Shown in pieces: positions 1 through 64,000 of a DNA stretch of 64,000 bases; position 1 is the stretch's first letter, and each line of letters starts with the position of its first letter. The DNA is from Gemmatimonadota bacterium (GTDB taxonomy: Bacteria > Gemmatimonadota > Gemmatimonadetes > Longimicrobiales > Gaopeijiaceae), in NCBI GenBank assembly GCA_029262115.1, contig JAJCZZ010000104.1, positions 1 to 64,000 of the forward strand, written 5' to 3'. The translations under genes and the position numbers were made by a program. Below the pieces are notes generated by a model. It worked only from the letters and a program-made list of their open reading frames with translations. It was not told where the DNA came from and made no database searches.

Positions 1-44
1 ACACTGATTAGCTTCCGCCCACATCCCCCGAACAACCGCAGACG

Positions 45-770
45 ATGCCCGAAGTCGGAATCCTGATTGCCCTGACGGCCGGACTTTTCTCCTTCCTGTC
101 TCCGTGCGTCCTCCCGCTCGTCCCGAGCTACCTCACGTTCGTCACGGGAATGAGCCTGGAAGACCTCGAAGCCGGCGTGAACCGGAAGGCGACGTTCATC
201 CACTCGCTCCTGTTTGTCTCGGGCTTCAGCATCATCTTCATCATTCTCGGCGCCTCTGCCTCGTTTCTGGGTCAGTTCTTCCAGCAGTACGAACGGGTGG
301 TCGCGACGGTGGGCGGGATCATCATCATCGTGCTCGGGCTGCACATGGCGGGCGTCTTCCGGGTGCTTCCGCTCATGCAGGAGAAGCGGTTGCATCTGAA
401 CGACAAGCCGGCCGGATACCTCGGGACGCTGGGTGTGGGGATGGCGTTCGGGGCGGGGTGGACCCCGTGCATCGGGCCCGTCCTCGGGGCGATCCTGACC
501 TACGGCTTCTCGCAGGACACCGTGTGGGCAGGCGTCGGGCTCCTGACCGTTTACTCGATCGGTCTGGCGATCCCATTCCTTCTGGCATCGCTCGCGCTCG
601 ATAGGTTCCTGCTGACGTTCAAGAAGTTCCGGCGATGGATTCCCGTGGTCGAGAAGTCCTCGGGCGTACTGCTCATCGCGTTGGGTCTCATGCTGATCAC
701 CGGCCGCTTCACCGTGCTGGCGTCGTGGCTCACCCAGTTCACTCCGGACTTCATCCTCGAGCGGATTTGA
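45..770 (+). CDS. ccdA: CcdA/DsbD-type thiol-reductant transporter
   Basis: A 241-residue polytopic inner-membrane protein of the CcdA family. These proteins carry reducing equivalents from cytoplasmic thioredoxin across the membrane for cytochrome c maturation or periplasmic thiol repair. Two conserved cysteines lie in the family motifs FLSPCVLPL (C21) and GWTPCIGPVL (C142), the pair that forms the redox disulfide. About six hydrophobic segments are visible. The length is typical of stand-alone CcdA. Only 44 bases precede it, so any thioredoxin-like partner upstream cannot be seen. Its last 20 bases overlap the 3' end of the convergent ABC exporter gene. Confidence 0.93.
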   Translation: MPEVGILIALTAGLFSFLSPCVLPLVPSYLTFVTGMSLEDLEAGVNRKATFIHSLLFVSGFSIIFIILGASASFLGQFFQQYERVVATVGGIIIIVLGLHMAGVFRVLPLMQEKRLHLNDKPAGYLGTLGVGMAFGAGWTPCIGPVLGAILTYGFSQDTVWAGVGLLTVYSIGLAIPFLLASLALDRFLLTFKKFRRWIPVVEKSSGVLLIALGLMLITGRFTVLASWLTQFTPDFILERI

Positions 771-2535
771 CCGCCTCGCCTTCGAGTTCGTCCTCGAGCG
801 TCTGCTCGAGAAGCTGACGCCGGAGCAGGCGCGCGTAGGTCCCGCCGGCCCTCATGAGATCCTCGTGGACCCCGCGCTCGACGATGCGCCCGTTCTCTAG
901 CACCAAGATCTGATCCGCGTTCATGACGGCGGAAACCCGGTGGCTGATGATGAAGGATGTTCGCCCTGCCATGACCTCTCGTAAGTCGTCGAGGATCTGG
1001 GCTTCGGTATGCGTGTCGACCGCGCTCAGGGCGTCGTCCAGGATCAGGATCGTGGGATCCCGCGCCACGGCCCGGGCCAGCGTGGCCCGCTGTTTCTGTC
1101 CGCCGGACAGGTTGATGCCGCGCTCACCGAGCAAGGTGTCGTAGCCGGAGGGAAATGCTTCGATCTGGTCGTCGAGTTGAGCGACCTCGGCGGCCCGGCG
1201 GATGATGGCGTCGACGCCGTCGCCCTCCTCGAGCCCGAGGCCGATGTTCGCCTCGATCGTGTCCGAAAAGAGAAATGCGTCCTGCGGCACCACCCCGACG
1301 ACCCGGCGGAGCGCACGGGGATCGAGCTCGGTCAGGGGAGTGCCGTCCACGAGAATTCGACCCGACGTCGCATCGTAGAGGCGAGTAAGGAGGGCGATGA
1401 TCGTGCTCTTCCCTGATCCTGTAGGTCCGACCAGCGCTACGGTCTGGCCGGGCTCCGCGGTGAAGGACACGTCTTCGAGAACGACGCGTTCCGTGCCGGG
1501 ATACGTGAAGGACACGTGCTCAAAGGTCACCCGACCCTCGGGGGAACCGAGCACCGAGGGCTCTATGGGGATGGCCAGGGTCGGTTCGGTGCGCAGGATC
1601 GTGTTCAGGCGCCCCATTGAGGCGGCGCCTCGCTGAAAGAGGTTCACGACCCATCCCAGGGCGATCATCGGCCAAACCAGCAGCACGAGGTAGAAGCCGA
1701 ACGCGACGAAGCCTCCCACCGTGATGTCATCTGCGATCACCAGACGCCCGCCAACCAGGATGACGACGACCATGGCCGCACCTGCAAGCAGCCCGAGAAT
1801 CGGGTGGAACGCCCCCGCCGAGTAGATCAGCCGCATGTTGCGCTGCCGGTATTCCTGATTGAGGGCGTCGAAGCGCTGGGCCTGCTCTGCCTCTTGCGTG
1901 TACGCCCTCACGATCCGGACGCCGGTGAGGTTCTCCTGCACCGTCGTCGAGAGCGTGGCGAACTGCTCCTGGATCTGCTCGAATCGGGCGTGGATCACCT
2001 TGCCGAACCCGATCACGATGGGCGGGAGCACGATCAGCGGGATCAGCGCGTAGGCGGTCAGGCGCGGGCTGATCCAGATCATGAAGCCCAGGGCTAGCGC
2101 GAATGTGACGACGGTGTTCACCGAGTACATGATGGCCGGGCCGGCCGCCATGCGGACGGCCTGCGTGTCATTCGTCGCCCGGCTCATCAGGTCGCCCGTG
2201 CGGACCGAACCGTAGAACGTCGCGTCCAGCCGGAGGAGGTGGGCGAAGAAGTCGTTGCGCACGTCCGTCTCGATCCGCCTGGACATCGAGTTCAGTAGCT
2301 GGCGCATTCCGAAACGCGCGACTCCGCCGAGGAGCGCGACTCCGACGATCAACAGCGCGAACTGCACCACCTGCCCCCCGGTGATGGTCGGGTCGTCCAA
2401 CGCGTCGATGGCGAGTTTGAGGATGAATGGTGTGAGGACCGAAAACACGTTGGCCAACACGACGAACACCATGCCCCAGGCGAAGGTGCGTCGGTATGGA
2501 CGAAAGTACGGAAGGAGGGTGCGCAGTTCGTTCAT
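751..2535 (-). CDS. ABC exporter, fused membrane and ATPase domains (MsbA/MDR type)
   Basis: A 594-residue half-transporter. An N-terminal six-helix membrane domain (about residues 15-310) is followed by a nucleotide-binding domain with Walker A GPTGSGKST (near 371-379), signature LSGGQKQR (near 476), Walker B ILILDDALSAVD and the switch histidine in IISHR. These features define the lipid/multidrug exporter type that acts as a homodimer in the inner membrane; the substrate cannot be deduced. The C terminus ends in a charged tail rich in Glu. It runs away from the toxin-antitoxin pair at 2610 and converges on ccdA. Confidence 0.93.
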   Translation of the reverse strand: MNELRTLLPYFRPYRRTFAWGMVFVVLANVFSVLTPFILKLAIDALDDPTITGGQVVQFALLIVGVALLGGVARFGMRQLLNSMSRRIETDVRNDFFAHLLRLDATFYGSVRTGDLMSRATNDTQAVRMAAGPAIMYSVNTVVTFALALGFMIWISPRLTAYALIPLIVLPPIVIGFGKVIHARFEQIQEQFATLSTTVQENLTGVRIVRAYTQEAEQAQRFDALNQEYRQRNMRLIYSAGAFHPILGLLAGAAMVVVILVGGRLVIADDITVGGFVAFGFYLVLLVWPMIALGWVVNLFQRGAASMGRLNTILRTEPTLAIPIEPSVLGSPEGRVTFEHVSFTYPGTERVVLEDVSFTAEPGQTVALVGPTGSGKSTIIALLTRLYDATSGRILVDGTPLTELDPRALRRVVGVVPQDAFLFSDTIEANIGLGLEEGDGVDAIIRRAAEVAQLDDQIEAFPSGYDTLLGERGINLSGGQKQRATLARAVARDPTILILDDALSAVDTHTEAQILDDLREVMAGRTSFIISHRVSAVMNADQILVLENGRIVERGVHEDLMRAGGTYARLLRRQLLEQTLEDELEGEAVKSARG

Positions 2536-2572
2536 GGCGGTGGCGTACCCGGGGCCGAGAAGGCCGATCCTA

Positions 2573-2609
2573 TTGACATCAAGACATCATAAGAGTGATG
2601 TTCTGATGT
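2573..2609. promoter_or_regulatory. Double dyad operator abutting the vapB start, with a -35-like TTGACA
   Basis: ACATCA occurs at 2576-2581 and 2584-2589, and its reverse complement TGATGT at 2596-2601 and 2604-2609. The four half-sites form a symmetric block that ends one base before the antitoxin ATG. TTGACA (2573-2578) overlaps the first half-site; no good -10 is seen 16-18 bp away. Direct repeats inside an inverted repeat are the usual layout for binding by ribbon-helix-helix antitoxins, so this is inferred to be the autoregulatory operator. Confidence 0.7.
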
Positions 2610-2864
2610 ATGAGAACCACACTCACCATCGACGACGACCTCGCTCGGGGCCTCGAACGGCTTCAACGTGAGGAGAGCCTCACGTTCAAGGCCACAGTGA
2701 ACCACGTGCTGCGACTGGGGCTCCGCGCCGTCGATGAGCAAACAGCGAGCGACGGCACGGAAGATTTCGAGACTGCGGTCTGGCATTCGGGTCGGTGTCT
2801 GATCGGGTCGGTCACGGACGTGGCGGAGGCTCTGGCAATCGGTGAAGGCGATGGCTTCCGGTGA
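2610..2864 (+). CDS. vapB: VapB-like antitoxin, ribbon-helix-helix type
   Basis: An 84-residue protein. Its N terminus MRTTLTIDDDLARGLERLQ is the short beta strand plus helix of a ribbon-helix-helix DNA-binding domain, and the acidic C-terminal half would wrap the toxin. It lies 24 bases before a PIN-domain gene on the same strand, the standard antitoxin-first order. The start is supported by the operator ending directly before the ATG. By family it should neutralise the PIN RNase and repress its own promoter. The operator and RHH domain are visible; toxin neutralisation is inferred from context. Confidence 0.85.
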   Translation: MRTTLTIDDDLARGLERLQREESLTFKATVNHVLRLGLRAVDEQTASDGTEDFETAVWHSGRCLIGSVTDVAEALAIGEGDGFR

Positions 2865-2888
2865 TCCCCCAAGGATGATCCCCCACTC

Positions 2889-3320
2889 GTGATCCTGGTC
2901 GACGCGAATCTGCTGATCTGGGCGTCGATGGACGGATTCGACCTGCACGAGCGGGCACGGGAGTGGTTGGACGGGCGCCTGCGAGACGTCCCGGGGGTCG
3001 GGCTTCCCTGGCCGACTCTCCTCGCGTTCGCTCGCATCGTCTCCAACCCCCGCGTGTTCAAGAATCCGATGCCGATCGAGGCGGCATGGAGGCAGGTCGA
3101 GGCGTGGCGGTCGCAGACCGTGGTCTTCGCGCCAGAGCCCACCACGCGCCATGCCGAGGTGCTTGCCACTTTGATGCCGCACGTCGGGAACCGTCCCAAC
3201 CTCCTGCCGGATGCCCATCTCGCGGCGCTGGCCATCGAGTACCGGCTGACGCTGTGTTCGGCGGACTCCGACTTCGCCCGGTTCCCGGGTCTCAACTGGG
3301 TGAACCCGCTCGCGGCCTGA
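2889..3320 (+). CDS. vapC: VapC-like PIN-domain toxin (RNase)
   Basis: A 143-residue PIN-domain protein starting at a GTG. The acidic residues expected for a Mg-dependent RNase are present: D5 in MILVDANLL, the central Asp in LLPDAHLAALA, and the C-terminal Asp pair in CSADSDFARF. Length and the final RFPGL-W pattern fit VapC toxins that cleave tRNA or rRNA, but the target cannot be deduced. It is cotranscribed with the RHH antitoxin just upstream. No promoter of its own is seen in the 24-base gap, which contains a short imperfect duplication around GATGATCCCC/GATCCCC. Confidence 0.88.
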   Translation: MILVDANLLIWASMDGFDLHERAREWLDGRLRDVPGVGLPWPTLLAFARIVSNPRVFKNPMPIEAAWRQVEAWRSQTVVFAPEPTTRHAEVLATLMPHVGNRPNLLPDAHLAALAIEYRLTLCSADSDFARFPGLNWVNPLAA

Positions 3321-3361
3321 GCCGAAGCGACGGCCCCGTCCGGTCAGCCGTGGACCTCCTG

Positions 3362-4558
3362 TCAGCCGTGGACGCCCCCACCCGCTGTCGACCACCGGCC
3401 CGCCGACTCGAGCGTCCGGGCGATGTCGGCCGCGTCGTTGTGCACGCCCACGCTGAACCGCAACACACCGCTGCGGATCGAGTGGACGATCCCGTCAGCT
3501 CGAAGATGTTCGCGCAACTCGTTCATGGCCGGGTCATCCGCCGTGTAGTGCCGACCGCCACCCGACGTGCCGACCGAGACGATGTGGGCCATGTGGGGGC
3601 CGGGCGCACCGCCGACTACGGGCAGGCCCAGCGCGAGGAATCCGTCGGCCAGCGCCCGGGCCAGCCCCCGCACATGCGTTTCGACTGCGTCGATGCCCCA
3701 TTCTTCGAGGAGGGCGAGCGCCGCCGCCGCCGCTGCGGCCCCGAGGTAGTTGTAGTTGCCGACATCGAAACGCAGGGCCGCGGCTTTGTAGCGGAGCTCG
3801 CCGGAGGCATCGAAGGCGGTCTCGTGGGCGTCGCCCAGGTCGATCCCGTACCGCGCGACATGGGCGGGTTGCAACCGGTTTGCGACCACGCGCCGGATGT
3901 AGAGGAAGCCGAAGCCGTACACGGACATCAGGCTCTTTTGCGTCGCCACGGACAGAGCGTCGATGCCCAGCGCCCGGACGTCCGTCTCCAGCGCCCCGAC
4001 CGATTGCGCGGCGTCCACGAGGGTGAGCGCTCCCGCGCTTCGGGCGGCTCGCGCCACCCCCGCTAGATCCGTAACGAAGCCCGGAGCGAATGAGGTGGAC
4101 GGTACAGTGACCACTCTGGTCCGGTCGTCCATGGCCGCGGCCATCGCATCGACCGGCACGTGGCCGTCCCGAGGCTCGACGGTCCGGACCTCCACCCCGT
4201 GGATGCGCCGGAGGTTGTACCAGAGGTAGATGTTGTTGGGATGCTCGACGCCAGGGCACAGGACCACGTTGTCGCCGGGACGCCAGGGCAGGCTGGCCGC
4301 GAAGAGGTTGAGTCCCTCGGACACGTTCTTCGTGATCGCCACCTCTTCGGCGTCGGCCCCGATGTGGCGGGCGAAGCGGCTGCGGGCGTCCTCCACTGTG
4401 GCCCACAGACCGTCTTTGTCGCCCCCCTCGTACATGCGCCCCCGCACATGTTCGTCGATGGCCTCCTTCACCGGAGTCGGGATCAGCCCACGCGCTGAGA
4501 CATCGAGGTAGACCCGGTCGGATGCGCCGGGAAAGAGCGCGCGGACGCTCGGGTTCAC
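3362..4558 (-). CDS. Class V PLP-dependent aminotransferase (cysteine desulfurase fold, no desulfurase Cys)
   Basis: A 398-residue protein from a GTG at 4558. The PLP lysine is K208 in ATQKSLMSVYGFG, and the PLP-nitrogen Asp is in LVDAAQSVGAL. The HPNN motif near the N-terminal third is typical of the isopenicillin-epimerase/desulfurase-like class V group. The C-terminal region lacks the mobile-loop cysteine of true desulfurases, so sulfur transfer is unlikely and the substrate is unknown. The GTG overlaps the stop of the upstream symporter as GTGA, which favours translational coupling and a common substrate such as an amino acid. Confidence 0.85.
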   Translation of the reverse strand: MNPSVRALFPGASDRVYLDVSARGLIPTPVKEAIDEHVRGRMYEGGDKDGLWATVEDARSRFARHIGADAEEVAITKNVSEGLNLFAASLPWRPGDNVVLCPGVEHPNNIYLWYNLRRIHGVEVRTVEPRDGHVPVDAMAAAMDDRTRVVTVPSTSFAPGFVTDLAGVARAARSAGALTLVDAAQSVGALETDVRALGIDALSVATQKSLMSVYGFGFLYIRRVVANRLQPAHVARYGIDLGDAHETAFDASGELRYKAAALRFDVGNYNYLGAAAAAAALALLEEWGIDAVETHVRGLARALADGFLALGLPVVGGAPGPHMAHIVSVGTSGGGRHYTADDPAMNELREHLRADGIVHSIRSGVLRFSVGVHNDAADIARTLESAGRWSTAGGGVHG

Positions 4559-5967
4559 CGACCGGCCTCCGACTGCGCGACGAGAGAAGTGCCCACCATG
4601 TCCCCCATGACATTGAGTGTGGTGTTGCCCATGTCGACCAGCCGGTAGATCCCCCCCACGATGGCGGCGACCTCGACCGGCAGATCGAACGCTTGAACAT
4701 AAATCAGCGCGATCACGAAGCCGCCGCCCGGGATTCCCCCGGACCCCTCGGACAGGAGCAGACCCACGAGCAGCAGGGTGGGGAAGACGGACAGCGAGAA
4801 GTCGACCCCGGCCGCCTGTGCGGTGAAGATCAAGACGGCGCCGAGCATGACCGCCGTGCCGTCCTTGTTGAGCTGCGCACCGAGCGGAAGGGTGAACGAG
4901 AAGATCGACCGGGGGAGGCCGATTTTCTCCGCGGTCTCCAACCCGACCGACAGCGACGCCAGGCTGGAGGTGGTAGCCGCCGTGGTGGCCCACAGGGGTC
5001 CGGTCTCCCGGAGGAAGCGTGTCGGCGGACGATCGGTGAAGAGCTTCATGAGCAGCATATAGCCGCAGAAGATCAGGAACTGACCGGCGTAGACACCTCC
5101 CAGAAACCGGGTCATGGGACCCAACAGTTCCGCACCGTATCGGCCCACCGTCACGGCCATGAGGGCGCCGATGCCGAGAGGTGCCCCTTTGAGAACGAGC
5201 CCGACCAGGCTACGAAAAAGCTCCGCGAGATCCCGGTACGCGGTGGTCAGCCGTTCGCGGGTACCACCGCTGAGCAGAAGGGTCGCCACGCCGAGCAGCA
5301 CCGCAACGACCACGATCTGGACCACGTTCCCTTCGGCGAAGGTCCGGACGATGTTCGTGGGGACCATGTCGAGCAGGACCGCGCCGACCGAAGGAACCTC
5401 CCCCACGGTGGCCGCGACCGGTTCGGTGAGCTCCATGCCGACACCGGGTCGGAGGACGAGCATGGCGCCCATGCCCACGGACAACGCCACCAGATCGGTG
5501 CCGACGAACCAGGTCATGATCTTGGCCGACAGACGCCCGAACGTGCGGAGGTCCGACAACGCGGTCAGACCGGCCAGGAGGTTGAAGAAGATCAGGGGGA
5601 TGGCCGCCAGGACCAGGAGCCGGATGAAGACGTCGCCCAGGGGCGACAGGACCTCCGCGCGTGGGCCGAATACGGCGCCGACGATGGACCCGAATACCAT
5701 CCCCAGGAGAATCTGCGTGCCGAGGCCGACACGGGTGGATCGGGGCTCTGGGCCGGAGGCTGGTTCCTTCGGCGGCGCGTCGACGTCGATGATCCCTCCC
5801 GATCCGGCGTGAACATCGCGCGGTTCCTGCCTGGGACCGTGCGGTGGTCGGGCAATGTGGCGGTCGATCGTCTTGTGAGCCATCGGCGGTTGCGACGCTC
5901 GACGCTTCAACGGCCCCGCGGGCGGCCTCACGACCGAGCGTCCGTTGGCGACAACATCTTGCGTCAT
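4555..5967 (-). CDS. Dicarboxylate/amino acid:cation symporter (DAACS family)
   Basis: A 470-residue membrane protein of the GltP/DctA/SdaC-like DAACS family, which imports dicarboxylates or amino acids with Na+ or H+. Family marks are the serine-rich TTAATTSSLASLSVG stretch (re-entrant loop 1), LPLGAQLNKDGTAVML (the substrate/cation NxDGT motif) and SEGSGGIPGGG near the second re-entrant loop. An extra N-terminal cytoplasmic arm of about 80 residues, rich in Arg and Pro, precedes the first helix; a later start within it is possible. It is first in a two-gene unit with the class V aminotransferase and divergent from the permease operon at 6026. Confidence 0.9.
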   Translation of the reverse strand: MTQDVVANGRSVVRPPAGPLKRRASQPPMAHKTIDRHIARPPHGPRQEPRDVHAGSGGIIDVDAPPKEPASGPEPRSTRVGLGTQILLGMVFGSIVGAVFGPRAEVLSPLGDVFIRLLVLAAIPLIFFNLLAGLTALSDLRTFGRLSAKIMTWFVGTDLVALSVGMGAMLVLRPGVGMELTEPVAATVGEVPSVGAVLLDMVPTNIVRTFAEGNVVQIVVVAVLLGVATLLLSGGTRERLTTAYRDLAELFRSLVGLVLKGAPLGIGALMAVTVGRYGAELLGPMTRFLGGVYAGQFLIFCGYMLLMKLFTDRPPTRFLRETGPLWATTAATTSSLASLSVGLETAEKIGLPRSIFSFTLPLGAQLNKDGTAVMLGAVLIFTAQAAGVDFSLSVFPTLLLVGLLLSEGSGGIPGGGFVIALIYVQAFDLPVEVAAIVGGIYRLVDMGNTTLNVMGDMVGTSLVAQSEAGR

Positions 5968-6025
5968 AAGAAGTAATGTGAAAGTATTACGTCACAAGTA
6001 TTGAGCGCGCACTCAGGCCAGGGGG

Positions 6026-8467
6026 ATGGGGATGGAGACGGTACGGGCGGCGTGGAAGAGCTTGAGGCGGGCGAAGGGGTACGCCGCGGCGTTCGTGGCG
6101 ACGCTCGGGCTCGCGATCGGAGTGAATTCTTCGGTCTTTTCGGTGGTGAACGCGGTTCTGCTGAAGCCGCTCCCGTTCGAGAACGCCGACCGGATCGTGT
6201 ACGTGCAGCAACCGGCCGACCGGGCGGAGGTTCAGAACGCGCTGTTCTCCTTCCACGAGGTGGCGGACTACCGAGAGGGCGTCTCGGCCTTCGACGAGGT
6301 CGTGGAGTTCGGAGACTGGAACTTCTCGGTCGTCCCGGCGGATGGTGGGGAGCCTCACCGGGCCGTCGGTGGTCTCGTCACCAACAACTACTTCGATGTG
6401 CTCGGGATCCGTGCCGAGTTGGGCCGGACCACGCTTCCGGAGGATGACGCGGAGGGGGCCGAGCCGGTCATGGTTATGACGCGCCACTACTGGTCGCGCG
6501 CGTTCGGTGAGGACCCGACCGTGCTGGGTTCGCTCGTCGAACTGAACGGAAAGAATACGCGCGTCATCGGCGTGCTCGAGGACGGGAGGCACTACACCGG
6601 CTCCCGACAGCAGGACTTCTACGTCAACTACGCGACGAACGACCACTACCTGGGCGCCAGTATGCAGGACGCGCGCACCCACCGCATGACCGACGTCTTC
6701 GCCCGACTGGCGCCCGGGGCCTCCCTGGAGGCTGCCCGTGCGGAAGCCACGTCCGTGAGCCGCCAGCTCCACCAGGAGTACCCGGACGCATATCCGGAGA
6801 TGATGGGCTTCGGGCTGACCGTGGACCGGTGGCAGGACGAACTGACCGAGAACGCGCGTCCGGTCTTCTTGCTGTTGATGGGTACGGTCGGGGCCATTCT
6901 TCTTCTCGCGTGCGCCAACCTGGCCAACCTCACGCTGACGCGGCTGGTGAGGCGGGAAGGAGAGCTCATGACGCGGGGGGCGCTCGGCGCGCCGTCCTCG
7001 TCGCTTCGCCGCCTTCTGGCCGCGGAGAATCTCCTCCTGTCCGTCGCCGGTGCCGTCCTGGGGATGGCACTGGCGTGGGCCAGCAGCGGGCTGCTCTCGT
7101 CGTACGCGGCCCGGTTCACTGTTCGGGCCCAGGAAGTCGGTGTGGACCTGACGGTCTTTCTGGTCACGTTCCTGATCTCGGCCGGAGTGGCGGTGGGCCT
7201 CGCGTACCTCCCGTGGATGCCCGTCGCGCCCTCGGCCTCGAACATGGCCGGCGCGGCCGGTCGTTCGACCGGCACGCGGGCGCGGAAGCGCACGCAGGCA
7301 GGGCTGGTGGTGGCGCAGCTCGCGCTCTCGTTCACCCTGCTGGCCGGCGCGGGACTGCTCGTCCGCTCGCTCATCGCGCTCCAGGCCGTCGACCCCGGCT
7401 TCGACACGGAGAACGTGGTGACGCTGCAGGCGTTCCAGTCGTTCGCCAACGCGAGCCCTGCCGTGTCCAACCGGGATCTCTTTGAGCAGGTGGAGGAGCG
7501 GATCCGTGGATTTCCAGGCGTCCGGGCGGTCGGAGTCTCGTCGTACGCGCCCATGACCGGAGCCATGCGCATGGCGTGGAACTTCCAGGTGGAAGGGGGC
7601 GAGGAAGGTAGTCAACGCACGATCACGGCTGCCATGAACAGCGTGTCGAACGGCTACTTCGATGCGCTCGGCGTCGATCTGGTGGCCGGCCGCCTGTTCA
7701 CCCTGACGGATCTTCCTGAGTCCGAACCGGTCGTGATCCTCAGCCGGGGGCTCGCGCGCTCCTACTTCGGAGATGCCGATCCTATTGGCCAGCGGCTCGC
7801 CCGCTCCTTCGACGGCGCCAACTGGGGCCCGTTCGCCCGCATTGTCGGGGTGGTCGAGGATTCCAAGCAGTTCGGGCTGGGCGAGGACGCCACGCCCACT
7901 CTCTACATGCCGGCGCAGCAGACCAACTACGGCCAGACGATCATCGTGGCGAGTCGGGCGGACCCCCTGCCGCTGGTGCAGTCGATCAAGGACGCCATCC
8001 GGGAGGTGGACCCCACCCGGCCGGTCGATCAGATCCGCACGGTCGACGATCTTGTGGCCGAGGACGTGGCTCCGGCTCGCCTCAACGCGACGCTCTTCAC
8101 CGTGTTCGCCTTGCTGGCGCTCGTCATCGCGGCGGTCGGAGTCCTCGGCGTGCTCGCGTTCTCGGTCGGCCAGCGGACCCGCGAGTTCGGCCTGCGCATG
8201 GCCATCGGGGCCGACCGGGACATGGTGCTCCTGTCCGTCCTCGGGGAGGGTACGAAGCTGGTGGCGCTCGCTCTCGTCCTGGGAGCGGTTGGGGCCGTGG
8301 CCCTGTCCCGCTTCCTGTCCGGGATGCTCTACGGGGTCGAGCCGGTGGACCCGGTGGCGTTCGGCTTGGCGGGCGTGATTCTGTCCTCGGTAGCCCTTCT
8401 GTCCGCATTCTTCCCTGCCTTGAGGGCGACACGCGTCGACCCGATGCAGGCCCTTCGTAGCGAGTAG
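6026..8467 (+). CDS. Large MacB/FtsX-type permease (ADOP family), copy 1
   Basis: An 813-residue permease without an ATPase domain. A first helix near residues 20-40 is followed by a MacB-type periplasmic core domain, then two FtsX domains each with about three helices. The conserved FGLRMAIGAD motif near the C terminus and the final DPMQALRSE are typical. This double-length form is known as acidobacterial duplicated orphan permease and is common in Acidobacteria and Gemmatimonadota. Two starts are possible six bases apart (6026 and 6032). It leads an operon with a PadR regulator (6-base gap) and a second such permease. The substrate and ATPase partner are unknown. Confidence 0.9.
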   Translation: MGMETVRAAWKSLRRAKGYAAAFVATLGLAIGVNSSVFSVVNAVLLKPLPFENADRIVYVQQPADRAEVQNALFSFHEVADYREGVSAFDEVVEFGDWNFSVVPADGGEPHRAVGGLVTNNYFDVLGIRAELGRTTLPEDDAEGAEPVMVMTRHYWSRAFGEDPTVLGSLVELNGKNTRVIGVLEDGRHYTGSRQQDFYVNYATNDHYLGASMQDARTHRMTDVFARLAPGASLEAARAEATSVSRQLHQEYPDAYPEMMGFGLTVDRWQDELTENARPVFLLLMGTVGAILLLACANLANLTLTRLVRREGELMTRGALGAPSSSLRRLLAAENLLLSVAGAVLGMALAWASSGLLSSYAARFTVRAQEVGVDLTVFLVTFLISAGVAVGLAYLPWMPVAPSASNMAGAAGRSTGTRARKRTQAGLVVAQLALSFTLLAGAGLLVRSLIALQAVDPGFDTENVVTLQAFQSFANASPAVSNRDLFEQVEERIRGFPGVRAVGVSSYAPMTGAMRMAWNFQVEGGEEGSQRTITAAMNSVSNGYFDALGVDLVAGRLFTLTDLPESEPVVILSRGLARSYFGDADPIGQRLARSFDGANWGPFARIVGVVEDSKQFGLGEDATPTLYMPAQQTNYGQTIIVASRADPLPLVQSIKDAIREVDPTRPVDQIRTVDDLVAEDVAPARLNATLFTVFALLALVIAAVGVLGVLAFSVGQRTREFGLRMAIGADRDMVLLSVLGEGTKLVALALVLGAVGAVALSRFLSGMLYGVEPVDPVAFGLAGVILSSVALLSAFFPALRATRVDPMQALRSE

Positions 8468-8473
8468 GCCGAC

Positions 8474-8809
8474 GTGACCGATCCAAACGACTTTCTGCCG
8501 CTGAGCACTCCGGTGCTGCATATCCTGCTGGCGCTCGGGGCGACCCGCCTGCACGGCCTCGGAATCATGGATGCCATCGCCGAGAAGTCCGACGGGAGGG
8601 CGGCCATCCTCGCGGGTACGCTCTACGTCACCCTCAACCGGATGGTCGACGACCGGCTGATTCGGGAGACCGAGCGCCCGGCGGGCGCAGACACCCGTCG
8701 GAAGTACTACGAGATGACGAATCTGGGACGTGAGGTCGTGGCTGCCGAGATGGATCGGATGGCGGTTCTCATGAGCGTGGCCCGGCGTTCCGCATTGGCG
8801 GAAGGGTAG
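8474..8809 (+). CDS. PadR-family transcriptional regulator
   Basis: A 111-residue winged-helix protein starting at a GTG. The sequence LSTPVLHILLALGATRLHGLGIMDAI is the PadR N-terminal helix region, followed by the winged helix ending in RKYYEMTNLG. PadR proteins are usually repressors that respond to small molecules. The gene sits with 6-base gaps between two large permease genes, so it most likely regulates this operon. This arrangement is recurrent for this permease family. Confidence 0.9.
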   Translation: MTDPNDFLPLSTPVLHILLALGATRLHGLGIMDAIAEKSDGRAAILAGTLYVTLNRMVDDRLIRETERPAGADTRRKYYEMTNLGREVVAAEMDRMAVLMSVARRSALAEG

Positions 8810-8815
8810 GGGTTC

Positions 8816-11518
8816 GTGCCGATCTGGCTCTACCGGATTTTGCTTCGGGCCTACCCGAGGGGCTTCCGCGCGCGCTACGAGCGCGACCTGCTCGAAGGCT
8901 TCGAGTACCTGGCGGACGAGGCTCGTCGACGAGGGCTGCCGAGGTGGCTCGCTTTCGGCGTGCGCACCGCATGGGATACGCTGCGCTCCGGAGTCCGGGA
9001 GCGGGCGTCGACGCGAGGATACCGCCTCGGAACGAGCGGTGTCCGCTTCCCTGGTTCGGGACTCAGCACACTGCTGGCCGACGCGTTGATCGACGTCCGG
9101 TACGCGGCGCGCACCCTGCGGGCAACGCCGGGATATCTCGTCGGGGTGGCCGTCACGCTGGCGCTGGGGGTCGGCGCCAACACGGCGCTGTTCAGCGCCG
9201 CGTGGGGCGTGTTCGGCCGCCCGCTTCCGTTTGATGATGCGAACGAGTTGGTCCGGGTCGAGGCCTTCCGCCCGTCCTGGGAGGAGGGCATGTCCGGGGG
9301 ACGGGACCTGACGTTCTCGGTGGCGGAGTTGGGAGATCTGCGCAGCGTCGGCGCGTTCGAAGACGTTGCCGAATACCACCGGATGAGCTTCACGCTGATC
9401 GGACCGGCCGGTCCCGACCTCGTCCAGGCCGCGGTCGTATCATCGAACTACTTCGACTTCCTGGGAATGCGGCCGATGCTCGGGCGGCTGTTCGCGCCGG
9501 TGGAAGATCATCTGGGCGCCCGCCCGGTCATCGTGCTCAGCTACGAGTATTGGACCTCCTCGTTCGCGTCCGATCCGGACGTCGTGGGACGGACCGTTCG
9601 AATGAACGGAAGCGAGCACGAGATCGTCGGCGTTTTGCCACGTATTCCGCAGTTCCCGGAGCAGAACCACATCTATCTGCCGATCTCCGTCTGCCCGACG
9701 CGGTCGAGTCCCACCTTCATTGAGAACCGTGACCGCCGGATGATGTCGGCCTATGCTCGGCTCGATGACCGCGCCGGGCTCGAGGGCGCACGCGAGGAGC
9801 TGGATCACGCGCGTTCCAGGATGCATGGAGAACACGCGGGATACGCGGATATCCCCGGCGGGCACGATCTCTCGCTCACGCCGCTTCGCGAGGAACTGGT
9901 CCGGGAAGCACGGCCGGTGCTGACCCCACTGATCGGCGTGGCGCTCCTGCTGCTCCTGATCGCGTGCGCCAACGCCGCGGGTCTCGCGCTCTCTCGGGCG
10001 AACCGGCGCATGGGCTCCCTCGTTGTTCGCTCGGCCATGGGTGCGGGCCGCGGACGGATCGCACGGCAGCTTCTGACCGAATCCGTTCTGGTGGCCGTGC
10101 TCGGCTGGGCGTTGGGTCTCGCCGTCGCGGTGGTGGGAAGCGACCTCCTAGCGACCTTTGCGGCAGGGTTTACGACCCGCGCTCAGGAGATTCGCGTGGA
10201 TGGTGTGGTCCTGGCGTTTTCTTTGGGCGCCGCAGTGGTCACCGGACTGGCGTTCGGCCTGGCGCCGGTGCTCACCACGTCCCGCCTGTCGGAGCGGCTC
10301 CTGCGGTCGGGAGGGGCGACCGCCGGCCTGCGTAGCGGCAGGCTCCAGCGAGGTCTCGTGGCCGTGCAGGTGATGTTCGCGTTCGCGGTCCTGTCCAGTG
10401 CGGGTCTGCTCTTACGGAGCTTCTGGAACGCCAACTCGACGGCCGTCGGCTTCGAAACGGAGTCTGTCATCACCGCGGAATTCACCGGGAGTCAGGATCG
10501 CTATTCGGGCAACGTCGCCTTCCGCAAGATGCTCGACGCGGCCCGCGAGCGCCTCCGTGCGGATGCCCGCTTCACTGCGGTGGCCCGGACGCAGTGGGCG
10601 CCGCTGGCCGATCCCCACGCCCACCGCGACGGCTATTACCTCGGCACCGGGACGTCCGAATGGGTCGCCGCCGTGGCTGACGGCCGTGCCGTCGACCCGG
10701 AATACTTCGACGTGCTCGGTATCGATGTGGTGCGGGGCAGGGGGTTGAACGCGGCCGATACGCTCGGAGCCGAGCAGGTCGTCGTCGTGAACGAGACCTT
10801 CTATTCGACCTATATGGAGGGGACTGCGGACGTCGGCGACTTGGCCGCGCCGTGCCCGCCCGAGGATCGGTGCGGAGAGCCGCTCCGCATTGTCGGGGTG
10901 GTCCGAGACGCCCGGGTCAACGGAGCCGAATTCGACGTCGTACCGAGGCTTTTCGCCCCGTTGGATCAGACGGACTGGTTCTCGAACGTCCTCGTCGCGA
11001 GAGTCGTGGGCGATCCCCAGATCGCGATCACCGAGATGGTTGCGGTCGTCCACGCGATCGATCCCGAGTTGGCGGTGCGCCACTCTGGGAGCCTCGAGCA
11101 CTTCCGGAGGGAGGCGCTCACACCGCGCCGCTTCATGGCCAGCCTCCTGATCATGTTCGCGGCCGTGGCGACGGGCCTGGCGCTGGCGGGCGTCTTCGGC
11201 GTGACGGCGCTGGCCGCATCCGCCCGCACACGTGAACTGGCCATTCGCCGGTCGCTGGGTGCCACCGAACAGGAAGCCGAGCGATTGGTGGTTCGCGACG
11301 GGCTCGTCGTCGTGGCCGTCGGCTGGGTCGGCGGCTTGGTGTTGACCTGGTGGATCGGGCCGGCTCTGGAGGGGGTACTCTTCGACGTCGAACCGTGGGA
11401 TCCGCTCACGCTCGCGGGTGTGGGCGCCCTCTTCCTGGCGGCGGCCGCGGTCGCATGTCTCGTCCCGGCTCGGCGCGCCACCCGCGTAGAGGTCGTCACC
11501 ACACTCAACCACTCATGA
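8816..11518 (+). CDS. Large MacB/FtsX-type permease (ADOP family), copy 2 with N-terminal prefix domain
   Basis: A 900-residue permease starting at a GTG. Unlike copy 1 it has a soluble N-terminal extension of about 90 residues (LYRILLRAYPRGFRARY...) that is a known prefix domain of this family, then the same MacB core plus duplicated FtsX domains. LAIRRSLGATEQEAERL is the FtsX loop near the C terminus. It is third in the permease-PadR-permease operon. It aligns by eye with copy 1 over the core, for example LTRLVRREGELMTRGALGAP versus LSRANRRMGSLVVRSAMGAG, but the sequences have diverged widely. Confidence 0.9.
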   Translation: MPIWLYRILLRAYPRGFRARYERDLLEGFEYLADEARRRGLPRWLAFGVRTAWDTLRSGVRERASTRGYRLGTSGVRFPGSGLSTLLADALIDVRYAARTLRATPGYLVGVAVTLALGVGANTALFSAAWGVFGRPLPFDDANELVRVEAFRPSWEEGMSGGRDLTFSVAELGDLRSVGAFEDVAEYHRMSFTLIGPAGPDLVQAAVVSSNYFDFLGMRPMLGRLFAPVEDHLGARPVIVLSYEYWTSSFASDPDVVGRTVRMNGSEHEIVGVLPRIPQFPEQNHIYLPISVCPTRSSPTFIENRDRRMMSAYARLDDRAGLEGAREELDHARSRMHGEHAGYADIPGGHDLSLTPLREELVREARPVLTPLIGVALLLLLIACANAAGLALSRANRRMGSLVVRSAMGAGRGRIARQLLTESVLVAVLGWALGLAVAVVGSDLLATFAAGFTTRAQEIRVDGVVLAFSLGAAVVTGLAFGLAPVLTTSRLSERLLRSGGATAGLRSGRLQRGLVAVQVMFAFAVLSSAGLLLRSFWNANSTAVGFETESVITAEFTGSQDRYSGNVAFRKMLDAARERLRADARFTAVARTQWAPLADPHAHRDGYYLGTGTSEWVAAVADGRAVDPEYFDVLGIDVVRGRGLNAADTLGAEQVVVVNETFYSTYMEGTADVGDLAAPCPPEDRCGEPLRIVGVVRDARVNGAEFDVVPRLFAPLDQTDWFSNVLVARVVGDPQIAITEMVAVVHAIDPELAVRHSGSLEHFRREALTPRRFMASLLIMFAAVATGLALAGVFGVTALAASARTRELAIRRSLGATEQEAERLVVRDGLVVVAVGWVGGLVLTWWIGPALEGVLFDVEPWDPLTLAGVGALFLAAAAVACLVPARRATRVEVVTTLNHS

Positions 11519-11556
11519 AACCACCCGCAAGACAGAACCTCCGCCCCGGCCGCAAG

Positions 11557-11607
11557 CCGCGAGGGACCACAGTGGTCCCTCGCGGCGCGGTCACAAAGAG
11601 TGTGACC
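11557..11607. terminator. 29-base palindrome plus adjacent 7-bp hairpin after the permease operon
   Basis: Positions 11557-11570 and 11572-11585 are exact reverse complements around a single A, giving a stem of 13 bp with a 3-base loop. Directly after it, GGTCACA (11589-11595) and TGTGACC (11601-11607) form a second perfect stem with a 5-base loop. No T-run follows. The place, 38 bases past the permease stop, suggests transcription termination or mRNA 3' protection, but a dyad operator for the next gene is also possible. Confidence 0.5.
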
Positions 11608-11770
11608 GGAAGGAGTTGCCCGACAGGGCGCGCGGCGGGGGGGAGGTCGGAAGGAGGCTCGGCCGCGCGTAGCGACCGAGCGAGGCAAGCGGAGTAAGTA
11701 GGACGACAGGAAAGTCTCAGCGGCCGAGCGGCCTCCGCCCGCGCCTCTCCCCCGCCCACCAAAGGATCCC

Positions 11771-12850
11771 ATGCGCTACTCCGCCCGCCCGACTCCGATC
11801 GCCGCCGCCTTGATGTGCCGCACGGACGCGGCACGATCTGCGCTTCGACGCAGCCCGATCGCTGTCTTCACTCGGATGCTCCGCGTAGATGCGAGGCCCC
11901 GTGTCACCCGCCTCGGCTCGCTAGCCGTGGCCGCCTCGCTGTTCCCAACACTGTTCGTTGCGGGGCCCGTCGCGGCTCAGGCGGGACCCACCGCCTCGGA
12001 CAGTCGCGCCGAACTGCTGGTGGACGCCGATTGGCTGATGGCCAACCGTGAGATGGACGACCTCGTGATCGTTCACGTCGCCGGGGACGAGGAGGGTGCG
12101 GCGACCGCGCGGACGATCCCCGGCGCGTCGGTCATCCACCTCGGGCAAATCTCGGTCAGTCGCATGGAAGAAGGGGCCCCACGAGTGCGCCTCGACCTTC
12201 CCGACGACCTGAAGCCCGTCGTGTCCGCTTTCGAGAGGGCGGGTATCTCCGACGGGTCGCGCGTCGTGCTGGTGTCTGACGGCGGCCAACTACCACGGGC
12301 GTCACGGGCGTTGTGGACGCTCCAGTTCCTCGGCCTCGACGAGGACGTGTCGATCCTGGACGGAGGCGTCGATGCGTGGGTGGCCGCGGGGGGCGCGGTC
12401 ACGACCGAGCGGGCGGCTCCCGCACGGGGCGCCATCACAGCCGCGCTCCGCGCGGACCGCCGGGTCGACGCAGGTTGGGTCCTGACGAACGGACGCACCG
12501 ACGGCGTCGCGCTGATCGACGCACGACGGACGGTTTCCTACGACGGGACGCGTCCTGAGCTTCCCGGCCGTATCGGCCACATCCCCGGGGCAGGGAGTCT
12601 GCCGCAGGTCGAGCTCTACACCGAGGGCGGCCGCCTGAAGAGCGACGCCGACCTGCGCGCCCTGTTCGAACGCGCCGGCGTGACGGAGGGCGACCAGGTG
12701 GTGGCGTACTGTCACATCGGCCTGTGGGCCTCGGCGGTCGTGTTCGCGGCGCGTACCCTGGGCATCGACGCGCGCCTCTACGACGGCTCCATGACCGAGT
12801 GGGCGGCGGACCCGGAACTCCCCCTGGTGGTGCCCGGCGGCGGGCGGTAG
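11771..12850 (+). CDS. Exported two-domain rhodanese (thiosulfate sulfurtransferase)
   Basis: A 359-residue protein with tandem rhodanese domains. The first (about residues 75-200) is degenerate and lacks a loop cysteine. The second carries C314 in VAYCHIGLWASAV, the position of the persulfide-forming cysteine; the loop differs from the canonical CRxGxT. A signal peptide ending near PVAAQA follows a long basic N-terminal arm. AAGGA just upstream supports the ATG at 11771, although M36 (11876) would give a more normal signal peptide. Likely exported and acting on thiosulfate or another sulfane-sulfur donor. It is followed 58 bases later by the small membrane protein gene. Confidence 0.85.
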   Translation: MRYSARPTPIAAALMCRTDAARSALRRSPIAVFTRMLRVDARPRVTRLGSLAVAASLFPTLFVAGPVAAQAGPTASDSRAELLVDADWLMANREMDDLVIVHVAGDEEGAATARTIPGASVIHLGQISVSRMEEGAPRVRLDLPDDLKPVVSAFERAGISDGSRVVLVSDGGQLPRASRALWTLQFLGLDEDVSILDGGVDAWVAAGGAVTTERAAPARGAITAALRADRRVDAGWVLTNGRTDGVALIDARRTVSYDGTRPELPGRIGHIPGAGSLPQVELYTEGGRLKSDADLRALFERAGVTEGDQVVAYCHIGLWASAVVFAARTLGIDARLYDGSMTEWAADPELPLVVPGGGR

Positions 12851-12908
12851 CCACGCGCGCACCCTCGCTCTGAGGGGAACCCGCCACCCGCGGACGTGTC
12901 GAACGGTC

Positions 12909-13226
12909 GTGAAACCGCTCCTGCCACCTCGTCCGTTCGCCGACCGTCTGGTCGCGCGCGCTTTCGTGATCTGGATCGTCCTCAAGGGCTTTGGCGCCGG
13001 CGGGGTCATCCTGGTGGGCGGCTCCCCCGTGGCGGCCTTCGTCGCCTTCCCCGTTGCGACCCTGCCGCTGGTGTTCGTGGTGCTCGTGGCGGTTCGGATC
13101 GACATGGCCCGTCAGAGCGAGGCCGTCTTTCTCGCGAATCTGGGGTGGCCGTTTCGACGCATCGCCGTATCGCTCACGGTCCTCATCGTCGTGCTCGACG
13201 GCGCGGTTGCTCTGCTCGCTTCATGA
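12909..13226 (+). CDS. 105-residue membrane protein coupled to an ABC ATPase
   Basis: Not assigned to a family. It starts at a GTG and has three predicted membrane segments (about 22-38, 42-64 and 85-103). Between the second and third lies the charged loop RQSEAVFLANLGWPFRR, which resembles a permease coupling helix with an acidic residue and a small-residue LG turn. Its stop overlaps the ATPase start as ATGA, which implies translational coupling. It is best read as a very small membrane partner of that ATPase; this is inference. Confidence 0.75.
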   Translation: MKPLLPPRPFADRLVARAFVIWIVLKGFGAGGVILVGGSPVAAFVAFPVATLPLVFVVLVAVRIDMARQSEAVFLANLGWPFRRIAVSLTVLIVVLDGAVALLAS

Positions 13227-13990
13227 TCCATGAATCGGGTCCTCACGGCTGCACCGTCCCGGCACCCGCCGAATATGTCCTCCGAGCGGAGGGGATCGGG
13301 AAGTCATTCGGAGGGGTGGAGGTCCTGTCGTCCGCCTCCCTGTGGGCCGAGCCCGGCCGGGTCACCACCCTCCTGGGCCGGAACGGCTGTGGCAAGACGA
13401 CCCTGATGAGAATTGCGGCTGGACGACTCGGTCCGGACTGGGGGGTCGTGAAGTACCGGGGCCGGGTCCGGGTGGCGGGCGGCCTGGCCGCCATGGCCCG
13501 GGACGGCTTGATGTTCGTCCCGCAGGGCAGCCTGCTGTGCCCGAGCTACCGCGTCGAGGACCACTTTCGCGCGCTCCGACACGCGTTCCCCGTGTCCAAC
13601 TGCGCGTTCTCAGCGCCCGACCTCGACGCCGCAGTCGAGCGCTTTCGGTTGGGTCCGCTCCTGGAGCAGCGGACGTGGACGCTCTCGGGCGGCGAGAAAA
13701 TGCGCGTGTCCGTCGCGCTGGCCGTAGCGCGCCGTCCACTGGTCCTTCTCATCGACGAGCCGTTCGTGGGCGTCCAGCCCAAGGATCAGGAGATGGTGGC
13801 GGACGCGTTGCGAGCGCTGGCGGACGAGGGGTGCGCGGTGGTCACCTCCGGCCACGACGTGCGCGTCCTCATGGAGGTGTCGGATGCCATCATCTGGTGC
13901 ACGGCTGGAACCACCCACCACCTGGGAACCCCGGCCGATGCCGCGTCTTCCGACCAGTTCAGACGGGAGTACCTGGGCGCCTTTGCGTAG
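13223..13990 (+). CDS. ABC transporter ATP-binding protein
   Basis: A 255-residue stand-alone ABC ATPase. Walker A is GRNGCGKTT, the signature LSGGEKMR, Walker B LVLLIDEPFVGV, and the switch region SGHD. The general type is like LptB/LivF. The ATG at 13223 overlaps the stop of the 105-residue membrane protein (ATGA). No ordinary-sized permease is adjacent: downstream is a convergent gene and upstream a rhodanese. The small membrane protein is therefore the only visible membrane partner. The cargo is unknown. Confidence 0.9.
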   Translation: MIHESGPHGCTVPAPAEYVLRAEGIGKSFGGVEVLSSASLWAEPGRVTTLLGRNGCGKTTLMRIAAGRLGPDWGVVKYRGRVRVAGGLAAMARDGLMFVPQGSLLCPSYRVEDHFRALRHAFPVSNCAFSAPDLDAAVERFRLGPLLEQRTWTLSGGEKMRVSVALAVARRPLVLLIDEPFVGVQPKDQEMVADALRALADEGCAVVTSGHDVRVLMEVSDAIIWCTAGTTHHLGTPADAASSDQFRREYLGAFA

Positions 13991-14054
13991 GTGAGGTGGG
14001 TCTCACGGGGCACCCGGGCCCATAGCGTGTGGGTCGCGCCACTGGGCGCCGGCT

Positions 14055-15854
14055 TCAGTATCCCAGCGCTCGCCCCCCGCGCCGGGGATCCGACCACGCC
14101 TCCAGAGAGCCGTCGGCCCGACGCAGGATCATCTGGACATCTCCGCTGACCCCGCCGCGTTCCACCACGGTGTGTCCAAGCGCTTCGAGCGCGCGGACCA
14201 CGTCCGCGGACAGGCCGCCGCTCTCGTAGAAGATCTGATCGGGCAGGTGCTGGTGGTGCACCCGCGGCGCCTCGACCGCTTCGACCACGCCCATTCCGTG
14301 ATCCAGCACGTTGGCGATGGTCTGGAACACGGTGGTGATGATCGTCGATCCCCCGGGCGTTCCGGTGACCATGCGCACCTCGCCACGGGGGTCCAGCACG
14401 ATGCTCGGTGTCATGGCGCTGAGCATCCGTTTGCCGGGCGCCACGGCGTTGTTCTCGCCCTGCACCAAGCCGAACTGGTTCGGGGTCCCCGGCTTGGCTG
14501 AGAAGTCGTCCATCTCGTTGTTGAGCACGAAGCCCGCGCCGGTCACGGTGACCTTGCTGCCGTACCACGAGTTGATCGTGGTCGTAATGGCCACCGCGTT
14601 CCCATCGACGTCCACGACCGAGAAGTGCGTGGTGTTCTCTCCCTCGGCCAGCGCACCGGCGCCCGGCCCGATCTCCGACGAGGGGGTGGCCCGGTCGAGC
14701 CGGATGGACGCGGCCCGCTCGCCCGCGTAGGCCTGCGACGCCAGCCGTTCGAGCGGCTGCTCTACGAAGTCCGGATCGGCCAGGTAGTGGTTCCGATCCG
14801 CGTAGGCGCGCTTCCACGCTTCCGCGTAGAGGTGCACCGACTGGGTGGAGTGCCACCCGAGCGCGCCCAGGTCGTACCGCTCGAGGATGTTCGCCATCTC
14901 CGCCATGGTCACGCCGCCCGAGGAGGAGGGCGGCATGGACAGGACGGTGTGCCCCCGGTAGGTAAACCGCACCGGATCGCGCCATGCGGCCGTGTAGCTC
15001 GCGAGGTCCTCCCGGGTGATGATCCCACCACCGCGCGCCATCTCCGCCACGATCAGGTCGGCCGTGGCGCCCCGGTAGAAGCCGTCCGGCCCCAGGTCGC
15101 GGATGCGGCCGAGCGTCGCCGCCAGGTCGGGTTGGCGGAGCGTATCGCCGACCTCGGGCGGGCGTCCGTCGCGCGGCAGGAACTGGGCGGCCGAGGCCGG
15201 AAACGCGCTCAGGGCCTCCACCATGGCATCTCCCAGGGAGCCGAGGAAGCGCTCGGTGACGACGAAGCCCCGGGCAAAATCCACCGCGGGGTCGACCAGG
15301 CGCTCCCACGGCAGCGAGCCGAAGCGCTCGTGCGCCTCCCACATCCCCCGAACCGTGCCGGGCACCCCGGCGGACAGGTGCCCCACCACCGAGCGATCCG
15401 TCAGGTTGCCCTGCTCGTCCAGGAACATGTCGCGCGTTGCGGCGGATGGGGCCTGCTCGCGGAAGTCCAGAGCCGCCTCGGTGCCGTCGGCCATATGCGC
15501 GACCATGAAGCCGCCGCCTCCGATGTTGCCGGCCTCCGGATTGACGACGGCCAGCGCGAACTCGATGGCAATGGCGGCGTCCACCGCGTTGCCGCCCTCG
15601 CGCAGGACGTCGAGGCCCACCCGAGTGGCCAGGACGTCGGTGGTGACCACGATCCCGCTGTCCGCCACCACGGGTGCGGCGTCGCCCGAGTATCGCCATG
15701 TGTCGGGGAAGGGGACGTCCGAGCCGTCGGTCGCGTCGGAGCCGCCGCAGCCCGCCATCGCCATGAGAAGGGAGGCGTACGCCAGGGACGGGGAGAGCGC
15801 GGGACCCCTCCACCTCGCTCTTATCCACGTCGCTCTCATGCGCCTCGCTCTCAC
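14055..15854 (-). CDS. ggt: Gamma-glutamyltransferase lipoprotein
   Basis: A 599-residue Ntn-hydrolase precursor that hydrolyses or transfers gamma-glutamyl groups, for example from glutathione. Autocleavage is expected before T408 of the motif NTTHFSVVD, where the small subunit begins. The later motif with GTPGGSTI is the conserved oxyanion/substrate region. The N terminus ends in the lipobox MAMAGC, which indicates a lipid-anchored exported form. Its start overlaps the stop of the upstream M20 amidohydrolase as ATGA on the minus strand, so the two are cotranscribed; together they could degrade peptides or conjugates outside and inside the cell. Confidence 0.93.
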   Translation of the reverse strand: MRARRMRATWIRARWRGPALSPSLAYASLLMAMAGCGGSDATDGSDVPFPDTWRYSGDAAPVVADSGIVVTTDVLATRVGLDVLREGGNAVDAAIAIEFALAVVNPEAGNIGGGGFMVAHMADGTEAALDFREQAPSAATRDMFLDEQGNLTDRSVVGHLSAGVPGTVRGMWEAHERFGSLPWERLVDPAVDFARGFVVTERFLGSLGDAMVEALSAFPASAAQFLPRDGRPPEVGDTLRQPDLAATLGRIRDLGPDGFYRGATADLIVAEMARGGGIITREDLASYTAAWRDPVRFTYRGHTVLSMPPSSSGGVTMAEMANILERYDLGALGWHSTQSVHLYAEAWKRAYADRNHYLADPDFVEQPLERLASQAYAGERAASIRLDRATPSSEIGPGAGALAEGENTTHFSVVDVDGNAVAITTTINSWYGSKVTVTGAGFVLNNEMDDFSAKPGTPNQFGLVQGENNAVAPGKRMLSAMTPSIVLDPRGEVRMVTGTPGGSTIITTVFQTIANVLDHGMGVVEAVEAPRVHHQHLPDQIFYESGGLSADVVRALEALGHTVVERGGVSGDVQMILRRADGSLEAWSDPRRGGRALGY

Positions 15855-16993
15855 GCACGGTCCTTGAGAAGCGCGACGGCTCCTTCAGCCAGGAGTGTCG
15901 ACGCCAATGGGAGAACGCCTTCGTCGATGTCGAAGCGGGGATGATGATGGTTCCTGGGTTCTTCGAGTGCCGCGCCGAGCCAGATGAAGCAGCCCGGTGC
16001 CTCTGCCGCGAGGAACGCGAAGTCCTCCGCCGCCATCATGGGCGGAAAGCGGAGGACTCGCTCGTCACCGACCACGTCCACGGCGGCGCGCCGCCACAGC
16101 TCGGTCACCGCGGCGTCGTTCACCACGGGGATGTACCCGGCACCGACGTCGACCTCGACCTCCGCACCCTGCGCACGCAGCGCCTCGAAGGCACCGCGAA
16201 GCCCATCCGCCAGCGCTTCGCGGACATGGTCCTCAAAGTAGCGTAGGGTGCCCGCCAACTCGACGCTCTCGGCCAGTACGTTGAGGGCTGTTCCGCCGTG
16301 GATTGTGCCGAACGTGAGGATTCCCGAATCCATCGGGTCGATCCGCCGCGAGATCACCTGCTGGGTGGCCAGGATTCCCTGCGCCGCCAGAACCAGCGCG
16401 TCCACGCCCTGATGCGGCATGGCAGCATGTGCCGACACCCCTCGGACATGTACGCGAAGCTCCGCAGAGCCTGCCATGACGGGGCCCGGGGCCAGGTAGA
16501 CCGAGCCGGAGGGGAGGTGTCCCCCCAGGTGGATGCCGAGGACGGCGTCGGCGCCCTGCATCGCTCCGTCTTCGATCATCCGAGTGGCGCCACTCTTCCC
16601 CTCCGCGTCGACCGTCTCTTCGGAGGGCTGAAACAGGAAGCGGACGGTTCCCGGCGGGAGCTCGCCGCGCTCCTTCATGTCGTGCAGCAGGCGCGCGGCA
16701 TGCACGAGGCCGGTGACGTGGCCGTCGTGCCCGCACGCGTGCATACACCCGTCCACGGTCGACTTGTAGTCGTGGTCGGCCGACTCCTGGACCGGGAGCG
16801 CGTCCATGTCCGCCCGCAGCGCGATCAGCGGACCGTTCCCGTTGCGGAGGTCGGCCACCACTCCCGTAATGCCCACTGCGGTGCGCACGTCGAGGCCGAG
16901 GGCCTCCATCGCGGCAGCGGCAACGGCGGCCGTGCGCGTCTCCTGGAAACTCAGTTCGGGGTGGCGATGCAGGTCGCGTCGCATCTCCACCAT
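15851..16993 (-). CDS. M20 amidohydrolase (hippurate/N-acyl-amino-acid hydrolase type)
   Basis: A zinc- or manganese-dependent M20D amidohydrolase of at least 380 residues that releases amino acids from N-acyl or amide conjugates. Family motifs are RRDLHRHPELSFQE at the N terminus, ALRADMDALPVQE, HACGHDGHVT (metal ligands), and a C-terminal FIWLGAA. The ATG at 16993 sits directly before RRDLHRHPE, so about 12 residues of the usual first helix (LLERATEFQTD) would be lost; a TTG at 17080 in the same frame could give a 409-residue form. The true start is uncertain. It is upstream of and overlaps ggt. Confidence 0.88.
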   Translation of the reverse strand: MVEMRRDLHRHPELSFQETRTAAVAAAAMEALGLDVRTAVGITGVVADLRNGNGPLIALRADMDALPVQESADHDYKSTVDGCMHACGHDGHVTGLVHAARLLHDMKERGELPPGTVRFLFQPSEETVDAEGKSGATRMIEDGAMQGADAVLGIHLGGHLPSGSVYLAPGPVMAGSAELRVHVRGVSAHAAMPHQGVDALVLAAQGILATQQVISRRIDPMDSGILTFGTIHGGTALNVLAESVELAGTLRYFEDHVREALADGLRGAFEALRAQGAEVEVDVGAGYIPVVNDAAVTELWRRAAVDVVGDERVLRFPPMMAAEDFAFLAAEAPGCFIWLGAALEEPRNHHHPRFDIDEGVLPLASTLLAEGAVALLKDRA

Positions 16994-17158
16994 ATCGGTC
17001 TGGAACTCTGTCGCCCGCTCCAGCAGGGTCGGTGAAGTCGTTGCCGCCTCCGGTCCGTCTTGGGTACGATTGGGCCCCAACGATACGTGGTGCTCCGAAC
17101 GGCGAACAAGGGAACCTGTGGGTTCCAGGGCACCGGCTTCCCGAATCGAGCCCGCTGC

Positions 17159-18061
17159 ATGCGCGACTCCCGCCTCACCGAACAGCGCAATCCTCGCTCC
17201 ACGAATGTGGATCGCTTGACTCCGCTCGAGATCGTGGACGTCATCAATACGGAGGACCGGGGGATTGCCGAGGCGGTGGGCGCCGAGCGCGCCGCCATCG
17301 CTCGGGCCATCGAGTTGGTGGAGGCGTGCTTCCGCGCGGGGGGACGCCTCATCTACGTGGGCGCCGGCACGTCCGGCAGACTCGGCGTGCTCGACGCCGC
17401 CGAGATGCCCCCCACCTACGGGACCGATCCGCGCATGGTGCAGGGCGTCATCGCCGGCGGGATGGAGGCGCTCGTCCGAGCTCAGGAAGGCGCCGAGGAC
17501 CACCCTGAGGACGGCGCCCGGGCCATGGACGAGAAGGAGGTCGGGGCGCACGACTTGGTGCTGGGCATCGCGACGTCGGGCACGACGCCGTACGTGCACG
17601 GGGCGCTCGCTCGGGCCCGGGAGCGGGGCGCCTACACCGGCTTCCTGCTGTGCACGCCACCGCCCGACTCGCTCCGTGCCACGCACGACGTGGTCATCGC
17701 GCCGCTCGTCGGACCGGAAGTCGTGACCGGTTCGACGCGTATGAAGGCGGGCACGGCCACCAAGCTGGTCCTCAACACCATCACCACGGGCGCCATGATC
17801 CGGATGGGCAAGGTCTGGGGCAACCTCATGGTCGATCTCCAGGTCACGTGCCAGAAGCTCCAGGACCGCGGCGAGCGCATCCTTCAGGAGATGCTGAACG
17901 TCGACCGGATTCGTGCCACGGAATTGTTGGCCGCCGCCGATGGTCACGTGAAGACCGCCCTGGTCATGGGGCGGCTCGACGTGGACGCGGAGGAGGCTCG
18001 GCGCAGAATTTCCGACGCAGGCGGCGCCATTGCCCGGGTTCTGGAGCCACAGGGTGGTTAG
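17159..18061 (+). CDS. murQ: N-acetylmuramic acid 6-phosphate etherase
   Basis: A 300-residue SIS-fold lyase that removes the D-lactyl ether from N-acetylmuramate 6-phosphate in peptidoglycan recycling. The N terminus LTEQRNPRSTNVDRLTPLEIV, the GAGTSGRLGVLDAAEMPPTYG motif and the GSTRMKAGTATKLVLN motif are diagnostic. Length is standard. It is divergent from the M20 hydrolase and followed 13 bases later by a glycosyltransferase gene. Other recycling genes (anmK, nagZ) are not in the window. Confidence 0.95.
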   Translation: MRDSRLTEQRNPRSTNVDRLTPLEIVDVINTEDRGIAEAVGAERAAIARAIELVEACFRAGGRLIYVGAGTSGRLGVLDAAEMPPTYGTDPRMVQGVIAGGMEALVRAQEGAEDHPEDGARAMDEKEVGAHDLVLGIATSGTTPYVHGALARARERGAYTGFLLCTPPPDSLRATHDVVIAPLVGPEVVTGSTRMKAGTATKLVLNTITTGAMIRMGKVWGNLMVDLQVTCQKLQDRGERILQEMLNVDRIRATELLAAADGHVKTALVMGRLDVDAEEARRRISDAGGAIARVLEPQGG

Positions 18062-18074
18062 GGGATGGGAGCGG

Positions 18075-19805
18075 ATGCGATGGGCCCTGCTCGGCGTGGT
18101 GACCGTGCTGTCCGCTGCGGTCGTGTACCTCGCCTTCAACGGGGCCCCCCACACCGGCGGTGACAACGCCGGATACGTCACGCTGGCGTATTCCCTGCTT
18201 GCCGAGGGGAGCTATACCGAGCTGTTCGATCCGGCTCGTAACCCCCACACCAAGTATCCGCCGATCTTCCCGGCGCTCCTCGCGCTCCTGATGTTCCTGG
18301 GCGTCCGCACCTGGGCGGGCCTCAAGATGGTCGCCGCGGTGTCCACGGTCGGTGCCGTGGCCGCGACGTTCCTGTGGGCCGAGCGGAGGCTGGGCGCGAT
18401 CGGCGGGGCGGCCGTGGCGACCGCGGTGGCGTTCTCCGCGGGCGTGGTCTATTACAGCCACTGGATCCTCTCCGACCCCACCTTCGTGTTCTTCACCATG
18501 GCCGCGCTGTGGGCGCTGCAGCGGGCGGACGAGGCAGGCCCAGGGGACGGTGGTGCCGACGAGGGGGCCGAGGACAGTGGAGCCGACGAAGGTGCACCGG
18601 GCCGCACGGCCCGCGCGACCGGGTGGCTCGCGGCGGGTGTCGTGCTGACGGGGCTCGCCTACTTCACGCGCTCGGCCGGCCTCCCACTGGTGGTGGCACT
18701 CTTCCTCTGGCTGGGGCTGGCCAAGCGGTGGAAGGCGTTGGCGGCCTCCGCGGTGGCGCTCGGTCTTCCCGCCCTGCTCTGGATGGCCCGCGCCGCCTCC
18801 GTGGACACGGCGCAGGCGCGTTACGGCTCCGAGTTCTGGATGGTGGACCCGTATCAACCGGCGCTGGGCACCGTGGGTGTCGGGGGGATGGTAGCACGGG
18901 TGTTCGGCAACCTGACAGGATACCTGACACGGCACGTCCCGGCCGGGATCGTCGGACCGACGGGCCCGTCCGCGACGCTGCTCGGCGTCCTCGTCGTCGT
19001 GGCCGGTGTGACCGGATGGGTCATGATCGTGCGCGATCGGCGCGGGCCGGCGGAGCTGTTCTTCCCGCTGTACGCGGGGCTGATCCTTCTGTGGCCCGAG
19101 GTCTGGTCCGGCGACCGCTTCGCCCTGCCGCTCCTACCGTTGCTCTTCGCGTATGGGGCGCATGCGGTGGTCCGGTTCAGCCGTCGACTCGGGCCGGTGG
19201 CGCCCCGGATCGCGGGGGCGGTGGCGCTGCTTGCCGTTCTTCTGCCCGCGCTGGGCGGCCTGGGCGACGCGATCGGTGCCGCCCGGGCGTGCGGCCCCAT
19301 GACCCGCGCCCAGGGGGCCTTCGCGTGCTACGGTGGGGGCTACGCGGACTTCGCCGAGGCGGCGAGCTGGTCGGGGGCCAACCTCCCCGAAGGATCCGCC
19401 GTGCTGTCACGAAAGCCCCGGCTCTTCTTCGTCCTCAGCGGCGTGCCGAGCCGAACGTTCCCGTTCGCGGCGGACGCCGCGGCGCACACACAGGAAGCGG
19501 ACGCGGTCGGCGCGAGGTACGAGTTGATGGACCAGATCGACCGATTGGCCGCGGCCTATGTGGGCGGGGCCATTCAGGACGCGCCCGGCTCCTACTGCTC
19601 GGTGCGCGCGTTCGGACAGGGGCCCGGCGTCGGTACGCACCTGCTGGGTGTCCTGTCGCCGGACTCGCGGGCGCGGGGCGCGGCCGAGGACGACGGCTCC
19701 ATCCGGATCGAGGGGTGCCCGGAGTCGTACGTCCGGGACGGCGCGAGCGTGGAGAGCTACTCCCCGTCCACGCGCATCCCACTGCTCGAGCGACTCGACC
19801 CATAG
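18075..19805 (+). CDS. GT-C-fold membrane glycosyltransferase-like protein, paralog 1
   Basis: A 576-residue polytopic protein with about ten membrane segments. The first periplasmic loop has GGDNAGYVTLAYSLL with an acidic D-N pair, then HTKYPPIFPALLALL, the arrangement of ArnT/PMT-like (GT39/GT83) transferases that use polyprenyl-phosphate sugars. A low-complexity Asp/Gly/Glu insert lies near residues 155-180. I chose the ATG at 18075 because an upstream start would overlap murQ. The 3' end overlaps the convergent gene at 19757 by 49 bases. A paralog is at 48378. Acceptor and sugar are unknown. Confidence 0.8.
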   Translation: MRWALLGVVTVLSAAVVYLAFNGAPHTGGDNAGYVTLAYSLLAEGSYTELFDPARNPHTKYPPIFPALLALLMFLGVRTWAGLKMVAAVSTVGAVAATFLWAERRLGAIGGAAVATAVAFSAGVVYYSHWILSDPTFVFFTMAALWALQRADEAGPGDGGADEGAEDSGADEGAPGRTARATGWLAAGVVLTGLAYFTRSAGLPLVVALFLWLGLAKRWKALAASAVALGLPALLWMARAASVDTAQARYGSEFWMVDPYQPALGTVGVGGMVARVFGNLTGYLTRHVPAGIVGPTGPSATLLGVLVVVAGVTGWVMIVRDRRGPAELFFPLYAGLILLWPEVWSGDRFALPLLPLLFAYGAHAVVRFSRRLGPVAPRIAGAVALLAVLLPALGGLGDAIGAARACGPMTRAQGAFACYGGGYADFAEAASWSGANLPEGSAVLSRKPRLFFVLSGVPSRTFPFAADAAAHTQEADAVGARYELMDQIDRLAAAYVGGAIQDAPGSYCSVRAFGQGPGVGTHLLGVLSPDSRARGAAEDDGSIRIEGCPESYVRDGASVESYSPSTRIPLLERLDP

Positions 19806-20419
19806 AGCACCGCGAGCGCGACCCCGAACAGAACGTGTTCCACGAACGCGCGCTCCTGGGGATCCAACTCCGTCAGCATCGGGCCGAGTCCCGGCAGCTT
19901 GCCGACCGCGGAGTGGCCGCCGAGCAGCTTCGAGATGCCGCCCACGTCCATCGCGACGTATTCCGCGCCCCCGTACACCGCGCCCTTGAGGAGAGGCGGT
20001 CCGGGGATCCACGGCTCGAGGAGCGTCCCGTAGACCAGCCCCTGAACCGCGCCGGCCAGAACGCGGTCGGGCGTCTGATCGTCGAGCGAACCGATCTCCG
20101 CCTCTCCCGCCAGGAGCGGCCGAACCAGCTCAATGACGACTGCGGCGCCCGCACCCGCGGCGGCGGCCCGGACGGTCGACAGAAGGCCTCCGCTCTTGCC
20201 GGGTCCCCACCGATCCAGCGCTTTGGCGGCCAGGGCGACGGCCGCCGTGGTGATGACCTCGTTCAGGTCCAGCGCCGCCGGCGACTCGTCCTTCTTCAGA
20301 GATGGGAGACTGGCGCGTTCTTTGAGACTCGCGAGTTTCCGGGTACCTCGGGTCGGTGCCTCCCGAGCGCGCTCGAAGGCGAATCCGAGACGGTACCAGG
20401 GGCTATCTTTGGAGGACAT
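19757..20419 (-). CDS. Hypothetical 220-residue membrane-associated protein
   Basis: Family not recognised. The N terminus (MSSKDSPWYRLGFAFERAR) is basic and polar. Hydrophobic segments follow near residues 52-66 (ITTAAVALAAKAL), 78-95 (AAAAGAGAAVVIELV) and close to the C terminus (HVLFGVALAVLYG), and a Gly-rich stretch with repeated G-G-A patterns fills the middle. The ATG at 20419 faces the start of the large peptidase/barrel gene with only 6 bases between the start codons. The 3' end overlaps the convergent glycosyltransferase gene by 49 bases. Confidence 0.7.
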   Translation of the reverse strand: MSSKDSPWYRLGFAFERAREAPTRGTRKLASLKERASLPSLKKDESPAALDLNEVITTAAVALAAKALDRWGPGKSGGLLSTVRAAAAGAGAAVVIELVRPLLAGEAEIGSLDDQTPDRVLAGAVQGLVYGTLLEPWIPGPPLLKGAVYGGAEYVAMDVGGISKLLGGHSAVGKLPGLGPMLTELDPQERAFVEHVLFGVALAVLYGSSRSSSGMRVDGE

Positions 20420-20425
20420 CGGCGG

Positions 20426-23400
20426 ATGACGTCGGCGGGGAAGGGGCGGGCTCCAACGTTCGCTACGGCGTGGTGCGTTTTCAAGGCGATGGCCGCGCGA
20501 GGGTTCATTCGGGCGGCTGGCGTGGCCGCGTGCGTGGCGCTGGCGCTCTCGGCCGGCGGAGGTTCGAGCCTGGAGGCCCAGGCACCCGATGAGAACTGGC
20601 GCACCATTGAGACGGAACACTTTCGGGTGACGTTTCCGGACGTTCTGGAACCGCTCGCGCGCAGGGCCGCGGCCCGAGCGGAGTCGGCGCGCGCGCGTCT
20701 TGCCGAAGCGTTCCTGGACGCCCCCGACGGCATCATCGACATCGTCCTGTCCGACCACACGGACATCGCGAACGGGAACGCGCGGCTGACCCCCTCCAAG
20801 CGCATACGCGTGTTTGCCGCTCCCCCCGTCGACGATCCGAATCTCGGCTACTTCGACGAGTGGATCGACCTCGTCATTACCCACGAACTCGCCCACATCT
20901 ATCACCTGGACCGGGCTGGCGCCCTCGGCCGCTTCATCCGGTCGATCGTGGGTCGGTACCCGGGCGGTTGGCCGGTCTTTCCCAACACGGCAGCTCCGCG
21001 CTGGACCGTCGAGGGGCTGGCGACGTGGTACGAGTCGCGCCTGTCCGATGCCGGACGCCAGCACGGGACGTTCCAGGAGACGGTGCTGCGCACCGCCACT
21101 CTGGAGGGGAAGTTCGAGGGGATCGATCAGGCCTCCGGCGACTCCCCTGTGTGGCCCGGCGGAAATCGTACCTACCTCTACGGCTCCGAGTTCTTCGACT
21201 TCCTGCTCGACAAGCACGGCGAGGACAAGATGGCCGCCTTCGTCCAAGCGCTTGGCGGTCAGTGGATCCCCTATCGGCTGAACGCGGCCGGGCGCGACGC
21301 GTTCGGCGTGAGCCTGTCCTCTGAGTGGTCGGCCTGGCGAGCGGCACTGGAGGGTCGCTACGAGGGACTCGACCGGGAACTCGCCCGCTTCGGCCCCATC
21401 ACCGAGCCCGAAGTCATCTCAGAGCCGAGCCGGGTGGCCCTGCACACCCGTGTATCCCCCGACGGAGCAACGGTGGCGTACGCGCGCTCGGACGGACGCT
21501 CCGACACGCAGATCCGGGAGATGGCACCGGACGGATCGGACAGCCGCAAGCGCACCCGGTCGTCTGGGGTGCCGACCTTCGACTGGCTCGACAACGAGGA
21601 GTTGATCGTCGCACAGTTCGAGCAGGACGGCCCGTACCGCGTGTATAGCGACCTCTACCGCGTGGACCCGTCGGGCGGAGAGCACCGCGTGACGTACGGC
21701 GCCCGGTTGATCAACCCCACGGTCGCGCCGGACGGCGGCCTGGTCGCGGTGCAGGGCGGGGAGGGCACCACCTGGCTCGCGCGCGTCGACCGGGACGCGA
21801 CGGTCACGCCGCTGACCCTACCCGACCCGGACGTCCACTGGGCGTATCCGGCCTTCTCCCCGGACGGGCGGTGGATTGCGGCGTCTCGGTGGACGCCCGG
21901 CGCGATGCTCGACGTGGTCGTGCTCGACGCCGCCTCGGGGTCGGTCATCACCACGGTCACCAACGATCGGGCGGTCGACCTGTCCGCGGCGTGGAGCCCG
22001 GATGGCCGTTGGCTCGTCTGGGGTTCGGACCGCACGGGCATCCAGAACATCCTGGCCGTACCGATCGATCCGGGCACGGGACGCGCCGCGGGACCGGTGC
22101 GGCTGGCCACCAACGTCCGCACGGCTGTCGCCTATCCGGAGGTGGATCCAAGCGGCCGGTGGATCTACGTGAGCGGGTACCACGCCGACGGGTGGGGCAT
22201 CGAGCGGGTGCCGTTCACGCCCGACGCCTGGCCGGAGGCGCCCCGGGCCGACGACCGTTTCGCCGCCGACTACGGCCCCCCCGACCCCGACGCCCGCGCC
22301 GGCGGGCCGGTGCAAGCGTACGACCCGCTCCGGTCGCTAGTGCCCACCTATTGGATCCCGTTGGCCGAGGAGCCGATCCTCACGTCGCCCGTGCGCGGCG
22401 ACAGCGTGTTCGTACGCAGCCGGGAACTGCTGGGATACGCGGTCGGTGCGGAGATCGGTGGGGAAGACCTCGTGAGTCGCCACTTCTACTCGGCGTCTGC
22501 CCGCGTCTTCGTCGACGATCCCGCCAAGGCCGATCTCGGCGCCTCGTACACCTGGGCGGGACTGGGCAACCCGCGCCTCGGTGTGGCCTTCCGGCAACTG
22601 TGGTCGAGCGACGGCGCCCGTCTCGCCAGACCGGAGACCGGCCCCTTCGATACTCTGTTCGTCCTGGAACGCGGCCGGTCGATCTCGGGTTCGGCGACGT
22701 GGCTGCGTCAAACGATCCGCACCGTCTCGACGCTGACCGCGAGCGGAGGCTACGGGTGGGATACCCGATTCCTCCTCGACAACGCACTGCGGCCGACCAC
22801 CGAGTACAACCTGAGCGCACCGGAGGCCCGGATCGCCGACGCCCGCCTCACGTTGAACATCAGCCGAGCCCGCTCCCACGCCATGCAGATGGGGCCGGCC
22901 AACGGACCGGCGCTCTTCGTCCGGGCCCGTCGGGTGTTCGACCTCACCGTAGCCGACTCGCTGAGCGGCGTGGCCGGAGCGGACCGGTCGGTCGACGAGG
23001 TCCTCACGCAGTTTCGGCTCTACAAGACGCTCGGGGGTCCGGGCTTCGCGGCGCACGTCCTCGCGCTCCGGACCGCGTTCGGGATCGCGGGCGGCCCCGA
23101 CGCCGACGCCAGTTGGTTCAACGCGGGCGGGTCGACCGGGTCGCCCGAGCGGATCACCGGGCTGGAGCTGTTCGGCGGATCGTCGGCCTTCTTCGGCGTG
23201 CGCGGGTACGACCGGAACAGCCGGTCGGGCCGGTTGGCGTGGACGAGCACGCTCGAGTACCGCGTTCCGCTCCTGAACGTCCACCGGGGCGTGGGCGCTG
23301 TGCCCGCGTACATGGACCGGGTGTTCGGGACCGTCTTCCTCGACGCCGGGAACGCGTGGGGACCCGATGTGTCGCTGTCGGGCTTCACGAACGAGCGCAG

Positions 23401-23548
23401 ATCGACGTTGGCGGGCGCCGGCGCGGAGCTTGCGGCAGACTTCCTGTTCTTCTGGACGGAGCCGTTGCGCATCCGCGTAGGGGCGGCTGCGCCGCTCGTG
23501 GAAGGTGACGGCGGGCGCGTCTACCTACGGCTGGGGTTGGCGTTCTAA
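20426..23548 (+). CDS. Outer-membrane protein: HEXXH peptidase domain, beta-propeller and C-terminal barrel
   Basis: A 1040-residue exported protein. A signal peptide (hydrophobic run near residues 26-48, cleavage around LEAQA) is followed by a gluzincin-like domain with H153-E-L-A-H157 and the likely third ligand E196 in VEGLATWYE. Residues of about 320-610 contain TolB/PD40-type propeller repeats (PDGRWIAASR, PDGRWLVWGSD, PSGRWIYVSGY). From about 690 alternating strands lead to a terminal Phe (VYLRLGLAF), as in BamA/surface-antigen barrels. GGAGG at 20411-20415 supports the ATG at 20426; ATG 20489 is an alternative. Likely a surface or periplasm-facing zinc peptidase anchored in the outer membrane. 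Confidence 0.85.
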   Translation: MTSAGKGRAPTFATAWCVFKAMAARGFIRAAGVAACVALALSAGGGSSLEAQAPDENWRTIETEHFRVTFPDVLEPLARRAAARAESARARLAEAFLDAPDGIIDIVLSDHTDIANGNARLTPSKRIRVFAAPPVDDPNLGYFDEWIDLVITHELAHIYHLDRAGALGRFIRSIVGRYPGGWPVFPNTAAPRWTVEGLATWYESRLSDAGRQHGTFQETVLRTATLEGKFEGIDQASGDSPVWPGGNRTYLYGSEFFDFLLDKHGEDKMAAFVQALGGQWIPYRLNAAGRDAFGVSLSSEWSAWRAALEGRYEGLDRELARFGPITEPEVISEPSRVALHTRVSPDGATVAYARSDGRSDTQIREMAPDGSDSRKRTRSSGVPTFDWLDNEELIVAQFEQDGPYRVYSDLYRVDPSGGEHRVTYGARLINPTVAPDGGLVAVQGGEGTTWLARVDRDATVTPLTLPDPDVHWAYPAFSPDGRWIAASRWTPGAMLDVVVLDAASGSVITTVTNDRAVDLSAAWSPDGRWLVWGSDRTGIQNILAVPIDPGTGRAAGPVRLATNVRTAVAYPEVDPSGRWIYVSGYHADGWGIERVPFTPDAWPEAPRADDRFAADYGPPDPDARAGGPVQAYDPLRSLVPTYWIPLAEEPILTSPVRGDSVFVRSRELLGYAVGAEIGGEDLVSRHFYSASARVFVDDPAKADLGASYTWAGLGNPRLGVAFRQLWSSDGARLARPETGPFDTLFVLERGRSISGSATWLRQTIRTVSTLTASGGYGWDTRFLLDNALRPTTEYNLSAPEARIADARLTLNISRARSHAMQMGPANGPALFVRARRVFDLTVADSLSGVAGADRSVDEVLTQFRLYKTLGGPGFAAHVLALRTAFGIAGGPDADASWFNAGGSTGSPERITGLELFGGSSAFFGVRGYDRNSRSGRLAWTSTLEYRVPLLNVHRGVGAVPAYMDRVFGTVFLDAGNAWGPDVSLSGFTNERRSTLAGAGAELAADFLFFWTEPLRIRVGAAAPLVEGDGGRVYLRLGLAF

Positions 23549-23550
23549 GG

Positions 23551-23569
23551 GGGCAAACGGCGTTTGCCC
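23551..23569. terminator. Bidirectional hairpin between convergent genes
   Basis: GGGCAAAC (23551-23558) and GTTTGCCC (23562-23569) form a perfect 8-bp stem with a GGC loop, flanked by further G and C residues that extend the pairing imperfectly. It sits 2 bases past the stop of the barrel-protein gene and 16 bases before the end of the convergent gene at 23585. There is no T-run, so it would be a GC-hairpin stop for both directions. Confidence 0.6.
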
Positions 23570-23584
23570 TCCCGCGTCCCGGCG

Positions 23585-23965
23585 CTATTCGGCGTCCTGC
23601 TGTATCCCCGCGACCCGTACCATCCGATCGACCGACTGATGCAGGTCTGCGACGATCGTGTCGGTGTCCTGTCCTTTGGCGTTGGGCCGTCCCTTCTGAT
23701 CGTTGATGACCGCCGCGTTCATCCGGCGCACCATCAGGATGAACAGATCCACTTCGGCCCTCAGATCGTGGTACTTCCGCTCGCTTGGGAGGAACGGGTT
23801 GTTCCGCTTCCACGCGGCCGCCTCGAGCAGGACCACACCGAGCAGCACCATGGTCATTCGCTGGCTGAAGTCGGTGTCGGGGTCGATGAGGACCGCCGCG
23901 AGCACAACGGCCACCCCGAGAAGGGTGACGGCCACGGTGAGAACGAGTCGAATCATCCGGAGCAC
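23585..23965 (-). CDS. Small two-helix membrane protein, function unknown
   Basis: A 126-residue protein from a GTG at 23965, which has AGGAG eight bases upstream; an ATG at 23956 is the alternative. Two hydrophobic helices (about residues 5-26 and 37-52) are followed by a cytoplasmic tail with WKRNNPFLPSERKYHDLRAEVDLFI and a polar, probably helical end. No family recognised. It is divergent from the ribonucleotide reductase gene and converges on the barrel-protein gene. Confidence 0.7.
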   Translation of the reverse strand: MLRMIRLVLTVAVTLLGVAVVLAAVLIDPDTDFSQRMTMVLLGVVLLEAAAWKRNNPFLPSERKYHDLRAEVDLFILMVRRMNAAVINDQKGRPNAKGQDTDTIVADLHQSVDRMVRVAGIQQDAE

Positions 23966-24165
23966 GGACGCCTCTCCTGACCTGGGTACGGGGGATTGGG
24001 GTGCGGCACGATACCGCCGGGGGCTCCGATGGGCCATATTGCATGAACCCGAACAAAACCCGAAATTTCGGAGGGTTGGCGGGAGCCATGCCGCCGGTGC
24101 AACAGCCCGATCCGCTCGGCACAAGGGATGCGGCCACACCGGACAAAATGTCCGCTGGTATTTTC

Positions 24166-24194
24166 TTGACCCCAACATGTAGTGTCCGTACTAT
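24166..24194 (+). promoter_or_regulatory. Sigma-70-type promoter for the ribonucleotide reductase gene
   Basis: TTGACC (24166-24171) and TACTAT (24189-24194) are separated by 17 bp, close to the consensus hexamers and ideal spacing. Transcription would start near 24201, leaving a leader of about 127 bases before the ATG at 24328. The promoter overlaps the first of two NrdR-type boxes. Confidence 0.75.
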
Positions 24195-24217
24195 GCTTCC
24201 GCCCCAACATTTAGTGG
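24170..24217. promoter_or_regulatory. Paired NrdR-type boxes in the nrdJ promoter
   Basis: Two near-identical 16-base elements begin at 24170 (CCCCAACATGTAGTGT) and 24202 (CCCCAACATTTAGTGG), 32 bp apart. Paired imperfect palindromes at about three helical turns are the hallmark of NrdR, the ATP/dATP-sensing repressor of ribonucleotide reductase genes. The first lies between -35 and -10, the second just past the predicted start point, a layout suited to repression. No nrdR gene is in the window; the assignment rests on spacing, position and general box shape. Confidence 0.7.
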
Positions 24218-24327
24218 TGCCCCCGGGCGTCTCCACATATAAAAGTCACGGCGGAAGCCACATTCCGCCGTTTTTCAACTCAGTATCCACGGGCTTTCCA
24301 CCTCGTTCTCCACAGGAGTCCCCGACC

Positions 24328-27300
24328 ATGCCGCGCGTGCACCAGCCCAGACCCATGAGCAAAGAAGCAGTCATTTTCAACGACGTCGTGCCCGAGGACG
24401 TCCCGGCGGCTGAGCTGACCGAGAACGCGCGCATTGTCCTGGGCAAGCGATACCTGAAAAAGGACAGGGACGGGACCCCGACGGAGGCGCCCGAAACCAT
24501 GTTCTGGCGGGTGGCCCGGTCGATCGCGGACGTGGACACGCACTACGGAGCGTCGGAGGCGGCCGTCGGCGAGGTGGCCCGCCAGTTCTACGACCTGATG
24601 ATTAACGGAAAGTTCGAGCCGAACTCCCCGACGCTGATGAATGCCGGGCGGCCCCTGGGGCAGCTGTCCGCGTGCTTCGTCCTGCCCGTGGACGACGCCA
24701 TCAGCAACGGAAAGAGCGGCATCTACGACACGCTCAAGGCGATGGCGCTCGTGCATCAGTCCGGCGGTGGGACGGGCTTCGGCTTCTCGCGACTCCGCCC
24801 CGAAGGCGATCCCGTGCGCTCGACCATGGGCGTGGCTTCCGGTCCGGTCTCCTTCATGAAGCTGTACGACGCCAGCACCGAGGTCGTGAAGCAGGGCGGA
24901 ACGCGTCGGGGCGCGAACATGGGCATCCTGCGGGTGGACCATCCGGACATCCGCACGTTCATCATGTGCAAGAACGACACGACGCAGATCACCAACTTCA
25001 ACATCAGCGTTGCCATCACGGACCGCTTCATGGAGGCGGTGGCCGCGGGGGAGGAGTACGACCTGATCCACCCGAAGACCGGCGAGGTCATGGGCCGGGA
25101 GAACGCCACCGAGATCTTCGACATGATCATCCACGGCGCCTGGCTCACCGGCGAGCCGGGTACGTTCTTCATCGACCGCGCCAACGAGTACAACCCGGTA
25201 CCGGAGCTCGGGAGCTACGAGGCTACGAATCCATGTGTCACGGCCGATACGTGGGTGCACACCGCTGACGGTCCGCGTCAGGTCTCGGACCTCGTCGGCC
25301 GCGCCACGGTCGTCCGCGTGCGTGGTCAAGACCACGCCACCACGGAGGAGGGCTTCTTCCGGACCGGCGTGAAGGACGTCGTCCGCCTCGTCACGTCCGA
25401 GGGCTTTGAGCTTCGTCTGACCAAGGATCATCTCGTGCGCCGGGCCGCGTCGTGTACGCGCTATCGCATTCAGGAGGAGTGGTGCCCGGCTGGCGAGCTG
25501 GCCGTTGGCGATCGGGTGGTCCTGAACGATCACCGCGATGCCCCGCAGTGGGCCGGCGAGCACACGCGGGAGGAAGGCTACCTGCTCGGACTCCTTCTCG
25601 GAGATGGCACGCTGAAGTCGGACAAAGCCGTCCTGTCTGTCTGGGAGGAGGCCTTGGCCGCCAATGACGGTCCGGCGCGCGGGCTGCGTCCGGGCGTCCG
25701 CGCGGTCATGGCCGAGGCGGAGTCGGCAGCGCGTACGTTGTCGCACCGCTCGGACTTCGCGGGCTGGTCGCAGGTGGCGGGACGCGGCGAGTACCGGATG
25801 AGCCTCGCGGCCGTGCGTGACCTGGCGACCGCGCTGGGCATGGTGTCTGGGCGGGGTGGGAAGACGGTCACCCCGACCGTGGAGCGAGGCTCAAGCGCCT
25901 TCTATGCGGGCCTCCTGCGCGGCCTGTTCGACGCGGACGGTTCGGTGCAGGGCTCACCGGCCAAGGGCGTCAGCGTGCGCTTGGCTCAGTCGGACTTGTC
26001 TGTGCTCCAGGCTGTGCAGCGTATGCTGCTCCGTCTCGGGATCGCGTCGTCGGTTTACCAGGATCGCCGCTCCGCCGGCACGAGCGAGCTTCCGGACGGA
26101 AAGGGAGGCACGGCCGTCTACGCGGTCCGTGCGCAGCACGAGCTGGTCATCTCCCAGGACAACATGGGCGTGTTTGCGGAGCGGGTGGGCTTCGGCGACC
26201 GTGACAAGTCGGCGCGCCTGGCCCATCTCCTGGGCTCGTATGCGCGCACGCCCAACCGGGAACGCTTCACTGCCACAGTCTCCGCAGTGGTAGCGGACGG
26301 GGCGGAAGACGTGTACGACGTACAAGTCCCCGGCGTCAACGCATTCGACGCGAACGGCGTGGTCGTACACAACTGTGGCGAACAGCCGCTCCTTCCCTAC
26401 GACGTCTGCAACCTCGGCTCGATCAACCTGGGCAAGTTCGTGAAGCCGGACGCGCGTCCGGGCACGGACCCGGCCGAAGGCATCGACTGGGACGCGCTGC
26501 GCACCGTGGTGCATCTCGCCACGCACTTCCTCGACAACGTCATCGACGCGAACAAGTACCCGCTTCCCGAGATCCACGAGTTGGCGCAGAACATCCGCCG
26601 CATCGGTCTCGGGGTGATGGGCTGGGCCGACATGCTCGTGCGGCTCGGAATCGCGTACGACTCCCCTGAAGGCGTGGACCTCGGGCGGATGGTCATGGAG
26701 TTCCTGAACGAGGAATCGCGCAACGCCTCGGAGAAGCTGGCCGAGACGCGCGGCGTCTTCCCCGCGTGGGAGGCGTCGATCTGGGGGCCGGACGAGACGG
26801 CCGCTCGTCGGGCGGACGGGAGCCGCGTGCGGGAGTACCGCGAGCTGCGCAACTGCAACCTGACCACGGTTGCCCCCACCGGTACGATCTCGATCTTCGC
26901 CGGCTGCTCGGGCGGCATCGAGCCCCTGTTCGCCGTCGCATTCATGCGCAACCAGGCGGGCTCGCTCATGCCCGACGTGAATCCCGACTTCGTGCGCATG
27001 GCCAAAGAAGGGGGATGGTACTCCGACGAGCTCATGGAGCAGATCGCCGAGGAGGGCCACATCCACTTCGATCAGGTGCCGGAGGACGTGCAGCGCGTCT
27101 TCCGGACCGCGCACGACATCACGCCGGAGTGGCACGTGCGCATGCAGGCCGCCTTCCAGGAGCACACGGATTCGGCCATCTCCAAGACCACGAACTTCCC
27201 GCACGAGGCCACCGAGGACGACGTGCGTGCCATCTACGAGTTGGCGTACGAGCTGGGCACGAAGGGCGTGACGGTCTACCGCGACGGCTCACGGCAGGGC

Positions 27301-28008
27301 CAAGTGCTCTCGACGGGTAAGACGGGCAAGGGAGATTCCGCTGATGCCTCGACGGCGGTCGTCGAGCTCCGGGCTCAGGTCGCGGACGCCCGCGAAGAGG
27401 CGCACAACCTGCGCATCGAAGTCGAGCGCGTGAGGGCCGAACTCGCCGACCGCGACCAGACGGCCGGGGCGTCACGCCACAAGCGGCAGCGGCCCGCCGC
27501 GCTACGCGGCTTCACCATGAAGATGAACTCGCCCCTCGGCGACCTGTACGTGACCATCAACGAAGACCAGAACGGCCGCCCGTTCGAGGTCTTCTGCACG
27601 CTCGGCAAGGCGGGCGGCGCCGCCATGGCGGACGCCGAGGCCATCGGCCGCCTGATGTCCCTCGCGCTCCGCTCCGGCATCAGCATCCGGCAGGTGAAGG
27701 ACCAACTCCGTGGCATCTCTTGCGACCGCGCCGTGGGCCTCGGCCCGAACAAGGTGCTGTCCGCGCCCGACGCCATCGGCCAAGCCATCGAGCGCTACCT
27801 CGAGGAGAAGCAGGGCATCCAGGAGGCCCTGCCACTCACGGTGGGCCGAACGGTCGGCGCCGCCCAGGCGACGGCACAGTCGGATGCCTTCCACCAGGCG
27901 CAGGAGGAGGCCTTCATCGGATCGTGCCCGGAGTGCGGCGCGGGCCACCTCGCGTATGAGGAAGGCTGCATGAAGTGCCACGTGTGCGGGTATAGCGAGT
28001 GCGGATGA
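24328..28008 (+). CDS. nrdJ: Adenosylcobalamin-dependent (class II) ribonucleotide reductase, intein-containing precursor
   Basis: A 1226-residue precursor, 846 residues after splicing, that reduces ribonucleotides to deoxyribonucleotides using B12. Marks: first redox Cys in [32 protein letters not shown], the N-x-C-x-E active-site motif in [13 protein letters not shown] (interrupted by an intein, residues 303-682), and [19 protein letters not shown]. The C-terminal part has a coiled coil, a TSCPD-type domain and a Cys-rich tail with CPEC and CHVC pairs for thioredoxin relay or zinc. AGGAG at 24313-24317 supports the ATG at 24328. It is controlled by its own promoter with NrdR-type boxes. Confidence 0.95.
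   Translation: [1226 protein letters not shown]
25234..26373 (+). other. Intein with LAGLIDADG endonuclease domain inside nrdJ
   Basis: A 380-residue in-frame insertion. It begins with Cys ([13 protein letters not shown], block A) and ends VVVHN followed by the extein Cys of CGEQPLL. Block B is seen as LTKDH and the C-terminal splice region as [16 protein letters not shown]. Two LAGLIDADG-type motifs, [11 protein letters not shown] (near precursor residue 419) and [13 protein letters not shown] (near 528), indicate a homing endonuclease with both catalytic acids present, so it may still be mobile. It lies exactly at the catalytic Cys of the reductase, so splicing is required for activity. 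Confidence 0.95.
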
Positions 28009-28242
28009 GGTAGAGGAGGGCGGTGCGGTCGAGGGGTGAGGCGGCCTAGAGGGGCCTAGCCGGCCGGGATGTCTCGGTGGGGTTGCGGGGAGGGGAGGAT
28101 AGGTCCCAGTTCGTGGAAAATCATACACGGTGGGGCGGCTGATGGAGGGCATGAGCTCCAAGACGCAGTTCGAGATCGGAGGAGGGGTGACCGCCCACTC
28201 GACTCCGTCGACCAGGATTTTATCAGCCACGCCATCCAACGA

Positions 28243-28261
28243 GCCGTAGGTCGGCTACGGC
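28243..28261. other. Short hairpin in the 246-base gap after nrdJ
   Basis: GCCGTAG (28243-28249) and CTACGGC (28255-28261) form a perfect 7-bp stem with a GTCGG loop. No T-run follows on either strand. The rest of the stretch from 28009 to 28254 shows no coding sequence or other signal. The element lies at the 3' end of the minus-strand regulator remnant and may serve as its terminator. Confidence 0.35.
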
Positions 28262-28928
28262 TTCGCACGTGCAAGCCCTACGCGGCTAAGCGCTAGCCAC
28301 GACTTGAACGCTTCCAGAGCGCGGTCGGGAGTAACACGAGCTACACTCACGCCGGTGCGGCGTCGAACAACTCGATGCACCGTTGATGCATGGACGGAGC
28401 CTACCACAGAATTGCACTTTACTCTGCGGCCGCGAGCCGTCGCTGCGCGAAGAGCTCTGCCCCAGTGTATGGCCGCCGGCGGTGATTCCGGTAGTTCGGC
28501 ACGGCGCCAAACGTGCCGAAGCGTCCTGGGTGCGACGTGGAGGTGCTGACTCGCAGCGTGGACGCTGACTAGGGGAAGGGACGAAAGAAGGCACGTCCGG
28601 AGGAGCCGGACGGCAGCCCGTCGCCAGGCCACTGCTCTCCCACCATCGTCGCGGCCCGGTAGCAGAGGTGCCCACAAACGAGTCGTCGCAGAATCGGGCT
28701 CAACTCATCGGGCGCCTCCGTCCACCATACGACCCGGAGCGGTCCCGCCGCAATCAGCTCTCGGGCGATGCACGGGGAAAAGGGGACGACCGTAACGCTC
28801 AGATCAAGGACTGACTGGCGTTTGAGGTGCGAGATCAACTGCATGAGTTGGTGCGCATCCGGTCGGCTGCCGCCGATCACTATCGCCGACGCACTATGGA
28901 CCCCACTTCGTCCAAGGGGCCGCGCCAC
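28255..28928 (-). pseudogene. Frameshifted HTH regulator remnant
   Basis: Two minus-strand reading frames together look like one regulator. The N-terminal part, from a GTG at 28928 with GGAGG five bases upstream, reads SASAIVIGGSRPDAHQLMQL and continues to LRRLVCGHLCYRAATMV. From about 28640 another frame gives LLSSLPLVSVHAASQHLHVA then RTLRHVWRRAELP, which resembles the helix-turn-helix end of AraC-like proteins. The 674-base span is not a multiple of three, consistent with a single-base shift around 28610-28680. The regulator assignment is tentative; sequencing error is also possible. Confidence 0.45.
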
Positions 28929-28954
28929 CCTGACCTCCAGGTGACCTTGCGGCA

Positions 28955-29019
28955 ACGGTGACCGTGCCCAGCATGTATCAAGTGGTGATCCCAAAGGACG
29001 TGCGGGATCCTCTGAAGAT
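28955..29019 (+). pseudogene. Fragment of an AbrB/SpoVT-type antitoxin gene
   Basis: About 65 bases match the start of the intact antitoxin gene at 32022. Of these, 34 bases (28976-29009 and 32049-32082) are identical. The translated remnant is TVPSMYQVVIPKDVRDPLKI, after which the frame runs into unrelated A/T-rich sequence. Only the N-terminal swapped-hairpin part is kept, so it cannot make a working antitoxin. No toxin gene follows. It marks a past duplication or a lost TA module. Confidence 0.75.
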
Positions 29020-29204
29020 AAATTTGAATCGAATTGAATTGAATCGCTACGATGACCAAACCAGCGAGCATAGCGATCTTGCCTACGAACGCCAGCCAAC
29101 AGTCTATCCTGTCCATCTTGAGACAGAGCTCCTCTGCGACGTCGCCCAGAACCGGCGCCCTCGACACGGCCCTCCGGTTCGGCGTCGACCGTTCGCGGCT
29201 CGCC

Positions 29205-30356
29205 TCATCCGCTTCCGTCGCGAGTTCCCGCGCGTCTCACCCGCACCACACCGCCCTCCCGCGTCGGCCACGGCACCCACTCTCCGTCGATGCGCATGAA
29301 CGTACGCTGCTCGAGCAGGTCCGGCTCGACGAGGCGTAGCTCGCCGCGAAACTCGCGGACGGGGCCGGTCACCTCGGGGTAGGTCGGGTGCTCGAAGTCG
29401 GAAGGGTAATGGACCGTGTAGATACGGGTCAGAGCGTCGGGGCCGAAGACGTAGTGGCCTTCGAAGGCGAAGTACATACGCGCGTTGTAGCCGGTGAACT
29501 CGACGCGTTCGTGTGAGGGGTGCCAGTAGGCGATTCCCTCGAAGACCGTGCGGTTTGGATCCTCCTTGTGGACGGACTCGCCGAGTCGCACGATCGTGCC
29601 GTGCGGGCCCCAGCTCCAACTCCGGGCAAAGTACTCAGCCAGCGAGGGGTTCCGCTCCAGGAGCGCCTCCGGAGCGTCCCACATCCCGATGAACGGGTCG
29701 AAACCGGAAAGACGCGGGTCGCGGTCCGGCTCGCCCGAGGTCGCCCCGTCGCCCTGGTCATCCCCGACGGGCCCGCACGGAACAGTGCCTCCCCTTCGTC
29801 GCTCCCAGGTGTAGGTCCGGTTCGGCTCCCATGCCCCGTCCCGCCACGCGAGGCTGGCACCGGCACGAGTGTCCTCGTTGATCCAGGAATCCTCATGGCG
29901 GCTCTGGGAAGTCGTCCCATCGGTCCACCAGAAGTCCTGCTCGACGGTGCCGGTGTCGTCCCCGAGCGCGCCCACGTAGCCGAAGCCGGTACCGGTCCCG
30001 CTCGAATGGGCCTGATAGACGAAGGGCCGACCCTGGGACCCGTCCCACCCCTGCTGGAAGTGCCAGGCGACCCCAGCCGGCTGGCCGTCCCGGATGGACC
30101 AGAGGCATCCGGTCGCGGAGATCCCGCCCGGCGCCGTCCAGAGGCGCATGCCGTACGCCTCGGGCGCGCCGGCGCCGTCCTGGTCCCGGTAGGCCTCGTT
30201 CGACGTCCACCACCATGAGCCGTCGCGTGTACGTCGCTCCAGATCCTCTCGGTACCGCTCGAGGCCGACCGGTTGGGCGGTCGCCGGACCCGCGGACACG
30301 AGCACGGCGGCGGTCAGAGCCGACGCGAGCAGTCGCAGGGTCGCAGGGATGCGCAT
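29205..30356 (-). CDS. Secreted protein of unknown function
   Basis: A 383-residue protein with a clear signal peptide (MRIPATLRLLASALTAAVLV, cleavage near TATAQP/PATAQP). The body is rich in Trp, Tyr and Gly, with a basic-aromatic first half (SWWWTSNEAYRDQDG) and a second half beginning FDPFIGMWDAPEALLERNP. The latter has the look of a lipocalin-like or DUF1579-like beta barrel (EGIAYWHPSHERVEFTGYN, LLEQRTFMRIDGEWVPW). It is divergent from the ECF sigma gene with a 300-base gap, so it could be a target of that sigma factor; this is a guess. Confidence 0.75.
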   Translation of the reverse strand: MRIPATLRLLASALTAAVLVSAGPATAQPVGLERYREDLERRTRDGSWWWTSNEAYRDQDGAGAPEAYGMRLWTAPGGISATGCLWSIRDGQPAGVAWHFQQGWDGSQGRPFVYQAHSSGTGTGFGYVGALGDDTGTVEQDFWWTDGTTSQSRHEDSWINEDTRAGASLAWRDGAWEPNRTYTWERRRGGTVPCGPVGDDQGDGATSGEPDRDPRLSGFDPFIGMWDAPEALLERNPSLAEYFARSWSWGPHGTIVRLGESVHKEDPNRTVFEGIAYWHPSHERVEFTGYNARMYFAFEGHYVFGPDALTRIYTVHYPSDFEHPTYPEVTGPVREFRGELRLVEPDLLEQRTFMRIDGEWVPWPTREGGVVRVRRAGTRDGSG

Positions 30357-30656
30357 GATCTTCTCCTCGGCCCGATTTAGGGCCGCTCAGGGGGCGATGG
30401 CGAGGCGCGCTGTGTTGGCGTCGCTGGCAAGTAAGTGCGCGAGGAGCCAGGCGGCGTTGCATCGTTGGTGGCCGAGCCGTGCAACGCCCTTGCGGTAGGA
30501 AGTCACGTATGGACAGCGCCAGCCTGTTCGCATCACCCGGTTGAGGAGAACCATGCGTGGGAGTCGCGGACGACGGTCGACGGGGTTTCGGGGCCTTTGG
30601 TGGCGTGGCGGTGCGGTACCGTGGCACGCCCTGCCGACGCCCATCATGGGACTCCG
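30357..30656. other. Divergent intergenic region with a long-gapped inverted repeat
   Basis: This 300-base stretch separates the secreted protein from the ECF sigma gene. GGCGTTGCA (30453-30461) is repeated in inverse as TGCAACGCC (30480-30488), 9-base arms 18 bases apart. No coding sequence was accepted here, and no recognisable -35/-10 pair was found for either gene. Confidence 0.4.
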
Positions 30657-31217
30657 TTGAGCGTAGACGATACGGACGATGCCCTCGTCTCTCGCTTTCT
30701 GAAGGGACGCGACGAACGCGCCTTCCTGGCACTCTACGACCGCCACACACCGAGGGTGTACGGCCTCGCCCTTCGGCTTGCGGGCGGGACGGACGACGAC
30801 GCCCGTGATCTGGTCCAGGAGACCTGGATCCGAGCCGTCGCGGGACTGGATCGGTTCCGAGGCGAGTCTCGCCTGTCGTCCTGGCTGTGCGGGATCTGCG
30901 CCAACGTCTGGCGCGAGTGGATGCGGCGAAACGGGACAGAGCTGGGCCTCGAAGCGGCGCCCGAGCGCGTGGCCCCCGGGACCCAGGTGGGACGCGCCCC
31001 GCCCCACGAGCCGATCGACGTCCGCCGGGCCTTGGAACGTGTGGCCCACGGGTACCGAGCGGTCCTTGTACTCCACGGGATCTACGGATTCACGCACGCT
31101 GAGGTGGCCGGGATGCTCGGGATCTCGGAAGGGACATCGAGGAGCCAGCTCCTGCGCGGGCGACGTGCCCTTCAGAAATTGCTGAACGAGAAGGAGGGGG
31201 GGGAGAGAGATGAATAA
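30657..31217 (+). CDS. ECF-family RNA polymerase sigma factor
   Basis: A 186-residue sigma factor. Region 2 reads DALVSRFLKGRDERAFLALY and DARDLVQETWIRAVAGLDRF; region 4 has GYRAVLVLHGIYGFTHAEVA then GMLGISEGTSRSQLLRGRRAL, a helix-turn-helix. I chose the TTG at 30657, which gives the usual short N terminus; a GTG at 30621 is possible. The 3' end overlaps the next gene by 8 bases, the usual arrangement with an anti-sigma factor. Confidence 0.9.
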   Translation: MSVDDTDDALVSRFLKGRDERAFLALYDRHTPRVYGLALRLAGGTDDDARDLVQETWIRAVAGLDRFRGESRLSSWLCGICANVWREWMRRNGTELGLEAAPERVAPGTQVGRAPPHEPIDVRRALERVAHGYRAVLVLHGIYGFTHAEVAGMLGISEGTSRSQLLRGRRALQKLLNEKEGGERDE

Positions 31218-31881
31218 CGATGCTCATGGACAGGATTCTGGCCCACGGGACGAACTCCTCGCCGAACTGCCTCCAGAGGTGAGTCCGCCCGAGGGGCTCC
31301 GAGCCGACGTCGTGCACCGGCTCGCGACCCTGGGCATGGTGACCCCCCCGGCCCCCGCGAGATCGTTCGTTCCGATGGCTCCTTGGACCCGAGGTGCGCT
31401 GACCGCGGCAGCCGTCATTGTGGCCTTCTTCGCGGGACGGTCGAGCCTTCCGTCCCGGACCGATACGCCGCCCCTCGATCCCTCCGCGCCCCCGATGTCG
31501 ACGCAGTCGCCGGAGACCTTCGGCGACACCACGGCCGGAGGCGCCGCCGCCCGCTGGGCGTTCCTGCTTTACGAGGACGAGCGCTACAACCCCAACGGCC
31601 TGTCGCTACCTCAGATCGATTCCGCCTATCTCGGGTGGGTGGACGACCGCCGCGCGGCCGGAGTGGTCGATCGGGCAGAAAAGCTTGGAGCGACGGAGTT
31701 CGCGCTCTCCGCGGGGCCTCCGGTCACTCGGCCCGCAGGGGCGCACGGCCCTCACGGTATCCTGACGGGGATCTTCCTCGTCCGTGCCCCGACATTGGAG
31801 GCCGCCTTGCAACTGGCCCGTGAGACGCCCCACTGGCGGATGGGGGGCAACGTCGTCGTGCGCTTCCTCGAACCGACGTGA
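31210..31881 (+). CDS. Probable membrane anti-sigma factor with a C-terminal YCII-like domain
   Basis: A 223-residue protein. A cytoplasmic N-terminal part of about 57 residues (DELLAELPPEVSPPEGLRAD) is followed by one membrane helix (GALTAAAVIVAFFAG), a Pro/Ser-rich linker, and a C-terminal domain beginning AARWAFLLYEDERYNPNGLS that resembles the YCII/DGPF dimeric alpha-beta fold. The gene overlaps the ECF sigma gene by 8 bases. Soluble YCII proteins are known neighbours of some ECF groups, but a membrane-tethered version placing this domain outside is unusual. The anti-sigma role is inferred from position and topology. Confidence 0.75.
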   Translation: MNNDAHGQDSGPRDELLAELPPEVSPPEGLRADVVHRLATLGMVTPPAPARSFVPMAPWTRGALTAAAVIVAFFAGRSSLPSRTDTPPLDPSAPPMSTQSPETFGDTTAGGAAARWAFLLYEDERYNPNGLSLPQIDSAYLGWVDDRRAAGVVDRAEKLGATEFALSAGPPVTRPAGAHGPHGILTGIFLVRAPTLEAALQLARETPHWRMGGNVVVRFLEPT

Positions 31882-31968
31882 GGTCCTCGCTCGGGTGGCC
31901 AGGTCGGCCGATCCCCCCGCGATGCGTACGCCTTGGCCGCGACCTCCTCTTGAACTTCCTTCTCGAGA

Positions 31969-32014
31969 GGGGTTAGTACCCCGGGCGTCTTACGTATCTC
32001 CTATCGATCAGGAG
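31969..32014 (+). promoter_or_regulatory. Leader hairpins before the AbrB antitoxin gene
   Basis: GGGGT (31969-31973) pairs with ACCCC (31978-31982). Downstream, CTCCT (31998-32002) pairs with AGGAG (32010-32014), which is the Shine-Dalgarno sequence used by the GTG at 32022. The second stem could hide the ribosome-binding site or serve as an operator dyad. The stems are only 5 bp, so the assignment is weak. Confidence 0.35.
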
Positions 32015-32021
32015 TGTGTTT

Positions 32022-32231
32022 GTGTCCACGGTGACGGTGTCGAGCAAGTATCAAGTGGTGATCCCAAAGGACGTGCGGGATCGGCTCAAGATCCGTCCGG
32101 GCCAGAAGGTTGAGGCGTTTGCCGTGGGGGGAAGGATCGAACTCGTCCCGGTGCGTCCGATCGAGGAGATGCGAGGTTTCTTCGAGGGGATGAACCCGGA
32201 CTTCGAGCGGGAGCCGGATCGGGAATTGTGA
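32022..32231 (+). CDS. AbrB/SpoVT-type antitoxin
   Basis: A 69-residue antitoxin with the swapped-hairpin DNA-binding domain: TVTVSSKYQVVIPKDVRDRL, then LKIRPGQKVEAFAVGGRIEL, and an acidic tail that would contact the toxin. AGGAG at 32010-32014 sits 7 bases before the GTG at 32022, which decides for this start over the GTG at 32016. It overlaps the PIN toxin gene as GTGA. A fragment of the same sequence lies at 28955. Confidence 0.9.
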   Translation: MSTVTVSSKYQVVIPKDVRDRLKIRPGQKVEAFAVGGRIELVPVRPIEEMRGFFEGMNPDFEREPDREL

Positions 32232-32611
32232 ACGTCGTTGACTCCTCAGGCTGGATCGAGTACTTCGTCGGCGGTCCCGGCACCGCGTTTTTTTCAGGTC
32301 CTCTCCAGGACCTCGAGCGTCTTCTCGTTCCCTCGATCTCGATTCTCGAAGTCTACCGCTACGTCCTCAGGGAGCGCGGGCGCCACGATGCTCTGGTCGC
32401 CGCCGCCTCCATGCGCCAGGGTCGCGTGCTGGCGCTGGATGAGCACCTCGCCATAGAAGCAGCGGAGATTGGAGCCACCCACGGCCTTCCTCTGGCGGAT
32501 AGCGTCATTTATGCGGCAGCTCGCGTCCATGAAGCGACACTGTGGACGCAGGATGCGGACTTCGACGGCTTCGATGGGGTGCAGTTCCAGCCGAAGAGCG
32601 GTGTACACTGA
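32228..32611 (+). CDS. vapC: PIN-domain toxin (VapC-like)
   Basis: A 127-residue PIN RNase starting at a GTG that overlaps the antitoxin stop. Acidic residues: D4 in MNVVDSSGWIEYF, the Glu in ISILEVYRYVL, and the later LADSVIYAAARVHEATLWTQDADF with its Asp residues. This spacing is normal for VapC paired with AbrB-type antitoxins. The RNA target is unknown. It is not closely similar to the PIN toxin at 2889. Confidence 0.9.
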   Translation: MNVVDSSGWIEYFVGGPGTAFFSGPLQDLERLLVPSISILEVYRYVLRERGRHDALVAAASMRQGRVLALDEHLAIEAAEIGATHGLPLADSVIYAAARVHEATLWTQDADFDGFDGVQFQPKSGVH

Positions 32612-32725
32612 GGATTGTTGGACGAACGTGGACGGGGGGGCAGTTCGTCCGAGGGCGGCAATCGAACAGGGCCACGCCCGACTGCAAGGTCGATGAAGTC
32701 AACCAGCCCCTCAGGAGGTATGTCG

Positions 32726-33976
32726 ATGGGCCGAGTGGGCCTGGTGACAATCGTGATGGTCGCTGGCATGTCCGCGATGGGGTGTGGTGAGGCCGTCCCG
32801 GCCCCGACCTCCGATGCCGAAGATCCCTGGGCTGGAAGGGTCATCGAGTTCGATGGGCGCCGGAACGCCCTGGACTGGGGTCTCGACACGACTCTCGTGT
32901 TCGGCGGGGAGCCTTCAGGGCCAGGGGGCTTCTACCAGATGCACCGCGTCCTTGTGGACGTCGACTCGCTCGGACAGATCTACGTTCTGGATCGATCTCA
33001 GTATCGGGTGGCGGTGTTCGACCCCACGGGGACGGTCATTGGCGTCTATGGCAGGGAGGGCGATGGCCCTGGAGAACTCCGCTTTCCGGTTTCGGTTGCC
33101 GCCGTCGATGGAGACGTGGTCGCGGTGTACGACGCGAACAAGGGCGCGCTCGTTCGCTTCACGCTCTCCGACTCCTCGTCCACGCAGGTTTTCTATCCGC
33201 ACTCCGTCATCAACGTCGGGCTTCGCCATGTCGAATTCACGACGTCCGGTCAGGCGTACTGGGCTCGAGATCCCCGCAGCGCTCGTGTGGAGGAGACGCA
33301 CAAGGACCGGCTCCGTCTGATCCAGGGCGGGGACACCGCCGATCTGGTGCCGGCCTACCCAAGTCCGCTCACGACGGCGGAGTATCCGGAGTGCGGAATG
33401 CGCTTCACCATTCCTCAGCCGCTGTCGCCATTCCCACGTTGGGCCCAATGGGGAGATCGCATTGTCGCAAGCGCGTACCCTGGCTACCGGGTCGACGTGT
33501 TTGAAGGGGCACGACAGGTGTGGAGTCTGCGCGGTTCTGGCCTGCCGCCGGCCTTGAATGCCGCGCAAACAGTCGACCTGCTGGAGGCCCGAGGGTTCCG
33601 TGGCGGACCGTGCCGCTCCACTGCGCGAGAGGTCATTGAGTCGCATGGCTTCGCAAAGGACCCCCAGTTGGTCCAGGAGGTGGCGCTCGAGCCGAGCGGC
33701 CGGCTGTGGGTCGAGTTCTTCGGAGCAAACCAACAGCGATGGATCGACCTGTTCGGGCCGAGCGGCGACTACCTCGGATCGCTCCCCTCCGAATTCCCGA
33801 TGCCGCTCACATTTCTACCGGACGGAGGGATCCTCCTTGGCGTGACCGACTCAACGGCGGTCGAACGGCTTGGGATCGCCCGGCTCACTAGCCACCAGGT
33901 TGGCTCCCGTTCTGCAGCGCTACCGGCACCCCCGAATCCTCTCGGCGGCAGTGGGTCGGTTGGCGGCCAGCCCTAG
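32726..33976 (+). CDS. Six-bladed beta-propeller (NHL-like) lipoprotein
   Basis: A 416-residue exported protein. The N terminus MGRVGLVTIVMVAGMSAMGC ends in a lipobox-like AMGC. AGGAGG at 32713-32718 is 7 bases before the ATG at 32726; ATGs at 32693 and 32720 are less well placed. Propeller blades are seen as QIYVLDRSQYRVAVFDPTG and VIGVYGREGDGPGELRFPVS, the 6-bladed/NHL pattern found in secreted Gemmatimonadota and Bacteroidota proteins, and later as LWVEFFGANQQRWIDLFGPS. A binding role at the cell surface or in the periplasm is likely; the ligand is unknown. It follows the toxin gene on the same strand after 114 bases. Confidence 0.8.
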   Translation: MGRVGLVTIVMVAGMSAMGCGEAVPAPTSDAEDPWAGRVIEFDGRRNALDWGLDTTLVFGGEPSGPGGFYQMHRVLVDVDSLGQIYVLDRSQYRVAVFDPTGTVIGVYGREGDGPGELRFPVSVAAVDGDVVAVYDANKGALVRFTLSDSSSTQVFYPHSVINVGLRHVEFTTSGQAYWARDPRSARVEETHKDRLRLIQGGDTADLVPAYPSPLTTAEYPECGMRFTIPQPLSPFPRWAQWGDRIVASAYPGYRVDVFEGARQVWSLRGSGLPPALNAAQTVDLLEARGFRGGPCRSTAREVIESHGFAKDPQLVQEVALEPSGRLWVEFFGANQQRWIDLFGPSGDYLGSLPSEFPMPLTFLPDGGILLGVTDSTAVERLGIARLTSHQVGSRSAALPAPPNPLGGSGSVGGQP

Positions 33977-34035
33977 AGTCGCCCACACCGAACCCGGCAC
34001 CGGCCCTTGACTACCGGGGAGCAGTGGGAAACATT

Positions 34036-34064
34036 AGCATGGAATTAACATGTGAATCCATGCT
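34036..34064. promoter_or_regulatory. Inverted repeat upstream of the Phd-like antitoxin
   Basis: AGCATGGA (34036-34043) and TCCATGCT (34057-34064) are exact inverse copies with a 13-base spacer, ending 11 bases before the ATG at 34076. The region is A/T-rich compared with its surroundings. Position and symmetry suit an autoregulatory site for the antitoxin-toxin complex. Confidence 0.55.
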
Positions 34065-34075
34065 TTGAATCTGCG

Positions 34076-34372
34076 ATGATTGACCTAAACGAGATCCATT
34101 CGCTGACCGATTTCCAGAGGAACACTCGAGAACACCTGGAACGGCTCAAGAAGTCGGGGAAACCGGAGGTCCTGACCGTGCGCGGTCGGGCGAAGGTTGT
34201 GGTGCAGGACGCGGAGGCCTACCAAAGGATTCTCGATCTCGCCGAGAACGCCGCGGCTATCTTGGGAATTCACCGCGGGCTTCTAGGGATGTACGCCGGA
34301 ACCGGGCAGCCTGCGGAAGAAGTGTTGGGCTCTCTGGAACAAGAACTGGGGATCGCGTCTGAGGCGATCTGA
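34076..34372 (+). CDS. Phd/YefM-type antitoxin
   Basis: A 98-residue protein. DLNEIHSLTDFQRNTREHLE and VLTVRGRAKVVVQDAEAYQRIL are the Phd/YefM fold, with a C-terminal helix region that binds the toxin. I favour ATG 34076 over the GTG at 34052 because the inverted repeat would otherwise lie in the coding sequence; no strong Shine-Dalgarno is seen for either. The toxin gene starts 2 bases after its stop. Confidence 0.88.
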   Translation: MIDLNEIHSLTDFQRNTREHLERLKKSGKPEVLTVRGRAKVVVQDAEAYQRILDLAENAAAILGIHRGLLGMYAGTGQPAEEVLGSLEQELGIASEAI

Positions 34373-34373
34373 G

Positions 34374-34676
34374 TTGTTTCATGTGACAATTGAGGAAGAG
34401 GCCAGGCAAAACATTCGGGCCCACTTCTCCAACCTTCAACAGGAAAATCCGGGATCCGACTACCCTTGGCAGTGGTTCCACGGAATCAGTGAGGCCATCC
34501 TGGATCTGTCGCATTCCGCTGAGCGATGCGGCACAGCCTACGAAGACAAATTTTTCCAAGAAGGGATCCGGCAGAGGCTGTTTCACTCGTACAAGATCCT
34601 ATTCACAATTCGTGACGGCGTCGTCCACGTCCTGCACATCCGGCACCAGGCTCAAGACTCGGCCAATCTGAGGTAG
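34374..34676 (+). CDS. RelE/ParE-superfamily toxin
   Basis: A 100-residue protein from a TTG directly behind the antitoxin gene; a GTG at 34383 is the alternative. The ending RQRLFHSYKILFTIRDGVVH followed by VLHIRHQAQD is the RelE/ParE C-terminal sheet with conserved Arg residues. Members either cleave mRNA at the ribosome or inhibit gyrase; this sequence alone does not tell which. Gene order antitoxin-toxin and Phd partner fit a YefM/YoeB- or ParDE-like module. Confidence 0.88.
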   Translation: MFHVTIEEEARQNIRAHFSNLQQENPGSDYPWQWFHGISEAILDLSHSAERCGTAYEDKFFQEGIRQRLFHSYKILFTIRDGVVHVLHIRHQAQDSANLR

Positions 34677-35087
34677 AGGTCACAGAGTTCTCCGTCGACT
34701 CCACGGTGCGAGAGTGCGCTCAAGGTACCGAGCGGCCAGGCCTCTCGGCCAAATGTTCTCTTGTCATGTGGACAGACACCTGAAGCGACTCGGTGATGAG
34801 GAGCCCGCGAACTGTCACTTGTTGAGGCTGGGAAGGCTGCGACAGTGCGTGATCTACTCGACTCGGGGGAACTCGTGCCAGGCATCGCCGATGACGGTGT
34901 GGTCGATGCTTCGGCACTCAGCCACCGGGTCGATAGTTGTTCCCGGATCCATCAGTAGCTGCTGGAGGAGACCTTCTTCACAATCCAGGTCGTACGCTCC
35001 GCGGCGGCCTCGGCGGACGCACGTCTTATCCGCCTCGCTGATGGGCAGCCTGGCTGCGCGGTGAGCTGATCTGCCACCAACCACGCC
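34677..35087. other. 411-base stretch without a recognised gene
   Basis: Lies between the RelE-like toxin and the DUF2959 gene. The minus strand can be read without stops at 34854-35084 (76 residues, with DLDCEEGLLQQLLMDPGTTI and AECRSIDHTVIGDAWHEF), which looks protein-like, but no start context or family was found. It may be the remnant of a gene or mobile element. No tRNA-like fold or terminator was seen. Confidence 0.4.
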
Positions 35088-35744
35088 TCACCCTCCGCGC
35101 ATCGACCTCACGAATGCTTCGGCCACTGCGATCGACCGCTCCATCTGCTGGACGAGCGCTTCGACGTCGGAGGTGATGGCCTGGCGCTCCATCTCCAGGG
35201 AGGCTACGGCCCGCGCGTTCAGATTGTGCTTGAGAAAGAGCACCTGGTCACTGAAGCGGCGAAGGGGCGGGTCCATGGACGCTTCGGCCCGACGCATCGC
35301 GCGCAGGAGATCCGCGAATTCGGATCGGGCGTCGCGCAGCCCGGACCGGCTCTCGCGGCGGAGGGCGGGATCGTTGTAGTCGTCGAGCTCGTCCTCCCAT
35401 TCGCTGAAGAGGTCTTCGGACACCGACTCGACGTCGTCGATCCTGTCCCGGACCTCGTCGGCCCGGTCCACACTACGCTCGTACGCGGCTTCCATCCGGT
35501 CGTACATCTCTTCCAACTCACCGGCATCCACGCGCACCAACTCGCGGAATACGTCAAGGGCGTCACGGAAGTCCTCCTGCGCCTCTTCCTGGCTCTCCTT
35601 CGCGCCCATGACGCGGTCGACCAGCAGGTCCCGCTTGTCCTTACCGAGCTTCTCCCAGGCGCCGTAGTACGCGGAGGCGCACCCGCTCGACAGGAGCGCT
35701 ATCGCCATGAGAAGAAGGAACGATCGTATTCTCCGGGGGGACAT
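35088..35744 (-). CDS. DUF2959-family lipoprotein
   Basis: A 218-residue protein starting at MSPRRIRSFLLLMAIALLSS with lipobox SSGC. The mature part is long, charged and helical (KDKRDLLVDRVMGAKESQEE, MYDRMEAAYERSVDRADEVR), as in DUF2959 proteins, and ends with LFLKHNLNARAVASLE. A coiled-coil periplasmic protein anchored in a membrane is predicted; the role of the family is not known. I chose the ATG at 35744 because it begins the signal peptide. Confidence 0.88.
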   Translation of the reverse strand: MSPRRIRSFLLLMAIALLSSGCASAYYGAWEKLGKDKRDLLVDRVMGAKESQEEAQEDFRDALDVFRELVRVDAGELEEMYDRMEAAYERSVDRADEVRDRIDDVESVSEDLFSEWEDELDDYNDPALRRESRSGLRDARSEFADLLRAMRRAEASMDPPLRRFSDQVLFLKHNLNARAVASLEMERQAITSDVEALVQQMERSIAVAEAFVRSMRGG

Positions 35745-35907
35745 GGGCTCTCCGACGCGCGGCACGAATGGGTGTCTCGGGGGCGGTGCACCTTCCCGAA
35801 AACGCAATCATCGTGCCCGAGAGCCGTTAGATGCTACGCCGGCGCCGGCTTTGACACCCATGCGACGGGCAGCCCGCTAGCGCCGCTCTTCCTCAGGTGC
35901 CGCCGCT

Positions 35908-36804
35908 CTACCTCAGATGCCGATCGAAGAAGTCGATCGTTCGCTGCTGCGCGAGCCGCGCCGCGTCCTCGTCGTACCGGGGGGTCGTGTCGTTGTGGAA
36001 GCCGTGATTCGCGCCCTCGTACATGTGCATGGTGTAGGTCTTTCCATGCGTGTTCAGCGCGGTCTCGTACTCGGGCCAGCGCGCGTTCACCCGCTCGTCG
36101 AGTCCGGCGTAGTGGATCAGCAACGGGGCGACGATCGATGGCACGTCGGCCGGATCGGGTGCCGACCCGTAGAAGGGAGCACCGGCGCCCAGGTTGGGCA
36201 GACGCACCGCAAGTTGGTTCACCACGCCGCCACCGTAGCAGAAGCCGACCGCTCCCACCCGGCCGGTGCACCCGTCGTGCGTGCGCAGGAAGTCGAAGGC
36301 GGCGACCCAGTCCTCCATCATGACCTCCCGGTCGAGCTCCCGCTGCATGGCCCGCCCTTCGTCGTCGTTGCCGGGATACCCACCCAGTGGGGTCAGCGCA
36401 TCCGGCCCGAGCGCGATGAAGTCGGCGGCTGCGAAGCGGCGGACCACGTCTTCGATGTAGGGGTTGAGGCCCCGGTTCTCGTGAATGACGAGGACACCGG
36501 CTCTGGGCGTGACCGGTCCTTCCGGCATCGCCATGTAGCCGCGCATCGTGCCGGAACCGTTGGGCGATGGGTAGGTGACGTACTCCGCACGCACGGTCTC
36601 GTCGTCCTCCGGGACCTGCCGGGCCCATGCGTAGCGCGGCTTCAACTGGTCCAGGACGGCCAACGCGGCGGCTCCGCCCCCGAGCACTTTCGCGGCACCT
36701 TCCAAGAAGTCACGGCGTTCGATGAAGCCGTGGACGTACCCATCGAAGAGGCGGAGGACCTCCTTCGGAAAGTCGGTTGCCTTCTTTCGCTCGCGCATCG
36801 TCAC
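35908..36804 (-). CDS. Dienelactone hydrolase family protein
   Basis: A 298-residue alpha/beta hydrolase. The nucleophile is C189 in VGAVGFCYGGG, and the base His is in GANHGFHND. An N-terminal arm with FIERRDFLEGAAKVLGGGAAALA resembles a Tat signal, so export is possible. Members cleave dienelactone or related esters/lactones; the real substrate is not known. RAGVLVIHENRGLNPYIEDV is the conserved oxyanion-hole region. An ATG at 36798 is an alternative start. Confidence 0.9.
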   Translation of the reverse strand: MTMRERKKATDFPKEVLRLFDGYVHGFIERRDFLEGAAKVLGGGAAALAVLDQLKPRYAWARQVPEDDETVRAEYVTYPSPNGSGTMRGYMAMPEGPVTPRAGVLVIHENRGLNPYIEDVVRRFAAADFIALGPDALTPLGGYPGNDDEGRAMQRELDREVMMEDWVAAFDFLRTHDGCTGRVGAVGFCYGGGVVNQLAVRLPNLGAGAPFYGSAPDPADVPSIVAPLLIHYAGLDERVNARWPEYETALNTHGKTYTMHMYEGANHGFHNDTTPRYDEDAARLAQQRTIDFFDRHLR

Positions 36805-36908
36805 TCCTGGAGTTGGGCCGGTCCGGGTTGCCGTCGCCCTGGAATATCAACGCCGACCCGCCTCTCGGCTACCTTGGAGGGTAGGGTCCCTCCTCGAGGC
36901 GCGGGCGC

Positions 36909-36950
36909 ACTCGCCGAAGCGACGGGCTCACTCGCCGAAGCGACAGGCTC
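36909..36950 (+). repeat. Two tandem 21-base repeats
   Basis: Units at 36909-36929 and 36930-36950 differ at a single base (G to A) and a partial third copy begins at 36951. They lie in the non-coding stretch before the small membrane gene at 36980. Likely a local duplication by slippage. Confidence 0.7.
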
Positions 36951-36979
36951 ACTCGCTCCACGACGCCGGAGATGACCGC

Positions 36980-37141
36980 ATGGCACGGCTCCTGAACCTC
37001 ATCGGCATGACCATCGGGGGATGGCTCGGGTGGATGCTGGGCGCACTCGTGGGGATCTTCACCGCCTTCATCGTGAGCGTGGTGGGCACGGGCCTCGGGT
37101 TGTATCTCGCGCAGCGCGTGACGAGGAATCTGATTGGGTAG
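36980..37141 (+). CDS. 53-residue small membrane protein
   Basis: A short gene starting ATG at 36980. The protein MARLLNLIGMTIGGWLGWML continues with one or two hydrophobic Gly-rich helices and ends LAQRVTRNLIG. It resembles small Gly-zipper inner-membrane proteins common next to stress or envelope genes. The Gly spacing GWLGWMLGALVG suits helix packing. Function unknown. It is divergent from the dienelactone hydrolase gene and converges on the DUF2911 gene. Confidence 0.7.
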   Translation: MARLLNLIGMTIGGWLGWMLGALVGIFTAFIVSVVGTGLGLYLAQRVTRNLIG

Positions 37142-37245
37142 CGGCCGCCGAGCGTCCCCGCCCGCCGACCCCGACTCGTACGGTCCGCGCACCCGCCCGT
37201 CCGCGCACCTCGCCTCGCTGGCCGTGAATCGCGCCGGGCCGATCC

Positions 37246-38394
37246 CTACCGTACCGTGAACGGCACCCAGTAGACCGTGTCGTCCCACCGGAGCTCCAGG
37301 CGCCCACCGGCGTCCGCTTCCACCGCCCGGATCTCGAACTCCTCGACCACTTCATCGAGCATGTCCCGGCGCATGCGTACGCGCGCCTGATCCTCGGCCT
37401 CGTCGTAGCTCTGCCCGCCCTGGCCGGTCCGGCGATTGATGATGAGAATACCGCCGTCTTCCTCGGGGATCGACGACAGGGAGTAGTCGCCGGCCGGCAC
37501 CACCACGCCGTCGATCACGATGTCTCCATCGAACGACAGTTGGGTGGCGGCGTTCGCGCCGGTCCGCCACCACGTGCCGTAGGACAGGAGCCCCCCGAAG
37601 ATGTCTCGACCCCGCTTCCTCGGGACGCCGTAGTCTCCCGTGAAGTGGATGCCGGCCACACGGTCGTCGATCATGCCACGCCCCGACAACTCGCCGAGAG
37701 GCCGATCGCCGAACAGCGCCGCCATCTCGGCCTTGTCGAGCAGGTCGTAGTCGACACGACGCAGGTCGTAGGCCCGGGTTGAACCGGTGCCGTCCAGCGC
37801 GGTGATCCGACCCATGTCGTCGATCTGCGCGGTCGAGGGTCCGCGGCTGGGATGCCGTAGCGCCCATGTGCCGTCCGTGTTCCGGCTGAGCGGAAAGGGT
37901 CGTCCGCCGAGGATCGGCACCTCGCTGCCGAGCGTCCCGTTCTCGTCCATCTGCCAACGCATCGAAGCCTCGAACGGCCAGTGGAGGATGTCGATGAACG
38001 GCACGGCGGCGACCTGGCCGTCGAGTTCACGACTACGGTCCTCGCCTCCCTGCGTGGTCACAAGGATACGTGTGCCATCCTCCGCGACGACGAGTTCGTC
38101 CGTGCGGAGGAGCTCACCCGATGCGTCTCCCCCGGCGTAGGTGCGCGCCGTGTACGCCTCCACCACGCCGTCCTCCCCGAACTCCAGGTGGTACTGGCCG
38201 AACGTCGTATTGCTTCCTCGGATGAGGGCCTCGGCATCGACCTCGTCGTCTCCGAACTCGATCCATTCGACCGCCAGCGTGTCGTTTCCCATGAGGGTCA
38301 GATACGCTGCGCGTTCGGTCTCGTCTCCGGTGTCGCACCCGGACAGGGCGGCGAGGCAGAGTGAGGCGGCGACTGAGGGGGAAAGCGTGCGCAT
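37246..38394 (-). CDS. DUF2911-family lipoprotein
   Basis: A 382-residue protein. The N terminus MRTLSPSVAASLCLAALSGC carries a lipobox (ALSGC). The C-terminal domain has VPRKRGRDIFGGLLSYGTWW, then RTGANAATQLSFDGDIVIDG and VVPAGDYSLSSIPEEDGG, diagnostic of DUF2911. The N-terminal two thirds form a beta-rich domain of unknown function (LMGNDTLAVEWIEFGDDEVD). Exported and lipid-anchored. Common in Gemmatimonadota and Bacteroidota. Confidence 0.9.
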   Translation of the reverse strand: MRTLSPSVAASLCLAALSGCDTGDETERAAYLTLMGNDTLAVEWIEFGDDEVDAEALIRGSNTTFGQYHLEFGEDGVVEAYTARTYAGGDASGELLRTDELVVAEDGTRILVTTQGGEDRSRELDGQVAAVPFIDILHWPFEASMRWQMDENGTLGSEVPILGGRPFPLSRNTDGTWALRHPSRGPSTAQIDDMGRITALDGTGSTRAYDLRRVDYDLLDKAEMAALFGDRPLGELSGRGMIDDRVAGIHFTGDYGVPRKRGRDIFGGLLSYGTWWRTGANAATQLSFDGDIVIDGVVVPAGDYSLSSIPEEDGGILIINRRTGQGGQSYDEAEDQARVRMRRDMLDEVVEEFEIRAVEADAGGRLELRWDDTVYWVPFTVR

Positions 38395-38658
38395 CGACGA
38401 ACTCCTGATCCGAGGCGGTGACGGTGGACGGTAGTGATCGTGAACCGTGGGGACCCACCCACAAGAACATGGTCGCGCACGCGGGGCGAGACCTGGTGTT
38501 CGCCGGGGTTGTCTGATGCACGGCCTCTTGGTCGCTAGAAGTTATGAAAGGGCTGGCCCAACCTGCTCGCTGGTATACGCGGATTAGCGGACCCACGAGG
38601 AGTCACGCCAGAGCCAGCACGCGACGCGATGAGTCGCACCGAACAGGAGGACCAGCCC

Positions 38659-38940
38659 ATGTCATCGACTTCAATCATCTGGATCGGGATGGACGTGCAC
38701 AAGGACACCGTGATGGTCGCAGTCTTCGCGGACCGCGAGAGCGCGCCGGAAGTCGTCCAGCAACTGCCCAACGAACCCCGCAAGCTGCGACGCTTCTTCG
38801 AGCGCTGGGCGAAGCGTGGCGAGATCCGCAGCTGCTACGAAGCGAGCGGAGCGGGCTACGTGCTGTACCGCGACATCACGGAGTGGGGCCACGCCTGCGA
38901 AGTCATCGCCCCATCGCTGATCCCGGTGCGTGTCAAGGGG
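38659..38940 (+). pseudogene. IS110-family transposase, 5' fragment
   Basis: Begins with ATG 38659 after AGGAGG and encodes SSTSIIWIGMDVHKDTVMVA through CYEASGAGYVLYRDI to VIAPSLIPVR, the N-terminal DEDD (RuvC-like) domain of IS110 transposases with the first Asp in GMDVHKD. Homology stops near 38935, after which the frame continues with unrelated residues to 39102. The rest of the roughly 400-residue enzyme, including the Ser-containing C-terminal domain, is missing. Not functional. Confidence 0.85.
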
Positions 38941-39612
38941 CGGATGGGGCACCCTGATGTGCGGAGATGTCGCCGATCGGCATGGCGGCTTGGCGAGCCC
39001 CTTCATGGCGATGTGGGAGATGAGAAGCGAGTCGGTGCCGCCGTAAGCGGCTCGGCCCATCTGGTTCCACCATCTGGTGGGCTCGATGGACCCGGGCGTT
39101 GATGTAGCGAAACTGAGCGTCCCGGTCGGGTGTTGGCGTCCCTCCCGCGTCTTCCGGTTCGCCTGAAGACTGTAGCCCAGGTCATGCAGCATCGCCGCCA
39201 CCAGCGTTTGGCTCGCCTCGTGGCCCATCTCCCGCACGCCTTCGGCCAGCCGGCGCACGCTCTTCGAGGTCCAGCGCAGGGGAGAATCGGGATCGTCCGA
39301 CGCCGTGGGCTCCACCAGGGCGTCCAGATCTCTGAGCAGCGACGGATCGCGTTCCGTGGCGGGCTTGCGTCCGCCTCCGGGTCTGTGCGTCCGCTCCGGA
39401 TCAAGCACCTCGCCCGACTTCAACTCCCGCAGCCCCCGCTCGACCGTCGACCGCGAAGTCCCGGTCACTCGTAGCACATGAGCGATCCCCCCGTGTCCCA
39501 GCGACGTCGCCTCGCTCGCCGCCCACAGCCGCTTCGAGCGTTCGGTCACAGTGCCAGCGGGCGATACTTCTCGCCAACCACGTCGGCATCCACGCCCGCA
39601 GCACAATACCAC
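38941..39612 (-). pseudogene. ISAzo13-family transposase remnant, frameshifted and truncated
   Basis: Minus-strand sequence reading LWAASEATSLGHGGIAHVLR, RRPGGGRKPATERDPSL-like (HRPGGGRKPATERDPSLL) and GYSLQANRKTREGRQHP, typical of ISAzo13 (Rhodopirellula-type DDE) transposases. At about 39127 one G seems missing: the other frame continues with DRDAQFRYINARV, the next family motif. Homology ends near 39105. The N-terminal 20-30 residues also look lost. Sequence between 38945 and 39105 belongs to neither element clearly. Confidence 0.8.
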
Positions 39613-39763
39613 CGTGAACCGAAATCATTCTGTTATTTCTTTACAAGCTCTAGATCACCTGATGGTCGCCTACGTTGCGTGGGATGTGGCGGTCCGCTGC
39701 CTGGCCGCGTGGGGCGCCCCGGCGCTACCATCCCTGTTCCACCCGCCAGACTGGATATTGCAC

Positions 39764-40315
39764 GTGCCACTCCCTCAGCCCAATCCTTCGTCGAGCGGGC
39801 ACCACTTCCTGCTCCGTGGCCCCCTTCGCGCTCCCATCTCGGCCGGACTCACCACGCTAATCGCGTGGGTCGCCCTCGCGTGCGGGGGCGGTGGTGGCTC
39901 GGGGTGGGTGTCCCCCCTGGCCTTCGACACGGCCGAGGTCGTGGTCGAGCAGGACGGTCGGTCGGCTCGGGTCCTCGTGGAGGTCGCCGAGAGCCAACAG
40001 GAGAAGCAGTTCGGGCTCTCCCGGCGGGATCATCTGGCGCCCGAGTCGGGGATGCTCTTCCTCTTCGACGAACCGCGGGCGGGTGACGACGGCTTCTGGA
40101 TGTGGCGTACCGAGATCCCCCTGGATATCGCGTTCATCGATTCGCTCGGGGTCGTTGTGCGCGTGATGCAGATGCCGCCGTGCACCGCCACCCGCGTCGA
40201 GGCGTGCCCGGAGTACGAGCCCGGCTCGCCCTACGCGTCCGCCCTCGAGATGAACATGGGCTGGTTTGCGGAGAAGGGCTTCAGCGAAGGCATGACCGTC
40301 ACACGGGTTCCGTGA
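39764..40315 (+). CDS. DUF192-family lipoprotein
   Basis: A 183-residue protein. A hydrophobic run ends in WVALACGGGG, a lipobox, and the mature part is a DUF192 domain: EKQFGLSRRDHLAPESGMLF, GFWMWRTEIPLDIAFID, and EMNMGWFAEKGFSEGM. Function of the family is unknown; it is a small beta barrel. The GTG at 39764 gives a 40-residue leader, still long; an ATG at 39662 is in frame but would put 74 residues before the Cys. The start is uncertain. It is followed 10 bases later by the glyoxalase-like gene. Confidence 0.82.
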   Translation: MPLPQPNPSSSGHHFLLRGPLRAPISAGLTTLIAWVALACGGGGGSGWVSPLAFDTAEVVVEQDGRSARVLVEVAESQQEKQFGLSRRDHLAPESGMLFLFDEPRAGDDGFWMWRTEIPLDIAFIDSLGVVVRVMQMPPCTATRVEACPEYEPGSPYASALEMNMGWFAEKGFSEGMTVTRVP

Positions 40316-40325
40316 GGCGCTCCGG

Positions 40326-41081
40326 ATGATCCTCGATCACCTGGTCTGGGTCGCGCCGGACCTCGGACGGGCGACGGCCGAGTGGCGGGCGGCGAGCTTC
40401 GACGTGCGGCCGGGTGGACACCATCGTGAGCAGCCGACCCGGAACGTGTTGGCGCCGCTTGGCGCGGGCGCGTATCTCGAACTTCTCGGCCCGAGCGAAC
40501 CGGAGGTGATGCCCGGACTCGACGCGCACATTCGGAATGGGACGCTGGACGTTCACCTGCGGGCAGAGGGCTCGATTCCACGTCGCTTTCTCGGCCTTCT
40601 GGCTCGTTCCAGGGGGATGGCCGATTGGTGCCTCGCCACCGACGATCTGGACGGGGCGGTCGAACGGGCACGTTCCGGCGGTCTTGTCGTTCCCGATCCC
40701 GAGGCGATGTCCCGGGTGCGACCCGACGGGCAGACGATCTCGTGGCGGTTGGCGGTACCCGACGATCCGGAGCTGCCGTTCCTCGTGGAGGATGTGACGC
40801 CGCGGGCGCTACGCGTGCCCGAGCACGACGCGGAGGCCGGCTGCCCCGAGACCACCGTCCGGGCCGTCTCGGTGTACGGCGCGGATCCGAAGCGCACAGC
40901 CCGCGGACTCCGTGCCCTGGTGGGTGTGCCCGGAGCGGTCGGCCGCCTCCGCGTCGGGGACGTGGAGGTGACCGTCTCGCCCCAGGAGGCCGGTTCGGCC
41001 GGTCGGCTCCAGGTGGTCATGGCACGAGCCGATGGCTCCCCGGACGTCGCGTTGGATGGGGTAACCTGGGAGTCGGAGTAG
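40326..41081 (+). CDS. Glyoxalase/VOC-fold protein
   Basis: A 251-residue protein. MILDHLVWVAPDLGRATAEW followed by APLGAGAYLELLGP is the glyoxalase-like (Glyoxalase_3) N-terminal module, with the His of the first strand (DHLVW) and the Glu of YLELLG as possible metal ligands. A second, more diverged module runs to the C terminus. The reaction is unknown. It is likely cotranscribed with the DUF192 lipoprotein (10-base gap) and converges on the diguanylate cyclase gene 8 bases away. Confidence 0.85.
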   Translation: MILDHLVWVAPDLGRATAEWRAASFDVRPGGHHREQPTRNVLAPLGAGAYLELLGPSEPEVMPGLDAHIRNGTLDVHLRAEGSIPRRFLGLLARSRGMADWCLATDDLDGAVERARSGGLVVPDPEAMSRVRPDGQTISWRLAVPDDPELPFLVEDVTPRALRVPEHDAEAGCPETTVRAVSVYGADPKRTARGLRALVGVPGAVGRLRVGDVEVTVSPQEAGSAGRLQVVMARADGSPDVALDGVTWESE

Positions 41082-41089
41082 AGGCTCCC

Positions 41090-43000
41090 TCAGTTGATCG
41101 ACGGGCGGCCCTTCGCGCGATACATGTTGGCATCCGCGACACCGAGGAGTTCCTCCCACGTCGTCCCATCCCTGGGTGACAGGGCCAAGCCGACGCTCGG
41201 GGGCGTCGTGACCTGGTAGCGACCGACGGTGTACGGCTCCGCGCCGACCGCACGAATGCGCTCGGCAACTTCCTCCACACGCACCCGATCACCCTCCTGG
41301 ATCAGGGCCACGAACTCATCACCGCCCACCCGTCCGACCAGGTCCTCCGCTCGCACGCAGTCCATGAGCCGCGCGGCGAACGAGCGCAGGATTTCATCCC
41401 CGGCGTAGTGTCCCAACCGGTCGTTCACGGGCTTGAAGCGGTCCAGATCCAGATAGATCAAGCCGGTTTCACGACGGTCCCGCACCGCCGACTCCAGGAT
41501 GATCCGGGCATCTTCTTCGAGGCCCCTTCGGTTCAACAGGCCGGTGAGGGCGTCGTGGTTGGCCACGGCCTCCATCGCCATCTGGCGGCTTCGCTCTCGG
41601 GTGACGTCGACGAAGGTCACGCTCACGTCGTCGGCAACGGGAACCGCGTTGATGCGGAACCACCGCGCGTCCGACGGCTCGACTTCGACCTGGACGGTGA
41701 ACTCCGCCGGATCACGCGACGCGCAGACGTGGCGGAAGGTGTCGATGAACAGCGGTGTGTGGGGAGGCCGCACCTCCGTGAGGGTGCGTCCTTCCAGGGT
41801 CCGACCACCCGGCGAGAGATACCGACGAGTCGTCGGATTGGCCATGAGGCATACGAAGTCCCGGATTCGTCTCGTCTCGTCCCGGATGGGGCGTAGGCGG
41901 ACAATCCCGATTGGTGCCTGGTCGATGACGCTCCTCATCATCGCCTCGCTCTCCCGGAGGACCTCCTCGGCACGGCGGCGCAAGGTCACGTCCCGGAGGA
42001 CGACAACGCGGCCTCGGAGGGGAGAGTCCGAGCTGTTTCGGACCGCGTGCGTCTCGACCTCGAGAAGGCGTCCGTCCCGGGTCCGCATCTCGGCCATGGC
42101 CGCCGGCTCGGGCAGCTCCGCGGCGAGCCCGGCATCCTCGAGCGTAGGAGCGACTTTGAGTCCGAGGACACGACCCGGGCCGCGGACCCCCAGGAGCCGC
42201 CGAGCCGCCGGGTTCGCGTCGGCGACCCGGTCTTCGGCGTCGACGAGGAGCACCGCATCGCCGACGGCGTCGAAAACAGCCCTGAGGGCGAGCGAGTTGA
42301 CCTTGAACAGCCGGAACCGGAAGAAGCCCCATCCCCATACAACCGCCGTGAAGGCGAAGGCCAGGGACGTGAACTGAAGGTCGGGAATCTCCGGATTCAG
42401 CACATAGATGGCGTTGACCGTCAGCGGCACCACGGAGCCGAGAAAGAGGACGGCCGACTGAGCCCGCCGCAACGTGGTGCCCCGGACCATCTCCCATCCC
42501 AGGAGGATCCACGCCACGGTCACCATGCCGTATAGCACGGGGAGGTGCACGCGCGTGAACCACGGTCCCCATGGATCGCGGGGTCCACCGGACGTCGGGT
42601 GCGTCGGGGGGTGGGGAAACATCAGCTCGTGGAGTGGATTGGACCAAACGAGCAGGATCGAGACCACCGGGAGCACGAAGAGCGTCACCATCAACACCGC
42701 CGGTATCTCCTTCGCGAGCGCGTAGCGCGCCACGAAGGCCAGGAAGAGCGGCGGGATCAGACAGACACCGACATACTTGATGTTTCGGGCGAACAGGAAA
42801 AGGTCGGGCGAGCCTGCCGTCAGCAGCTCACCCGCAGCGCCGCCCACCCACAGTGCGGCAGCAAATATGCTGAGCCCGAGTGGGACCACTCCCGGAGGCT
42901 GCCGGTTCCTCAGGAGGACCGCGCCAAGAACCACGAACGAGACAGACACCGCTCCGAGCAGCGGCGCAACGCCTATCGAGTACAGTTCAAGGCCGGTCAT
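41090..43000 (-). CDS. 7TM-PAS-PAS-GGDEF diguanylate cyclase
   Basis: A 636-residue protein. An N-terminal seven-helix sensor (residues 8-225; the histidine-kinase 7TM type, with LFLFARNIKYVGVCLIPPLF) is followed by two PAS domains (about 235-350 and 355-465) and a GGDEF domain. The active-site loop RVGGDEF (near 557) is intact, and RAED five residues before it is an intact I-site for product inhibition. It should make cyclic di-GMP in response to a membrane or extracellular signal. It is last in a minus-strand run with the M20 amidohydrolase and the PhoX-like gene, with 26-base gaps. Confidence 0.93.
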   Translation of the reverse strand: MTGLELYSIGVAPLLGAVSVSFVVLGAVLLRNRQPPGVVPLGLSIFAAALWVGGAAGELLTAGSPDLFLFARNIKYVGVCLIPPLFLAFVARYALAKEIPAVLMVTLFVLPVVSILLVWSNPLHELMFPHPPTHPTSGGPRDPWGPWFTRVHLPVLYGMVTVAWILLGWEMVRGTTLRRAQSAVLFLGSVVPLTVNAIYVLNPEIPDLQFTSLAFAFTAVVWGWGFFRFRLFKVNSLALRAVFDAVGDAVLLVDAEDRVADANPAARRLLGVRGPGRVLGLKVAPTLEDAGLAAELPEPAAMAEMRTRDGRLLEVETHAVRNSSDSPLRGRVVVLRDVTLRRRAEEVLRESEAMMRSVIDQAPIGIVRLRPIRDETRRIRDFVCLMANPTTRRYLSPGGRTLEGRTLTEVRPPHTPLFIDTFRHVCASRDPAEFTVQVEVEPSDARWFRINAVPVADDVSVTFVDVTRERSRQMAMEAVANHDALTGLLNRRGLEEDARIILESAVRDRRETGLIYLDLDRFKPVNDRLGHYAGDEILRSFAARLMDCVRAEDLVGRVGGDEFVALIQEGDRVRVEEVAERIRAVGAEPYTVGRYQVTTPPSVGLALSPRDGTTWEELLGVADANMYRAKGRPSIN

Positions 43001-43026
43001 CGGCGATCCGTGCGCCTGGTCCTACC

Positions 43027-44490
43027 CTAGTTTCCGCCCACCACTGAGGCCCGGTAGTCCAGCGGCGGGTCCCGGTCACCGACCAACGATTGGTAGCGGA
43101 AATCGCTTCCTCGGCGCTCCTCGAACTCCGCCTTTGCCTGGCGCACGAGGTCCGGCGTCAGGAACAGGTCCACGGCGGAGCGGGCCAGCGTCTTGGCCGC
43201 GACCAGCATGCCTTTGTTGCCCATGGTCGTCCCACCGGCGGCCACGGCTTGCCAGGAGTGCGAAGGCGTGCCGGGAACCCATGTCGCCGTACGCAAACCT
43301 GCGGTCGGAACGGCCCAACTGACGTCACCCACGTCGGTGGACCCACCCCCACGGCGGGCGCCGGTGAGCAGCTCGAATGGTTTCACCTGAGCCGCTTGGT
43401 CAACCGGTGGCGCGTCGTCTCCAAGTGTCCGGCGGACCGTCTCCGCGAAGCGCCGCTCTTCGGCCGTATACTCGACGCCCCCGACGGACGAGAGGTTCGC
43501 GTGGATCATTCGCGCGAGCGGCACGTTGGGCAGGAGCGGGTAGACTCCGCCGATGATCTCGAACTCGACGGCCGTCTCGGTTCCCATGGCCGCGCCCTCG
43601 GATGCATCGATCACGCGCTCGAACAGTTCACGAACGACCTCGGGCTCGGGGTGCCGGACGTAGTAGTACACTTCGGCGAAGTCCGGGACCACGTTCGGCG
43701 CCGCTCCTCCGGACGTCGTGACGTAGTGCATGCGTGTTTCCTGGGGCACGTGTTCACGCATGAGGTTGACCATGTGGTTCATGGCCTCGACGCCGTCGAG
43801 CGCGGAACGTCCACGCTCGGGCGCACCCGCGGCGTGTGCGCTGACTCCTCTGAAGCGGAACTTGGCGCTGATGTTCGCCAGACTCGACGTGGGGTCGGCC
43901 GTGTTGAGGTTGCCCGCGTGCCAGTGGAGGACGACGTCCACGTCGTCGAACAGGCCGGCCCGCACCATGTACACCTTCCCGGACCCGCCCTCCTCGGCGG
44001 GCGTGCCGTACAAGCGGATCGTACCGGGCGTCCCGGACGTCTCGAGCCAGTCCTTCACGGCGAGCGCGGCCGCCGTGGAGCCGGTGCCGAAGAGGTGATG
44101 ACCGCACGCATGCCCGGCGGGCTTGTCGTTCAGAGGCTTCCGCTCGGCGACCCGGTCCTGGGTGATCCCAGGTAGCGCGTCGAATTCGGCCAGGATGGCA
44201 AGGGTCGGTCCACCCGTGCCCCAGGATGCGACGAAGGCGGTCGGGATCCCGGCCACACCGGGGGTTACGTCGAAGCCAGCGTCACCAAGCCGCCGCTGAA
44301 GCAGCCCGGAACTCTCGTGCTCCATGTACCCGACTTCCGCCAGGTCCCAGATGCGCTGGGCCATGGTTACGTATTCGTCGGCATGGCGCTAGACGTGCGC
44401 CTCGACGCTCGATTTCGCGTCCTGAGCGGTGAGGGGCCCCGCGATTGGGGTCGCAAGCAGGGTGGCGGCCAGAAAGGTGGACAGACGCAT
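43027..44490 (-). pseudogene. Exported M20 amidohydrolase (AbgB-like) interrupted by an amber codon
   Basis: The frame from ATG 44490 encodes a signal peptide (MRLSTFLAATLLATPIAGPL, cleavage near LTAQ) and reaches TAG at 44389-44391 (codon 34). It continues in the same frame RHADEYVTMAQRIWDLAEVG to a complete M20 amidohydrolase with HACGHHLFG metal motif and GGGSTDVGDVSW. A start at ATG 44364 would give a 445-residue protein, but without the export signal and first helix. Relatives cleave aminobenzoyl-glutamate or acyl-amino acids. The stop may be a real mutation, a read-through site or an error. Confidence 0.75.
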
Positions 44491-44516
44491 CGGTCGTCTC
44501 GGCGGTAGGGTTGGAG

Positions 44517-45890
44517 TCAGGCGGCTCGGGAGTGCCACGGCCCGGTGATTGCGAGCGTGTACCCCTGGGACTGCATGTTCACGAAGAACGTCGAGCCATC
44601 CGGCGAGAAGCACGCGCCCGCGAACTCGCCGTCGCCCGACAGGTTGTGGGCGAGCTTGTAGAGGTCGCCGTCGGGCGTGATACCGACCAGGTAGTCGTCC
44701 CCCGTGCCGTCTTCACAGACCACCAGGTCACCCCAGGGAGACACCGTCAGGTTGTCGGCATTCTCGACCAGAGTACCGTTGTTGGGTTCAACGAACAGTT
44801 CGAGCGTACCGGGTGCCTCGCTCTCCCGATCCGTCCCTTCGTGCTCACTGGGACGATACCGGAAGATCTGACCCTTCCGCGCACGGCCCCCGCTTGTGCA
44901 CGCGAAGTAGACCGCATCGTTTCCGTACCAGATGCCCTCACCTCGTGCGAAGCGCGCGGCCCCGGCGGATAAGCCGCGGAACCGGAGGTCGTTGTCCGGT
45001 GCGTCGATCTCGTCGAGGTCGAACCAGCGCACCTGCATGGGATGTCCCACCGGGACGGCCTGCTCATCCCAGTTCCGCGTGTCCATCGCGTCTTGCTGGA
45101 GGAGCGCGAGGGCCTGCAGGCGACCGCCCAGCAAGAGCTCGCCGGGTCGGTTCGGGACGAATCGGTAGATGAGCCCCTCACCGTCGTCCTCGGTCAGGTA
45201 CACGACGCCCGAGGCGGGGTCGACGGCAACGGCCTCGTGGTTGAAGCGGCCCATCCCCGTGATCGGCACCGCCGGAACCAGCCCCTCCGAGGCGGAGGGC
45301 ACTTCGAACACGTACCCGTGGTCCTGGGCGAGGCGACCGCCAGCCCTTTCGGTCGTTTCCTCGCACGAGATCCAGCTCCCCCATGGCGTCGGCCCACCGG
45401 CGCAGTTCCGCAGGGTGCCGCCCAGGCTCAGGTGGTGCGACACGAGCGCCTGTGAGTCGGTATCGAAGACCAGCGTCGTCGTGCCGCCAAGCGCCGGTGC
45501 TCCGATGGCACCCGCGTCGTAGATCAACGCACGATGGTCGTCGGTGAGAAGACGGTGTCCCGGGCCAAAGGCTCCGGCCTCCGGCCCCGCGCCGCTCACG
45601 ACCTCGTGGTTCCGCACCAGAACCGTGCTCCCACCGGGACCGGCGAACGCCGCCATCCCGTCGTGGGCGGCTGGAACGATCAGGCCATCCGACATGCGTT
45701 CGCCCTGAAGGGAGATGATGCGGTAGCTGAAGCCCTCCGGGAGGGCCAGGAGCCCGTCAGGATCATCGAGAAGCGGCCCGTATCCGACAGAGGGCTCGGA
45801 AATCGGGAGGTCGGCGGTGCAGCGCAGGCCTGCGAAACCGGCGGTGATGGCAGCGGCAGAGCCGAGGAAACGGCGTCGAGAGAGTGTCAT
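44517..45890 (-). CDS. PhoX-family (DUF839) protein, Tat-exported
   Basis: A 457-residue protein. MTLSRRRFLGSAAAITAGFA is a Tat signal (twin Arg). The mature part carries PhoX-type motifs: VLVRNHEVVSGAGPEAGAFG, NCAGGPTPWGSWISCEETTE, GRFNHEAVAVDPASGVVYLT and GEFAGACFSPDGSTFFVNMQ, giving Ca/Fe-binding alkaline phosphatases or related propeller esterases. Periplasmic. It heads the three-gene minus-strand run with the amidohydrolase and the diguanylate cyclase and is divergent from the nitrilase. Phosphatase activity is inferred by family. Confidence 0.9.
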   Translation of the reverse strand: MTLSRRRFLGSAAAITAGFAGLRCTADLPISEPSVGYGPLLDDPDGLLALPEGFSYRIISLQGERMSDGLIVPAAHDGMAAFAGPGGSTVLVRNHEVVSGAGPEAGAFGPGHRLLTDDHRALIYDAGAIGAPALGGTTTLVFDTDSQALVSHHLSLGGTLRNCAGGPTPWGSWISCEETTERAGGRLAQDHGYVFEVPSASEGLVPAVPITGMGRFNHEAVAVDPASGVVYLTEDDGEGLIYRFVPNRPGELLLGGRLQALALLQQDAMDTRNWDEQAVPVGHPMQVRWFDLDEIDAPDNDLRFRGLSAGAARFARGEGIWYGNDAVYFACTSGGRARKGQIFRYRPSEHEGTDRESEAPGTLELFVEPNNGTLVENADNLTVSPWGDLVVCEDGTGDDYLVGITPDGDLYKLAHNLSGDGEFAGACFSPDGSTFFVNMQSQGYTLAITGPWHSRAA

Positions 45891-46077
45891 CGCTTCGGGC
45901 GGGAGAGGTACGGGCCAAGGAGGATTTCCAATCTACGCGCGTGACGTCCGTCCGACACGTCTGACGTGTATGCGTACGCCGAGCATGGTGTCGACCTCGT
46001 CCGCGCCACACATTGGCGCGCCGACTTGGCTGGACCATGACCAGACGATCGACCTCACCACCATGGTATCTCCAGAA

Positions 46078-47037
46078 ATGACCCGATCCGGAATCGTCCG
46101 CGCTGCGGTCGTCCAGGCAGCTCCCGTCCCGTTCGATACCCCAGCCGCGGTCGATCGCGTGATCGAGCGGACGCGGGAGGCGGCCGCCGATGGGGCGGAA
46201 CTCGTGCTCTTCCCGGAGGCCTACGTCGGTGGGTACCCCTGGGGGCTCGCCTTCGGAACGGCCGTCGGGGGGCGCTCCGACGCGGGTCGGCGTACCTGGG
46301 AGCGCTACTGGAACGGAGCCGTGGACGTGCCGGGGCCCGAAGTCGATCGGATGGCGAAGGTGGCGGCGGAAACCGGTGTGCATCTCTGCGTCGGCGTCAT
46401 CGAGCGAGACTCCACCTATAGCGGCGGGACTCTGTTCTGCACGCTGCTGTACCTCGGTCCGGACGGCTCGTTGCTCGGGAAGCATCGCAAGCTCAAGCCC
46501 ACCGCTGCCGAGCGGCTGATCTGGGGCGAGGGCGACGGGAGCACACTCACGACCGTCGACACCGACTTCGGCACCGTCGGGGGGCTGATCTGTTGGGAGA
46601 ACTACATGCCGCTCGCGCGGATGGCCATGTATGCGAAAGGGGTGGAGTACTATCTGGCGCCCACGGCCGACGCCCGGGGCCGGTGGCAGGCGACCCTTCA
46701 GCACATCGCCCTGGAAGGCCGCTGTTTCGTTCTCGGGTGCAACCAGTACGTTCGCCGCGAGATGTATCCGGAGAACCTGGAGATCGCGCATGAGCTCGAG
46801 GCGTGGCCTGAGACCCTGTCGCGGGGTGGGAGCGCCATCTACGGCCCTCTCGGGGATCTGCTCGCGGGGCCTCTCTTCGACGAGGAAGGGATCCTCACGG
46901 CCGATCTCGACCACTCGGCCATCGCACGCAGCAAGTTCGACTTCGACGTGACGGGCCACTACGCTCGCCCGGATGTGTTCCGTCTGTCCGTCGACGAGAC
47001 GGCGCACCCGGTGGTGGAGGCGGCGCGGCGACCCTGA
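46078..47037 (+). CDS. Nitrilase (aliphatic/aromatic nitrilase branch)
   Basis: A 319-residue carbon-nitrogen hydrolase. The catalytic triad is E47 (LFPEAYVGGYP), K140 (KHRKLKPTAAER) and C172 (GGLICWENYMPLAR). The C-W-E-N-Y sequence and the long GGYPWGLAFGTAVGGR insert are typical of true nitrilases that convert nitriles to carboxylates and ammonia, not amidases. Start at ATG 46078, or 46063 in frame. It is followed by rocD 126 bases downstream on the same strand. Confidence 0.93.
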   Translation: MTRSGIVRAAVVQAAPVPFDTPAAVDRVIERTREAAADGAELVLFPEAYVGGYPWGLAFGTAVGGRSDAGRRTWERYWNGAVDVPGPEVDRMAKVAAETGVHLCVGVIERDSTYSGGTLFCTLLYLGPDGSLLGKHRKLKPTAAERLIWGEGDGSTLTTVDTDFGTVGGLICWENYMPLARMAMYAKGVEYYLAPTADARGRWQATLQHIALEGRCFVLGCNQYVRREMYPENLEIAHELEAWPETLSRGGSAIYGPLGDLLAGPLFDEEGILTADLDHSAIARSKFDFDVTGHYARPDVFRLSVDETAHPVVEAARRP

Positions 47038-47163
47038 CGGGATGGAACAGCCGTCCTTCGCTGCGGCCGCGTCCTCCTTGAACCGCGCCGTCTCTCCCGG
47101 TTAGAGTCGAGCAGGCGAGCGTCCCGCCGACGCCCGCCGGTCCCGCATCGCTGAGAGGCACCC

Positions 47164-48381
47164 ATGGTCCAGGCCACGGCCGCGCGCACCGACGCGTTGA
47201 TCGAAGAAGTCGATCGCTACTCCGCCCACAACTACCACCCCCTCCCGGTCGTTCTCGACCGGGGCGAGGGAATTTGGGTCTGGGACGTGGAGGGGAATCG
47301 CTACATGGACATGTTGGCGGCCTACTCGGCCCTCAATCAGGGCCACCGCCATCCTCGGATCCTCGCGGCCGCCGAGGAGCAGATGGGCAAGCTCACCTTG
47401 ACGTCGCGCGCCTTCCACAACGACCAGATGGGCGCCTTCGTCCGTGAGTTGTGCGCCGCGACCGGCTTCGAGAAAGCCCTTCCGATGAATACCGGCGCCG
47501 AGGCCGTCGAGACGGCCATCAAGATGGTCCGCAAGTGGGGGTACGAGCGCCGCAGCGTCGCGCCGGACGCCGCCGAGATCATCGTCTGCCGCAACAACTT
47601 CCACGGGCGCACGACCACCATCGTGGGCTTCAGTTCGGAGCCTCAGTACCGAGAGGGCTTCGGGCCGTTCGCGCCTGGCTTCGTGGAGGTGGCCTATGGA
47701 GATGCCGAGGCGTTCGAGCGAGCGATCACGCCGAACACCGTGGGCTTCCTGGTCGAGCCCCTCCAGGGTGAGGGCGGGGTGGTCGTGCCCCCCGAGGGAT
47801 ACCTTGCGCGCACCCGGGCCCTGTGCACGGAGCACGGGATCGCCTTCATGGCCGACGAGATCCAGACGGGGTTGGGCCGGACCGGGCGTCTGTTCGCCTG
47901 CGACTGGGAGGACGTCCGACCGGATGTGCTCATCGTCGGGAAGGCGTTGGGGGGCGGCGTCTACCCCGTGTCCGCAGCCATCGCCGATGCGGAGTTCATG
48001 GACGTATTCCGGCCAGGCGACCACGGATCGACGTTCGGCGGAAACCCGTTGGGCGCTGCCGTCGCGCGTGAGGCTCTTCAGGTCATCCTCGACGAAGACC
48101 TCGTGCGGAAGTCCGACGAACTGGGATCGTGGTTCATGGACGAGCTCCGCGGCATCGGGTCTCCGCACGTGGAAGAGGTACGCGGCAGGGGTCTGATGAT
48201 CGGCGTGGTCATCAAGGAGTCGTCCGGGACGGCGCGCCCCTACTGTGAGGCGCTCCAGAGCCGAGGGATTCTTGCCAAGGAGACGCACGGCCAGGTCATC
48301 CGCTTCGCACCTCCGCTCGTTATTCAGCGCGAGGATATCGAGTTCGCACTCGGACACGTACGGGACGTTTTGACCGCGTGA
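47164..48381 (+). CDS. rocD: Ornithine-oxo-acid transaminase
   Basis: A 405-residue class III PLP aminotransferase. EEVDRYSAHNYHPLPVVLDR is the diagnostic N terminus of ornithine aminotransferases; the PLP lysine is K260 in LIVGKALGGGVYPVSA, and the PLP Asp is in MADEIQTGLGRTG. It converts ornithine and 2-oxoglutarate to glutamate semialdehyde and glutamate in arginine/ornithine breakdown. Its stop overlaps the start of the next gene (GTGA). Confidence 0.96.
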   Translation: MVQATAARTDALIEEVDRYSAHNYHPLPVVLDRGEGIWVWDVEGNRYMDMLAAYSALNQGHRHPRILAAAEEQMGKLTLTSRAFHNDQMGAFVRELCAATGFEKALPMNTGAEAVETAIKMVRKWGYERRSVAPDAAEIIVCRNNFHGRTTTIVGFSSEPQYREGFGPFAPGFVEVAYGDAEAFERAITPNTVGFLVEPLQGEGGVVVPPEGYLARTRALCTEHGIAFMADEIQTGLGRTGRLFACDWEDVRPDVLIVGKALGGGVYPVSAAIADAEFMDVFRPGDHGSTFGGNPLGAAVAREALQVILDEDLVRKSDELGSWFMDELRGIGSPHVEEVRGRGLMIGVVIKESSGTARPYCEALQSRGILAKETHGQVIRFAPPLVIQREDIEFALGHVRDVLTA

Positions 48382-49985
48382 GCCGCGAGCCGGCGGGGGC
48401 CGGCGCCACGTCGCGGCCGTTCATCCTGGTCGGTCTGCTCCTGCTGTCGTGGGGGGTGGCGAACTGGCGCGCGGTGCCTGCCGGCGTCTGGCACGACGAC
48501 GGCGTCTACATGGTCGTGGGCGAGGCCCTGGCCGAGGGCAGCGGACTCACGTACGGCGGCGTTCCGGGCGCCCCGCCGGCCGTGAAGTTCCCGCCGGGCT
48601 ATTCCGTGCTCCTCGCGGCGCTCTGGCTCGTCCTGCCTGGGCCGGGTGCTGTGACCCTCGCCGCGACCGTCTTGAACCTGTGCTTTCTGGCAACGGCGGG
48701 GGCATTGCTCGCATGGGGGCTCCACCGCTTCGCGGCGCTCGAACCGAAGGTCGCGGCTGCGGTCGCGGGAATGGCCTTCGTCGCGACGGACATCTGGCGG
48801 TTGGCGCTCGTGCCGCTCTCGGAGCCGCTGTTCATTCTGCTGCTGATCGCCAGCTTGATCGCGGCGGGTCGGGTCCTGGCGGACGGCCCACCGTGGTGGG
48901 TTGGTGGGCTCCTCGCGGTCCTCCTCGTGACGGCCCTGCTGGTACGGTCCGCCGGCCTGGCCGCGGTCCTGGGGGTGTGCGCTGCTCTCGCGTTCCGAGG
49001 GCGATACCGGGACGTCCTGATTGCCGCACTCCCGTCGGCGGGGGCGTACGCGGCCTGGTCGGCATGGTCGTCCAGGGGCGCGGAGCGGCTGTCGCCCGAG
49101 TCGAGTGACGTGCTCGGCCCGTACGGGGCGTGGCTCGGTGGCCAGTTGCTGGCGGCCCCGGGGGCCTTCGTCCAGAGACTTCCCAGCCACGCGGCCGCGG
49201 TCCTCGAACGAGTGGTGGCGCTGATGGTCCCCGGGGCATCCGGGTGGTTGGCCGTTGCGGGGGCGCTCGTCCTCCTTCCGTTGGCCGTGCGCGGTTCCGG
49301 TCGCCTTTTGCGCGACTGGCCCGCGGTTCCATGGGTTGCGGCCGCCTACCTGGGTATGCTCCTCGTGTGGCCGTTCGCCGACCGACGGCTCGTCGCTCCG
49401 CTCCACCCGCTGCTGATGGTCATGGTCGGCGTCGGGGCCTGGTCGCTATGGCCTCGGGACGGGCGCGCCGGGGGAGGGCGCAGCCGACTTCGGTACGCCT
49501 GGCTCACGGGCATCGGGGTCTGGGGAGCCGCGCACCTGTTGGTGAGCGCCAACCGTGCCGCGCGTGAGTGGACCGTCGCCCCGTACCGGCTGCGCGCCGA
49601 GCGGCTGGCCGTGGCGGTCGAGGCCCTTGGACGGGTGGCGCCCGCCGACGCGGTGGTAGGGGCTCCCGAGTTCTGGGCCGCGCTTCACCTGCACGGTGGC
49701 TGGCAGACCACCCCGAGCGCACTCTTCAGGCCTCGGTCCGACGACGACGCGACCCCGGTATGGGGCTCCCCGACCGACCAGCTTCAATTGTGGTGGGATG
49801 CCGGGGCGACCCATCTCCTGCTGGAGCAGGGTGGCCAGATCCACGGCGAGGCGCTCAACCTCCTGGAGGCCACCTGTCCGGGTTCTGCGACGATCCCGGC
49901 GCGGCTTCCTCCACAGATGATCGTGGCCCTCACGTGGGGGCCCGACTGTGCCGGTCGACTGGGGCTACGCGACCCATCTCCCTAG
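48378..49985 (+). CDS. GT-C-fold membrane glycosyltransferase-like protein, paralog 2
   Basis: A 535-residue polytopic protein starting at the GTG that overlaps rocD. The first loop has WHDDGVYMVVGEALAEGSGL with an acidic D-D pair, then AVKFPPGYSVLLAALW, the same layout as the protein at 18075. About ten hydrophobic segments follow and a soluble C-terminal domain (about 400-535, DAVVGAPEFWAALHLHGGWQ). A polyprenyl-phosphate sugar transferase is likely by fold; sugar and acceptor are unknown. The link with rocD is only positional. Confidence 0.8.
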   Translation: MSREPAGAGATSRPFILVGLLLLSWGVANWRAVPAGVWHDDGVYMVVGEALAEGSGLTYGGVPGAPPAVKFPPGYSVLLAALWLVLPGPGAVTLAATVLNLCFLATAGALLAWGLHRFAALEPKVAAAVAGMAFVATDIWRLALVPLSEPLFILLLIASLIAAGRVLADGPPWWVGGLLAVLLVTALLVRSAGLAAVLGVCAALAFRGRYRDVLIAALPSAGAYAAWSAWSSRGAERLSPESSDVLGPYGAWLGGQLLAAPGAFVQRLPSHAAAVLERVVALMVPGASGWLAVAGALVLLPLAVRGSGRLLRDWPAVPWVAAAYLGMLLVWPFADRRLVAPLHPLLMVMVGVGAWSLWPRDGRAGGGRSRLRYAWLTGIGVWGAAHLLVSANRAAREWTVAPYRLRAERLAVAVEALGRVAPADAVVGAPEFWAALHLHGGWQTTPSALFRPRSDDDATPVWGSPTDQLQLWWDAGATHLLLEQGGQIHGEALNLLEATCPGSATIPARLPPQMIVALTWGPDCAGRLGLRDPSP

Positions 49986-50026
49986 GGAATCCTCCTCGGA
50001 CACCCGCGACGCGGTCGGCGCCGTCG

Positions 50027-50314
50027 TCACCACTCGATCGAGCCCTGCTTCGATGTGTCGACCTCCTTTCCGTCGCCGCCTCCCAGGAGCACTTGCTCGA
50101 TCTGCTCGTAGAGGAACGCCCGCGATTTGGCGTCCCGAGGGTCGAGGCCGTAGTGGTTGATGAGCGCGGTCTGGTGCTGTAGCCACTCCTGCCAGCATTC
50201 GGCACAGATGGACCCCTGGATCCGTTCGCCCAACTCGGTGCGAAACGGAGCGCGCTCGAGAAGGGGGGCGTCGTCGCGCCCGCAGCGCGCGCAGTGGATG
50301 GTCTGGTCAGCCAT
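50027..50314 (-). CDS. YggX-like Fe(II)-trafficking/oxidative-damage protein with two CxxC pairs
   Basis: A 95-residue protein from the ATG at 50314. IHCARCGRDDAPLLERAPF, SICAECWQEWLQHQTALINH then YGLDPRDAKSRAFLYEQIEQ aligns with YggX (PPFP ... WQEW..LQT.LIN). Unlike enterobacterial YggX it has two CxxC knuckles that could form a zinc- or iron-binding site. The family is linked to iron handling and protection of Fe-S proteins from oxidation. It is divergent from fabH with a 94-base gap. Confidence 0.85.
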   Translation of the reverse strand: MADQTIHCARCGRDDAPLLERAPFRTELGERIQGSICAECWQEWLQHQTALINHYGLDPRDAKSRAFLYEQIEQVLLGGGDGKEVDTSKQGSIEW

Positions 50315-50408
50315 GATATGTTGGTCGCGAGGAGTATGGAGCACGCCGTCTACCCGTTCGAACGGCCGCGGATCCTCACAGTGACGACCACAACAGTGGA
50401 GGCCCTCC

Positions 50409-51410
50409 GTGCTCTCGACCCATTCGAGATTCGTCGGAACCGGGTACTACGTGCCCGAACGGATCGTGACGAACCATGAGCTCAGCGAAGTCATGGACAC
50501 CAGCGACGAGTGGATCGTCGAGCGCACCGGAATCCGCCAACGGCGGTGGGTGCCCGAGGGGATGACCGGCGCGGAAATGGCCCGCCGGGCGTCCATGATG
50601 GCGCTTACGGATGGTGATCTGGTTCCTGCCGACATCGATGCGATCGTCCTCGGCACGCTGAGCCCCGATCACTTCTTTCCCGGTACCGGTGTCTTCCTCC
50701 AGCGGGCGCTCGGACTGGAGGGGGTCCCGTGCCTGGACCTCCGGGCGCAGTGCTCCGGCTTCGTGTACGGGTTGTCCGTGGCCGACGCATGGATCCGCAG
50801 CGGTCAGTACGAGACGGTTCTGGTCGTCGGCGTGGAGATCCAGTCGACGGGGCTGGACATGTCGACGCGCGGACGGGACATGGCGGTCCTCTTCGGCGAC
50901 GGCGCCGGAGCTGCCGTCCTTCAGGCCACCCAGAACGAGAACCAGGGCATTCTGACGACCCGCATCCACGCCGACGGACGCCACGCGGAAATCCTCTGGG
51001 CCGAGGCGGCGTCCAGCAGCCACCACCCCAGGATCGATGCGAAGATGATCGAGGAAGGGCGGCACTTCCCGACCATGGAGGGGAAAGAGGTCTTCCGTCA
51101 TGCGGTCACTCGCATGCCGGAGGCCGTCCTCGAGGTTCTCGGTGAGAACGGGTTGGAGCCGGACGACATCGACCTTCTCATTCCGCACCAGGCGAATCTG
51201 CGGATCTCCCAGATGGTCCAGAGACGGCTTGGGCTTTCCGACGAAAAGGTCTTCAACAACATTGAGAAGTACGGCAACACGACGGCCGCCACGATCCCCA
51301 TCGCGCTCGCGGAGGCCGTGCGTGAGGGGCTCGTCAATCGAGGCGACCTGGTGTGCATGGTGGCGTTCGGCTCGGGCTTCACGTGGGGGGCGTCGCTCGT
51401 CCGCTGGTAA
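50409..51410 (+). CDS. fabH: 3-oxoacyl-ACP synthase III
   Basis: A 333-residue condensing enzyme that starts fatty-acid chains from an acyl-CoA and malonyl-ACP. The triad C115 (RAQCSGF), H260 (IPHQANLRI) and N290 (EKYGNTTAAT) is complete, and MVAFGSGFTWGASLVRW is the usual end. Starts at a GTG. No other fab genes are adjacent, so it is probably transcribed alone. Acyl-CoA preference (straight or branched) cannot be told from motifs alone. Confidence 0.95.
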   Translation: MLSTHSRFVGTGYYVPERIVTNHELSEVMDTSDEWIVERTGIRQRRWVPEGMTGAEMARRASMMALTDGDLVPADIDAIVLGTLSPDHFFPGTGVFLQRALGLEGVPCLDLRAQCSGFVYGLSVADAWIRSGQYETVLVVGVEIQSTGLDMSTRGRDMAVLFGDGAGAAVLQATQNENQGILTTRIHADGRHAEILWAEAASSSHHPRIDAKMIEEGRHFPTMEGKEVFRHAVTRMPEAVLEVLGENGLEPDDIDLLIPHQANLRISQMVQRRLGLSDEKVFNNIEKYGNTTAATIPIALAEAVREGLVNRGDLVCMVAFGSGFTWGASLVRW

Positions 51411-51557
51411 GGCGTTTGCCGCGCCGTTGCGGGCTTTTCGGCCTCTTGGGGACCAGTCCGACCGTCCTCGTGTAGGAACGCCGCAGAGCGTAGACGGTCG
51501 GCGTTCCAGAGTTTACCTTCTTCCGCCGTACATCTACCACGAGACGAGGGCCTTCTC

Positions 51558-51941
51558 ATGGCGCTGAACAAGAAGCAGCTGGCACATATCGAGAAGCGGT
51601 TGATGGATGAGCGTGAGCGCGCTCTCAAGGCGCTGGGGCTCTTCGACGCGATGGCCAAGGCCGATCGTGAGTCTGGAGACTCGGATCTGTCGGCCTACAC
51701 GGACCACATGGCCGATCAGGGCACCGAGGCCCAGGAGCGGGAGAAGGCCGCAGTCTTTGCCACGAAGGAAGGCCGGTACCTGTATCGCCTCGAGGGGGCC
51801 CTGCGTCGGATGTACGACGATCCGAAGACGTTCGGGACCTGCCACACCTGCGGCGGCGACGTCGGCTTCGAGCGTCTCGACGCCCTTCCGCACGCCCGAT
51901 ACTGCATCGACTGCAAGCGGAAGGAAGAGGAGGCGGCCTGA
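51558..51941 (+). CDS. DksA/TraR-family zinc-finger protein
   Basis: A 127-residue protein. A helical N-terminal part (LAHIEKRLMDERERALKALG) is followed by a four-Cys zinc finger, CHTCGGDVGFERLDALPHA then YCIDCKRKEEE. It resembles DksA-like RNA-polymerase secondary-channel proteins and the sporulation/YteA group. The coiled-coil tip has Asp residues (SDLSAYTDHMAD), which in DksA reach the active centre. A role in transcription under nutrient stress is likely by family. Confidence 0.9.
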   Translation: MALNKKQLAHIEKRLMDERERALKALGLFDAMAKADRESGDSDLSAYTDHMADQGTEAQEREKAAVFATKEGRYLYRLEGALRRMYDDPKTFGTCHTCGGDVGFERLDALPHARYCIDCKRKEEEAA

Positions 51942-51960
51942 TCCGGCGCTGAGCCGCGCC

Positions 51961-53109
51961 TCAGCCGTGCTGGAGCAGGGTGTCGAGGATCTCCGCGCCC
52001 ATCACTTCGACGTGCCATCCCCGGACCCCGGGCACACGACGAAGTGCCGCCTCGTCTCCCGGGTCGTGCCATGCGATGTCGTTCAGCACCGCGTTGGAGA
52101 TGAGCGCGCCGCGGTCCAGGCCGAGTTCTTTTGCCTTGCGGGTGCGGATCGACCGAAGACGGTCGGCCATCTCTTCGATCTCCGGCGGGGGACGGCCACG
52201 GCCGCCTCGATTGGCTTTGGGGTACCCGACGAGCTGATCGTCGGGCAACTCCGTCACGCGTGCGAGACGGGCCAGCAACTCCGGGCCGTGCTCCCGTGCC
52301 AGTCCCCGAGGGAAGCCCTTGATATCGGTGAGGGCCCGGGGGTGAGCGGGCGTGTTCAGGGCCACCTCGATGAGCGGTGCGTCACCGGCGACCCGGAACG
52401 GTGCCTTGTCTCGCTCCCGGGCGATCTCGTCGCGCCAGACCAGAACTTCCCGCAGTCCATGCACGGCGCGGGGCGGTAGATCCCGGGCTCCCTTCACGCG
52501 AGACACCAGGTCGACAGGGTCGGAGTCGGCCGGGGGGGCGACCGCGCTTTCCTCCAAAGCCCTGGCTTCCTCCTCCGCCCAATCGAGGCGCCCGGCCTCG
52601 CGCAGCTCGCGAACCATGATGTCTGCCAACTCCGGCAAGTAGCGCGTGTCGTTCGCCGCATAGTCGAGCATGTCGTCGGGTAGAGGGCGCTGGGCCCAAT
52701 CCGCCCGCTGGTACTTCTTCGCCAACGAGACGCCCAACCGTGATTCGAGCAGGGCCGCCAGCCCGATCGCCTTTTCCCCGAGGATCGACGCGGCGATCTG
52801 CGTGTCGAACAGGCCCTTGAGATGGATGCCGACGTCTCGGTCGAGGAGCCGCAGATCGTAATCGGAGCCGTGCATCACGATCTCGACATCCGGGTCTTCC
52901 AGCGGACGACGCAGGAGGGCCTCGGCCTCCACCACGAACGGGTCCACGACGTACGTGGCCGTGGGCGTGGTGATCTGCAAGAGGCAGAGCGTGTCCGCGT
53001 ATCGGTGGAAGCCCGCGGCCTCGCAGTCGAGCGCGAACCGACGGAGCCCGGCCAGATCCTCGCCAAGCCGCGCGGCCGCGGCTTCGGAGTCGACGTGAAT
53101 GTATGGCAT
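51961..53109 (-). CDS. rnd: Ribonuclease D
   Basis: A 382-residue 3'-5' exoribonuclease for tRNA maturation. The DEDD residues lie in RRFALDCEAAGF (D, E), LKGLFDTQIAAS (D) and LDYAANDTRYLPEL (D, with the upstream Tyr of DEDDy type). An HRDC domain (near residues 205-290) and a second helical C-terminal domain follow. I chose ATG 53109 (MPYIHVDSEAAAARL). It is convergent with the DksA-like gene and divergent from pyk. Confidence 0.94.
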   Translation of the reverse strand: MPYIHVDSEAAAARLGEDLAGLRRFALDCEAAGFHRYADTLCLLQITTPTATYVVDPFVVEAEALLRRPLEDPDVEIVMHGSDYDLRLLDRDVGIHLKGLFDTQIAASILGEKAIGLAALLESRLGVSLAKKYQRADWAQRPLPDDMLDYAANDTRYLPELADIMVRELREAGRLDWAEEEARALEESAVAPPADSDPVDLVSRVKGARDLPPRAVHGLREVLVWRDEIARERDKAPFRVAGDAPLIEVALNTPAHPRALTDIKGFPRGLAREHGPELLARLARVTELPDDQLVGYPKANRGGRGRPPPEIEEMADRLRSIRTRKAKELGLDRGALISNAVLNDIAWHDPGDEAALRRVPGVRGWHVEVMGAEILDTLLQHG

Positions 53110-53260
53110 GGGCGGGCGATATGTATGGGGGATGGTCGGCGCGAAATGAAGCAGCCACGCGAGGGCGGCGCCACCCCTCGCCGGCCGATCGGACCCGATT
53201 GACCGGGCGTTGGGCGTCTGCCACTCTTCGACTCCTCCCTGAAACCCGAACATCACTTCT

Positions 53261-54682
53261 ATGCGCCGTACCAAGGTCGTCTGCACGCTCGGACCGTCCA
53301 CCTCATCGTATGAGACCGTGCGAGACATGGTCCGGGACGGGATGGACCTGGCCCGCATCAATATGTCCCACGGGGACCGTGAGTCGCACCGGGCTTCCAT
53401 CGACAACGTTCGGCGCGCGGCCGCTGAGATCGGTCGGCCGATTGCCGTTCTCGTGGATCTGGCCGGCCCGAAGATCCGTGTCGGCCATCTGGACCAACCG
53501 ATCCAGCTGGAAGTCGGGGAAACGGTGGTGATGGCGCCGGAGGACGACGCTCGCGCCGACGAGATCCCGACCACCTATGCCCGGCTGGCCGAGGAGATCC
53601 AGGAGGGTGATGTGGTCCTCCTGGACGACGGTCTGCTCGAGTTGATCTGTCTCGACACGGAAGGCGATCGCACGCATCTGCGCGTCATCCGAGGCGGCGA
53701 GCTCAAGTCGCGAAAGGGCATCAACCTTCCCCTCGTGAACGTCAAGGCCCCCTCGCTGACGGAAAAGGACCTCGAGGATCTCGATTTCGCGATGGAGGTG
53801 GGGGTCGAGTACGTGGGCCTTTCGTTCGTCCGTCGAGCCGAGGACATCGTCGACTTGAAGGAGCGCATCGGAGGGCGGGCGCTCGTGGTCGCCAAGATCG
53901 AGAAGGTGCAGGCGCTTCAGGCCATCGAGGAGATCCTGCCCGAAACGGACGCCGTGATGGTGGCTCGCGGCGACCTCGGGGTCGAGCTCCCGTTCGAGCG
54001 AGTACCGCTGGCGCAGAAACGGATCGTTCAGGGCGCGAACTTCTACGGTCGTCCGGTCATCACGGCCACCCAGATGTTGGAGTCGATGATCGAGTATCCA
54101 CGGCCGACCCGCGCCGAGGCCTCGGACGTCGCGAACGCGATCCTGGACGGCTCGGACGCGGTCATGCTGTCCGGCGAGACCGCCGTTGGGAAGTATCCTC
54201 TCCAGGCGCTGAACGCCTTGGTGCGCATTGCCACCGAGATCGAGCGCAGCGGCGTTTTGGAGCGGGGCCCGCGCTACCTGACTCGCCCGGGTCCACGATC
54301 CCGCGGCGGGGCGTCGCCGAGGGAGCACGCGGTCGCGGCGGCCACTGTCGACGCGGTCCGGTCCGTCGGCGCGCCCGCCATCGTCGTGATCACGCGTTCC
54401 GGCTTCTCCGCCCGGCTTGTGTCCAGCTATCGGCCGCCAGTGCCCGTCTTCGCGGTCACGACGGATGATCGTACGTACCGTCAACTGGCCGCGGTGTGGG
54501 GGGTCCACCCCGTTCTGGCCGAAGTCGAGGAGGAAGTCACGTACGCCAGTCTCAGTCGGGTGGGGCGCGAGGCCGTGGTCGCGGCCGACGTGGGCGACAA
54601 GGGGGCTCCGGTCATCATCACGGCGGGATACCCGTTTCACCTCTCGGGTTCGACGAACACGATGCGGGTCGAATCGCTGTGA
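53261..54682 (+). CDS. pyk: Pyruvate kinase
   Basis: A 473-residue enzyme converting phosphoenolpyruvate and ADP to pyruvate and ATP. MRRTKVVCTLGPSTSSYETV, VMVARGDLGVELPFERVPLA, and TATQMLESMIEYPRPTRAEA are the substrate, metal and K+/signature motifs; the C-terminal regulatory domain is complete. The MBL hydrolase gene starts 10 bases after its stop, and pgi follows, so glycolytic genes pyk and pgi are in one operon. Confidence 0.97.
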   Translation: MRRTKVVCTLGPSTSSYETVRDMVRDGMDLARINMSHGDRESHRASIDNVRRAAAEIGRPIAVLVDLAGPKIRVGHLDQPIQLEVGETVVMAPEDDARADEIPTTYARLAEEIQEGDVVLLDDGLLELICLDTEGDRTHLRVIRGGELKSRKGINLPLVNVKAPSLTEKDLEDLDFAMEVGVEYVGLSFVRRAEDIVDLKERIGGRALVVAKIEKVQALQAIEEILPETDAVMVARGDLGVELPFERVPLAQKRIVQGANFYGRPVITATQMLESMIEYPRPTRAEASDVANAILDGSDAVMLSGETAVGKYPLQALNALVRIATEIERSGVLERGPRYLTRPGPRSRGGASPREHAVAAATVDAVRSVGAPAIVVITRSGFSARLVSSYRPPVPVFAVTTDDRTYRQLAAVWGVHPVLAEVEEEVTYASLSRVGREAVVAADVGDKGAPVIITAGYPFHLSGSTNTMRVESL

Positions 54683-54692
54683 CCGCGGTCGC

Positions 54693-55469
54693 GTGAGGCT
54701 CACCTTCCTCGGGACGGGGACGTCGTTCGGGGTTCCGGTCGTCGGGTGCGACTGCGCGGCCTGCACGTCGGAGGACCCGAGAGATCACCGCACCCGCCAT
54801 GCCGCGGCGATCGACCTCGCTGGGGGTTGCCTGCTCGTGGACACTCCCCCGGAGCTTCGCCTCCAACTCCTCCACTCGAAGATCGATTCGGTGGGTGCCG
54901 TGTGGTTCACGCACATCCACGCCGACCACGTGCACGGAATCGACGATCTGCGCGTCTTCACCGTGCGAGGTCGCGCCGCCCTGAAGGCGTACGTCGCATC
55001 GGAGTACCACGAGCCGCTCAGCCGCTACTTCCGCTACATCTTCGACGATTCGGTGGCGCCCGCGGCCGGGAGTTCGAAGCCGAGGGCGGAGTTGATCCCG
55101 TTCGACGCGGGGGAGGCCCTCACCATCCTCGACGAGACGGTCGTCCCGGTCGTAGTACCCCACGCCCAGGTCCGCGCCTACGGCCTGCGGGTCGGCCGTC
55201 TCGGCTACGTGACGGACGCGAAGACGCTCCCGGACGCCGCGATCGAGGCGTTCCGCGGTGTCGAGGTGTTGGTGCTGAACGCACTCTGGTTCGGGAAGGC
55301 GCATTCCGCGCACTTCACGATCGAAGAGGCGGTGGAGGCGTCTCGGCGCGTGGGAGCGAAGCGCACCTACCTGACCCACCTCACGCACCGCGTGACTCAG
55401 CGCGAACTGGACCGGCTCTTGCCGTCTGGTGTGCACGCTGCGTACGACGGACTCTCGATTGAGATCTGA
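54693..55469 (+). CDS. MBL-fold metallohydrolase (PhnP-like)
   Basis: A 258-residue metallo-beta-lactamase-fold hydrolase from a GTG at 54693. MRLTFLGTGTSFGVPVVGCD and the Cys pair in CDCAACTSED fit the PhnP-like phosphodiesterase group with a structural zinc. The active-site motif is THIHADHVHGIDDL, with further ligands near VVPHAQVRAYG and LTHLTH. The substrate is likely a cyclic or small phosphodiester; not certain. It lies between pyk and pgi with 10-base and 1-base gaps. Confidence 0.9.
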   Translation: MRLTFLGTGTSFGVPVVGCDCAACTSEDPRDHRTRHAAAIDLAGGCLLVDTPPELRLQLLHSKIDSVGAVWFTHIHADHVHGIDDLRVFTVRGRAALKAYVASEYHEPLSRYFRYIFDDSVAPAAGSSKPRAELIPFDAGEALTILDETVVPVVVPHAQVRAYGLRVGRLGYVTDAKTLPDAAIEAFRGVEVLVLNALWFGKAHSAHFTIEEAVEASRRVGAKRTYLTHLTHRVTQRELDRLLPSGVHAAYDGLSIEI

Positions 55470-55470
55470 C

Positions 55471-56841
55471 ATGCCTGAGCATCCCGATATCCGCATCGAC
55501 GTGTCGAACATGATGGCGCCTCACCTTCCCGGGGGCACCGAGCGGGCCGCTTTCGAGGGCGGGATGGCGGATCGCTTCGGCCGCGCGTTCGACGAGGTCG
55601 CCCTCCGTCGGAAACGCGGAGAGATGGGCTTCTTCGACCTCCCCTACGCCTCGGAGACCGTCGATCAGGTCGAGGGGCTGGCCAACGGATTCGGACAGTG
55701 GTTCGAGGACGTCGTGGTGCTCGGCATCGGCGGGTCCGGGCTTGGATCACTGACGCTGCGCGATGCGTTGTGCGGACCTCTGTGGAACGAGCGTTCCGAC
55801 GAGAAACGGGACCACTTCCCGAGACTTCGCATCATCGACAACCCGGATCCGGACACCGTCCGGGCGCTCCTCGATCACCTCGATCCCGCCCGGACGTTGT
55901 TCAACGTCGTGAGCAAGTCGGGCTCGACCGCCGAAACCATGGCCCAGTACCTGGCAACCCGCGACTGGGTGGAGCGTGGACTCGGGGAGGACGAGGCTCG
56001 GGGCCACTTCCTGTTTACGACCGACCCCGGCCGGGGCGCGCTTCGCCAGATCGCGGAGTCCGAAGGAATTCCGACGCTGTCGGTCCCGGAGAATGTCGGG
56101 GGACGCTTCAGCGTGCTGTCGTCCGTCGGGCTCTTTCCCGCGGCGGCCTGCGGCGTGGACGTTCGTGCCCTCCTCGCCGGTGCGGCGGCCATGGAGGCGC
56201 GCTGCCGTTCGAGGAAGCTCGTGGACAACCCGGCGGGTGTTCTGGCCGCGCTGCTGCATGCCGCCCACACGGAGTCGGGGCGCTCCGTTCACGTGTTCAT
56301 GCCGTATGCCGACCGACTCCGCTCGCTGGCGCTCTGGTTCCAGCAACTGTGGGCGGAATCGCTGGGCAAGGAGGGGGGGGGGCCGACCCCCCTGGCCTCC
56401 GTCGGCGCGACGGACCAGCACTCGTTGCTCCAACTCCTCATGGAGGGCCCCCGGGACAAAGTCGTTCTCTTCGCCGGTATCGAACGTGAAGACGACGTCG
56501 ACATCCCGGAGCGCCACCCGGAAATGCCTGGGTTGGCCTATCTGGGAGGACATGGGTTGGGAGAGCTCCTCGATGTCGAGCGTGCGGCCACGGCCGAAGC
56601 GCTACGCCGAGAGGGGCGGGCGAATCTGTCGATCCAGCTACCCGGCGTGACGCCGCATGCGCTGGGGCAGAGTCTCATGCTTCTCCAGATCGCGACGGTC
56701 TACGCCGGTGGGCTGTACGGTGTCGATCCACTGGATCAGCCCGGGGTCGAGCTCGGCAAGACCCTCACCTACGGTCTCATGGGTCGGGACGGCTTCGAGG
56801 CGCCCGAACTCGATGCTGGGGACCCTCGTTGGAGATTCTAA
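55471..56841 (+). CDS. pgi: Glucose-6-phosphate isomerase
   Basis: A 456-residue two-SIS-domain isomerase interconverting glucose 6-phosphate and fructose 6-phosphate. GIGGSGLGSLTLRDAL, NVVSKSGSTAETMAQYLATR, and VGATDQHSLLQLLMEGPRDK are the sugar-phosphate and catalytic motifs, and ELGKTLTYGLMGRDGF ends the protein. The ATG at 55471 starts one base after the MBL stop. Shorter than the enterobacterial enzyme, as for Bacillus-type PGI. Confidence 0.95.
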   Translation: MPEHPDIRIDVSNMMAPHLPGGTERAAFEGGMADRFGRAFDEVALRRKRGEMGFFDLPYASETVDQVEGLANGFGQWFEDVVVLGIGGSGLGSLTLRDALCGPLWNERSDEKRDHFPRLRIIDNPDPDTVRALLDHLDPARTLFNVVSKSGSTAETMAQYLATRDWVERGLGEDEARGHFLFTTDPGRGALRQIAESEGIPTLSVPENVGGRFSVLSSVGLFPAAACGVDVRALLAGAAAMEARCRSRKLVDNPAGVLAALLHAAHTESGRSVHVFMPYADRLRSLALWFQQLWAESLGKEGGGPTPLASVGATDQHSLLQLLMEGPRDKVVLFAGIEREDDVDIPERHPEMPGLAYLGGHGLGELLDVERAATAEALRREGRANLSIQLPGVTPHALGQSLMLLQIATVYAGGLYGVDPLDQPGVELGKTLTYGLMGRDGFEAPELDAGDPRWRF

Positions 56842-57002
56842 CCAGCCGCCGGCCCCTCTGGGTTGGCGGGGAACGAGTCTTGCAATCCGCTAGTCGCTCC
56901 GGGAGCGGAGAGTTAGTTTACAAGGCCCTGTTGTAGCACTCTTTCCGGGTGTCAGGCCGCGGGTCGCGGTACTGTGATGCTCGGGCAACTGATGAGGTCA
57001 TC

Positions 57003-57425
57003 ATGCGTGACAGAGACGACGTCCCCTACATCGTCATTGACCGGAACGGCGGAGGCGGCTTCGGCTCGTTCGTGTTGGGTGCCTTGGTTGGCGCCGGTGT
57101 GGCGCTCCTCATGGCCCCGCGCAGCGGCGAGGAGACACAGGCCGAAATTCGCGAACGCGCCGAGCGTCTTCGGCTGACGGCCGAGGACCGGGTCCGCGAT
57201 GCGCAGCGCCGGATCGAAGGGCGCATGGAGCAGGCCCGCGAAGGGCTGACCAGCCGCATCGATGATGTGAAGGAGGCCGTGGACTCGGGTAAGCAGGCTG
57301 CGGTCGAGGCGCGAGTGTCGCTCGAGCATCGCCTCGAGCAGTCGAAGGCGGCCTATCGGGCCGGAATCGACGCGGCCCGCGAGGCCGCCGAGGCTGAGGC
57401 CCCCCCCGAGGAGGTTGAAGCCTGA
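57003..57425 (+). CDS. YtxH-like membrane-anchored stress protein
   Basis: A 140-residue protein. One membrane helix near the N terminus (FGSFVLGALVGAGVALLMAP) with the diagnostic LMAPRSGEETQ is followed by a long amphipathic, Ala/Glu/Arg-rich helix (ERAERLRLTAEDRVRDAQRR). YtxH proteins are general-stress membrane proteins. I chose the ATG at 57003 over a GTG at 56949. The YihY gene begins 32 bases after its stop. Confidence 0.88.
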   Translation: MRDRDDVPYIVIDRNGGGGFGSFVLGALVGAGVALLMAPRSGEETQAEIRERAERLRLTAEDRVRDAQRRIEGRMEQAREGLTSRIDDVKEAVDSGKQAAVEARVSLEHRLEQSKAAYRAGIDAAREAAEAEAPPEEVEA

Positions 57426-57457
57426 GTCGATCCCTTCGGGACGCCGACGGGCCTTCC

Positions 57458-58435
57458 TTGACTGTGCCGGACGCCGCGGTGGACTTCGAGTCTCCCGCGG
57501 CGTCTGCACATGACGAGGAGGCGACCGGGCGCTCTCCGCATGACACGCGGGGATACCGCTTCGCCGAATTCATCCGGCGCCTCTGGACGAAGTCGTATGA
57601 AGACGACGTCCTGTTCATGGCCGGTGCGGTCGCGTTCAATCTCCTGGTTGCCATCGCCCCCCTCCTGGTTCTGGGCGTCGGCGTGTCGGGGTATGTCCTC
57701 GCGCGCCGGTTTGGAGATCCGACGTCGGCCATCATGCGGCTCGTCACCGACCTGGTGCCAACGGCCTCGGGTGACGTCGACATCACCGCCATGGTCGGAG
57801 GTCTCGTCGATACGCTCCTGGCGCAGCGCGGCGGCCTTACGCTGTTCGGTGCCGTCTTCTTCGTCTGGGTCGCCACCCGCCTCGTTGGATCGCTCCGCGC
57901 CACCCTGAAGGAGATCTTCGACGTCGGACGGGGACGAGGCATCGTCGAGGGCAAAATCTTCGACATCAAGGTCGTGATCCTCGCGGTAATGCTCCTCACG
58001 ATGAACCTCGGGGTGACCGTCGTTTTCGAGGCGGCGCTCACCTTCGGGATCGGTACGCTCGGCCTCGCCCCCCCCTTCCAGTACTTCACCCGGCGTCTCG
58101 CGGGGATGTCGCTGGCTTTCGCGAGCATCTGGCTGCTCTTCCTCGTGATCTACCGTTACCTACCGGTACGCCGCATCCCCTGGAGGACCGCTCTGGTCGC
58201 GGCGACGTTCGCCGCCGTGTGCCACGAACTGTTGAAGGCCGGCTTCGCCTGGTATGCGACGGACGTGGCCGACTACGGCACGACGTTCGGGAATCTGGCG
58301 ACCGTCGCGGTCCTCTACTTCTGGATCTATTACGAAGCGGTAGTGTTTATTGTCGCGGGCGAAGTAGCCCAGGTGTACACCATGCGAAAAGCGGCCAAAG
58401 TGAAGGTGCGCAGGTCCTTTCGCAGCAGCTCGTGA
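57458..58435 (+). CDS. YihY/virulence factor BrkB-family membrane protein
   Basis: A 325-residue inner-membrane protein of the YihY/BrkB (formerly RNase BN-annotated) family with six helices. RLWTKSYEDDVLFMAGAVAF begins the domain; RRIPWRTALVAATFAAVCHE and a later YFWIYYEAVVFIVAGEVAQV are conserved. Function is not settled; transport or envelope roles are proposed. It starts at a TTG and its stop overlaps the L,D-transpeptidase start (GTGA). An acidic soluble N terminus of about 40 residues precedes the first helix. Confidence 0.9.
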   Translation: MTVPDAAVDFESPAASAHDEEATGRSPHDTRGYRFAEFIRRLWTKSYEDDVLFMAGAVAFNLLVAIAPLLVLGVGVSGYVLARRFGDPTSAIMRLVTDLVPTASGDVDITAMVGGLVDTLLAQRGGLTLFGAVFFVWVATRLVGSLRATLKEIFDVGRGRGIVEGKIFDIKVVILAVMLLTMNLGVTVVFEAALTFGIGTLGLAPPFQYFTRRLAGMSLAFASIWLLFLVIYRYLPVRRIPWRTALVAATFAAVCHELLKAGFAWYATDVADYGTTFGNLATVAVLYFWIYYEAVVFIVAGEVAQVYTMRKAAKVKVRRSFRSSS

Positions 58436-59061
58436 CGCACGTGACTCGCTCGTTCCACGTAGCCATCGCACTCGCACTCGCTCTCCTTGCCGCGCCCGTC
58501 TCGGCTCAGGAGTCGCTGTTCGCCCCGGATGGGGGGGAAGTGCGCTATCGGGCCGAGTTCCTCGAGCGGGACGTGGTGGCTGACGTGCCCCTCGTGAACC
58601 ACGACGGCCGCTACATCGTGGTTCATCTCGCGGAGAACCGGGTGTTTCTCTTCGAGGGGACTGAGGCCATCTGGTCGGCACCGGCCGGCACGGGCACGGG
58701 CTTTCGCCTCGACCGTGGCGGCGAGCATCGGTGGAAGTTCGACACGCCGAAGGGCCTCATGATGGTCAAGCGCATGGAGAAGGATCCGATCTGGCAGGCG
58801 CCCGATTGGCACTTCCTCGAAAGCGGCCGTCCGGTGCCGGCGCCGAATCATCCGTCCCGCTTCATCCGGGGCGGGATGGGCAACACCGCGTTGTATCTGG
58901 GAGACGGCATCGCGATCCACGGCACCGAGCGGCCCGAATTGCTGCTCAATCCGGATCCTGAGGCCCGCCGGGTATCGCATGGGTGCATCCGCCTGACGAA
59001 CGAAGCCGCGCGCACTCTCATGCACATGGTGGATGTGGGCACGCCGGTCCTGATTTTTTAG
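58432..59061 (+). CDS. L,D-transpeptidase (YkuD domain)
   Basis: A 209-residue exported enzyme. A signal peptide ends near APVSAQES. The YkuD domain has the catalytic H183-G-C185 in RRVSHGCIRLTNEAA and the upstream substrate His in IAIHGTERPE. Members make 3-3 crosslinks in peptidoglycan or attach proteins to it. The GTG at 58432 overlaps the YihY stop; a second GTG is at 58441. smpB follows 11 bases after the stop. Confidence 0.92.
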   Translation: MTHVTRSFHVAIALALALLAAPVSAQESLFAPDGGEVRYRAEFLERDVVADVPLVNHDGRYIVVHLAENRVFLFEGTEAIWSAPAGTGTGFRLDRGGEHRWKFDTPKGLMMVKRMEKDPIWQAPDWHFLESGRPVPAPNHPSRFIRGGMGNTALYLGDGIAIHGTERPELLLNPDPEARRVSHGCIRLTNEAARTLMHMVDVGTPVLIF

Positions 59062-59072
59062 AAGGCTCGGCG

Positions 59073-59531
59073 ATGTCCGACGAGGGTGTGAAGGTCGCTG
59101 CGCGGAATCGCAAAGCCCGGCACGAGTTCGAGATCCTCGAGACGTTCGAGGCGGGGATGGCACTGAAAGGCCCCGAAGTGAAGTCGATCCGGGAAGGCCA
59201 GGTGTCGTTCCAGGACTCCTTCGCGCGTGTGAGCGGGGGTGAGGTGTGGTTGCACTCCCTGCACATCAGCCCGTACGAACAGGCCAATCGGGCAAATGTC
59301 GACCCGACGCGAACCCGAAAGCTCCTCCTCCACCGACACGAGATTCGTGGGCTCGTCGGCAAGGTCGAGGAGAAGGGACTGACGCTCGTGCCGCTCGAGA
59401 TCTACTTCCGGCGCGGCGTGGCCAAGGTTCGGCTGGGCCTCGCGCGCGGAAAGAAGCTCCACGACAAACGTGAGACGCTCAAGAAGAAGGCCCAGGAGCG
59501 CGACGCGCGCCGCGCCGTGAGCGAGCGATGA
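59073..59531 (+). CDS. smpB: SsrA-binding protein
   Basis: A 152-residue protein required for tmRNA trans-translation. NRKARHEFEILETFEAGMAL, LKGPEVKSIREGQVSFQDSF and RGKKLHDKRETLKKK with a basic C-terminal tail are diagnostic. Length is standard. Its last codon overlaps the next gene (ATGA). The ssrA tmRNA gene is not in the window. Confidence 0.97.
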   Translation: MSDEGVKVAARNRKARHEFEILETFEAGMALKGPEVKSIREGQVSFQDSFARVSGGEVWLHSLHISPYEQANRANVDPTRTRKLLLHRHEIRGLVGKVEEKGLTLVPLEIYFRRGVAKVRLGLARGKKLHDKRETLKKKAQERDARRAVSER

Positions 59532-60766
59532 CGACCGCCTTACCCGTCCGCTGGCGCCGCTTCGTAGGCGTGTTCGTGGTTCCGCTGCTCCCGTCGGCCT
59601 CCTTGTCCGCACAGATTCGACCGGACCTCGAGCTTCAGTGGGAAGACGGGACCTCCGTGACTGTCCCGGTGGGCACGACCCGAGGATACGCTGCCGTGGA
59701 CGTGGACGACCTGGCGGCGCTCGGATGGACGGCCGAACGGCAGGCGAATGCGGTGACGCTCCGGGGGCCGGAAGGCACCGTGGTCGTCTTTCGATCGGAG
59801 AGCCCTTTTTTCCGCTGGAACGACCGTAGCTTTCAGTTCGTCGACGTGGTATACGAGGACCGGGGACGGGTGATGGTCCCCCTCCAGTTCCTGGTCGATT
59901 TCCTGCCCCAGCGGCTACCGGACCTCTACGACTTCGATCCGGCCGCCTCGCGGCTCCTGGCCGCGACCCGGGGGGCCTTTCGCACGGGGCCGGACCGGCG
60001 GCCCACCGATCTCGCACCGCCGCCGGCGCCCTCGGACATCCCCGAGCCGTCGCGTCGACGCCTCGTCGTCATCGATGCGGGGCACGGCGGGAGGGATCCT
60101 GGGTCGATTGCCCGGAGTGGCCTGCAGGAGAAGGCGGTCGCTCTTGGCGTGGCACGGTCTGTCGCGCGTCGGTTGCGCGGGAACCCGACGGTGGATGTTC
60201 TCATGATCCGCGACGACGACACCTTCGTGGATGTTTGGAAACGGGGGGAGATTGCCACCACCGAGCGGGGCGAGCGCCCGGGTGTCTTCGTATCGATCCA
60301 TGCGAACTCGTTCAATACGCCCGCCCGCGGCTTCGAGACCTATTTCCTGTCGGAGGCTCGTACCGAACACGAGCGGCGGGTGGCGGCCATCGAAAACGCT
60401 CCGGTTCGCGTGGATGATGCCGAGGTGTCGCCCGGCAACGACCTCGACTTCATCCTCCGCGAATTACGAAACCTCGACCATTCGCATTGGTCGAATCTTC
60501 TGGCCGACATGGTCCAGGGCGAACTCGCCGATCTTCATCCCGGTCCGAATCGTGGGGTGAAGCAGGCTCCCCTCGCGGTCCTTACGAATGCCCTGATGCC
60601 GTCCGTTCTCGTGGAAATCGGCTACTTGTCGCACCCTGACGAAGCTCGCCTGCTTGGGCGTTCTGATTTCCAGCGACGAGCGGGTGAGGCGATTGCCGAC
60701 GCGGTGGTCCGGTTCTTCGAACGGTATCCCCCGGGCTCGGGCAGCGGAGCAGGGGAGGCACGGTGA
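59528..60766 (+). CDS. N-acetylmuramoyl-L-alanine amidase (Amidase_3)
   Basis: A 412-residue exported zinc amidase that cuts the lactyl-L-Ala bond in peptidoglycan. A signal peptide ends near SLSAQI. Residues of about 28-135 form an AMIN/copper-amine-oxidase-N-like wall-binding domain. The catalytic domain (about 175-400) has zinc ligands in VIDAGHGGRDPGS (H), GLQEKAVALG (E) and FVSIHANSFN (H), and the catalytic Glu in SVLVEIGYLSHP. It overlaps both neighbours by 4 bases in the smpB-pyrF operon. Confidence 0.94.
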   Translation: MTTALPVRWRRFVGVFVVPLLPSASLSAQIRPDLELQWEDGTSVTVPVGTTRGYAAVDVDDLAALGWTAERQANAVTLRGPEGTVVVFRSESPFFRWNDRSFQFVDVVYEDRGRVMVPLQFLVDFLPQRLPDLYDFDPAASRLLAATRGAFRTGPDRRPTDLAPPPAPSDIPEPSRRRLVVIDAGHGGRDPGSIARSGLQEKAVALGVARSVARRLRGNPTVDVLMIRDDDTFVDVWKRGEIATTERGERPGVFVSIHANSFNTPARGFETYFLSEARTEHERRVAAIENAPVRVDDAEVSPGNDLDFILRELRNLDHSHWSNLLADMVQGELADLHPGPNRGVKQAPLAVLTNALMPSVLVEIGYLSHPDEARLLGRSDFQRRAGEAIADAVVRFFERYPPGSGSGAGEAR

Positions 60767-62091
60767 TCGCCCGCGGTGCCGCTGCTGGCGCTGCGCTCCT
60801 CCTGTGCGGTTGCGTCTACTACAACGCGGTCTACAACGCCGAGAACGTCTTCGAGCGATCGGAGGCCTATCGAGCGGCGGGCCAGGACTCCCTGGCCCTT
60901 CTGGGCTACGGCGAGGTCGTCGACAAGGCGGCCCACGCGTTTCGGATGGAGCCCGAGGGCCCGTGGGCGTCCGATGCGATTTTTCTGTTGGGCCGCGCCC
61001 AGCTCCGTCGCGGAGACTTGAGGGCCGCCCGCGCCGCCCTGGACGACGCGCTCTCCCTGGCCGCCACTCGAGGCGATAGCCTGTCGGTATTCGTCTACCT
61101 CGCCGCCGTAGACGTTCAACTGGGCGAGTACGCCGCGTCGCTCCCGGCGTTGAACGATGCCCTGCGGGAGCTCCCGCAGGGGCCGGAGCTGGCCGAGGGT
61201 CACTACTGGAGGGGCCGCCTACTCCTTGCGACCGGGCATGAGGATGGCGGTTGGTGGGACCTGGACCACTCGGCCCGCATCGATCCCACCCGTGCCCTCG
61301 ACGCGGCACTCCACCGGGTGGCGACGGGGATCCTCCTCGATCGCCCGGAGAGGGCACGGGAGGGTGCACGGCTTCTGTACGGGCTGTCTGGCGGCGGGGC
61401 CGCGACGGACTCCCTGCTGTCGTTGCTCTCTCTGGCGGAGTCGCGCTGGGGGCCCGAGGGAGCGGTCGGACTGATCGGGGGGGTGGAAACAGCTGCCTGG
61501 AGGCCCGCCGAGAGGGGGCGCCTCCGATTGGGGCTCGCACGTGCCCTCTACTCGGCCGGCGACACGAGTCGTGCGTATGCAGCGGCTACAACGGCTGCCG
61601 AGGGTGCCGGCGCGGTCGCGGCCCAGGCTCGGTTCCACCTGGCGAGTTGGCGCTTGGCTGGGATCGGCGACCTCGCCTCCGCCCGCGCCGTGGTTCCCAC
61701 GCTCCTACCGGCCGTGGGTCAGGCGCCTGCGGACACGTTGCTCTCCGACTTGAACGGCGTGACGGCGCTGGCGGATCTGGGGCTGGACGACCCCCTCGCA
61801 TGGTTCGCCGCCGGCGAACTGGCGCGCGACCGTCTCGGCGCGCCCATCCTGGCTCGCGGCCTGTTTCTCGCCTACGCGGATGCGGCACCGGAGGGACCCT
61901 GGGCCGCCAAGGCGCTTTTGGCCGCGATCTCGGTCACGGAAGTCGCTGGCGATCGCGCCTGGCTGAGGGGGCGCCTGGAGCGATACGGTGGGAGCCCTTA
62001 CGTTCTGGCCGCCCGTGGTGACCCCGCCCCCGGCTTCGAGCAACTCGAGGAAGAACTCGCCGAGCGCCTGGCGCGCATGAGGAGCCGTTGA
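60763..62091 (+). CDS. TPR-type lipoprotein
   Basis: A 442-residue exported protein. The N terminus GAAAGAALLLCGCVYYNAVY has a lipobox (LLCGC). The mature part is helical and Ala/Leu-rich with tetratricopeptide-like repeats (DAIFLLGRAQLRRGDLRAAR and AALDDALSLAATRG; LPALNDALRELPQGPELAEG). VYYNAVYNAENVF is a motif seen in gliding/cell-envelope lipoproteins. Likely a scaffold in the outer membrane, linked to the amidase by operon; partner unknown. Overlaps its neighbours by 4 bases. Confidence 0.85.
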   Translation: MIARGAAAGAALLLCGCVYYNAVYNAENVFERSEAYRAAGQDSLALLGYGEVVDKAAHAFRMEPEGPWASDAIFLLGRAQLRRGDLRAARAALDDALSLAATRGDSLSVFVYLAAVDVQLGEYAASLPALNDALRELPQGPELAEGHYWRGRLLLATGHEDGGWWDLDHSARIDPTRALDAALHRVATGILLDRPERAREGARLLYGLSGGGAATDSLLSLLSLAESRWGPEGAVGLIGGVETAAWRPAERGRLRLGLARALYSAGDTSRAYAAATTAAEGAGAVAAQARFHLASWRLAGIGDLASARAVVPTLLPAVGQAPADTLLSDLNGVTALADLGLDDPLAWFAAGELARDRLGAPILARGLFLAYADAAPEGPWAAKALLAAISVTEVAGDRAWLRGRLERYGGSPYVLAARGDPAPGFEQLEEELAERLARMRSR

Positions 62092-63080
62092 AGGTCGCGA
62101 TCGATCTGTTCGGAACGACGTTCCAGAATCCGGTGCTTCTCGCGGCCGGCACCTGCGGCTTCGGGCGCGAGCTATCGGATGTCGTCGACCTCGATGCGCT
62201 CGGCGGCTTCGTCACCAAGTCCGTGACCCTCGAGCCCAGGCACGGGAATCCCGCCCCGCGCGTCACCGAGTTCGGGGGTGGTATGATGAACTCGATCGGT
62301 CTGGCGAACCCTGGGCTCGCCCGCACCCGTACCGAGAAGTTGCCGTGGATACGAGACAACATCCACCGAGCCCACGTGTTCGTCAGCGTGGCGGGCCACA
62401 GCGTGGAGGAGTTTCTCGATCTGGTGGCCGGCCTCGACGACGCGGACGGCTTCCTTGGCTTCGAGCTCAACCTCTCGTGCCCGAACGACACGCGACGGGG
62501 TGGGGCGCCGTTCGCGCTGGACCCTCCACTTGTGGCGGAGATCGTGTCTGGGGCGCGGGCAAGGACCGAGCGGCCGCTACTCGCGAAGCTGGCGCCCAAC
62601 GATCTGGATGTGTCGAAGACAGCACGGGTGGCCGTGGACGCGGGGGCCGATGGCCTGACGCTGGTGAATACGCTCCCCGGCCTCCTTCTCGATCCCGGGG
62701 GCGCGCCCGAACTCGGGGCAGGGCAGGGCGGCGTCAGCGGTCCGGCCCTCCTGCCCATCGGACTTCGAGCGGTGTCCTCGGCTCGGGCAGCGACTCACGT
62801 GCCGCTCGTCGGGCTCGGGGGGGTCGGGGGCGCCGCCGACGCCGTGGCCTATGCTCGAGCCGGGGCTTCTTTGGTGGGTATCGGTACCGCGTCCTTTGCC
62901 GATCCGAGAGCGGGTGAGCGCGTGGCCCGTGACCTGAGGGCGTGGAGACCTCGATCCGGGATCGCTTCATGGAGCGACCTCCAGCCACCGGTGCCCGACC
63001 CCGAGGTCGAGGCGCTCGATCGGCCGGCCCAGACGGCCGAGCGGCGAACCGGCGAGGAGACTGCCGCATGGCGGAGGTGA
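62088..63080 (+). CDS. pyrD: Dihydroorotate dehydrogenase, class 1
   Basis: A 330-residue flavoenzyme of pyrimidine synthesis. It starts at a TTG that overlaps the TPR stop. Motifs: GFVTKSVTLEPRHGNPAPRV, GFELNLSCPNDTRRGG with the catalytic C131, NTLPGLLLDPGG, and GLGGVGGAADAVAYARAGAS for FMN binding. The Cys active-site base marks class 1; the 1B subclass is likely, but its PyrK partner is not in the window. A charged extension of about 25 residues at the C terminus overlaps pyrF by 13 bases. Confidence 0.94.
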   Translation: MKVAIDLFGTTFQNPVLLAAGTCGFGRELSDVVDLDALGGFVTKSVTLEPRHGNPAPRVTEFGGGMMNSIGLANPGLARTRTEKLPWIRDNIHRAHVFVSVAGHSVEEFLDLVAGLDDADGFLGFELNLSCPNDTRRGGAPFALDPPLVAEIVSGARARTERPLLAKLAPNDLDVSKTARVAVDAGADGLTLVNTLPGLLLDPGGAPELGAGQGGVSGPALLPIGLRAVSSARAATHVPLVGLGGVGGAADAVAYARAGASLVGIGTASFADPRAGERVARDLRAWRPRSGIASWSDLQPPVPDPEVEALDRPAQTAERRTGEETAAWRR

Positions 63081-63769
63081 TCGTCGCGCTGGACCGACCG
63101 TCCGCCGAGTCCGCGTTCGATCTCGTGGATCGGTTGGGCTCGGGCGCCGACTACTACAAAGTCGGAATGGAGCTCTTCGGTCGAGCCGGACCGGCGTTCG
63201 TCGAGTCGCTTCGTTCGCGGGGGAAGCGGATCTTCCTCGACCTCAAGTACCACGATATCCCGAACACTGTACGGGGGGCGGTCGAGGCGGCGGCGGCCCT
63301 CGAGGTCGAGCTCGTCACGATCCACGCCGGCGGCGGATCCGGCATGATTCGGGCGGCCGTCGACGCCGCCGGCGCCAGGACGCGGGTGGTTGCCGTGACG
63401 GTTCTCACTTCGCTCGACACCCGTGACCTCTCGATCGCCTGGAAGCGTGATGTCGGTTCGGTGGAGGACGAGGTGGTCCGGCTCGCGGCCCACGCGGTCA
63501 CGTCCGGCGCGCACGGCGTGGTAGCGTCCGCTCGCGAGGCGTCCGCCCTACGTCGGGCGCTGGGTCAGGCCGCGTTGATCGTGACGCCCGGCATTCGCCT
63601 GGCAGGTGGAGAACAAGGCGACCAGAAGCGGGTAGCGACTCCGACCGACGCGGTGCGGGCGGGCGCCACGCACCTGGTGGTCGGGCGCGCCGTAACGGCC
63701 GCGCCCGATCCTGCGGGTGCACTGTCCCGGGTATTATCCGAGGTTTCCGCTGCAGCGAGACAACCCTGA
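63068..63769 (+). CDS. pyrF: Orotidine 5'-phosphate decarboxylase
   Basis: A 233-residue enzyme making UMP from OMP. MAEVIVALDRPSAESAFDLV, YYKVGMELFGRAGPAFVESL and FLDLKYHDIPNTVRG with K60 and D63 are the catalytic motifs; TPGIRLAGGEQGDQKRVATP is the phosphate-binding loop. It overlaps pyrD by 13 bases, linking two consecutive pathway steps apart from PyrE. Confidence 0.97.
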   Translation: MAEVIVALDRPSAESAFDLVDRLGSGADYYKVGMELFGRAGPAFVESLRSRGKRIFLDLKYHDIPNTVRGAVEAAAALEVELVTIHAGGGSGMIRAAVDAAGARTRVVAVTVLTSLDTRDLSIAWKRDVGSVEDEVVRLAAHAVTSGAHGVVASAREASALRRALGQAALIVTPGIRLAGGEQGDQKRVATPTDAVRAGATHLVVGRAVTAAPDPAGALSRVLSEVSAAARQP

Positions 63770-63797
63770 ACCGCGTTCATACGGAGTCCGTCCCCCG

Positions 63798-64000
63798 ATG
63801 GCACTGAAGGTCTACGACACGCTTCGCCGGGCCCTCGTGCCGTTCGAGCCGATCGTCCCGGATCGGGCTCTCGTCTATGGGTGCGGGCCGACGATCTACG
63901 GCGACGCGCATATCGGCAATTTCCGCGCGTTTCTCTTCTTCGATCTGGTTCATCGGTACCTGGAGTGGATTGGGTACGACGTCCGCTTCGTAATGAACCT
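63798..64000 (+). CDS. cysS: Cysteinyl-tRNA synthetase, 5' part (runs off the window)
   Basis: The first 67 codons from ATG 63798. MALKVYDTLRRALVPFEPIV, then VYGCGPTIYGDAHIGNFRAF with the zinc-binding C29 and the HIGH-type sequence HIGN, and GYDVRFVMN at the edge, where family members continue ITDVDDK. This is a class I synthetase. The gene starts 28 bases after pyrF on the same strand. The KMSKS region and the rest are outside. Confidence 0.93.
   Translation, partial: MALKVYDTLRRALVPFEPIVPDRALVYGCGPTIYGDAHIGNFRAFLFFDLVHRYLEWIGYDVRFVMN

Follow-up and report, generated by a model that had tools for sequence, protein, structure and literature searches.

The locus and its genes

The window analysed here, a 64,000-nucleotide stretch of DNA from a Gemmatimonadota bacterium, carries two overlapping genes, the first encoding a small membrane protein and the second an ABC ATPase (Table 1). 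A sequence-only reading of this DNA had proposed the two as a minimal ABC system, and both open reading frames, together with the ATG and TGA that share bases between them, have been confirmed. Among the 59 pairs in which both gene ends are readable, a 4-nt overlap is found in 30 and a spacing of 30 nt or less in 56.

Table 1. Features of the gene pair and of its upstream neighbours, with positions in the window.
Feature	Position	Strand	Basis or remark
Orphan FtsX/MacB-type (ADOP) permease gene	about 6038-8464		upstream of pair
Orphan FtsX/MacB-type (ADOP) permease gene	about 8816-11518		upstream of pair
Small membrane protein, 105 aa, three TM helices	12909..13226	+	GTG-started ORF; no Pfam/NCBIfam family
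TM1 (residues 10-35), TM2 (48-68) and TM3 (82-104) of the small protein			AlphaFold model
Lys26, TM1	12984..12986	+	basic (R/H/K) in 66/66 aligned sequences
Predicted coupling helix EAVFLAN, residues 71-77, between TM2 and TM3	13119..13139	+	AlphaFold and conservation
Asp97, TM3	13197..13199	+	acidic (E/D) in 65/66 aligned sequences
ATGA start/stop overlap of both genes	13223..13226	+	ATG and TGA share bases
ABC ATPase, 255 aa, LptB-sister clade	13223..13990	+	ORF, family search, tree
Walker A, GRNGCGKTT	13376..13402	+	Lys in 59/59 relatives
ABC signature, LSGGE	13682..13696	+	Ser in 58/59 relatives
End of Walker B with catalytic Glu, LLIDE	13745..13759	+	Asp and Glu in 59/59
Family-specific C-terminal tail, ..W.TAGTTH.LGTP..A....FRREYLG	13811..13978	+	probe across all species
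H-loop His	13853..13855	+	59/59 relatives

Conservation of the pair

With the small protein as a single query, relatives were found in 7 of 96 genomes of the family and in 10 of 298 genomes of the phylum, two overlapping samples that both include the window's own genome, and the ATPase gene adjoined the small gene in all 12 other loci from these searches. A 13-row profile (A1) then recognized small-protein relatives in 73 of 394 genomes of the class, the other 321 giving no match. Conservation in these 73 genomes, and in another genus at E 4e-18, rules out chance. Of the 74 flanking loci that were fetched, 72 again yielded the small gene; the two weakest profile matches (L124 and L125) gave no small protein on re-extraction. 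A family ATPase lies directly downstream in 63 of the 72 loci; in five the ATPase comes first, one is a small-first fusion, and in three no ATPase is in reach on the DNA that was fetched.

The pairing also holds from the side of the ATPase. A profile (E 1e-55) matched one ATPase gene each in 41 of 249 phylum genomes, and in 40 of these 41, which are not a blind sample because the profile was derived from pairs, the small gene is at most 250 nt away on the same strand or is fused; the 41st ATPase gene (G013) is cut at a contig end. ATPase homologs standing beside a full permease, with the small protein unconserved, had been named as the pattern contrary to the proposal, and it is not what these genomes hold. 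Small membrane protein and ATPase form a conserved unit across the Gemmatimonadota.

Closer to a blind sample is a scan of 84,980 species with the C-terminal tail of the ATPase alone. It returned 46 loci, all named as Gemmatimonadota (the placement of Palauibacter in the phylum was checked, and the Longimicrobiales belong to it as well); because the probe is biased towards TTH tails, the lack of matches in other phyla does no more than suggest that the family is absent there. The small gene is adjacent in 36 of the 46 loci and fused in three, four loci are cut by contig ends, and three have no small gene alongside. In one of the last three (L299), a stop interrupts the fusion, the small part lying just downstream; another (L276) is an intact ATPase alone, in a genome with an unlinked small gene that is identical to the small gene of locus L079. 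In the third (L263), the first half of the ATPase has been lost and the genome is without a small gene; the family tail is joined here to an unrelated N-terminal stretch with no Walker A, a joint loss with the small gene. The pair is a real, conserved two-part ABC system, present in these searches only in Gemmatimonadota. A literature search, with most subscription journals outside its scope, gave no description of such a pair in this phylum.

The ATPase as a sister of LptB

The motif set of an ABC ATPase, comprising Walker A, the Walker B glutamate, the signature and the H-loop, is intact in the pair family, as counted in 59 rows from which L053, L107, L114 and L115 had been left out for unknown residues or short length. 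The position of the Q-loop (LptB position 85) is occupied by D in 32 of the 59, by Q in 10 and by E in 10, a shift from Gln to Asp/Glu at the interface of the ATPase and the membrane part.

The window ATPase is an ABC_tran protein in Pfam, and its best NCBIfam model is that of LptB (TIGR04406), at a score of 111.5 bits that is below the curated cut-off of 240 and leaves it outside that family; the canonical LptB proteins of relatives reach 339-359 bits. In a tree of 96 ABC ATPases, for which 20 pair-family rows were taken from the 60 at hand, the pair family forms one clade (100/100). It is sister to LptB, including that of E. coli (100/97), a placement that could be affected by the family's long stem branch (1.97). 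LptB itself is a separate clade (98/86), and LivF, LivG, FtsE and 44 other ATPases fall outside both. The sister placement had also come out of an earlier tree of 83 rows (99/88); five sequences with long branches (own_L246-L249 and rel_L210) were included in that tree and left out of the second.

In E. coli, F90 and R150 of LptB are described as part of the LptFG-binding groove (PMC5082905). Most pair-family ATPases have S, T, C or P at position 90 (F in 2 of 60) and L, A or V at position 150 in place of the arginine, replacements fitting a new partner. Canonical LptB and LptFG are also present in the window's genome, and the pair is therefore additional to them.

The small membrane protein

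The small protein of the window has no match in Pfam or NCBIfam. Sixty-six members searched against the same collections gave scattered weak matches only, the best at E 0.0018 in one member and one a weak match to LolC (E 0.019). Neither LptF/LptG (PF03739, at E 0.1) nor FtsX (PF02687) was among the Pfam matches of these proteins, and a sequence search of the PDB with the small-protein profile gave 0 matches. The alignment used for conservation and modelling (A3) comprised the window protein and 65 others, L099, L121 and L123 having been left out of 68 extracted references.

An AlphaFold model from these 66 sequences (pLDDT 92.7) places helices at residues 10-35, 40-44, 48-68, 71-77 and 82-104, in the order TM1-TM2-coupling helix-TM3. 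TM1 and TM2 are joined by a loop of about a dozen residues, and a single residue follows TM3 as the C-terminal tail. The same helices are predicted, with pLDDT mostly about 90, for a naturally fused small domain that is only 23% identical to the window protein. The suggestion in the sequence-only reading that the RQSEAVFLANLGWPFRR loop could be a coupling helix agrees with the short helix predicted at 71-77. W22, E71, N77 and G79 are each kept in 59-62 of the 66 aligned proteins; in the region of the coupling helix, E71 is found in 60, N77 in 59 and the adjoining G79 in 61. The average number of basic residues is 3.0 in the N-terminal stretch that ends at residue 17, compared with 0.6 near loop 1-2 and 3.8 near loop 2-3. 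The orientation of membrane proteins tends to follow the positive-inside rule, by which the enrichment around loop 2-3 points to a cytoplasmic coupling helix. Finally, residues 26 and 97, both charged (Table 1), lie inside predicted TM helices at a similar distance from the outer end, and residue 97 is a possible partner of residue 26, with which it may be in contact.

Resemblance to the N-terminal half of LptF and LptG

When the model of the small protein was compared with 21 chains of solved structures (VIA re-alignment), the top five matches were all residues 1-121 of LptG or LptF, with Z of 8.4-5.4, rmsd of 2.5-2.8 and 95-96 of the 105 residues aligned; the best chain, 8ufg_G, had Z 8.4, rmsd 2.5 and 96 residues aligned. 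The next row, an unrelated one, had Z 4.3 and rmsd 7.8, the rmsd of unrelated rows being at least 5.7. Helical bundles can reach a middling Z by chance. The 21 chains contained no MlaE or MacB/FtsX chain, and the comparison says nothing against either. Foldseek alone, with the same model, gave nothing significant (E above 5). In its predicted model, the small protein has the fold of the N-terminal half of LptF/LptG, namely TM1-TM2-coupling helix-TM3; with its three TM helices in 105 residues, it is without the six TM helices and the beta-jellyroll between TM3 and TM4 that are traits of LptF/LptG.

Sequence homology of the small protein to LptF/LptG was considered and is not significant. A profile-profile comparison (hhalign) with 27 N-terminal halves of LptF/G from relatives (L168 and L190 being left out as out of frame) gave a probability of 0.6%, no better than the 0.5-1.5% of reversed controls, and common descent with the membrane part of LptF/G is therefore not demonstrated. 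LptF and LptG are themselves reported to share only 17% identity with each other (PMC5548808). The glutamate of the coupling helix aligns with that of LptF/LptG, in a register taken from a non-significant alignment; E84/E88 in the coupling helices of LptF/LptG are described as crucial in E. coli (PMC5082905). A model of a fusion had a poor ATPase half, only four rows of its alignment bearing an ATPase, and its structure matches were ABC ATPases, which are uninformative on docking.

Fusions and unlinked genes

Fusions of the small protein and the ATPase occur in both orders and in two families, which argues for a direct partnership, and they join only these two proteins, with no third part. The ATPase-first order is found at five loci in one genus, which includes Candidatus Palauibacter (L305). 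Open frames of 379-381 aa are seen at L095, L101 and L116, and a frameshift in the ATPase part at L102. At L122 (genome G144), a fusion that is open in the sister species is split by an in-frame TAG at about 6127-6129, in the region of the small domain. The small-first fusion, of 382 aa, is encoded in a one-contig genome (G040).

Hints of copy number come from three other genomes. In G204, two different small genes, 45% identical, stand in tandem before one ATPase, and G059 and G089 each have one paired and one unpaired small gene, a single family ATPase being found in G059. These arrangements suggest two small subunits per complex, which would resemble the arrangement of LptF and LptG. The LptB/LptFG link, the fusions and the buried charge pair were all absent from the sequence-only reading.

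Neighbourhood and alternative explanations

The claim that no normal permease is nearby did not survive, as the pair is preceded by two genes for orphan permeases of the FtsX/MacB type (ADOP). ADOP permeases are, by name, orphan permeases. The window's genome holds at least 67 ADOP genes above the curated cut-off in 5.45 Mb, a density at which chance suffices for two upstream permeases, and genes of this type are near only 7 of the 73 clustered pair loci; on both counts, the idea that the ATPase serves the neighbouring ADOP permeases was rejected. Neighbour clustering of the 73 loci found no other gene conserved beside the pair and none naming a substrate. A double rhodanese (sulfurtransferase) gene at 11771-12850, 58 nt upstream of the pair, is likewise not conserved beside it elsewhere. 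At L058, L070 and L079, two of which have the ATPase, the small gene comes after a VgrG-like gene and another gene common to the three loci; L079 carries a PAAR-like gene as well. This setting recalls type VI secretion loci, the VgrG and PAAR labels being presumptive ones given from the sequences. A link to type VI secretion was rejected, since all three loci belong to genus g5 and shared descent is enough.

One unlikely alternative has the pair energising a membrane protein whose gene lies elsewhere, such as the canonical LptFG or an orphan ADOP/FtsX permease, the small protein then serving as an adaptor rather than a transport domain. Such a role would suit the two permeases just upstream and a subunit whose three TM helices fall short of the four-helix core described as common to FtsX, LptF/G, ABCG and ABCA domains (PMC6588880). 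It is opposed, however, by the sufficiency of chance for the ADOP neighbours, by the loss of the groove with which LptB binds LptFG, and by the lack of a conserved third gene or of a third part in the fusions. A comparably low probability is given to an FtsEX-like force transmitter, whose ATP-driven movement would be exerted on a membrane or periplasmic partner while no substrate is moved. The small size, the one ATPase gene per genome and the lack of a substrate-handling neighbour are all in keeping with this role, for which FtsEX is a known precedent (PMC11491553), but the short TM1-TM2 loop and one-residue tail provide no periplasmic domain with which a partner could be pulled. Less probable still is a small protein that merely anchors or regulates a cytosolic ABC ATPase with no coupling, since the genomes of the three small genes with no ATPase in reach, which would favour it, hold a family ATPase elsewhere, and conservation of the coupling-type helix, with its Glu and NLG motif, and of the buried charges exceeds an anchor's need.

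A proposed minimal ABC complex

The preferred reading, to which we assign a probability of roughly 70%, is that the small protein and the LptB-related ATPase form one obligate ABC complex of minimal type-VI-like architecture. What the computation shows is that the two genes pair and fuse, how the small protein is predicted to fold, where the ATPase falls in the tree and that its catalytic residues are conserved. From these we infer a 2:2 stoichiometry, docking, coupling, activity and a class of substrate, as follows. The small subunit would be shaped like the first half of LptF/LptG, minus the beta-jellyroll and TM4-6, and the membrane part would probably consist of 3+3 TM helices. Two ATPases would dimerise on ATP, with one small subunit docked on each through its E-x2-FLxNLG helix, and closure of the ATPases would swing both three-helix bundles. 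The buried basic/acidic pair of TM1 and TM3 may hold or gate the bundle. Lacking a soluble domain in the periplasm, the complex would do its work within the membrane, most plausibly on a lipid or another amphiphile of the inner membrane's outer leaflet.

It is plausible that the pair is a complete working transporter with three TM helices per half (3+3). It would be an extractor of lipids or amphiphiles that belongs to the Lpt branch, is reduced below the four-helix core regarded as common to such transmembrane domains, and occurs once as a fused half-transporter of 382 aa; the odds of this stand a little short of even. Action on a membrane lipid or amphiphile, taken by itself, is put forward more tentatively.

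Comparison with known systems and significance

The pair most closely recalls LptB2FG, the type VI ABC extractor of lipopolysaccharide, in that its ATPase belongs to the sister clade of LptB and its predicted membrane protein superposes on TM1, TM2, the coupling helix and TM3 of LptF/LptG, with a Glu in the coupling helix. Unlike LptB2FG, it has three TM helices rather than six, no beta-jellyroll, replaced groove residues and a membrane part with no significant sequence homology to LptF/LptG. With the type VII systems MacB and FtsEX, it shares a small number of TM helices and a coupling helix between core TM2 and TM3 (as described in PMC6588880); its ATPase, however, groups away from FtsE in the tree, and the small protein lacks the periplasmic domain of MacB. 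MlaFE, an ABC system for phospholipids, likewise combines an ATPase with a compact membrane subunit. The TM helices given in PMC8386196 are 6+6 for LptFG, 4+4 for MacB and five for MlaE, the last having two more per subunit than the pair. Against these, the membrane part of the pair looks to be smaller than any found described.

If this holds true, a natural three-helix version that is conserved, can be fused and retains an intact motor of the LptB type would define a new lower bound, and would offer a very simple system for learning how a coupling helix turns the ATP-driven closure of an ATPase into work in the membrane. As a relative of the Lpt motor outside lipopolysaccharide export, the pair would also be useful for tracing the origin of LptFG.

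Follow-up and report, generated by a model that had tools for sequence, protein, structure and literature searches.

What kind of protein is encoded on the forward strand at 20426..23548, and where in the cell envelope would it work? Coordinates here are positions within the window, that is, the whole 64,000-nt stretch of DNA analysed, read on its forward strand. A first, sequence-only reading of the letters had described a zinc peptidase, a TolB-like propeller and a BamA-like barrel in a single chain. On re-reading the sequence its open reading frame, coordinates and residue numbers proved correct, and the three-part composition was upheld, both in the sequence and when models were set against solved structures. 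Taken together, sequence, Pfam and NCBIfam matches and AlphaFold2 (AF2) describe a protein of 1040 aa that consists of a signal peptide, a gluzincin-like domain, a beta-propeller and an Omp85-type barrel.

Two start codons are candidates, ATG 20426 with a GGAGG 11 nt upstream, and ATG 20489 (residue 22), from which a shorter signal peptide would result. The signal peptide region (residues 1-52, 20426..20581) has the typical form, with a hydrophobic stretch followed within the first 50 residues by AQA as predicted cleavage point; AF2 gives pLDDT below 50 for residues 1-50, and AQ-PPDE is conserved among 27 orthologues. The region holds no lipobox cysteine. Scans for promoters and terminators gave no match. 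An open reading frame of 1724 aa at 18374-23548 was considered as a larger protein and rejected, being merely the open frame upstream of a G+C-rich gene.

The overall architecture was modelled for the whole protein with AF2 from an alignment of the 27 orthologues (mean column identity 50%). The model is confident (pLDDT 85.9, pTM 0.84) and lays out an alpha-rich peptidase at about 53-320, a propeller at about 337-596 and, over 672-1036, long beta strands. Between propeller and barrel lies a linker with short strands only (residues 601-671, 22226..22438). When the whole protein was compared with the PDB by Foldseek, none of the 50 matches listed was described as a TolB propeller combined with a BamA barrel.

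The N-terminal domain (residues 53-327, 20582..21406) is the part that sequence databases detect least. Its assignment as a gluzincin-like zinc peptidase comes from conservation, from Foldseek and from a separate AF2 model of this domain, built with 57 homologues (pLDDT 87.6, pTM 0.87). The protein contains a single HExxH, H153-E-L-A-H157 (20882..20896), where 0.01 would be expected from composition; this predicted zinc-binding and catalytic motif lies on helix 146-161. E196 (21011..21013), the predicted third zinc ligand, sits within W-T-V-E-G-L-A on a second helix, 192-207. H153, E154 and H157 are kept in 111/111 and E196 in 112/112 of the aligned homologues with letters at these positions, set against the 50% mean column identity of the orthologue alignment, and both the HExxH and the Glu are invariant across the 57-sequence alignment of the domain. 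Searched alone with Foldseek, the domain finds a Colwellia aminopeptidase, clostridial and vibrio collagenases, lugdulysin (M30) and M61 and M1 enzymes. The best 35 matches are all gluzincins (M1, M9, M30, M61) with E-values from 7e-6 to 6e-4, at a moderate likeness of fold (TMq about 0.5). Thus the gluzincin proposed earlier from H153-E-L-A-H157 and E196 has gained a matching fold, with an HExxH on one helix and the downstream Glu on another in the model. The same HExxH, W-x-x-E-G-x-A helix and Foldseek fold are shared by the families M1, M9, M30 and M61 and by the Pfam families Peptidase_MA_2, DUF1570 and BSP. Zinc would be bound by H153, H157 and E196, with E154 as general base, and the protein is predicted to act as a peptidase.

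Pfam returned no peptidase match in the 1040-aa protein, and the NCBIfam peptidase match (E 0.014) lies far under its cut-off. Peptidase_MA_2 matches 1/27 full-length orthologues at E<=0.01, and domain-only Pfam scans of the 57 members reach best values of 6e-6 to 9e-4, too distant for a confident family. Peptidase_M48 was matched by 3/57 members at E>=0.007 and by the 1040-aa protein not at all, so that the domain does not qualify as an M48 peptidase of the BepA kind. Since the domain is poorly detected by the databases, the missing Pfam and NCBIfam matches are not read as its absence.

The propeller (residues 328-600, 21407..22225) is of the TolB/PD40 type, and the TolB-like blades of the first reading are borne out by PD40 in Pfam (1.7e-9), by TIGR02800 TolB repeats in NCBIfam and by Foldseek, which places the propeller with TolB at 8.3e-11. 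A profile of the 27-orthologue alignment matches TolB at 6.9e-23. The TIGR02800 score of 63.5 bits does not reach the equivalog cut-off of 343, and the likeness to TolB is one of the propeller; no TolB N-terminal domain was detected in the 1040-aa protein. Unlike TolB, the propeller is covalently attached to a barrel.

The C-terminal barrel (residues 672-1040, 22439..23545) is of the Omp85 type according to its AF2 strands, Foldseek and PF01103. Foldseek relates it to BamA, TamA and SAM with E-values from 4.7e-9 to 8e-8, a BamA/TamA-type fold. Its VRGY motif, found in loop 6 of Omp85 barrels (residues 925-928, 23198..23209), has R926-G927 invariant in 107/107 aligned homologues with letters there, and in the AF2 model it is followed by five strands, as in BamA. 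The chain ends in a beta-signal strand, RVYLRLGLAF (23516..23545), whose terminal Phe, F1040, is present in 106/106. The BamA-like C terminus with a terminal Phe therefore stood, and the expected barrel is present in the model; the start at residue 690 given earlier was slightly late, as strands begin at about 672. PF01103 scores 1.4e-4 and 22.0 bits in the 1040-aa protein, just below the gathering score of 24; it matches 21/27 orthologues at E<=0.01 and a distant relative (L143) at 29.8. Aligned by hhalign with the BamA of its own genome, the protein pairs VRGY with LRGY and brings an F-x-D-A-G-N strand and the terminal F into register, at a low probability obtained from a single sequence. 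Pfam found no POTRA domain in the 1040-aa protein. The model has 15 long strands (672-1036) and short ones before 672, and a canonical 16-strand topology needs a short strand there; this matters for orientation, as the side of the N-terminal domains is set by strand parity.

Is this a singular fusion? The search for the same architecture found it, and the combination is not the unusual one it had seemed: the gene is a conserved one of the Gemmatimonadota, widespread in that phylum. A plain protein scan of genome contigs returned no relatives, since it relied on peptides that are not conserved; a scan built on an alignment returned 303. Among near relatives, 51/59 genomes (own included) match at 1e-100 or better. 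In a phylum sample, 101/150 Gemmatimonadota genomes match at 1e-20, and 77/150 have a full-length match in a single segment. Matches were also obtained when genomes were sampled from the phylum to which a locus titled Latescibacteria belongs (57/60 genomes at 1e-30, often with several paralogues), and likewise for a locus titled Vicinamibacterales (27/99 genomes). In a tree of 62 proteins, nine rows, mostly titled Latescibacterota or Acidobacteriota, form a group with full support that lies inside the Gemmatimonadota and adjoins the 1040-aa protein. These nested rows suggest gene transfer out of the Gemmatimonadota into other phyla; individual rows may stem from mis-binned or mis-titled contigs. 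Rows with such titles inside the Gemmatimonadota tree (L066, L069, L071, L073, L105, L109 and L117) are without the MurQ/NrdJ neighbourhood described below.

More distant paralogues retain HExxH...WxxEGxA and the N-terminal layout and differ in their C termini. One group (L151-L158, L163-L168; 850-1050 aa) keeps the peptidase motif intact, in most members as HExxH ... RPSR ... WVxEGYA, lacks a VRGY-type motif in the late part of the chain and ends, for example, in ...SVIVRP. The genome itself encodes a second three-part protein of 1042 aa (L173:265-3390, at G000:C59:37600-41100), with a Peptidase_MA_2/BSP-like domain (GHELVHAF, WLIEGMAEY), four PD40 stretches and a barrel-like C terminus with IRGY. 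Over peptidase and propeller it aligns with the 1040-aa protein at 99.9% and 2.8e-34 by hhalign; it differs by a terminal Trp, by the lack of a Pfam Omp85 match and by belonging to a separate lineage. Also in the same genome, L172 and L174 (G000:C82:175800-179000) represent a TPR-like protein that has a related domain (HExxH...WFSEGLA) and no evident propeller or barrel.

How, then, might such a protein work? The whole is probably best explained, though with some reserve, as a barrel-anchored, periplasm-facing outer-membrane zinc peptidase with a TolB-like propeller. The POTRA-less Omp85-type barrel at the C terminus would anchor the propeller and the N-terminal gluzincin on the periplasmic side, where the membrane-tethered peptidase would most likely trim or clear envelope proteins or peptides, and where the propeller might dock partners or substrates; recruitment of substrates by the propeller, as in the first reading, is a guess. 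Sequence and model both speak for self-anchoring of the predicted peptidase. The periplasmic placement of peptidase and propeller is argued by analogy: in studied Omp85 proteins the N-terminal domains face the periplasm, among them PlpD, the one fusion of an enzyme to an Omp85 barrel that is known in detail, whose enzyme was once thought to be secreted and was shown to be periplasmic (PMC11116518).

The same domains could instead serve outer-membrane assembly, with propeller and barrel replacing a BamA-BamB pair and the peptidase clearing stalled substrates in a BepA-like quality control. Such a role is unlikely in our view. A BamA-BamB-like platform was proposed for WD40-Omp85 proteins by Heinz and Lithgow in 2014 (PMC4104836), BepA is a periplasmic zinc peptidase at BAM (PMC8423444), and the invariant VRGY hints at a barrel that is more than a passive anchor. 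On the other side, the 1040-aa protein has no POTRA domain, genes outside the Gemmatimonadota have unrelated neighbourhoods, and its own genome encodes a separate POTRA-bearing BamA (TIGR03303, 367 bits) as well as a second POTRA-Omp85. With these two at hand the protein need not be an assembly factor; it would be an addition to the assembly machinery.

The gene neighbourhood, counted over 66 loci with flanks, raises the question of a link to the cell wall. Upstream on the same strand lie MurQ, an N-acetylmuramic acid 6-phosphate etherase (17153..18061; TIGR00274, 352 bits, over cut-off; 42/66 loci), and a membrane glycosyltransferase-like protein (GT) with a weak Agl23-like match (18054..19805; TIGR03663, 28.8 bits, below cut-off; 33/66). 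A conserved 220-aa protein without a family match in Pfam or NCBIfam is encoded divergently from the gene on the reverse strand (19757..20419) and has the same place in 16/66 loci. Downstream, at 24373..28008 on the forward strand, a family match identifies the B12-dependent ribonucleotide reductase NrdJ, found near the gene in 42/66 loci, usually 26-850 bp away. Here NrdJ is interrupted by an intein that contains a LAGLIDADG endonuclease (25234-26376; TIGR01445/TIGR01443, PF14528); at least one relative, of 849 aa (L072), looks intein-free, judging by length. Gamma-glutamyltransferase (GGT) occurs in 25/66 loci and AnmK, named by its GLMSGTS motif only, in 18/66, and the typical order is GGT(-) / MurQ - AnmK - GT - (220-aa protein, -) - gene - NrdJ. 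Loci outside the Gemmatimonadota have none of these neighbours and no partner common across groups, so the MurQ-(AnmK)-GT-gene-NrdJ block is a weak functional hint.

Were the protein an accessory of wall recycling, its peptidase would release or trim wall-linked peptides or lipoproteins and so feed the adjacent MurQ, AnmK and GGT. The recurrence of these three and the usual position of MurQ-AnmK-GT just upstream on the same strand speak for this, but NrdJ is equally conserved without any link to the wall, the block may be plain gene order, and the copies titled Latescibacterota or Acidobacteriota are entirely without it. For these reasons wall recycling was rejected as the main explanation, and we consider it improbable.

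A third possibility, that the barrel takes peptidase and propeller outside the cell as a surface-exposed or secreted enzyme, was implied by the earlier proposal that surface or secreted proteins are processed. Enzyme-barrel fusions that reach the surface exist, for example autotransporters, and this precedent is what favours it, as nothing in this analysis does so directly. However, barrels of the BamA/TamA type, to which this one belongs, have their N-terminal domains in the periplasm, and the enzyme of PlpD stays there too (PMC11116518), which makes surface exposure and such processing very unlikely. Finally, use of the gluzincin fold as a structural domain or another hydrolase, to which the moderate fold similarity (TMq about 0.5) would be open, is highly doubtful given that every predicted ligand, like the general base, is strictly conserved in 111-112 homologues and in distant paralogues.

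If the barrel-anchored periplasmic peptidase is real, proteolysis would be built into an Omp85 protein itself, whereas BepA, for example, supplies it as a separate, soluble enzyme. It would add a concrete, testable predicted catalytic domain, conserved across a hard-to-culture phylum, to a known kind of propeller-barrel protein. Beyond this single protein, we can only speculate, and would not expect, that the WD40-Omp85 subfamily consists largely of barrel-anchored zinc peptidases whose domain the databases miss. These might provide phylum-wide outer-membrane proteolysis or quality control in the Gemmatimonadota, and by transfer in Latescibacterota and some Acidobacteriota, the substrates being common to peptidase and barrel. 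Among open-licence papers, none was found that describes the three-part protein or its peptidase domain. One similarly named class was considered and ruled out: PF00149, which defines the 'Metallo' Omp85 proteins, is a metallophosphoesterase domain, and for this reason the class name 'Omp85-metalloprotease' may be wrong. That class and its definition are from Heinz and Lithgow (PMC4104836).

Among known systems, the closest is the WD40-Omp85 layout named by the same authors in 2014, in a paper that accepts Omp85 subfamilies lacking POTRA domains (PMC4104836). Compared by its published description, it has the same POTRA-less Omp85 barrel after a TolB-like WD40/PD40 propeller; the text of that paper gives no peptidase domain before the propeller, whereas the 1040-aa protein has one by conservation and fold. 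A number of Omp85 subfamilies that carry enzyme or propeller domains have names but are uncharacterised (PMC11116518). PlpD resembles the protein in carrying an enzyme N-terminal to an Omp85 barrel on the periplasmic side, as we infer here, and differs in being a patatin-like lipase with a POTRA domain and no propeller (PMC11116518). BepA, a periplasmic HExxH zinc peptidase at the outer membrane, could be a functional analogue, although it belongs to M48, another gluzincin family, has a TPR domain and possesses neither a barrel nor a propeller of its own (PMC8423444).
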